Of a DNA stretch of 33,021 nt, positions 1 through 33,021 are shown one piece after another. How positions within the stretch are numbered: position 1 is the stretch's first letter; each line of letters starts with the position of its first letter. Position numbers and translations under genes: made by a program. The notes beneath the pieces were generated by a model. That model was not told the origin of the DNA, did no database searches, and saw only the letters and a program-made list of their open reading frames with translations. The stretch covers positions 1 to 33,021 of the forward strand of contig JAAYEV010000135.1 of the NCBI GenBank assembly GCA_012728565.1, read 5' to 3'. This DNA is from Clostridiales bacterium (GTDB lineage: Bacteria > Bacillota > Clostridia > Ch29).

Positions 1-117
1 CTATATAGTTGAAGTGTATTAAATTTTCTTGCCAACGGAGGAGCTTGGCAAATCAAAAACACAAAATTATTTACATATCCTTTTAAGAACCTCAAGACCA
101 TTTTGTCTACAAACTGA

Positions 118-137
118 GCCCACCCTTAGGGGTGGGC
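118..137 (-). terminator. Perfect 8-bp inverted repeat (GCCCACCC TTAG/CTAA GGGTGGGC) at the 3' end of the AOR/NuoEFG-like operon
   Basis: gcccaccc-ttag-gggtgggc read directly; the stop codon of the 126..896 CDS sits in the loop; no strong U-tract follows on the minus strand. Confidence 0.5.
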
Positions 138-896
138 AATGTTTTTGAAGGTTATGTTTTGGAAGGCGTCCCGGAAACCGTCGGCGCTTTTCTTCCTCTT
201 GCAGACTTCGCAAAGGAGTACCACTTCGCTCTCCGGGTCCTTGGCCTTCAAGTGCTCGTACTGTTCGGGAGTCATTATATACCTGCCGCAGCAGGTACAC
301 TGAAGCAGCTCAAAGTCCTTGTCCCATATTGTCCTTATACCGCCTTCCTCCTTCATCTCAATGGCACCGCTGGGGCACACATGGGCACAGGAGCCGCAGC
401 CAATGCACGCCTCCGGCGGTTCCTTAAAGGGCGGCGCCACCTCCTTTGCGGTGCCCCTGTTTATGATCGAAATGGCCCCGGCGCCAAGTTTTTCGCAGGC
501 CCTGACGCACAGGCCGCACAGCATGCACTTTTCACCCTCATCTGCCTCGAACCGGCTCTCCGGCAGCGGCCCGTACCGCTCCAGCAGGTCCTCCATGTGC
601 TTCCCTTGGGGGGAGCTTGCATAAAGAAGCTTTACCAGGGTTTTTCTTATACGCTGTATCTTATCCGAATTTGTTATTACTTCAATCCCGTCTTTAACGG
701 GATACACGCAGGAGGCAACGGGTTTGCTCCTCCCGCCCTCCTTGACCTCCACTATGCACATGCGGCAGCAGCTCTGGCCGGGTAGGGCATCCAGATGGCA
801 CAGCGTGGGTATGTATACGCCCTCCCTCCTTGCCACGTCCAGCAAGTACTCGCCGCGCCTTGCACTGCATTCCCTGCCGTCAATTATTATTTTCAT
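126..896 (-). CDS. NuoG N-terminal/HydC-like Fe-S subunit: 2Fe-2S ferredoxin domain plus 4Fe-4S clusters
   Basis: MKIIIDGRECSARRGEYLLDVARREGVYIPTLCH...GQSCCRMCIVEV (2Fe-2S), CMLCGLCVRAC and CIGCGSCAHVC (4Fe-4S); start set at MKIII rather than the ORF-track start. Confidence 0.85.
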   Translation of the reverse strand: MKIIIDGRECSARRGEYLLDVARREGVYIPTLCHLDALPGQSCCRMCIVEVKEGGRSKPVASCVYPVKDGIEVITNSDKIQRIRKTLVKLLYASSPQGKHMEDLLERYGPLPESRFEADEGEKCMLCGLCVRACEKLGAGAISIINRGTAKEVAPPFKEPPEACIGCGSCAHVCPSGAIEMKEEGGIRTIWDKDFELLQCTCCGRYIMTPEQYEHLKAKDPESEVVLLCEVCKRKKSADGFRDAFQNITFKNIAHP

Positions 897-2719
897 ACAG
901 CCGCACCTCCCCCAATGCTTACCGCGCCGAATTTGCAAACCTGCCTGCACCGGCCGCATTTTATGCAAAGGTCTGGGTCTATGGTATACTTGTCCCCTGG
1001 CTTACCCGTTATGGCACCGGCGGGACAGTTCTTGGCGCACAGGCCGCAGCCCCTGCAGAGGCTTCCCTCTATATAATACTGGGTAAGCGCGGGACACACC
1101 CCCGCCCTGCAGCGCTTGTCGCGAATATGCTCCAGGTACTCTTCCCTGAAATACCGTAGGGTGGTTTCCACCGGGTTTGGCGCGGTTTTGCCCAGCCCGC
1201 ACAGCGACGCCTCCCTCAAGGCTTCGCAGATTTCAAGCAGCGTGTCTACATCCTCCTTATGGCCGCGGCCTGCGCATATATCGTTAAGTATGCCCAGCAT
1301 CCTCCTAAGGCCTTCCCTGCAGGGCAGGCATTTGCCGCAGGATTCCTCCGCCAGGAACCCGGTGTAATACCGCGCCACCTCCACCATGCAGGTGTCCTCA
1401 TCCATTACAATCATGCCGCCCGAGCCCATCATGGAACCGGCGCCGCTTAGGGATTCAAAGTCCACTTTCAGGTCCAGCATGCTCCCGGGGATGCATCCCC
1501 CCGAGGGCCCGCCGGTCTGGACCGCCTTAAAGGCCTTCCCGCCGGGTATCCCGCCGCCTATGTCGAATATTATCTTCCTCAGGCTTATCCCCATGGGCAC
1601 CTCTATGAGGCCGGTGTTTTGCACCTTGCCCACCAGCGAGAACACTTTGGTACCCTTGCTCCCCCCGGTGCCGATGGAGCTAAACCAATCGCTGCCCCTG
1701 TCAATGATAACCGGCACGTTGGCCCATGTCTCCACGTTGTTCAGAACAGTGGGTTTGTCCCAAAGCCCCCTCTCGGTGGCGTGGATGTACTTGGCCCGGG
1801 GCTCGCCCACCCTTCCCTCTATAGAAGCCATAAGCGCCGAGGATTCGCCGCAAACAAAGGCACCCCCTCCCCGGACAATGCTCAGGTCAAACCCAAAACC
1901 GCTGCCCATAATACTTTCGCCTAGAAAGCCTTGCTCCTTCGCCTGCCGGATGGCCGCTGACATGTTTTTAAGCGCCAGCGAATACTCATCCCGGATGTAA
2001 ATAAACCCCTGCCGGGAACCCACCGCGTAGGCACCTATGACCATCCCCTCTATAATGCTGTGGGGGTCCCCTTCCATTATGCTTCTGTCCATAAAGGCCC
2101 CGGGGTCGCCCTCGTCACCGTTGCACAGCACGTACCTGGGAGTATCATCGGAAGCGGCGCAGTGTCTCCATTTGCGGCCGGTGGGAAAACCGGCGCCGCC
2201 CCGGCCCCTTAAACCGGACTTTTCCATTTCTGCGGTTACATCCTCCGGCTTCATCTTTGAAAGCGCCTTCTCAAGGGCCCTGTACCCGCCCCTTTGGATA
2301 TAATCGTCAATATTCGCCGGGTCAATCTCGCCAATGTTTCGCAGTGCTATTTTTAGCTGGTTCTTGTAAAAAGCGGTATCCTTGTGGGATTTAACCTTTT
2401 TGCCGGTGGCGGGGTCGGTGTACAAAAGCCTTTCCACCACCCTTCCCCCTGCCAGGGTCTCCCGGACAATCTCTTCCACGTCGGGTACCTTTACCCTGCA
2501 GTAAAAAATGTCATCTGGCAGTATTTTAACGATGGGGCCCATCTCGCAAAGGCCGTTGCACCCGGTGGCCTTTGCAGCCGCCTTAACCCTTACCGGTTGG
2601 TCGGCGTTCTTTAGCATTCTTTCGAACTCTCTGTACACCCCATGGCTGCCGTTGGCAAGGCACCCGGTACCGCAGCATACCAGCACCGTCCGTTTCGGCC
2701 TGCTTCTAAATATCCCCAT
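893..2719 (-). CDS. NuoF/HydB-like NAD(P)H-binding flavoprotein subunit with N-terminal thioredoxin-like 2Fe-2S domain and C-terminal 2x[4Fe-4S] ferredoxin domain
   Basis: GLRGRGGAGFPTGRKW, CNGDEGDPGAFMDR, ESCGKCLPCREG, CRGCGLCAKNCP, CIKCGRCRQVC; start at MGIFRSRPK. Confidence 0.92.
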   Translation of the reverse strand: MGIFRSRPKRTVLVCCGTGCLANGSHGVYREFERMLKNADQPVRVKAAAKATGCNGLCEMGPIVKILPDDIFYCRVKVPDVEEIVRETLAGGRVVERLLYTDPATGKKVKSHKDTAFYKNQLKIALRNIGEIDPANIDDYIQRGGYRALEKALSKMKPEDVTAEMEKSGLRGRGGAGFPTGRKWRHCAASDDTPRYVLCNGDEGDPGAFMDRSIMEGDPHSIIEGMVIGAYAVGSRQGFIYIRDEYSLALKNMSAAIRQAKEQGFLGESIMGSGFGFDLSIVRGGGAFVCGESSALMASIEGRVGEPRAKYIHATERGLWDKPTVLNNVETWANVPVIIDRGSDWFSSIGTGGSKGTKVFSLVGKVQNTGLIEVPMGISLRKIIFDIGGGIPGGKAFKAVQTGGPSGGCIPGSMLDLKVDFESLSGAGSMMGSGGMIVMDEDTCMVEVARYYTGFLAEESCGKCLPCREGLRRMLGILNDICAGRGHKEDVDTLLEICEALREASLCGLGKTAPNPVETTLRYFREEYLEHIRDKRCRAGVCPALTQYYIEGSLCRGCGLCAKNCPAGAITGKPGDKYTIDPDLCIKCGRCRQVCKFGAVSIGGGAAV

Positions 2720-3212
2720 AGCCTTTTCCCCCCAGCATGCCAAGTATTTCCCGTATCTTGTCCGGCTCTACCTTCGCATAATACACATCGTTTATTACCA
2801 TAACCGGTGCCAGGGCACAGGACCCAAGGCAGTTAACCGTCTCCAGCGAGAACCGACCGTCTACGGTGGTCTCCCCCGGCTCAATGCCAAGCAGCCTTTT
2901 CAGCTCGTCCAGCAGCCCCTGGGAGTTCTTTATATGGCATGCAGTCCCGTCGCATACCTTTATCACGTACTCACCCTTGGGCTTTAGGCTCAGGGCCTTG
3001 TAAAAGGTCGCCATGCTGTACAGCCTGCTTAGGGGCACGTCCAGGTGGAGGCGTACCGTCTCCAGAGCCTCCCTGGGAAGGTACCCATATGTTTTTTGTA
3101 TATCCTGCAGAATGGCAAGCAGGAACCTCTGCTCCCGGGGGTAACCATCCAGTATCTCCCGTACAGGCGCAAGGTCCTCCCTTTGCTTTACAAAGTCCAT
3201 TATATCTATCAC
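2706..3212 (-). CDS. NuoE/HydA-gamma-like thioredoxin-fold 2Fe-2S subunit
   Basis: VKVCDGTACHIKNS...TVNCLGSCALAPVMVINDVYY. Confidence 0.92.
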   Translation of the reverse strand: MIDIMDFVKQREDLAPVREILDGYPREQRFLLAILQDIQKTYGYLPREALETVRLHLDVPLSRLYSMATFYKALSLKPKGEYVIKVCDGTACHIKNSQGLLDELKRLLGIEPGETTVDGRFSLETVNCLGSCALAPVMVINDVYYAKVEPDKIREILGMLGGKGYGDI

Positions 3213-3217
3213 CTTCT

Positions 3218-3493
3218 TTATCCTCCGGCCACCACGGGGAATATGGATACCTCGTCGTCCTTTTCAAGCGGCGTGTCCATCCCCTGCAGGTGAACCACGT
3301 TTCTGCCGTTTACCAGCACTATAATCTTGCTGCCCAGTTTTCCGTCCTCCAAGAGGAGGGAGCATAACTCCCTGCCGTAGAGACTGCAAAGGTGCTGCAA
3401 TAAACCACCCACACTGCCGCATCCTTGTTCTGCAACGTCAATCTCCCGGCTCCCTGTATGCTCCCTTATTGTAGCAAAGAACTTAACCTTCAT
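3218..3493 (-). CDS. MoaD/ThiS family sulfur-carrier-like protein
   Basis: Small protein, MKVKFFATIREHTG..., C-terminal VSIFPVVAGG diglycine. Confidence 0.88.
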   Translation of the reverse strand: MKVKFFATIREHTGSREIDVAEQGCGSVGGLLQHLCSLYGRELCSLLLEDGKLGSKIIVLVNGRNVVHLQGMDTPLEKDDEVSIFPVVAGG

Positions 3494-3506
3494 GCCTATT
3501 CCGCCC

Positions 3507-5315
3507 TTACCCTATCGAAAGGTCCTGAAGTTTTTCGGCAGTAGGAACGCCGTCGGCGCCCCAGCCCCTGACTTCATAGTATTCCGGCAGCATTTTTTCA
3601 AGGTCCACCACTTTGCCCTTCGCGGGGCCGGACTGAAGCGGTTCTTTAAGAAGCCTGGGCGGCAGCGTGTCATCGGCGGCGGTAAACCCGGCCTTGATAT
3701 TGAACATCCTCTCCAGGTTCCATATCCTCTCACCGGCCTTTAGTATCTCTTCGTCGGTGGCGTTAATACCGGTGGCGGTCCGCAGCATGGAGGATATCTC
3801 TGGCAGCCCTATGGCGAAGGTGGTAAACAGGCATATCCCGGCGGAATCCACCACCGCGGTGAGGTCCTGGAATATCTTCAGCCATCCGGCCTTACCCTCG
3901 GTAACCAGCGGGTCAAGCTTTTCGGGTATGCCCAGTATCTCCGGCGATGTTAGATATCCCCTTACATGGCAGCCGCCGCGGTTGGAGGTGGCGTATTCAA
4001 GGCCCATCCCCTGCACGCCCCTGGCGTCATAGGCCGGCATTTCCTGTTTCTTTACCGACATCGAAAGCTCCGGGCAGCCGTATTTGGACGCCATCCTGTA
4101 GGAGCCCTCGGCCAGCACATCACCGAAGCCTTCCCTCAGGCCTATCATGCGGGTAAGCTCTACCAGGGCTTCCGCATCACCGAAGGGTATGGCCCTGCCG
4201 ACCTCTTCCTCGGTCAATATTCCCTTTTCATACATCTCCATCGCGCAGGCGATGGTGGCACCCGTTGTAATGGGGTCAATGCCCAGCTCGTTGCAAATGA
4301 AGTTGGCCTTGCTCACCGCCTCCAGGTCACCCACGCCGCAGCATGCGCCCAAGGCCCAGCCCGCTTCGTACTCGGGACCTTCTCCGAAGCTCTTGAACTT
4401 GCCTTCCGGGATACGCGTAATCCTTCCGCAGCCTATGTTGCAGCCGAAGCACCCCTTGTTCCTTACCAGGTACTTTTCGGCCAGGGTTTCACCGCTAATG
4501 CCCTCGGCCTCCTCGAATATGCCGCCGTCCCTCCAGTTCCTGGTGGGAAGCGCCCCCGACTGGTTAAGGATGTTTATCAGTATCTGGGTACCGTAGGTGG
4601 GTAGACCCCCGCCAGTAACCGGGTGTTCTTTTAGCTTTGTCCTGGCATCGGTGCAGGCCTCCATGAAGCCCTCGGGGTCGGCCACCTTTATGGACTTGGA
4701 GCCCTTTACCGCGACCGCCTTAAGGTTCTTTGACCCCATAACCGCTCCGAGGCCGGACCTGCCCGCAGCCCTGTTCCTGTCGTTTAGAACTCCGGCAAAT
4801 AGTACCATCTTTTCACCGCCCGGGCCTATGCATGCTACCCTGGCATCCTCCGCTGTTTCCGCAAGCACCGTGTCGGTGGTTTCAAACACGTTTTTACCCC
4901 ACAGGTGCAAGGCGTCCCGCAGCTCAACATTGTCGTCCTCAATCCACAGGTAGACGGGTTTTTCCGCCCTGCCCTCGAAAATTATCCCGTCATAGCCGGC
5001 GTACTTCAGCTCCGGCCCAAAATGGCCCCCCGAGTTGGAAGCGCCTATGGTGCCGGTAAGCGGCGCCTTGGCCACCACTTCATACCTGCCGCCGCTGCTG
5101 GCAAAGGTCCCGGTCAGCGGCCCGGTCATGAATATCAGCTTGTTTTCCTCGGACAACGGGTCCACCTTCGGGTCCACCTCGTCCATCATAATTTTTGTGG
5201 CAAGCCCCCTGGCCCCCAGGTACATCTCGGCATCCTTCGGGCATAGGGCCTCTTTCTTTATGGTTCCGTCGGTCAGGTTAACGCGCAGCAAATTTCCTGT
5301 CCAGCCAAACATCAT
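3507..5315 (-). CDS. Aldehyde:ferredoxin oxidoreductase family (tungsten/molybdenum bis-pterin enzyme)
   Basis: [99 protein letters not shown] motifs of the AOR family. Confidence 0.95.
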
Positions 5316-5791
5316 TCATTCACCTCCCCAAACAACTCGCTGAATTTTTCAGCGATAACCTTTTTCCTGCCCATGGTTCCGGGCGCGGCCTCACGGTATT
5401 CGATGGCTCCCGACGGGCAGTATTGGGCACACTTTGGATCCCCTTCGCAGAGGTTGCATTTTACCACCTTACCTTCATAGGTGTTGAAGGTAATGTTGCC
5501 AAGTGGACATGCGCTGACGCACATTTTGCAACCGATGCACTTCCTCTCGTCAATTGCCACCAGCCCGTCCGCGGTTTTTGTGATAGCGTCGGTGGGGCAC
5601 ACTCTCATGCAGGACGGGTCCTCGCACTGCATGCACATCATGGGCACCGACACCGCCGCCTCGTCGTACGTGAATACCGAGACTCTTGAGTTCTTTGGAT
5701 TGAAAGCGTTGATTTTTGTGAAGGAGCATACCAGTTCGCAGGTTCTGCAGCCGATGCACTTTTCAGGTGAGATCATAAGAATTTTGCTCAC
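5312..5791 (-). CDS. 4Fe-4S dicluster-type ferredoxin subunit, likely electron-transfer partner of the AOR
   Basis: [55 protein letters not shown] start with GGAGGG RBS; ATGA-type overlap with the AOR CDS. Confidence 0.9.
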
Positions 5792-5849
5792 ATCCCTCCG
5801 GCTCCGTCAAAGAAACGGGCGCCGGATTTCACCTCCCCCTTTATTTATT

Positions 5850-5904
5850 AAAAAAAGTTCACCCGCTGCTTTCGGCAAGAATATGCCCCAGGCAGCAAAT
5901 GAAC
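5850..5904 (-). terminator. Intrinsic terminator/attenuator in the 5' leader of the AOR operon
   Basis: Minus strand: GTTCA-ttt-GCTGC-ctgg-GGCA-tattct-TGCC-gaaa-GCAGC-ggg-TGAAC-TTTTTTT, nested complementary arms directly followed by 7 U, located upstream of the first gene of the operon. Confidence 0.75.
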
Positions 5905-6000
5905 TCCTTTGCAATAACGGCAGGCGTAAGTATTACTCCTCGCACCCTGGCGCCCCACAGCCCCTTTTACCGGGTCCGTGGGGTCGGAGAAAGACTCTCT
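5905..6000 (-). ncRNA. Candidate structured leader RNA (possible riboswitch aptamer) of the AOR operon
   Basis: Minus strand CTCC-gac-CCCAC...GTGGG-...-GGAG nested pairing plus GTAA-tac-TTAC hairpin immediately upstream of the attenuator; class not recognised. Confidence 0.4.
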
Positions 6001-6415
6001 ATTTTTTTGAGCAAACCATGATGCTGATTTTTCAGATGCTTTTATGAAGTATTAAAACAGAAATGTGTCAATCGAATCAGTATAATAATTCTTCTGCAAA
6101 CAACACAGAAATCCTTCTAAAAAATGGAACAATTGTAGAATAATTAACTGCTCGTTCCACCTTTCTATATATATTAACCCAGTACAGAAATATGAGTATG
6201 ATTTTTCGCCTGTCGCCGGCATATTCATCGGTTTTTACAGTTTAAGTTACAAAACCTCCCCACTCCTACAAAAGCGCTGGGCTGCACCATCGATTGCATA
6301 TAAGAAGCTACAAAAACTATGGTCTGACATATAGTAAACTAGAAATCCGAGCTGAGGCGTTATACATAGTGCTAAAATGCAAAGCAAAATTCAAGCACTG
6401 GACAGGAGGCCTGCA

Positions 6416-7456
6416 ATGTTTGACGGAAAAACACTGCTTATAACCGGAGGAACGGGTTCCTTTGGCAATGCAATGCTGAACAAGTTTATTAACACAAGTA
6501 TTAAAGAGATAAGAATATTCAGCAGGGATGAGAAGAAGCAAAACGATATGAGACATGCATTCAGAGACCCCAGGATAACGTTCTGGGTCGGAGATGTGCG
6601 GGAGTACAGCAGTATAAACCATGCAATGAAGGGCGTTGACTATGTCTTTCATGCCGCTGCGCTAAAACAGGTGCCGTCCTGCGAGTTTTACCCGATGGAA
6701 GCGGTAAAAACAAATATACTCGGGGCTGAAAATGTTATGAATGCCGCTGTGAATAATGGGGTAAAAAAGCTTATTGCACTTAGCACCGATAAGGCGGTAT
6801 ACCCGATAAATGCCATGGGCATTTCCAAAGCCATGATGGAAAAGCTTCTAGTGGCAAAATCGAGGACGCTGTCCGACAATGATACGGTAATATGCTGCAC
6901 ACGCTATGGCAATGTCATGGCGTCAAGGGGTTCGGTGATTCCGCTGTTTATTGACCAGATAAAGGGTGGAGGCCCCATAACCATGACCGATCCAATGATG
7001 ACCAGGTTCCTCATGTCCCTTGATGATGCCGTGGACCTTGTGCTGCATGCGTTCAAGCATGGTAAACAGGGAGATATTTGGGTCCACAAAGCGCCTGCCT
7101 CCACAATCCAGGACCTGTCAACGGCCCTGATGGACATTTTTGATAAAAAAGTAGATGTCATGGTCATCGGAACCAGGCATGGGGAAAAATTACACGAAAC
7201 CCTTGTAACCAGGGAAGAGATGGCAAGGGCCGAGGACTTGGGGAAATATTTTAGAATCAGCGCGGATAACAGGGATTTAAACTACAATAAGTACCTTGCC
7301 TCAGGCGAAACCAGGATATCCCGCATGGTCGAGTTCAACTCATATAATACTCAAAGGCTTACGGTAGAAGAGGTAAAGCAAAAGCTCTTGGCCCTCGAAT
7401 ACGTCAAAACCGAGCTGTCCTCAGCCTCAAATCCCAAAAGGGGCTACAGAGAATAA
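6416..7456 (+). CDS. UDP-N-acetylglucosamine 4,6-dehydratase (inverting, CapE/FnlA/WbjB-like) SDR
   Basis: LLITGGTGSFGNAML (Rossmann), FHAAALKQVPSCEFYPMEAVKTNILGAENV, LSTDKAVYPINAMGISKAMMEKL; start at MFDGKTLL. Confidence 0.9.
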   Translation: MFDGKTLLITGGTGSFGNAMLNKFINTSIKEIRIFSRDEKKQNDMRHAFRDPRITFWVGDVREYSSINHAMKGVDYVFHAAALKQVPSCEFYPMEAVKTNILGAENVMNAAVNNGVKKLIALSTDKAVYPINAMGISKAMMEKLLVAKSRTLSDNDTVICCTRYGNVMASRGSVIPLFIDQIKGGGPITMTDPMMTRFLMSLDDAVDLVLHAFKHGKQGDIWVHKAPASTIQDLSTALMDIFDKKVDVMVIGTRHGEKLHETLVTREEMARAEDLGKYFRISADNRDLNYNKYLASGETRISRMVEFNSYNTQRLTVEEVKQKLLALEYVKTELSSASNPKRGYRE

Positions 7457-7482
7457 TAATGTTTACATGAAGGGAGAAAAAA

Positions 7483-8343
7483 ATGAAAAGGGTCTTGGTC
7501 TTAGGGTCAACCGGCATGGCCGGGCACGTTATTACAATGCACCTAATGAAAAACCCAAGTTTTTTGGTATTCAACGTTTCGCGAAGAAGCCGTTTAAACC
7601 GGCATACCGCCTTGATGGATGTCATGGACATCGGCAGGCTGGATGAATACCTGCGGGAAACATCCCCCGACGTAATAGTAAACTGTATAGGCGTACTGAA
7701 CCAGTTTGCATCGGCCGAGAAGGATAGGGCTGTATTTTTAAACTCCTACCTGCCGCATTACCTGGAAAGCAAATACAAGGGGTCGTGCACCCGGGTTATT
7801 CACTTAAGCACCGACTGCGTGTTCTCGGGAAAGGACGGTAGTTATCATGAAAACTCCTTTAGGGACGGGGATGACTTTTACGCCAGGACAAAGGCTGTTG
7901 GAGAAATAGTCAACGACAAGGATATAACCATCCGAACGTCCATTATCGGCCCTGACATGCGTCCGGAGGGCATTGGACTGTTTAACTGGTTCATGAAAAG
8001 CAGGGGTACCATTTACGGGTATACGCGGGTATTCTGGAACGGCGTTACTACGCTGGAACTGGCAAAACTGGTGGAGGCCCTGCTGGACAGCGATACCTGC
8101 GGCTTGGTTCATTTCACAAACAGAAACAAGATATCAAAACACCAGCTGCTTACAATCTTGAAACAGCAGTTCAACCGCAGCGATATCAAAATTGAAGAAT
8201 TTGATGGAATTGTTTCGGACAAAAGCCTTATTAATACCCGCGAGGATTTCGCATACCCTGTCCCCGACTATGATGAAATGATAGGCAAACTGAAAGAATG
8301 GGTGTGCAGCAACAAATCCCTGTACCCCCATTACTTTACATGA
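7483..8343 (+). CDS. RmlD-like sugar-nucleotide reductase (SDR)
   Basis: MKRVLVLGSTGMAGHVI, LSTDCVFSGKDGSYHENSF, YARTKAVGE. Confidence 0.85.
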   Translation: MKRVLVLGSTGMAGHVITMHLMKNPSFLVFNVSRRSRLNRHTALMDVMDIGRLDEYLRETSPDVIVNCIGVLNQFASAEKDRAVFLNSYLPHYLESKYKGSCTRVIHLSTDCVFSGKDGSYHENSFRDGDDFYARTKAVGEIVNDKDITIRTSIIGPDMRPEGIGLFNWFMKSRGTIYGYTRVFWNGVTTLELAKLVEALLDSDTCGLVHFTNRNKISKHQLLTILKQQFNRSDIKIEEFDGIVSDKSLINTREDFAYPVPDYDEMIGKLKEWVCSNKSLYPHYFT

Positions 8344-9089
8344 TGCTTATAATACGCAGTAAAAACTATATGAAAGCGAGGTATCGGCGTGTGAAGGAAA
8401 AAAAGAGAATTATCGTTGATATACTGTTTAACGCCTGGAAAAGGAGTTCCCGGATTTATGATAGGGACTGGATAGAAAACAGGATGAAAATATTTATGAA
8501 TTATACCCTAAAGAGCCTTAAAGGCCAGAGCAATCAAAACTATATAGCATTGGTACGTTATGACCGGAGTACCGAAAAACTTATAAGGCAGGCACTTTCC
8601 AAGTACCCCCCTCTTCCGCCCAATATTAAGTTCATTGATGCAAACTCATATAACAGGGAGATTATTAATAGCGCAAAGGGTTACGACCATCTTTACATTG
8701 TAAGGCTGGACAGTGACGATTTGTACAGTAAATCCTATATCCAAAAACTGCATGATTACAATCCCAAGCCGGGGACCCAGGTGCTTATCTCCCGCAGCGG
8801 GTATATATACGATTCTGTCAATCACAGGATAGCCAAATATTTTCACAAATCCCCGCCCTACCATGCACTTGTCTACAGGGTACAAGACTTCATTAACGGC
8901 AAAAGGCACAGGCTTCCCAAGGGGCATTGGAGCGCATTGGAGCTTACCCACGAACTGCTGGACGGTGCAAATTTCATAAGCCATGTACATTCTCAAAATA
9001 CGCTTTTCACCTTTAACAAGAATTATACCGTTGGGCCTATAATAACAGACCGGGAAGAAATAAAAAACATCCTAAAAGACTTTATGTAG
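8340..9089 (+). CDS. Putative glycosyltransferase (rhamnosyltransferase-like, PF11316-type)
   Basis: YIALVRYDRSTEKLI...YIVRLDSDDLYSKSYI; ATGA overlap with the upstream gene. Confidence 0.65.
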   Translation: MMLIIRSKNYMKARYRRVKEKKRIIVDILFNAWKRSSRIYDRDWIENRMKIFMNYTLKSLKGQSNQNYIALVRYDRSTEKLIRQALSKYPPLPPNIKFIDANSYNREIINSAKGYDHLYIVRLDSDDLYSKSYIQKLHDYNPKPGTQVLISRSGYIYDSVNHRIAKYFHKSPPYHALVYRVQDFINGKRHRLPKGHWSALELTHELLDGANFISHVHSQNTLFTFNKNYTVGPIITDREEIKNILKDFM

Positions 9090-9112
9090 TTGGGGGAATC
9101 CCCCAACTACAT
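9084..9112. terminator. Perfect 13-bp inverted repeat with 3-nt loop overlapping the stop codon
   Basis: ATGTAGTTGGGGG-AAT-CCCCCAACTACAT; no U-tract. Confidence 0.55.
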
Positions 9113-9227
9113 ATACCAAAACATATATTGAGTGTCACAATCCAATCAAGACCAGTATCATATAATGAAGAAAACCGAAGCATGGGTTTTGATTACATGA
9201 CGAGAAAAGGGAGGTGAATAAGCATAA

Positions 9228-9875
9228 ATGGATAACAATAACAACCAAAACCGGCTTAATAAAGTGCCGATCAAACCCGCTTCTCACCACAAGGACCCCT
9301 GCTGGCCTACCAAGCCGGCAAAATGGTGCATACCGTTTTCCACCTGCAGGAGAGGCCCCGCCGGACCCCCAGGGCCCGCCGGTCCTCCAGGACCTGCCGG
9401 TCCTCCCGGTGCTGCCGGACCCCCAGGACCTGCCGGCCCTCCAGGACCACAAGGGCTTCCCGGGGTCAGTGCAACCGAGACTTCCGGCTTTGCTGCCAGC
9501 ACCTCAGGTGGGGATATTGATGTAATCATAGGCGGTACACCGGTTCCCCTACCCGATGCGCAAAACCTTTCACCCGATATTACGCCCAACGGGGACAGCA
9601 CGGTATTCACCGTAGGGCCGGCAGGCAGGTACTATATTTCGTATAATGTAAATTTGACTCTTGGGATATTGCTGGGCGCACGTCTAGTAATAAATGGTGC
9701 CCCAAACACCGCATCTACAATTAACCCTGTCTTGGTACTGGATAGCTTTAGTGCTGAAATTATTGTGAACCTGCCGGCCAACTCAACCATTACCCTTGAG
9801 CTGTTTGGCTTTGTCGGGTTTGTGTCACTGCAAGCCGGCGCCGGTGCCAGCCTGACCATAATACGTTTGGCATAG
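9228..9875 (+). CDS. Collagen-like repeat protein, BclA-type exosporium/spore-surface architecture
   Basis: Asn-rich N-terminus, G-P-A/G-P-P triplets, hydrophobic beta-rich C-terminal domain ([33 protein letters not shown]...); RBS gggaggtg upstream. Confidence 0.85.
9354..9470 (+). repeat. Collagen G-X-Y triplet tract, about 13 triplets
   Basis: [39 protein letters not shown]. Confidence 0.95.
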
Positions 9876-9898
9876 AACCTTTTAATAAATGAAGTTAA

Positions 9899-9940
9899 GG
9901 CCTATGTTAATCTCAGGATTGACATAGGCCCGGCTTTTTT
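9899..9940 (+). terminator. Rho-independent terminator after the collagen-like gene
   Basis: GGCCTATGT-taatctcaggattg-ACATAGGCC-cggCTTTTTT. Confidence 0.85.
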
Positions 9941-10043
9941 GGTTTTCCCCTTCTTCGGGGATGACGGCCTTGTAAAATACTTATCACGTTATATATGGCT
10001 GCTTAATAATATAGTATATAAGGCTTGTAGAGGAGTGTTTAAG

Positions 10044-10310
10044 GTGACGGCGCAATACTATTTTGTTTTTAGTTCCAAAAGCCAGGCAATTTATATGGAA
10101 GCCAAGCTGAGGGAGAAGGGTTACTGCCCTGAATTAAGGCCAACCCCCGGCAAGCTGGGTAAAGCCTGCAGCTATTCGCTGGTTATCCCGGGCGATTTGA
10201 TAAGTATCAAACATGTTCGAGACCAGGTACTGGGTTATAAAATGACCCTAAAAGGAGTATTCAGGGCTTCCAAAACCGGACGTTCAGTGACCTTTACCAA
10301 GGTATTTTAA
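10044..10310 (+). CDS. DUF3343-like small protein (putative Se/S carrier-like family)
   Basis: GTG start with aggag RBS; TAQYYFVFSSKSQAIYMEAKLREKGYCPELRPTPGKLGKACSYSLVIP. Confidence 0.6.
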   Translation: MTAQYYFVFSSKSQAIYMEAKLREKGYCPELRPTPGKLGKACSYSLVIPGDLISIKHVRDQVLGYKMTLKGVFRASKTGRSVTFTKVF

Positions 10311-10311
10311 A

Positions 10312-11769
10312 CTACTTAAAATAATCCAGTATTTTCCTTATAAGGCCTCGTTCTGAAAAAGACTTGGATTTCTCCCAAAGCTCGATATGCTTGTTTGTCA
10401 TTTCTTCGAGGGCAAGTTGATGCTCTTTGAATTTGTTTTGCCAGTTGTTTATCGCGGACAATATCCCGGAGTTTTCGCGTTTAATCTGTTCCAGCCTTTC
10501 CCCCAGCCGCTGTACTTCTTTTTTAAACTCCTCCAGGTCATTGTAGCTTTGTTTTATTTCATCGGTATGCTTCATAATCATTCCTTCTATTTCTTTTTTC
10601 TTTCCCTCTATCTTGCTCACCTCTTCTACCAGTTTACTGATAAAGTTTTTTGCCTCGACGGCATACTCTTTTATCTTTTCCTCGTCAACATCAACGCTGA
10701 TATTTTGCTCCTCGGCTTTCGGATGCTCTCCGTTCAATACTTCATCTATAACGGGAATTATTACATCCCCATCCCTCTCATAGCCATAGGCAAGTGAAAC
10801 CGAAACCTCAGGGTATTCGCTGTTATCCAGGATTACTTTGTATATTTTTAACCGGCAGTCCAGCGGTGTGTCTATACGTACAGGGCTGGTCCAGTTCTTG
10901 CCTTCGTCATAGCTGAAGCTGCCCAGCATTAAGTCTTTATGTATCCATACAACCCACTGGGTATTGCCTATTATGTAGAAAAGCGGCTGCTCATTATCTG
11001 CTCCTTCATCGGTTATTATTGAATCGTTTTTCCATACAGCCCTTTGGTAGCTTATCCGGGTACGCTGCAGATACTTGATATGATTAACGCCGTTTGTAAT
11101 ATAATTCCACACCAGGTGCAGCGTATCATTGTTGTTTGTCAGCGCATAATGATAGGTATCCCTTCCACTCAATGTTGTTATCTTTTCGGGGTTGCCCCAT
11201 ACGGAGTATTCAGGTCGGAACCTGCAGTAGAATAACTGCTCAACGCCCAGCCTAGGAGCTTTGTAGACAAGGTGAATGGTACCGACATGGTCATATCCCA
11301 CAAAGAAGGGGCTAATACCGCTATCCGACGTTATCCTGGCTACCTTAAAGTTTTCCCATTTACTTCCGTTCCAGAAATTATGCTGTATACTGCAAATGCT
11401 TGGGTTTCTCAAGGAGCATACCGCAAAAAAGACGTTTATAAACTTACCCCGGCATGAGATAGTCAGGTATTTCAGCTTGTATCTGTCCAAAGGAAAAACG
11501 GCTAGCACTTTATTGTACCAATGGCTCCCGTTATACACAAAGTAAATCAATTCTCCCTTTGTATTTATGCATATGAGGTGAAGGCTCCCTGCCGAATCCA
11601 TGTCAACCGAAAAATCTCCCGCTGCATTGTCCAGCAGCTTGGTTTCTTCTCCCCAGTCCCCGTTTTCATCGCGCACCCTGTATACTATACGATTTTGTTT
11701 GCAGGCAAAGCGCCATGACTTGGTATTATTTTTTATTACTATGTATTCGTGGCAAAATGATTTGTCCAT
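10312..11769 (-). CDS. Uncharacterised protein: beta-propeller/sialidase-like repeats plus C-terminal coiled coil
   Basis: Repeated GxxHLV/LHLVW...W/SYDEGKNWTSPVRI-type blades; long EKIKEYAVEAKNFISKLVEEVSKIEGKKKEIEGM... helix; start at MDKSFCHEY with ggcggtgat RBS. Confidence 0.7.
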   Translation of the reverse strand: MDKSFCHEYIVIKNNTKSWRFACKQNRIVYRVRDENGDWGEETKLLDNAAGDFSVDMDSAGSLHLICINTKGELIYFVYNGSHWYNKVLAVFPLDRYKLKYLTISCRGKFINVFFAVCSLRNPSICSIQHNFWNGSKWENFKVARITSDSGISPFFVGYDHVGTIHLVYKAPRLGVEQLFYCRFRPEYSVWGNPEKITTLSGRDTYHYALTNNNDTLHLVWNYITNGVNHIKYLQRTRISYQRAVWKNDSIITDEGADNEQPLFYIIGNTQWVVWIHKDLMLGSFSYDEGKNWTSPVRIDTPLDCRLKIYKVILDNSEYPEVSVSLAYGYERDGDVIIPVIDEVLNGEHPKAEEQNISVDVDEEKIKEYAVEAKNFISKLVEEVSKIEGKKKEIEGMIMKHTDEIKQSYNDLEEFKKEVQRLGERLEQIKRENSGILSAINNWQNKFKEHQLALEEMTNKHIELWEKSKSFSERGLIRKILDYFK

Positions 11770-11913
11770 ATACAATATCACCGCCCTATAGCTTGTTAGT
11801 AAATTATATGCCGAACCATCCGATATATGTACGATAGGACATGATGATAATCATTTACCTGAGTTTGAATATACGGCTAAAGGATTAAACTTTATCAGGC
11901 AAATTCTTCACCA

Positions 11914-11940
11914 TTTCATATACCCATTCATAATATGAAA
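11914..11940. promoter_or_regulatory. Inverted repeat TTTCATAT-N11-ATATGAAA, with a third TTTCATAT at 11969-11976, in a divergent intergenic region
   Basis: Direct reading. Confidence 0.35.
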
Positions 11941-11997
11941 GTGACAGTACAAATGCATAATAATTGAGTTTCATATCAGTAAAAAGGGGGATAGTAT

Positions 11998-12621
11998 ATG
12001 GAAGTCAAAAAAGCAAGGTTCCTGCAGCAGGAGCCCTATGAACCAATTCCGGAATGCGTAATCACAGATAAAGTGTTTTTCCAATGCTTCCAGAGAGAGT
12101 GCATTCCGGAAGCAATCGTTGAACTGCCGGATACCGGAGGGCCATTTACTTTTGTAGATGCAACGTTTAGGCCGGGATTCATTGTGGACGGGACTCTAAA
12201 CATAACTCCTATAGATAACACAGATCCCACGCTAAACAGGATTACTTTCACACTCAGGATACCCTTTACAGTGAGGGTAAGGAATGCGGAAGGAAATATA
12301 ATTTCAATTGATAGCTTTGTCGACTTTTTCAAAGATGATGCTGTGAGAATACCTGAAAATCCCTTTGATGAATTCTCATTCAATATCGTATTGGAAACCC
12401 GATCCGAGGCACTGAGAACAACCACCAGGAACAATTCCCTGGTGCTGACAATAGGGACCCTGGTCGTCATCAAAGTGGTGGGAAGGGTTGAGCTTGTAGT
12501 CCTTTCGCTGGGTTACTGCGTACCCGATGTTTGCGAAGAATTCGTACCGAGAGATATATGTGAGGAGTTCCTTGACCTACCCTTTACACAGATATTCCCT
12601 GAACAGCTAAATGCTTTTTAG
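11998..12621 (+). CDS. Hypothetical protein with Cys-containing termini, possible spore-coat/surface protein
   Basis: RBS aaaaaggggg upstream of ATG; ECVITDKVFFQCFQREC ... GYCVPDVCEEFVPRDICEEF; no signal peptide apparent. Confidence 0.6.
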   Translation: MEVKKARFLQQEPYEPIPECVITDKVFFQCFQRECIPEAIVELPDTGGPFTFVDATFRPGFIVDGTLNITPIDNTDPTLNRITFTLRIPFTVRVRNAEGNIISIDSFVDFFKDDAVRIPENPFDEFSFNIVLETRSEALRTTTRNNSLVLTIGTLVVIKVVGRVELVVLSLGYCVPDVCEEFVPRDICEEFLDLPFTQIFPEQLNAF

Positions 12622-12663
12622 TCTACAATGGCCTTCCTTAAAAACTTGAGTCGGCTGGTTGCG

Positions 12664-12695
12664 AAAGGGCTGCTATCTTACGATAACAGCCCTTT
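12664..12695. terminator. Bidirectional hairpin between convergent genes
   Basis: AAAGGGCTGcTATC-ttac-GATAaCAGCCCTTT. Confidence 0.75.
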
Positions 12696-12697
12696 AT

Positions 12698-13486
12698 CTA
12701 TTTCCTTATAAACATCTCGGTATAATAACTGCCCGATATCCCGACACCAATATGGGTATACCCCGGGTTAAGGATATTCTGCCTATGTCCCTCCGAATTC
12801 ATGAACCCTGTGTGCGCCCTGTCAACGCTGGAGGTTTTTGCAATGTTTTCCGCCGCACTCTTGTAGGTTATTCCGAAGTCCTTCATCATCTGGAAGGGAG
12901 ACCCGTAAGTGGGGGATGTATGGGAAAAATAATTGTTTGTTCTCATATCCTCCGATTTGATTCTTGCCACCTTTGAAAGCTTTAGGTCAACAGCAAGAGG
13001 GTTTAGTCCCGCCTTTTTTCGTTCTTCATTTATAAGGTTTATGAGCTTTTGTTCACCGGCTGTAAGCTGGTGTGCGGATTCGTTTCCTTGGGAACCCTGC
13101 GCGGCCGGCGGCTGTTGTGCAGGCTGCCCGTTCGAAGTCGAACCTGTCCCGGGGTTCTTATTAATAACCACCGGGTAGTAGTTTGTGCTCTGATTGGATG
13201 TATTCCCGTAGTTTACCTTTGTCTTCCCAACCGTTACATACCCCGAAGAAGGAGAAGCGGGTACAGCCGGGGTGACGGTGTTCCCACTGCTGCCTGCACT
13301 GCTATTACCAGGTTGAATTTTTGCTATGTTTACTGAATAGTAATTATTATATGTACTGTTGCTCTGGTTATAGGTTATTTTCTGCCCGCTGCTAATGGTG
13401 TAGGTTGCTGCCAGGGCGCTTTGCAGAAACAATATACTGCATATTAGCGTTACTACTGCAAATACCGGCAGGATTTTTTTCTTCAT
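12698..13486 (-). CDS. Secreted CAP/SCP domain protein (YkwD-like)
   Basis: MKKKILPVFAVVTLICSILFLQSALA signal peptide; LINEERKKAGLNPL...FSHTSPTYGSPFQMM...AENIA...GHRQNILNPGYTHIGVG. Confidence 0.92.
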   Translation of the reverse strand: MKKKILPVFAVVTLICSILFLQSALAATYTISSGQKITYNQSNSTYNNYYSVNIAKIQPGNSSAGSSGNTVTPAVPASPSSGYVTVGKTKVNYGNTSNQSTNYYPVVINKNPGTGSTSNGQPAQQPPAAQGSQGNESAHQLTAGEQKLINLINEERKKAGLNPLAVDLKLSKVARIKSEDMRTNNYFSHTSPTYGSPFQMMKDFGITYKSAAENIAKTSSVDRAHTGFMNSEGHRQNILNPGYTHIGVGISGSYYTEMFIRK

Positions 13487-13637
13487 ATAACCACCTCTCA
13501 ATTTTTAGTTTGTGAAGTACGCAGGGTAACTCGGGGCACCGATTTAAACCCATAATATAGCATTGGTAGACATAATGCAAGCGATATGGCAGATACTTCA
13601 TATGTAGTTTATTCCAGAACTGAAAGGGGGAGTAAAA

Positions 13638-14639
13638 ATGAGAGTATTGTTCCAGATAAGACCGGACTTTATCACAAATCCGGCCGGAGACAGCATGCAG
13701 ATGCTTTATACCAGGAGGCATTTAAGCAGCCTGGGGGTAGAAGTAGATATATCCACTACATTTTTGCAGGACTATAGGGGATACGACCTGGTGCATCTGT
13801 TTAACCTTACCAGGGTCGTAGAAACCTATGCTTATGCCTACAAGGCCTATGAACAGGGCATTCCCATAGTGCTGTCTACAATATATTGGGACAGCAGTGA
13901 ATACTATATGAATAATGACCTTCCCGACTGGAAGAAAAAAGCGTGGCATCAGCAGGATATGTTAAGGAGAATCGTCCTTTCAAAGGCATCAATGCTGCTT
14001 CCCAATTCGCAGGCGGAGGCGGAAAAGATCATTAAAAATTTTGAAACGGAAAAACCCTATCACGTGGTTCCAAACTGCGTGGACAGCAGGTTTTCCCAGG
14101 GAAACAAGGACCGTTTTTATCAAGAATATGGTTTGGACCATTTCGCGCTGTGCGTCGGCAGAATTTCCCCCAGGAAAAACCAGCTGGCATTAATAGAAGC
14201 GCTTAAAGGCACGGGCATAAAGCTGGTTTTGATTGGACCGGTGAACGACCGGGAATACGGGGAAAGGTGCAAAAAAGCGGGCAAGGAGAATGTCGTTTTT
14301 ATACCGGGGCAGAGCTCCGCACAGCTTAGGGACAGCTATGCCGCCGCAGCCATACATGTGCTGCCCAGCTGGTTTGAGACACCGGGACTTTCAAACCTGG
14401 AAGCCGCAGCGGCGGGATGCCCAATCGCGACCACAAAATACGGCTGTACACAGGAGTACTTCGGCGAGCTGGCCTGCTACTGCCTGCCGGATGACATTGA
14501 CAGCATAAGAAAGGCGGTATTACAGGGGTTGGAAAACGACAACGGGAAAAAGCTTCAAGAGCATGTTCTCTCCAATTATACATGGGACCGGGCGGCAGAG
14601 GAAACCCTTAGGGCATATAAAAAGGTGCTGGAACTATGA
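13638..14639 (+). CDS. Glycosyltransferase, GT4-like (GT-B)
   Basis: CVGRISPRKNQLALIEAL, VLPSWFETPGLSNLEAAAAGCPIATTKYG. Confidence 0.9.
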   Translation: MRVLFQIRPDFITNPAGDSMQMLYTRRHLSSLGVEVDISTTFLQDYRGYDLVHLFNLTRVVETYAYAYKAYEQGIPIVLSTIYWDSSEYYMNNDLPDWKKKAWHQQDMLRRIVLSKASMLLPNSQAEAEKIIKNFETEKPYHVVPNCVDSRFSQGNKDRFYQEYGLDHFALCVGRISPRKNQLALIEALKGTGIKLVLIGPVNDREYGERCKKAGKENVVFIPGQSSAQLRDSYAAAAIHVLPSWFETPGLSNLEAAAAGCPIATTKYGCTQEYFGELACYCLPDDIDSIRKAVLQGLENDNGKKLQEHVLSNYTWDRAAEETLRAYKKVLEL

Positions 14640-15316
14640 ACAGGATTATTCTCCCGCCCGGCAGCAATAAAAAAAGGAGAAGGCCGGTCGGGCCCGGGGT
14701 GAGCATCGGGCATCCCAAGTCTAAAGGCGGTACCTTCGGAGCCGTTGTAAGGCAAAGAAATACGGGAGAGATTTTAATACTTTCAAATAATCATGTGCTT
14801 GCCAACGGCAGCAGCGTCCTGGATGTAAGGGCAAAGCCGGGAGACCCGATTTTTCAGCCCTCCGCCGGCAGTGGGGGTATTTATACAATGATGATAGGCC
14901 GGCTTTACAGCTGGGTACCCTTTGAGGATGCCGGCTGCAACCTGGTAGACGCCGCCTTGGCAAAACCGTTATCCCATGCCCTAATCTCGTGTGAAATAAG
15001 GGGTATAGGAAGAATCCGCGGAACCGCCGCCGGGATTCCCGGAATGCGGATTAAGAAAGTCGGTCATGCTACCGGCCTAACCCATGGCGAAATAACCGGG
15101 ATTAATTATTCCGTGTCAGTACCCTTTGCCGGTAAAGAATATCACTTTTGCGACCAGCTTGCAGCCAGGCTTCGATGCAGGGAGGGAGACAGCGGCTCCT
15201 TGGTCGTGGACGAGCAAAACCGGGCAGTGGGGCTTTTGTTTGCCGCCCAGGACGGTCTAGCGGTGATCAACAGGATAGAGCATGTCGTTCGCCTGCTAAA
15301 CATAGAATTTGTTTAG
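14636..15316 (+). CDS. Trypsin/chymotrypsin-like serine protease, no obvious signal peptide
   Basis: SNNHVLA (His), NLVDAALAK (Asp), CREGDSGSLVVD (Ser); ATGA overlap with the upstream glycosyltransferase. Confidence 0.82.
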   Translation: MNRIILPPGSNKKRRRPVGPGVSIGHPKSKGGTFGAVVRQRNTGEILILSNNHVLANGSSVLDVRAKPGDPIFQPSAGSGGIYTMMIGRLYSWVPFEDAGCNLVDAALAKPLSHALISCEIRGIGRIRGTAAGIPGMRIKKVGHATGLTHGEITGINYSVSVPFAGKEYHFCDQLAARLRCREGDSGSLVVDEQNRAVGLLFAAQDGLAVINRIEHVVRLLNIEFV

Positions 15317-15379
15317 GAAAATCAAGCCTTCGTGTAAGGAGGTGCCGGATTTAGTACTGGATCCCCTCTAGGTCAAATT

Positions 15380-15409
15380 ACCGTTACATCCAATTGTAAC
15401 GGTTTTTTT
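15380..15409 (+). terminator. Rho-independent terminator
   Basis: ACCGTTACA-tccaat-TGTAACGGT-TTTTTT. Confidence 0.9.
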
Positions 15410-15471
15410 GCATGCTACATAAGAATATATAAGCCTCAATATTTCAAACTATTGTTTTTGGAGGAAGAAGT

Positions 15472-16422
15472 ATGAGTAGACTTAATATCCTGGTGTTTGC
15501 AAAACTAAACAGACCCATCAACAGGCATCTTAAGGACTTCATAGTAGAACTGCATAACCATGCAAATGTGGTTGTATGGGAAAAGGACGGGTGGGGACTT
15601 AACCATGTATTAAAGGCTCTTAAGGGAAGGGGATTCAGCCCGAATTTCATATTTTATTACGATTTTGTTTACAGGCATATATATGCCCCCAAGATTTACG
15701 GTCTCGGATGGACCAATTTACCAAAGGGCGTCTACTATATAGACCTTCAAACCCAAACTTCCGAACGGAGGGAATTTATAAAAAACAACAGGATTGACCT
15801 TATATTCAGCCCCTCCAAGGACTTCTTTTTTAGAACCCTACCCGAGTTCAAAGACAAATTCAGGTGGCTGCCCTTCAGCAACAACCCGGATATATTCAAG
15901 GACTGGCATCTCAAAAAGGATATTGACATCCTGTTAATGGGACGGGTTAAGAAAGAAATGCATCCCTTCAGAACAAGAGTAATAGAAAGGTTTAAAGATT
16001 ACAGCGGGTTTGTTTATCATCAGCACCCCTTCGATATGAAGAATAAAAGCGGCAGGGTGTACACGGGGGAAGAGTACGCAAAGGAAATCAACAGGGCAAA
16101 GATATTTATTACCAGCGGAACAAAGTATCGCTACCCGGTTGCCAAGTACTTTGAAGTGCCCGCCTGCAATACCCTGCTCATGGCAAAGGGCAACAAGGAC
16201 TTGAAAGAACTTGGCTTTATAAGCGGCCAAAACTTCGTGGAGTGCACCGATGACAACTTCTATGACCTTGCCATGTACTACCTGGAAAACGATAAAGAAA
16301 GAGAAAGGATAGCCAGGAATGGATACAACCTGGTTCATTCAAGGCACACCAACAGTATAAGAGCTAAGGAGTTTATCGCAACCATTGAAAGGTACCTGAA
16401 AACCGGAAGGGCCGTTAGATAG
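15472..16422 (+). CDS. CgeB-like glycosyltransferase, copy 1
   Basis: FVECTDDNFYDLAMYYLENDKERERIARNGYNLVHSRHT C-terminal Glyco_trans_1_2-type motif; paralog of the next CDS. Confidence 0.8.
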   Translation: MSRLNILVFAKLNRPINRHLKDFIVELHNHANVVVWEKDGWGLNHVLKALKGRGFSPNFIFYYDFVYRHIYAPKIYGLGWTNLPKGVYYIDLQTQTSERREFIKNNRIDLIFSPSKDFFFRTLPEFKDKFRWLPFSNNPDIFKDWHLKKDIDILLMGRVKKEMHPFRTRVIERFKDYSGFVYHQHPFDMKNKSGRVYTGEEYAKEINRAKIFITSGTKYRYPVAKYFEVPACNTLLMAKGNKDLKELGFISGQNFVECTDDNFYDLAMYYLENDKERERIARNGYNLVHSRHTNSIRAKEFIATIERYLKTGRAVR

Positions 16423-16473
16423 GGAACCAACCTTTAAACCGTTAGCCTGCCGGGAACCGGGGGGAGGAATAAT

Positions 16474-17418
16474 ATGCCTAGAAGGAAAATACTTGTGCTG
16501 GCAAAACTCAATAACAAAAGGTTTATGCATTTTAGGCACTTTATAACGGAGTTGGGCAAGCATGCCGATGTAGTGATATGGGATAAGGACAGATGGGAAA
16601 TTGGACGCATTTTAAGGATACTGAAAGGCAGGAAGTTCTCCCCCGATTTTATTTTCTGCTATGACTTTGCATATAATTATGCCCTTGCGCCGCGGGTGTA
16701 CGGTCTTGGCTCTATAAATATCCCTAAGGGCGTTTATTATATAGACCTCCAGACCCAGACGGAGGAGAGAAAAAAGTATGTCCGTGAAAACAAGATAGAC
16801 CTTGTTTTCAGCCCCACAAAGGACTTTTTCCACCGCACCCTCCCCGAATTAAAGGACAAATTCCGATGGCTGCCCTTCAGCAACAACCCGGATATATTCA
16901 AGGACTGGCATCTCAAAAAGGATATTGACTTTTTGCTGATGGGCAGGTCATGGAGTGCCTGGTACCCCTTCAGGAACCTGGTATTAAAAAAGATGACCGG
17001 GCTAAAGGGTTTTGTTTATCATAAGCACCCTTACGAGGGGAACCCGGAGGGCAGAAAGGTATATATAGGAGAAGAATACGCGAAAGAAATCAACAGGGCC
17101 AAGATTTTCTTTACCTGTGGTACCAAGTTCAATTACCCGGTCAGGAAATACTTTGAAGTACCCGCCTGCAATACCCTGCTCATAGCAAAGGGCAACAAGG
17201 ACTTGAAAGAGCTTGGCTTTATAAACGGCCAAAACTTCGTGGAGTGCACCGATGACAACTTCTATGACCTTGCCATGTACTACCTGGAAAACGATAAGGA
17301 AAGAGAAAGGATAGCCAGGAATGGATACAACCTGGTCCATTCAAGGCACACCGATAGAGTCAGGGTGAAGGAATTCCTTGACATGATAAACGGGTATTCA
17401 AGAAATCGAAGGATTTAA
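16474..17418 (+). CDS. CgeB-like glycosyltransferase, copy 2
   Basis: Same architecture as 15472..16422; RBS ggggggagg. Confidence 0.8.
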   Translation: MPRRKILVLAKLNNKRFMHFRHFITELGKHADVVIWDKDRWEIGRILRILKGRKFSPDFIFCYDFAYNYALAPRVYGLGSINIPKGVYYIDLQTQTEERKKYVRENKIDLVFSPTKDFFHRTLPELKDKFRWLPFSNNPDIFKDWHLKKDIDFLLMGRSWSAWYPFRNLVLKKMTGLKGFVYHKHPYEGNPEGRKVYIGEEYAKEINRAKIFFTCGTKFNYPVRKYFEVPACNTLLIAKGNKDLKELGFINGQNFVECTDDNFYDLAMYYLENDKERERIARNGYNLVHSRHTDRVRVKEFLDMINGYSRNRRI

Positions 17419-17469
17419 GGTGAATTATACTACCTCGGGCAGTCTTTAGAAGGAAGGAGGATCAAGCAG

Positions 17470-18624
17470 TTGATACCAATCGTAGACCTAACGGCACAGT
17501 ACAGCAGCATAGGGGAAGAGATACAAAAAGAAGTATCCCGGGTGCTGGAATCCGGCAGCTATATTATGGGTAAACAAGTAAGGCAGTTTGAAGAGAACTT
17601 CGCGGCGTATATCGGCTGCAAATATGCCATTGGTGTCGCCAATGGAACCGATGCACTGGTTATTTCGTTAATGGCGGCAGGCATTGGAGAGGGCGATGAA
17701 GTTATTACTTCGACCTTTTCATTCTTCGCAACGGCGGAAGCCATAATAAGGGTTGGTGCAAAACCCGTTTTTGCTGATATTGATGCAAAAACCTATAATA
17801 TAGACCCCGGGGATATAGAAAGAAAAATCACAGGCAGGACAAAGGCAGTAGTCCCTGTTCATATATTCGGCAACCCGGCAAACATGGAAAAAATCCTTGA
17901 AGTGGCATCAAGGCATAAGCTCTATGTTATTGAAGACGCCTGCCAGGCGGTCGGGGCCTTATTTAACGGCAAGCGGGCCGGTTCCTTTGGAAATGCGGGA
18001 TGCTTTTCGTTCTTCCCTTCCAAGAACCTTGGCTGCTGCGGCGACGGCGGAGCTATCGTTACAAATGACGAGAGGATTGCGGTGATTGCAAGGGCACTAA
18101 GCAGCCACGGCGGAGGGAAGACAGGGCTTAGGGCTTACAACCTAATTACCGGGTCCAACGAAAAAGGAAACCCTGATAAATACTGTAATTACCTGGTTGG
18201 ATTCAACAGCAGGCTGGATGAAATCCAGGCGGCAATACTGAATGTTAAACTGAAATACCTAGACAGGTGGAATGAACAAAGAAGAGAAAAGGCCTATTTA
18301 TATAACAGCGCATTCAGGGGTTACCCGATTCAAATACCCAAAGAAGAAACGGGGGCCCAGTCGGTGTATCATATCTACACTATAAGGACAGGCAGCAGGG
18401 ACACCCTGTTTAAAAAACTGAGGGAACAAGGAGTAGACGCAAGGGTATACTATTCAATCCCTTTGCACCTGCAAAAAGGTTTGGCACACCTTGGCTACAA
18501 GAAAGGAGACATGAGAATTGCGGAGGATGTGATACCCTCAATGATTTCCCTTCCATTATACCCGGAATTGACGGCAAAGGAGCAGAACAAAATCATTGAG
18601 TGTATAATCGGCACCCTAACCTAA
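17470..18624 (+). CDS. DegT/DnrJ/EryC1/StrS family PLP sugar aminotransferase (WbpE-like)
   Basis: GVANGTDALVISLMAAGIGEGDEV, EDACQAVGA, GCFSFFPSKNLGCCGDGGAIVTND; TTG start with ggaaggagg RBS. Confidence 0.93.
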   Translation: MIPIVDLTAQYSSIGEEIQKEVSRVLESGSYIMGKQVRQFEENFAAYIGCKYAIGVANGTDALVISLMAAGIGEGDEVITSTFSFFATAEAIIRVGAKPVFADIDAKTYNIDPGDIERKITGRTKAVVPVHIFGNPANMEKILEVASRHKLYVIEDACQAVGALFNGKRAGSFGNAGCFSFFPSKNLGCCGDGGAIVTNDERIAVIARALSSHGGGKTGLRAYNLITGSNEKGNPDKYCNYLVGFNSRLDEIQAAILNVKLKYLDRWNEQRREKAYLYNSAFRGYPIQIPKEETGAQSVYHIYTIRTGSRDTLFKKLREQGVDARVYYSIPLHLQKGLAHLGYKKGDMRIAEDVIPSMISLPLYPELTAKEQNKIIECIIGTLT

Positions 18625-19725
18625 ATGATGGGGGGATGGACTTTGAGAAAATTAAGGTTGGGAGTGATTGGCTGCGGAAATATTAAGAAAAAGCATATAC
18701 AGGCCATTTTCCTAAACAGGGACAAAATCGCCCTGACCTCGGTATGCGATTTATACGCGGAAAGGGCCCGGGATTTCAGGGATTCATATTTGGCTTTGAC
18801 AGGAGACGGTGAAAATATATCCATATACACAGACTACCTCCAGATGCTGAGAAAAGAAAAGCTTGATATGGCAAGTATCCTGACCGACAGCGGCAAACAC
18901 TATACCATTGCATCCGATTGTATGGAACGCGGCATAAATGTCCTTGTAGAAAAACCCCTCGCCCTATCGCTGGATGAGGTGGACAGCCTGACAAGAACAG
19001 CCTCGGTTAACAAGGTCAAGCTGGGGGTTGTTCACCAGTACAGGTTTAACCCCCTGATATCCGGCCTTAAGCACTGCATTGACACCGGGCGCCTGGGGAG
19101 ACTGTTCTACGGAGTGACTACGGTAAGATGGAACAGGAACAGGGAGTATTATACCAAGTCCAAATGGCGCGGCACAAAACACTTGGACGGCGGTGTCCTT
19201 ATGAACCAGTGCATCCAGAATATAGACATCCTGCAGTGGCTGCTGGGGGAAAAGGCGGCGGAGGTATATGCTTATAAACAGAACTACGCTCACCCTTACA
19301 TTGATACCGAGGATACGGTGCTGGCCTTAATCAAGTTCGGCAGCGGTATGCTGGGCATGGTGGAAGGGACGGTGAGCATATTCTCCGGTAACCTTGAAAA
19401 CAGTATTGCGGTTTTCGGAGAAAAAGGCAGCGTAAAAATCGGCGGCAAAGCATTAAACAGGATAGATGTCTGGGACCTTGAAGGCTGCGACTCCGGGGCA
19501 GCTTGTGCCGCAAGTGGTGACAAGTTAAGCCTTATTCAAAGCTCCGGCTGTCACGGCTATGTATATAAAGACTTTATAAATAAACTGGAATCCCGGGAAG
19601 AGCCGGCCATAAACGGAAACGAAGCAAGGAAAAGCATAGAGATTGTTCTGGCGATACAGCAGTCAGCGGAACTCGGGTTACCGGTGAACTTGCCGTTGAA
19701 AGGGGGAACTAATAATTGGGAATAA
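18625..19725 (+). CDS. Gfo/Idh/MocA family sugar-nucleotide dehydrogenase (WbpB/WlbA-like)
   Basis: LRLGVIGCGNIKKKHI, VLVEKPLALSLDEVD, GGVLMNQCIQNIDILQWLLG; start could instead be TTG at 18643. Confidence 0.9.
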   Translation: MMGGWTLRKLRLGVIGCGNIKKKHIQAIFLNRDKIALTSVCDLYAERARDFRDSYLALTGDGENISIYTDYLQMLRKEKLDMASILTDSGKHYTIASDCMERGINVLVEKPLALSLDEVDSLTRTASVNKVKLGVVHQYRFNPLISGLKHCIDTGRLGRLFYGVTTVRWNRNREYYTKSKWRGTKHLDGGVLMNQCIQNIDILQWLLGEKAAEVYAYKQNYAHPYIDTEDTVLALIKFGSGMLGMVEGTVSIFSGNLENSIAVFGEKGSVKIGGKALNRIDVWDLEGCDSGAACAASGDKLSLIQSSGCHGYVYKDFINKLESREEPAINGNEARKSIEIVLAIQQSAELGLPVNLPLKGGTNNWE

Positions 19726-20477
19726 ACAAAATAGCCGGTAGCGCCAGGATTGGCAGCGGCTTTAAAATAGGCGACTTTTGCATTGTCGGCGAGCATGTGG
19801 TCATTGGCGATAACGTTACGATCGGGAACGGGGTAATTATTCATAACGACACCCGGATTGGCAGCAATGTCACCATACAGGACAACGCCGTCATTGGGAA
19901 GGGTGCGGTCCGTGCAAAAAACAGCGTGGCAAATATTATCGGCGGCAAGGACGGGGAAACAGCTCCTGCGATTATTATGGATAACTGCATAATAGGTACC
20001 TCCTCCATACTATACAGGGGATGCACCCTGCACAATGACTGCTATATTGCGGACCTGGCCACGGTAAGGGAAAACGTGGTAATAGGCGAAGGTACGATAG
20101 TAGGCCGGGGTGTATGCATAGAGAACTGCTGTGATATAGGCAAAATGTGCAAAATTGAGACCAACGCGTACATCACCGCTTTTTCCCGGCTGGAGGATTA
20201 TGTGTTTATAGCCCCCGGGGTAATCACAACCAACGATAATTACCTGGGAAGAACAAGCGAAAGATACAGCCGCATAAAAGGGGTTACGGTCAAGCGTGGC
20301 GGAAGGATCGGGGGCAACTCCACCATCCTTCCCGGCAAGGTCATCGAAAGCGATGCCCTTGTCGGAGCAGGCAGTATAGTAACAAAGGACGTGCCGGCAG
20401 GGACTGTAGTAAAGGGTAATCCCGCCGTTCCGTATAAAACGGTTCCTGAAAAGGAGCTTCTGAAAAACAACCTTTAG
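19716..20477 (+). CDS. Left-handed beta-helix hexapeptide-repeat sugar N-acyltransferase (WbpD/WlbB-like)
   Basis: Hexapeptide repeats (GSGFKIGDFCIVGEHVVIGDNVTIGNGVIIHND), VPAGTVVKGNPAVPYK; overlaps upstream gene by 10 nt. Confidence 0.92.
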   Translation: MGINKIAGSARIGSGFKIGDFCIVGEHVVIGDNVTIGNGVIIHNDTRIGSNVTIQDNAVIGKGAVRAKNSVANIIGGKDGETAPAIIMDNCIIGTSSILYRGCTLHNDCYIADLATVRENVVIGEGTIVGRGVCIENCCDIGKMCKIETNAYITAFSRLEDYVFIAPGVITTNDNYLGRTSERYSRIKGVTVKRGGRIGGNSTILPGKVIESDALVGAGSIVTKDVPAGTVVKGNPAVPYKTVPEKELLKNNL

Positions 20478-20485
20478 AACAAACC

Positions 20486-20514
20486 GGGGACACTCCTTAT
20501 CAAAGGGTGTCCCC
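20486..20514 (+). terminator. Intercistronic hairpin
   Basis: GGGGACACtCCTT...AAGGGTGTCCCC; weak U-tract. Confidence 0.5.
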
Positions 20515-20615
20515 CGTTATTGCCGGTAACAAAAAGCCATAGGCATACATAGACTGTATTGGAAATCATGTATATTCTTTGGCTGCAGAATCCGGGCAGC
20601 TTTGAGGTGTTATCC

Positions 20616-21344
20616 TTGAATAGAGGCGACAAAGCCCTAATGGAACGTTTTTTAAATGAGCATAGAATCCTGGATGTCCAAGAGGTATATAAGCTGATCA
20701 AGAACGCCCTTGATAAAAGAGAAAAGCTGTCTTTGGTTAGGATAGGCGATGGCGAGGCCCTGACCCTGGCCCAGCAGGCAGTGTTACCGATAAACGAGGT
20801 AAAAAGGAACACATTCTTGTCCTATGCCGGTGTCCGTATCCCCGACATAACCGGCAGGGATATGTTGGCGGCTTCGATTAGAAAGGCGGATATTATTGGT
20901 GTGCCCCTAAACCCTGCACCGTACTTTTTGCCTCTCTTCCTGAAAGCATGTAAAGCCCATGGTATTGACCTTAACTCGCTGAAACTGACCAATGCATGCA
21001 TTAACTACTTCTTGTGCAATTCCGGGCTCCTCGGCGCTCTTTTGACCGAAGGAAAGCCTAGGGTACTGGTAATAGGCAACAAGGGTAAGGCCCTTGCCAA
21101 CCTGCTGCAAGGCCGGGGGATTAATATCAGCGGAATCATTTCCCCGGTCTATGGACTGAAGGACGTTAACAGGGTGGTGCGAATAGCAAAAGGCCAAAAC
21201 TTTGATATTGCCCTGTCGGCATCGGGAGTGGCCGCCGTTGTCATATGCGAGAGGATAGCAACCGGCCAGAAAAAAGTCGCCCTCGATATCGGCCATGTGG
21301 CGGATATGCTCATACGTAACGGGCAAATAAAGAAGAAAGGATAG
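20616..21344 (+). CDS. GT-D fold/DUF1792-like putative glycosyltransferase
   Basis: LSLVRIGDGEALTLAQ motif; TTG start at 20616 preceded by gaggtg, upstream starts at 20559/20568 possible. Confidence 0.65.
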   Translation: MNRGDKALMERFLNEHRILDVQEVYKLIKNALDKREKLSLVRIGDGEALTLAQQAVLPINEVKRNTFLSYAGVRIPDITGRDMLAASIRKADIIGVPLNPAPYFLPLFLKACKAHGIDLNSLKLTNACINYFLCNSGLLGALLTEGKPRVLVIGNKGKALANLLQGRGINISGIISPVYGLKDVNRVVRIAKGQNFDIALSASGVAAVVICERIATGQKKVALDIGHVADMLIRNGQIKKKG

Positions 21345-21349
21345 ATTGC

Positions 21350-22438
21350 ATGGATATTGTATGTTTTTCATCAACCCGATGGGATTTCCTGTGGCAGCGG
21401 CCGCAGCAGTTGATGAGCCGTTTATCCGATAGGCATAAGGTTCTATACGTTGACCATTTTCAGCCCTGCGCTGCGGGCACACTGGGCCAGGTAAACCACG
21501 AGTATTATCTTACCAGGGTAAAGGAAAACCTGCATGTCTTTTCTCCCCGTTATGCCACAAGAAAATGGCTGCTGGATAGCCTGGACATGACCTATAAAAA
21601 GCTTGGAATTAAACGCCCGGTCCTCTGGGTTTATTATCCTTCAATAGTTCCCGCCCTTAAGTCTATGGACTATTCCCTGCTGTGCTATGACTGCGTGGAC
21701 GACTTTTCAAAGTTTAGCTGGAATCCGGCATTATACAGCTCTTTGGAAGAAAGGCTTATTGAACAAAGCGATATAATATTCGTCACTTCGCGTAGGCTGA
21801 TGAGACTAAAAAAGAAGCCCAGGCAAAAACCGCACCTGGTACCAAACGGGGCGGATGTCAAACATTTTTCCAAGGCCTTGGACGATACCACCGCCTGCCC
21901 GCACGAAATAATGATGTTAAGAAGGCCAGTTATAGGATTCGTTGGTGCCATATACGAATGGGTTGACTTGAATTTAATAAAGAGCCTGTGCGGGCTTAGG
22001 CCGCATTGGTCCTTTGTGCTTGTCGGACCCAAAGGAGCGGGGGTATACTCCCTGAAAGGCCCGGAAAACCTGTATATGCCCGGAAAAAAGGAGTACAAGG
22101 ACCTTCCCGGGATTATAAAGGCCTTCGATGCCTGCATTATACCCTTTAAACTGAATGACCTGACGGCAAGCGCAAATCCTGTAAAACTCTATGAATACCT
22201 GGCAGCGGGAAAGCCCGTGGTATCCACTCCCATACCCGAAGTATTGGTTTATAAGGATGTAGTCAGGATTGCAAAGGGGCCGGAAGAGTTTATCAGGGCA
22301 CTGGAGAAAGCCATATCCGAAAACAGCCCCGAGGATGTACAAGAAAGGCTGCGGGTAGCCCGGGAAAACAGCTGGGAAGTAAGGATAGAACAGATGGAAA
22401 GCATTATAGAAAAGGCGCTGGCCTCAAGGCATAGGTAA
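21350..22438 (+). CDS. Glycosyltransferase, GT-B (TuaH-like)
   Basis: STRWDFLWQRPQQLMSRL, YDCVDDFSKF, LYEYLAAGKPVVSTPIPE. Confidence 0.88.
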   Translation: MDIVCFSSTRWDFLWQRPQQLMSRLSDRHKVLYVDHFQPCAAGTLGQVNHEYYLTRVKENLHVFSPRYATRKWLLDSLDMTYKKLGIKRPVLWVYYPSIVPALKSMDYSLLCYDCVDDFSKFSWNPALYSSLEERLIEQSDIIFVTSRRLMRLKKKPRQKPHLVPNGADVKHFSKALDDTTACPHEIMMLRRPVIGFVGAIYEWVDLNLIKSLCGLRPHWSFVLVGPKGAGVYSLKGPENLYMPGKKEYKDLPGIIKAFDACIIPFKLNDLTASANPVKLYEYLAAGKPVVSTPIPEVLVYKDVVRIAKGPEEFIRALEKAISENSPEDVQERLRVARENSWEVRIEQMESIIEKALASRHR

Positions 22439-22450
22439 AAAAACAAACCG

Positions 22451-22505
22451 GGCTTCATGAACATCCGTTTCATGCAAAATGCATACGCTGGCATTTCATG
22501 AAGCC
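22451..22505. other. Long inverted repeat: 11-bp arms with internal ATGC/GCAT pairing
   Basis: GGCTTCATGAA...TTCATGAAGCC. Confidence 0.6.
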
Positions 22506-22611
22506 TCAGGATATATAGGCGTACTATCGTCAGGCACCAGGTAATCTGCGGCAGTGCTTAAGTCCGCGCAAACAAAAGAAACGCAGATGGCAGGGGAAAC
22601 GCAGCGCCGTC

Positions 22612-23802
22612 CTACAGCTTTGCCAGCACGCTGTCCAGGATGCCCACCGCCAGGTTTGCCTCCTCCTTGGTTATTATATCGGGCGGCAGCAGCCTCAGCC
22701 CGTTCCCGCCCACGCAGTTAATAATAAGCCCTTCCTTCTGGCACTGGTCCAGCACCCAGTTTCCGTCAGCCTCAAGCTGTATGCCTATCATAAGCCCCAT
22801 ACCCCTTACTTCCTTTATGAAGGAGTATTTTTCTTTCAGTTCTTTAAATTTGCCCATAAGATAGGCTCCCATTTTGGCATTGTGCTCCATTATATTGTCT
22901 TGCAGTATATGGTTAACCACCGCAAGGGCGGTGCTGCATGCCAGGTGGCTGCCCCCGAAGGTGGAGGCGTGGTCGCCGGGTCCAAATCCTTCCGCCACTT
23001 CATCGCTTGCAACCATGGCGCCTATCGGGAAGCCCCCGGCCAGTGACTTTGCCAGCGTCAGGATATCCGGCTTAACACCGAAGTTCTGGTGGGCAAAAAA
23101 CTTTCCTGTCCTCCCTATGCCGCACTGCACCTCGTCAAATATAAGCAAGAGCCCCTTTTTGTCGCAAAGGTCCCTTACCCCTTTAAGAAATTCCGCGGTC
23201 GGCACGTTTATGCCACCCTCGCCCTGGATGGGCTCCAGCATTACGGCGCAGGTGTTATTTGTTATCTTTCCTTCCAGGTCCTCCAGGTCGCCGTACTTGG
23301 CGTATCCAAAACCCTCCGGCAGGGGCTCAAAGCCCTTCTGGTACTTGGTCTGGCCGGTTGCCGCCAGCGTGGCAAGGGTCCTGCCGTGGAACGAGCTTGT
23401 AAAGGTTATTATTCCGTACTTGTCTTCCCCCATTTTTGCCTTGGCATACTTCCTTGCCAGTTTTATGGCCGATTCGTTGGCTTCCGCGCCGCTGTTGCAA
23501 AAAAAAGCTTTGCCCAGGCCGCTTTGTTTAACCAGTACCTCCGCCAGCTCCACCTGCGGCCCTACCCAGTACAGGTTGGAGGTATGCATTACCTTTGCCG
23601 CCTGCTCGGATATGGCCTTAACCATGACCGGGTGATTGTACCCCAGGCAGTTAACCGCAAGGCCGCTTAGAAAGTCCAGGTATTTGTTTCCGTCGGCATC
23701 CCACAGCCAGCTCCCTTCTCCCTTAACGAAGGCCACCGGTATCCTCTTGTAGGTGTTCATGACAAAGGCGTCGCCCTTTGCCGTTATCTGTGCATTGTTC
23801 AT
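22612..23802 (-). CDS. argD: Acetylornithine aminotransferase
   Basis: FFCNSGAEANESAIKLARKY, LIFDEVQCGIGRTGKFFAHQ, LTLAKSLAGGFPIGAM; adjacent to argB/argJ/argC. Confidence 0.94.
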   Translation of the reverse strand: MNNAQITAKGDAFVMNTYKRIPVAFVKGEGSWLWDADGNKYLDFLSGLAVNCLGYNHPVMVKAISEQAAKVMHTSNLYWVGPQVELAEVLVKQSGLGKAFFCNSGAEANESAIKLARKYAKAKMGEDKYGIITFTSSFHGRTLATLAATGQTKYQKGFEPLPEGFGYAKYGDLEDLEGKITNNTCAVMLEPIQGEGGINVPTAEFLKGVRDLCDKKGLLLIFDEVQCGIGRTGKFFAHQNFGVKPDILTLAKSLAGGFPIGAMVASDEVAEGFGPGDHASTFGGSHLACSTALAVVNHILQDNIMEHNAKMGAYLMGKFKELKEKYSFIKEVRGMGLMIGIQLEADGNWVLDQCQKEGLIINCVGGNGLRLLPPDIITKEEANLAVGILDSVLAKL

Positions 23803-23816
23803 TAATCATTCCTCCC

Positions 23817-24707
23817 CTATTTATTCTCTATCATGGTTCCTATCCCGCTTTCGGTGAATATCTCCAGGAGAAGCGAGTGCATCACCGTGCCGTTTATTAT
23901 ATGTATCCTCCCCACGCCCTTTTCAAGGGCTTCAAGGCAGCACTGCACCTTGGGTATCATTCCCCCGGTAATCACCCCTTCCTCCATCAGCCGCGCAGCC
24001 TCTTGCCGGTTAACGGAGGATACCAGCTTTTCTTCCCCGCCGCGGCTGTCCATAATACCCTCCACGTCGGTTAACAAGACCAGCTTATCCGCCTTGACGG
24101 CCCCGGCGATGGCCGACGCGGCATAGTCGGCGTTTACGTTATAGCTTTGCCCGCCGGGCCCCGTCCCTATCGGCGCTATTACCGGTATAAACCCGTTATC
24201 CGTCAAAACGTCCAGTATTTCGGTATCCACTTCCCTCACCTGTCCCACAAGGCCTATGTCAATATCTACGCTGCCGGAGCCGTCATTAACTTTCACAAAC
24301 TGCCTTTCCACGCGCAGCAGGCCGGAATCCTTGCCGCACAAGCCCACCGCCTTGGCGCCGTGACTGTTCAGCAGCGTCACTATGTCCTTGTTTATGCTGC
24401 CCGCCAGCACCATCTGGACAATTTCCATGGTTTGTTCATCGGTTACACGCAGTCCGTTAACAAAGGCGCTTTTTATACCAACCCTTTCAAGCATTCTGTT
24501 TACGGCGGGACCTCCGCCGTGAACCACTATGGGTTTCATGCCCACGTATTTCATAAGCACAATATCCTTCATTATCGCTTCCTTCAGCTTATCGCTTGCC
24601 ATGGCACTGCCGCCGTATTTTATTACCACTCTCTTACCGTAAAACTCCTTAATATACGGCAGTGTCTCAACCAGCACCGCTGCTTTTTCTTGCCGGCCGT
24701 TCGTCAT
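23817..24707 (-). CDS. argB: Acetylglutamate kinase
   Basis: VVIKYGGSAM, VVHGGGPAVNRMLERVGI, NVNADYAASAIAGAVKADKLVLLTDVEGIMD. Confidence 0.96.
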   Translation of the reverse strand: MTNGRQEKAAVLVETLPYIKEFYGKRVVIKYGGSAMASDKLKEAIMKDIVLMKYVGMKPIVVHGGGPAVNRMLERVGIKSAFVNGLRVTDEQTMEIVQMVLAGSINKDIVTLLNSHGAKAVGLCGKDSGLLRVERQFVKVNDGSGSVDIDIGLVGQVREVDTEILDVLTDNGFIPVIAPIGTGPGGQSYNVNADYAASAIAGAVKADKLVLLTDVEGIMDSRGGEEKLVSSVNRQEAARLMEEGVITGGMIPKVQCCLEALEKGVGRIHIINGTVMHSLLLEIFTESGIGTMIENK

Positions 24708-24723
24708 TCCTTCTCCCCCTCCA

Positions 24724-25953
24724 TCAGGTCCTGTAGCTTCCGTTTATCTTCACGTAGTCATAGGACAGGTCGCAGCCCCAGGCGGTGGCGCTGAACTTTC
24801 CGCAGTTAAGGTCCACCAGGATTTCTATGTCGGTTTCACCAAGTATCTCGGCCGCCTTGGCCTCGTCAAATACAAGCCCTTCACCCTTTTCCACCAGTTT
24901 TATTGCACCCTTTTGGCTGCTAAAGTACATATCCACGCTGCCCGGGTCAAAGTCCGCCCCCGAGTAACCCAGCGCGCACAGCACCCTGCCCCAGTTTGCA
25001 TCCTCCCCGAAAAAGGCCGCCTTTACCAGGCTGGAGGAAACAATAGCCTTTGCTCCCGTCCTGGCATCCTGCTTTGTGGGGGCGTTTATTACGCACGCTT
25101 TCAGGAGCTTTGTGGCGCCCTCGCCGTCCCTTACAATTTCAACTGCCATGGCCTCCGCCGCAGCCTTAAAGGCAGCGGAAAGCTTATCATAATCCCCGTC
25201 CTTTTCGGTTATTTTCTCGTTTCCCGCCGTCCCGTTGGCCAGGGCTATTACCATATCGTTGGTGCTGGTATCCCCGTCCACCGAAATCATGTTGAAGGTA
25301 TCGTCAACTGTCTCCTTCAGTATTTCTTGCAGCAGATGCTTTTCCACCGCGGCATCGGTCAGCATGAAGCACAGCATGGTGGCCATGTTGGGATGAATCA
25401 TACCCGAACCCTTTGCGATGGCCCCCACCGTAACCTCGCCGGTTGAGAGGTCCACCTTCACGGTAACCTTCTTTTCACGGGTGTCGGTGGTCATTATGCC
25501 CCTGGCGGCGGCATCTCCCCCGTCGGGGGCAAGGCCTGCGACGGCCTTTTCAATTCCCGCTCGGACCTTTTCCATAGGCAGCTGCACCCCGATGATGCCG
25601 GTGGAGCTTACCAGCACTTCGCTTTTGTCCGCCTTGAGTAAACCGGCGGTAAGCTCTACCATCTCCCTTGCGTTCTCCATGCCTTTTTTCCCGGTGCACG
25701 CGTTGGCGTTGCCGCTGTTTATAACCACCGCCCTGGTTACCGCACTTTTTATGTTCTCAAGGTCAACAAGTACCGGCGCCGCCTTGCTTTTATTTGTTGT
25801 AAAGACTCCCGCCGCAGCGGCCGGCACCTCGGAATATATGAGGGCCAGGTCCTCCCTGCCGCTCTTTTTAATGCCGCAGCTAACCCCTGCGAACTTATAT
25901 CCCTTTATCCCGTTTACGCCTTCGTTGGAAACCTTCAAACCTTCTGCTTTCAA
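24724..25953 (-). CDS. argJ: Glutamate N-acetyltransferase/amino-acid acetyltransferase
   Basis: VVINSGNANACTGKKG, AKGSGMIHPNMATMLCF cleavage-type motif, TNDMVIALANG; TTG start after ggaggaattgat. Confidence 0.95.
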   Translation of the reverse strand: MKAEGLKVSNEGVNGIKGYKFAGVSCGIKKSGREDLALIYSEVPAAAAGVFTTNKSKAAPVLVDLENIKSAVTRAVVINSGNANACTGKKGMENAREMVELTAGLLKADKSEVLVSSTGIIGVQLPMEKVRAGIEKAVAGLAPDGGDAAARGIMTTDTREKKVTVKVDLSTGEVTVGAIAKGSGMIHPNMATMLCFMLTDAAVEKHLLQEILKETVDDTFNMISVDGDTSTNDMVIALANGTAGNEKITEKDGDYDKLSAAFKAAAEAMAVEIVRDGEGATKLLKACVINAPTKQDARTGAKAIVSSSLVKAAFFGEDANWGRVLCALGYSGADFDPGSVDMYFSSQKGAIKLVEKGEGLVFDEAKAAEILGETDIEILVDLNCGKFSATAWGCDLSYDYVKINGSYRT

Positions 25954-26091
25954 ATCAATTCCTCCTTTTTTCTCAATTGAAAACTGCCGCCTTGGCCTAT
26001 ATCCAGGAAGCTCAAGGCTTAAGACATCCCGGTGCTTCATCCCAAGCACGTCGGCCAAGGACCGGCCCCTTCACTGCCTTATCTGTGAGGG

Positions 26092-27132
26092 TTACAGGTA
26101 TAAGGGCGGCATATCAAGTCCCTCTTTTTCATCCAGTCCGAACATCAGGTTCATGTTCTGCACCGCCTGGCCCGATGCGCCCTTTACCAGGTTGTCTATC
26201 GCCGAGCAGACTATTACCCTTCCCGTCCTTTGGTCCACCGCCAGGCCTATATCGCAAAAATTTGAGCCCCGTACCTGGCCGGTGGAGGGCACTCTCCCCT
26301 CTTCCATCACCCTTACAAAATACTCGCCTTTGTAATAATCCGCGTACAGGTCGTGCAGCCGCCCGGTATCCGTTTGACTTTTCAGCCTGCCATAGGCCGT
26401 GACCAGCATTCCCCTCTGCATGGGCACTAGGTGCGGGATAAAACTCACCGTCACCTCTTTCCCCGCTATGGCCGAGAGCTGTTCCTCAATCTCCGGCACA
26501 TGCCTATGCCCCGTCACACCGTATGCCTTAACGCTTTCGTTGCATTCGCAGAAATGGCTTGCCGGCTTCGGTGACCTGCCGGCCCCGGAAACCCCCGATT
26601 TGGCATCTATGACTATTGACCCCTCCTCCAGTAAGCCTTCCTTAAGCAGGGGAGCCAGTGCCAATATGCTGCAGGTGGGATAGCATCCGGGATTGCCCAC
26701 TACTTTGGCATTTTTTATCCGGGACCTGTTAACCTCCGGCAAGCCGTAGACCGCCTGTTCCAGAATCTCCGGGCAGGGATGCTCTATACCGTACCAGTCC
26801 TCGTATGTCTTTAAATCGGCAAACCGGAAATCCGCGCCGAGGTCCACAACCTTCCTGCCTCTTTTATGGGCCTTTGAAACTATCTCCCCCGAAAGCCCGT
26901 GGGGAAGCGCTACAAAAACCACGTCCGACCGGTCTATCAGCCCGTCGTTTTCGAACTTGTCACAGGCCAGTTGTATAAAACCCCTCATGTTTGCATAAAT
27001 ATCCGAATATTTTTGACCGGCATCGCTTCTTGCGGAAATCCCGACTATTTCCACGTGGGGATGTCTGCATAAAAGCCTTGCCAATTCCTGCCCGGTATAA
27101 CCGGTCCCGCCGACAATTCCGACCTTAATCAA
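26092..27132 (-). CDS. argC: N-acetyl-gamma-glutamyl-phosphate reductase
   Basis: KVGIVGGTGYTGQELARLLCRHP, NPGCYPTCSILALAPL. Confidence 0.96.
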   Translation of the reverse strand: MIKVGIVGGTGYTGQELARLLCRHPHVEIVGISARSDAGQKYSDIYANMRGFIQLACDKFENDGLIDRSDVVFVALPHGLSGEIVSKAHKRGRKVVDLGADFRFADLKTYEDWYGIEHPCPEILEQAVYGLPEVNRSRIKNAKVVGNPGCYPTCSILALAPLLKEGLLEEGSIVIDAKSGVSGAGRSPKPASHFCECNESVKAYGVTGHRHVPEIEEQLSAIAGKEVTVSFIPHLVPMQRGMLVTAYGRLKSQTDTGRLHDLYADYYKGEYFVRVMEEGRVPSTGQVRGSNFCDIGLAVDQRTGRVIVCSAIDNLVKGASGQAVQNMNLMFGLDEKEGLDMPPLYL

Positions 27133-27176
27133 TACAAATCTCCCCTTCTTTTGTGTGCTGTATAAGAATAATCATA

Positions 27177-27205
27177 ATTATATACTCAAAAGTATATTTA
27201 TGCAA
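27177..27205 (-). promoter_or_regulatory. Sigma-A-type promoter for the arg operon containing an 18-bp palindrome
   Basis: Minus strand TTGCAT-17 nt-TATAAT; palindrome ATATACT-N4-AGTATAT at 27180-27197. Confidence 0.6.
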
Positions 27206-27398
27206 TACCCTGAATAAAGATTCTTGAATCCTCCCGGCCCATAAAGGCGCCCTTTTAACAGCCCCTGCGAAAAACCCCTTCGTTACAGGCCCGGTAAGTC
27301 AATTATGTGTGGCAAAGCCCGACGGTTTATAATATAATTTTTACAACGGGCAGCCGGGTTTTTAGGGCTTTGCACCCGCCGAAGGGAGGGGAGCGCAG

Positions 27399-28109
27399 TT
27401 GGCCAAGGAGCTTATACTGGTAATAGACGATGAGGCGCATATACTTGAGCTTATAAAATACAACCTCGAAAAGGAGGGCTACAGGGTTGTTACCTGTGAG
27501 TCCGGTGAAGAGGGCCTCAAGAAGATGGAAATCGAACTGCCCGACCTTGTTATACTGGACCTTATGCTTCCGGGAATGGACGGGCTGGAGGTTTGCAGAA
27601 GAATAAGAAGAGCCCCCAATACCATAAGCCTGCCGGTACTCATGCTTACCGCCAAGGGTGAAGAGGCCGACAAGGTAGTGGGCCTTGAAACCGGCGCCGA
27701 CGATTACCTGACAAAACCCTTCGGTATCCGCGAGCTGATAGCACGGGTACGGGCGCTTTTAAGGCGGCTGGTAAGAACGGCCGATGAGCCGGAATTGATT
27801 CGTGCGGGGGACCTTACCATAGATACAGCAGCCTATAAGGCTTACAAAGGCGAAAAGGAGTTGGCCCTAACCGGCAAAGAATACGAACTGTTAAAAACCA
27901 TGGCATTAAACCGCGGCAAAATCCTTACCCGGGACTTTTTGCTGGACAGGGTTTGGGGATACAGTTACTATGGGGATACCCGTACAGTGGACGTCCATGT
28001 GAGGCACCTGAGAAAGAAGATTGAGGATGATGATAAAAACCCCCAATACATTCAGACAGCCAGGGGTATAGGCTACTGCTTCGATTTCAAAGGTGATAAA
28101 AATGTTTAA
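27399..28109 (+). CDS. OmpR/PhoB family response regulator
   Basis: ELILVIDDEAHILELIKYNLEKEG, DLVILDLMLPGMDGLEVCRRIR, winged-helix DRVWGYSYYGDTRTVDVHVRHLRKKIE; TTG start. Confidence 0.95.
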   Translation: MAKELILVIDDEAHILELIKYNLEKEGYRVVTCESGEEGLKKMEIELPDLVILDLMLPGMDGLEVCRRIRRAPNTISLPVLMLTAKGEEADKVVGLETGADDYLTKPFGIRELIARVRALLRRLVRTADEPELIRAGDLTIDTAAYKAYKGEKELALTGKEYELLKTMALNRGKILTRDFLLDRVWGYSYYGDTRTVDVHVRHLRKKIEDDDKNPQYIQTARGIGYCFDFKGDKNV

Positions 28110-29877
28110 AAAGCTTATGCTGGCTTTTGCGGTCTTAATTTTAATAGGTGTGCTTATTACAGGCCTTCTGTCCATGGAGATAGTAAGCGTCTATTATTCT
28201 AAGAACGTAGAGGACAGGCTTACAACCAATGCAAAATTAATACAAGCAGCGCTTGAACAGGATGCCGGAAAACCCGGGCAGCAGTACGAGGAACTGTGCC
28301 GCCGGTACGGTGAAATAACCGGCGGTAGGGTTACTATAATAGGTTTGGATGGAAATGTATTGGGAGATTCGGATGCGGACGCACAGGATATGGAAAACCA
28401 TTCAGACCGCCCGGAGGTAAAGCAGGCCTTTGAAGAGGGGTTTGGAAAAAGTGTAAGAAAAAGCAAAACCCTGGACAAGGAGATGCTTTATGTTGCCCTT
28501 CCCTTAAAAGGCGGACGGGGCGATGCCGGGATTATCAGGGCGGCACTGCCTCTGGACGATATATCGGTTATCCAAAAAAGAATATGGTATTATATCTTCC
28601 TCGCCATATTCATTGGGCTTTCAGCGGCCTTGGCGCTGAGTTACAGATATCTTTCCACCCTCATCCGGCCCATCGGCGAAATGACCGAAATGGCAAGTAC
28701 CATCGCGGGAGGCAGATTCAATAAAAGGGTACGGGTAAAGAGCAGTGATGAAATTGGCAAACTGGCGGCTACCTTCAACCATATGGCTGAGAAAATGGAA
28801 AGAACGGTGGAGGAACTTATAAAGGATAAATCAAAAATTGAAGCCATACTCTCAAGCTCGGTGAACGGCGTTATTGCGGTGGACAGCAGTGAAAATATTA
28901 TGTTCCTCAATCCCGTTGCCGTCAGAATGCTTGATATACGGGACCAAGACTTTACAGGCAGGCCCCTGTTTGATATTGTCTGCAACAAAGAAGCCGAAAG
29001 GATTTTAAGGGACGTTCTGAAAACGCAGCGGGGTCAAACCCTGGAGTTTGAACTGCCTTGGCCAAAAAATCGCACGATAAAGGTTATTACCGCTCCAATA
29101 AGGCCCAAGGTAAAACACAGCCGCACCATAGGCACCCTTATAATTATCCAGGACATTACAACCGTTAAAAAGCTGGAAAAAATACGGTCGGATTTTGTTG
29201 CAAATGTCACCCACGAGCTCAAGACCCCCCTCACCTCGATTAAAGGCTTTATTGAGACCCTAAGGGAGGGCGCTGCAGAGGACCCGGACAAAAGAAACCG
29301 GTTCCTTGAAATAATCGATGTTGAAACCGAAAGACTGGAAAGGCTGATCGAGGACATTTTGCTTCTATCCGAGATAGAGAGCAGCAGCCCTAGCTCTACG
29401 TCCACCGAACAAATAGATGTCCAAAGAATAATTGAAGACGAGGTTCTTTCCATATTCGCGAATAAGGCAAAGCAAAAAAATATCGATATTAAAACCGATT
29501 TTGCAGCAGGCCTTCCCAAACTTACCATGAGCAAGGACCGGTTCAAGCAAATGCTTATTAACTTGTTGGACAACGCCATCAAGTTCACCGGGGAAGGCGG
29601 ACAGGTTCACGTCTCGGTATCCCTTAAGAACGGCCGTGCTATGGTTATTAAGGTAAAGGACAACGGCATCGGAATACCCAGGGAACACCAGGACAGGATT
29701 TTCGAAAGGTTTTACCGGGTTGACAAGGGGCGGTCCCGCAAGGAAGGGGGGACCGGCCTCGGCCTTGCAATAGTAAAACATATAGTGCTGTTGGTTAACG
29801 GTTCCGTGCAGGTGGACAGCCGGCCCGGGGAGGGCACCGAATTCACCGTGGAGATACCGCTAAAAAGAGGGGAATAA
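28102..29877 (+). CDS. PhoR-type sensor histidine kinase (TM-HAMP-PAS-HisKA-HATPase)
   Basis: VANVTHELKTPLTSIKGFIETL, NLLDNAIKFTGEGG, DNGIGIPREHQDRIFERFYRVDKGRSRKEGGTGLGLAIVKHIV. Confidence 0.95.
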   Translation: MFKKLMLAFAVLILIGVLITGLLSMEIVSVYYSKNVEDRLTTNAKLIQAALEQDAGKPGQQYEELCRRYGEITGGRVTIIGLDGNVLGDSDADAQDMENHSDRPEVKQAFEEGFGKSVRKSKTLDKEMLYVALPLKGGRGDAGIIRAALPLDDISVIQKRIWYYIFLAIFIGLSAALALSYRYLSTLIRPIGEMTEMASTIAGGRFNKRVRVKSSDEIGKLAATFNHMAEKMERTVEELIKDKSKIEAILSSSVNGVIAVDSSENIMFLNPVAVRMLDIRDQDFTGRPLFDIVCNKEAERILRDVLKTQRGQTLEFELPWPKNRTIKVITAPIRPKVKHSRTIGTLIIIQDITTVKKLEKIRSDFVANVTHELKTPLTSIKGFIETLREGAAEDPDKRNRFLEIIDVETERLERLIEDILLLSEIESSSPSSTSTEQIDVQRIIEDEVLSIFANKAKQKNIDIKTDFAAGLPKLTMSKDRFKQMLINLLDNAIKFTGEGGQVHVSVSLKNGRAMVIKVKDNGIGIPREHQDRIFERFYRVDKGRSRKEGGTGLGLAIVKHIVLLVNGSVQVDSRPGEGTEFTVEIPLKRGE

Positions 29878-29957
29878 CCGCATTCTTGGCGGGTATGCTG
29901 CGGGCTCTCCCGGCCGGAAGTCTAGAATGCCGGGCGTTATCCCATAACCGTAAAGCA

Positions 29958-29973
29958 GCCCCCGGCTGGGGGC
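29958..29973 (+). terminator. GC-rich hairpin downstream of the histidine kinase; a second arm pair GCGAG/CTCGC then T-rich tract follows
   Basis: GCCCCC-ggct-GGGGGC. Confidence 0.4.
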
Positions 29974-30043
29974 ATAAAGATGCGAGTGAGTGATATATGC
30001 GCTCGCTTCTTTTCATTTTTTAGAAAAAATTTCAATCCACATA

Positions 30044-30072
30044 TTCAAAACCCCCGTTAAATGTGCTATACT
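30044..30072 (+). promoter_or_regulatory. Candidate pckA promoter
   Basis: TTCAAA-17 nt-TATACT. Confidence 0.4.
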
Positions 30073-30103
30073 ATATATGCAAAATGTACTACACTATATG
30101 TCC
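30061..30103 (+). repeat. Pair of imperfect 20-bp direct repeats, 23 bp start-to-start
   Basis: atgtgctatactatatatgc / atgtactacactatatgtcc, 16 of 20 identical. Confidence 0.55.
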
Positions 30104-30183
30104 TTTACGCTTATGTTTACATATTTCTTCCAGCATATAGCGTGCGCTTTTACAGTAAAATCATTTATTAGGGGGTACCCGTT

Positions 30184-31752
30184 TTGGATAATACAGCTGA
30201 ATTGACCATTCAAGAGGTTTTAAAATCCGGCAGGGCCCGTTTCAACCTGTCCATTGAAAAGCTAACGGAAATCGCCGTGCGAAAAGAGGGAGGGTATATA
30301 GCCGCCAACGGAGCCCTGTGCGTAAATACCGGTAAGTATACCGGAAGGTCGCCCAAGGACAGGTTCATAGTGGATGAACCCATTGTCCATGATTACGTTA
30401 ACTGGAACAAGACAAACCTGCCTATAGACCCCGCGACCTTTAAAAGGCTTTACAATAAGGCAGTACAATACATGAAGGACAAGGAATTATACGTATTCGA
30501 CGGTTTTGTCTGCAATCATGATAAATACAGGATGCCGATAAGGGTAATAACCGAGTTTGCATTCCAAAACCTCTTTGCACAGCAGCTTTTCATAAAACCG
30601 AAACCCGAGGAGCGAAAAGGGTTTAATCCCGGGTTCACGGTGATCGCGCTTCCCGACCTTAAGGCAGTGCCTGAACTCGACGGCACCCGGTCGGAGGTAT
30701 TTATCGTTATAAGCTTTGAGAAGAAAATGGTACTCATAGGAGGCACCAAGTACTGCGGTGAAATAAAGAAATCCATGTTCACCGTTATGAACTACCTCCT
30801 GCCCTTTAAGAACGTGCTGCCCATGCACTGCTCTGCAAACGTGGGGCAAAAAGGGGACGTTGCACTGTTCTTCGGGCTTTCCGGTACCGGTAAAACTACG
30901 CTGTCCGCTGACAATGACAGGCGCCTTATCGGGGACGACGAGCACGGCTGGACCGAAAACGGCGTATTCAACTTTGAGGGCGGCTGTTATGCCAAGTGCA
31001 TAAACCTGTCCAAGAAAAAGGAGCCCCAGATTTGGAACGCCATAAGGAGAGGCACGCTGCTGGAAAACGTGGTTGTGGACAAAAACACCGGGCTGCCGGA
31101 CTATGATGATGCCCGGTATACCGAAAACACCAGGGCCGCGTTCCCGATAGAGCACATGAAAGATGCGGTGCCCGGCGGAAAGGGCGGCAGGCCAAGCACC
31201 ATCATATTCCTGACAGCCGACGCGTCCGGGGTGCTGCCTCCCATCTCAAGGCTCACGCTGCAGCAGGCAAGGTATTATTTCCTATCCGGCTACACCAGTA
31301 AACTGGCGGGCACCGAGAACGGTATAATAGAACCGGTTCCCACCTTTTCCACCTGCTTTGGGGAACCCTTTATGCTGTTAAAACCCCAGGTGTATGCAGA
31401 CCTGCTGGTTGAGAAAATCAAAAAATACGGCGTGAAAGTGTTCCTTGTAAACACCGGCTGGACCGGGGGCCCCTACGGCATTGGCAAGCGGATAAACCTG
31501 GAATATACAAGGGCAATGGTAAGGGCTGCAATAAACGGCGACCTGGACAACGCAAGCTATGTCACCCATCCCGTGTTCAAGCTGGAAATGCCGACCCACT
31601 GCCCGGGAGTGCCGGATGCCATTCTAAACCCCGCAAACACATGGGATAATATATCCGAGTACAATAAAACAGCGAGGGAGCTGGCCCATCATTTCAGCCA
31701 AAACTTTGCAAAATACCGGGATGTACGAGAGGATTTAAAAAAGATAAACTGA
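30184..31752 (+). CDS. pckA: Phosphoenolpyruvate carboxykinase (ATP)
   Basis: NTGKYTGRSPKDRFIVDE, GLSGTGKTTLSADNDRRLIGDDEHGW, ENTRAAFPIEHM; TTG start. Confidence 0.97.
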   Translation: MDNTAELTIQEVLKSGRARFNLSIEKLTEIAVRKEGGYIAANGALCVNTGKYTGRSPKDRFIVDEPIVHDYVNWNKTNLPIDPATFKRLYNKAVQYMKDKELYVFDGFVCNHDKYRMPIRVITEFAFQNLFAQQLFIKPKPEERKGFNPGFTVIALPDLKAVPELDGTRSEVFIVISFEKKMVLIGGTKYCGEIKKSMFTVMNYLLPFKNVLPMHCSANVGQKGDVALFFGLSGTGKTTLSADNDRRLIGDDEHGWTENGVFNFEGGCYAKCINLSKKKEPQIWNAIRRGTLLENVVVDKNTGLPDYDDARYTENTRAAFPIEHMKDAVPGGKGGRPSTIIFLTADASGVLPPISRLTLQQARYYFLSGYTSKLAGTENGIIEPVPTFSTCFGEPFMLLKPQVYADLLVEKIKKYGVKVFLVNTGWTGGPYGIGKRINLEYTRAMVRAAINGDLDNASYVTHPVFKLEMPTHCPGVPDAILNPANTWDNISEYNKTARELAHHFSQNFAKYRDVREDLKKIN

Positions 31753-31787
31753 GTAAAAAAACCCCGCCGCTTGCGGGGTTTTTTTAC
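31753..31787. terminator. Bidirectional Rho-independent terminator between convergent genes
   Basis: GTAAAAAAACCCCGC-cgctt-GCGGGGTTTTTTTAC. Confidence 0.93.
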
Positions 31788-32920
31788 TACCTTATATATA
31801 TTCTCTTTACCCTTTCTGCGATTGTGGACATTGCGTTTACATAGGCAGTACCCAACAGCTCGGCAAAGTCGGAAAGGGTTATCTCTTCGTCCCCGTCCCT
31901 GCCTAACAGTGTAACCCTATCGTTAAGCTTCACGTCTCCTATGTCGGTCACATCCACAAAGGCCTGGTCCATGCACATGTCCAGCAAGGGCGCCCTTTTT
32001 CCGTTTACGAGCACGTAACCGCCCTTTAGGACAAGGACCCGGTTATACCCGTCGCCGTATCCTATGCTTAGGGTGGCAATTCTCGTGCGCCGCTTGGCTT
32101 TGAAATACCTGTTGTATCCGGCCGTTTCGCCGGCGTCTATTTCCTTCAGGTTGGTCACAAAGGCAAACCACTTGACCGGGAACTCCAGCCCCAGCCTGTT
32201 TTTCACGTCTGCATTGGGGTCAAAGCCGTATAGGAGCCTCCCCGGCCTTACATGGGTATAATAGGCTTCCTTAAACCACACAGTGGCCGCCGAATTGCAA
32301 ACATGTATGTACTTCGGGTTGATACCTCGGCTCCTGAACTGCTCCAGCGCCTGCTTAAACAGGTTGTGCTGGTGATACGAAAAGGACTTGTCCTGTGCTT
32401 GCGACTCTACAAGGTGGGTATACAAGCCTGTTATTTCTATCCCTTCCAGCCCTTTAAGAAAGTCCAGCAGCATATCAAGTTCTCTGCCCGGTTTTACGCC
32501 AATCCTGTTCATCCCGGTTTCTATCTTGACTTGAAGTTTTGCCCTTTTCCCCTGTTTTTTTGCCTCATCGTTTACAAGGGCTGCAAACTCGTTGTTATAA
32601 ACCGGCATCTGTATATCATGCTCCACCGCCCCGGGGATATTATGGTAGGGCACGCCGCCCATGACCAGTATCTCGGCCTTGATACCCGCCTGTCTCAGCC
32701 TTGCCGCTTCGTAAACCTGGGCAACGGCTACCGTCTCAATGCCGCATTCCTCGGTATAAAACTTACCCATCTGTTCAATCCCCATGCCGGCAGCGTTTGC
32801 CTTAAGCACCGGCATCATTTTGCAGTTTTGGCCTATATGGGCCTTAATCTTGTCAACATTACTCTTAACCTTTTTCAAGTCCACTTCCAGGTACGAGTTG
32901 CCCAATCCCAAATCCACCAT
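31787..32920 (-). CDS. Alanine racemase-family (fold type III PLP) amino-acid racemase, divergent
   Basis: MPVLKANAAGMG (PLP Lys), RTRIATLSIGYGDGYNR (Tyr), LDMCMDQAFVDVTDI. Confidence 0.85.
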   Translation of the reverse strand: MVDLGLGNSYLEVDLKKVKSNVDKIKAHIGQNCKMMPVLKANAAGMGIEQMGKFYTEECGIETVAVAQVYEAARLRQAGIKAEILVMGGVPYHNIPGAVEHDIQMPVYNNEFAALVNDEAKKQGKRAKLQVKIETGMNRIGVKPGRELDMLLDFLKGLEGIEITGLYTHLVESQAQDKSFSYHQHNLFKQALEQFRSRGINPKYIHVCNSAATVWFKEAYYTHVRPGRLLYGFDPNADVKNRLGLEFPVKWFAFVTNLKEIDAGETAGYNRYFKAKRRTRIATLSIGYGDGYNRVLVLKGGYVLVNGKRAPLLDMCMDQAFVDVTDIGDVKLNDRVTLLGRDGDEEITLSDFAELLGTAYVNAMSTIAERVKRIYIR

Positions 32921-33021
32921 GCTCTCCCCTCCCGCCCTTCGCGTTTTGGATTATGCCCTTTATAATTCTTTTTGCTGCTTGTCACGGTTTATAATATTAT
33001 ATTGCCGGTCTCATTTCAAGC

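Follow-up and report, generated by a model that had tools for sequence, protein, structure and literature searches.

The leader of the minus-strand operon for a tungsten-type aldehyde ferredoxin oxidoreductase (AOR) in the 33,021-nt stretch of Clostridiales DNA that we analysed (hereafter the window) is, with a probability of roughly 70%, a transcription-terminating riboswitch of the Moco/tungsten-cofactor (Moco/Tuco) family, RF01055, which RNA would be turned on by its ligand through the mutual exclusion of its P1 helix and the terminator. The leader thus belongs to a known family, but to a new sub-type with a clear, testable prediction: that sub-type has no P3, carries a G-C instead of a C-G pair in P5, usually bears a GNRA loop other than GAAA, lacks the 11-nt tetraloop receptor in P2, and is found almost only before AOR.

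Identity and architecture of the leader

RF01055 was the single Rfam match in the whole window (6001–5888, minus strand), and its score of 48.6 bits against a gathering cut-off of 36 (E 7.5e-9) makes the leader a member of that family, so that the new riboswitch class that a preliminary description of this DNA had considered possible is not supported. The sub-type model R1, of which the window is itself one of the source sequences, scores 69.7 bits at 5902–5994. The same description had proposed a riboswitch coupled to a terminator and built on an aptamer of the Moco/Tuco type, which proposal agrees with both the covariance-model match and the covariation in related AOR leaders reported below. 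The CTCC...GGAG arms enclosing CCCAC...GTGGG that it listed are P1 around P2 of the Moco motif, but its GTAA-tac-TTAC pairing was a misreading, as that element belongs to the distal part of P4, in which GUAA forms the tetraloop and not the arm of a stem. That the conserved core could not be recognized at that stage is explained in part by the atypical sub-type of this copy, with its missing P3, its G-C pair in P5, its GUAA loop, and no receptor. The GAAA loop on P4 and the 11-nt receptor in P2 are typical of the family though not required for membership, and exceptions were already noted by Regulski et al. (PMC2408646). In P5 the strands of the Rfam consensus, CCUCCC...UUGGAAAGG, are represented in the window by CCUGCC...UUGCAAAGG, a change from C-G to G-C in which the pair is kept.

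The nested terminator arms previously pointed out, GTTCATTTGCTGC...GCAGCGGGTGAAC, are indeed present at 5904–5857 of the minus strand and are followed by exactly seven T, the distance from the U run to the first gene being some 58 nt (about 60 nt in the earlier estimate). The terminator hairpin has a folding energy of −29.8 kcal/mol (z −5.98), a stability reached by none of 200 dinucleotide shuffles, and the whole leader is likewise more stable than its shuffles (z −4.17). A sigma-70 promoter scan gave no convincing promoter; a perfect TTGACA at 6071–6066 is accompanied by a poor −10 element (CATAAA, spacer 19).

Table 1. Features of the leader and of the operon behind it, in window coordinates.
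Feature	Position	Strand	Basis
RF01055 aptamer, P3-lacking	5888..6001	-	cmscan; alignment with a 13-nt deletion over P3
P1 5' strand CUCC, partner 5907-5904	5986..5989	-	inner pairs invariant, outer pairs covary
P2 hairpin; A bulge then CCC/GGG; without 11-nt tetraloop receptor	5953..5983	-	covariation, receptor scan
P4 hairpin, GUAA tetraloop at 5936-5933	5922..5947	-	alignment, covariation, tetraloop tally
P5: G5921-C5911 and C5920-G5912, G-C sub-type (family consensus C-G, C-G)	5911..5921	-	Rfam alignment, classification
P1 3' strand GGAG; last G is the terminator closing base	5904..5907	-	sequence, overlap analysis
Intrinsic terminator hairpin and seven U	hairpin 5904-5857, U 5856-5850	-	folding; position conserved in orthologous leaders
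Shine-Dalgarno GGAGGUG (5836-5830), then hairpin UCCGGC..GCCGGA (5826-5797), before GTG 5791	5797..5836	-	sequence, folding
Ferredoxin-like 4Fe-4S subunit, first gene	5312..5791	-	Pfam Fer4 families
AOR, AFOR_N and AFOR_C	3507..5315	-	Pfam E 4e-83 and 2e-158
MoaD/ThiS-family sulfur carrier (pterin cofactor synthesis)	3218..3493	-	TIGR01687, NF041918 over cut-off
NuoE-like 2Fe-2S subunit	2706..3212	-	Pfam/NCBIfam
NuoF-like FMN subunit	893..2743	-	Pfam/NCBIfam
HoxU/NuoG-N-like Fe-S subunit	126..968	-	Pfam/NCBIfam

The genes behind the leader follow the order Fd-AOR-MoaD-NuoE-NuoF-HoxU (Table 1), and the use of W by this AOR we infer from its enzyme family. Elsewhere in the window, near a plus-strand polysaccharide gene cluster, a minus-strand ORF of 489 aa (10312–11781) had no Pfam or NCBIfam match.

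Covariation supports the architecture of P1, P2, P4, and P5, with the last of these helices being fixed by the search pattern. In an alignment of 26 related G-C leaders, 89.2% of the cells were paired according to that structure, and the double-change cells numbered 160 against a shuffle mean of 63; the conservation was accompanied by a covariation score of 0.508, compared with 0.220 for the shuffles and at most 0.243 for slid registers. The lack of conservation or covariation among orthologous leaders that would have counted against the earlier description was thus not observed. Double changes occurred in 19 of the 30 pairs and, within P2, in 10 of 11. Since P5 was invariant in this set, where the pattern had fixed it and no covariation could arise, the evidence for its pairing comes from the G-C/C-G difference between the sub-types.

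The P5 G-C sub-type and its linkage to AOR

The genome contains six RF01055 copies, among which the AOR copy alone combines the P5 G-C pair with GUAA in place of GAAA and the absence of the 11-nt receptor, none of the other five having a P5 of the G-C type. The AOR copy and its close relatives lack P3, and every RF01055 copy from this genome family is short (110–123 nt), a length consistent with that absence, which was also evident from the J2/4 sequence of the non-AOR copies. The loss of P3 was accordingly rejected as a marker of AOR leaders in this genome family, where the copies that precede transporter genes, MoaA-type genes, or others are just as short as the AOR leader and likewise devoid of this helix. 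The tetraloop GAAA is replaced by GCAA, GUAA, GCGA, or GUGA in 22 of 25 G-C copies but kept in 96 of 98 C-G copies, while a simple pattern test found the 11-nt receptor absent from 24 of the 25. Four leaders with a GGAA or GUAA loop (L071, L076, L077, and L081) have a longer P2 with a common internal motif, UUCyGACG...CGGGAA, which is perhaps an alternative tetraloop receptor. Another AOR leader (L126, G025:C145:6830-6939) carries a U-A pair in P5 instead of G-C, and its terminator overlaps as in the G-C type. In the literature searched, whose coverage left most subscription journals outside, we found no later work on the P5 variant or on AOR leaders.

Across the Bacillota an AOR lies downstream of 22 of the 25 P5 G-C RNAs versus 5 of the 98 P5 C-G RNAs (Fisher p 1.4e-16, a value that, like the other Fisher p-value given here, overstates independence, as related leaders share ancestry), the C-G copies of the phylum being the best Rfam scorers rather than a random sample. 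The remaining three G-C copies comprise two whose contigs break off within an AOR-type operon and one before a regulator-ADH-NuoEF operon. The linkage has exceptions, given the five P5 C-G copies that likewise stand before an AOR. Most of the G-C copies came from a pattern that required a G-C P5, with which 399 genomes of the phylum were searched and 18 structured copies besides the window were obtained, two chance matches having been removed; the pattern matches L196, L203, L293, and L298, in which the structure was absent, were set aside as chance. In a later class-level search, all four new structured G-C copies preceded an AOR; class-level searches around G070 and G101 yielded 10 genomes and 1 genome, respectively.

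When the AOR genes were taken as the starting point, the sub-type model gave 44 matches at 80 loci, consisting of 42 with P5 G-C, one with G-U, and one of another type, which last match sits far downstream of its AOR. RF01055, applied to 37 of those 80 loci, gave 27 matches at AOR leaders, all G-C or G-U; the leaders that it missed and that the sub-type model found include L012, L026, L031, L032, L036, and L039. A further G-C type AOR leader (L302, G045:C42:9088-9170) was absent from the RF01055 search of its own genome, indicating that Rfam can miss the sub-type. The operons behind the G-C RNAs vary in context—AOR first, Fd-AOR, NuoEF-HoxU-Fd-AOR, or regulator-ADH-permease-AOR—and in the identity of their AORs to that of the window (37–96%).

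Three loci have two G-C aptamers close together on opposite strands: L040 (3963-4054, minus; 4287-4375, plus), L041 (191-280, minus; 510-599, plus), and L079 (4034-4124, minus; 4296-4412, plus), which arrangement suggests divergent operons with a switch for each. The genome of the window contains another AOR-family gene (L292, G000:C156:4265-5590; 703 aa), with no riboswitch detected in the flank that was fetched. An unexpected Rfam match of 63.7 bits to STnc490, a Salmonella Hfq-binding sRNA, occurred at 327-439 (minus strand) of L009, from a Tepidanaerobacteraceae MAG.

Terminator register and predicted switch direction

The 5' arm of the terminator includes the 3' strand of P1 in 18 of the 19 G-C AOR leaders with a terminator-like hairpin, but in only 7 of 83 C-G non-AOR leaders (p 1.9e-13), in which the terminator begins about 28 nt further on. 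When the terminator 3' arm was withheld from folding, a downstream pairing of the P1 3' strand was seen in 37 of 68 C-G copies versus 1 of 18 G-C copies. The P5 C-G copies consequently look like OFF switches, their P1 3' strand engaging in an antiterminator-like pairing, and the register of the G-C copies predicts a ligand-ON switch. Among the orthologues, L008 has a 5' arm, AGCAAAGGAGCC, that is complementary over its full length to the 3' arm of the terminator, and the terminators of both L008 and L198 engage the entire GCAAAGGA core, making aptamer and terminator mutually exclusive; P1 and the terminator are fully exclusive in several orthologues (L008, L198, L199, and L188). The minimum-energy fold of the window leader contains the terminator and an open P1, the forced closure of P1 costing 6.9 kcal/mol, and the strict overlap amounts to one G-C pair plus the pairs of the U run. 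As that overlap is modest, the ON sign for the window derives from the relatives in which it is larger. In six G-C copies no terminator adjoining P1 was convincing, and these must either act by other means or have a terminator that was missed.

We propose that, without ligand, the P1 3' strand (GGAG) would join the terminator 5' arm and transcription would stop before the operon, whereas upon binding of the cofactor, most probably the tungsten pterin that serves AOR, P1 would close and take over the base of the terminator stem, allowing the RNA polymerase to read on. The enzyme genes would then be made only when the cofactor exists.

The same riboswitch might operate with the opposite sign, the bound aptamer promoting termination in the manner of the repression at E. 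coli moaA, where the Moco RNA acts as an OFF switch (PMC2408646); and with a single strictly overlapping pair, P1 and the terminator of the window could nearly coexist. We nevertheless consider that direction unlikely in view of the near absence of a separate antiterminator containing the P1 3' strand from the G-C copies and of the complete exclusion in the four orthologues named above, and because turning off a cofactor-requiring enzyme in the presence of its cofactor would make little physiological sense. Still less probable would be a constitutive or protein-controlled attenuator with no ligand-binding role for the RNA: direct binding of the cofactor has not been demonstrated for the family, Moco being unstable (PMC2408646), but the large conserved aptamer with its invariant junction nucleotides, its covariation, and the genetic data on the family from E. 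coli all argue for a ligand-binding RNA.

A separate consideration, which concerns the ligand and is compatible with the ON mechanism, is whether the P5 G-C pair bears on the metal at all. It is quite conceivable, at somewhat less than even odds, that this pair is an inherited signature of AOR leaders and that the RNA responds to Moco or to a form of the pterin, as the other copies do: many of the leaders are orthologous, P5 retains two Watson-Crick pairs in either state, so that the swap may be neutral, and deletion of P3 alone did not convert the specificity in E. coli. Against mere inheritance, however, the sub-type precedes divergent AOR subfamilies in different operon orders, other copies within the same genomes keep P5 C-G, and the change affects a region of the motif that is highly conserved. 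We therefore put forward, tentatively and as a minority expectation, that the G-C copies form a specificity class of their own, a true ON riboswitch for the tungsten cofactor (the AOR-type bis-pterin), in which P5 and not P3 would mark W versus Mo and possibly determine it; a preference of this RNA for W over Mo would follow from that assignment. The question of which RNA feature tells the Mo from the W cofactor dates from 2008, and a P5 swap that sorts AOR from other leaders within the same genomes offers a limited number of mutants with which it can be tested. The terminator register, for its part, predicts that one RNA fold represses the genes of biosynthesis and transport and activates the consuming enzyme.

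A hairpin separating the Shine-Dalgarno sequence from the start codon

The Shine-Dalgarno sequence of the first gene lies 40 nt from the start in linear distance, and some 10 nt once the intervening hairpin is excised. Among 67 AOR-ferredoxin leaders whose Shine-Dalgarno sequence is clear, 54 have a hairpin in that position; in those 54 the Shine-Dalgarno sequence is located 22–50 nt upstream of the start, with an excised spacing of mostly 7–13 nt, and the other 13 have it at 4–12 nt. We assessed the conservation of the hairpin by shuffles and anchored pair counts: its stability in the 54 leaders had a mean z of −3.5, all values being below −1, and its outer stem pairs were of many pair types, although those counts are partly circular for having been obtained by folding each sequence. 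The split arrangement is likewise present in leaders without any match to the riboswitch model and, if real, would be a second conserved layer in the same leader.

Comparison with known systems

The arrangement around the start codon resembles the split translation initiation region of T4 genes 25 and 38 (PMC3014915), where the spacing from the Shine-Dalgarno sequence to the start is likewise restored by an intervening hairpin; here, by comparison, it is predicted from sequence for a bacterial operon leader, downstream of a riboswitch, and before many AOR-ferredoxin genes of the Bacillota.

The riboswitch family was described by Regulski et al. (2008; PMC2408646), who reported OFF control at E. 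coli moaA. With that P3-containing form the window leader shares P1, P2, P4, P5, the junction nucleotides, and the position in the leader, but it differs in having no P3, a G-C pair in P5, GUAA instead of GAAA, and no 11-nt receptor, and in using a transcription terminator rather than a ribosome-binding site within P1, with a predicted ON instead of OFF response.

The same authors proposed that the P3-less copies sense the tungsten cofactor, with no direct binding shown, which proposal has been repeated in reviews. The window leader shares with that Tuco form the absence of P3 (a 13-nt gap) and, as predicted there, the association with a tungsten-type enzyme, AOR being the second gene of the operon. 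Four GCAA-loop RNAs without the receptor in that study were perhaps early members of the present sub-type. Within this family of genomes, however, what sets the AOR copies apart from the others is not the loss of P3 but the identity of P5, the tetraloop, and the register of the terminator.
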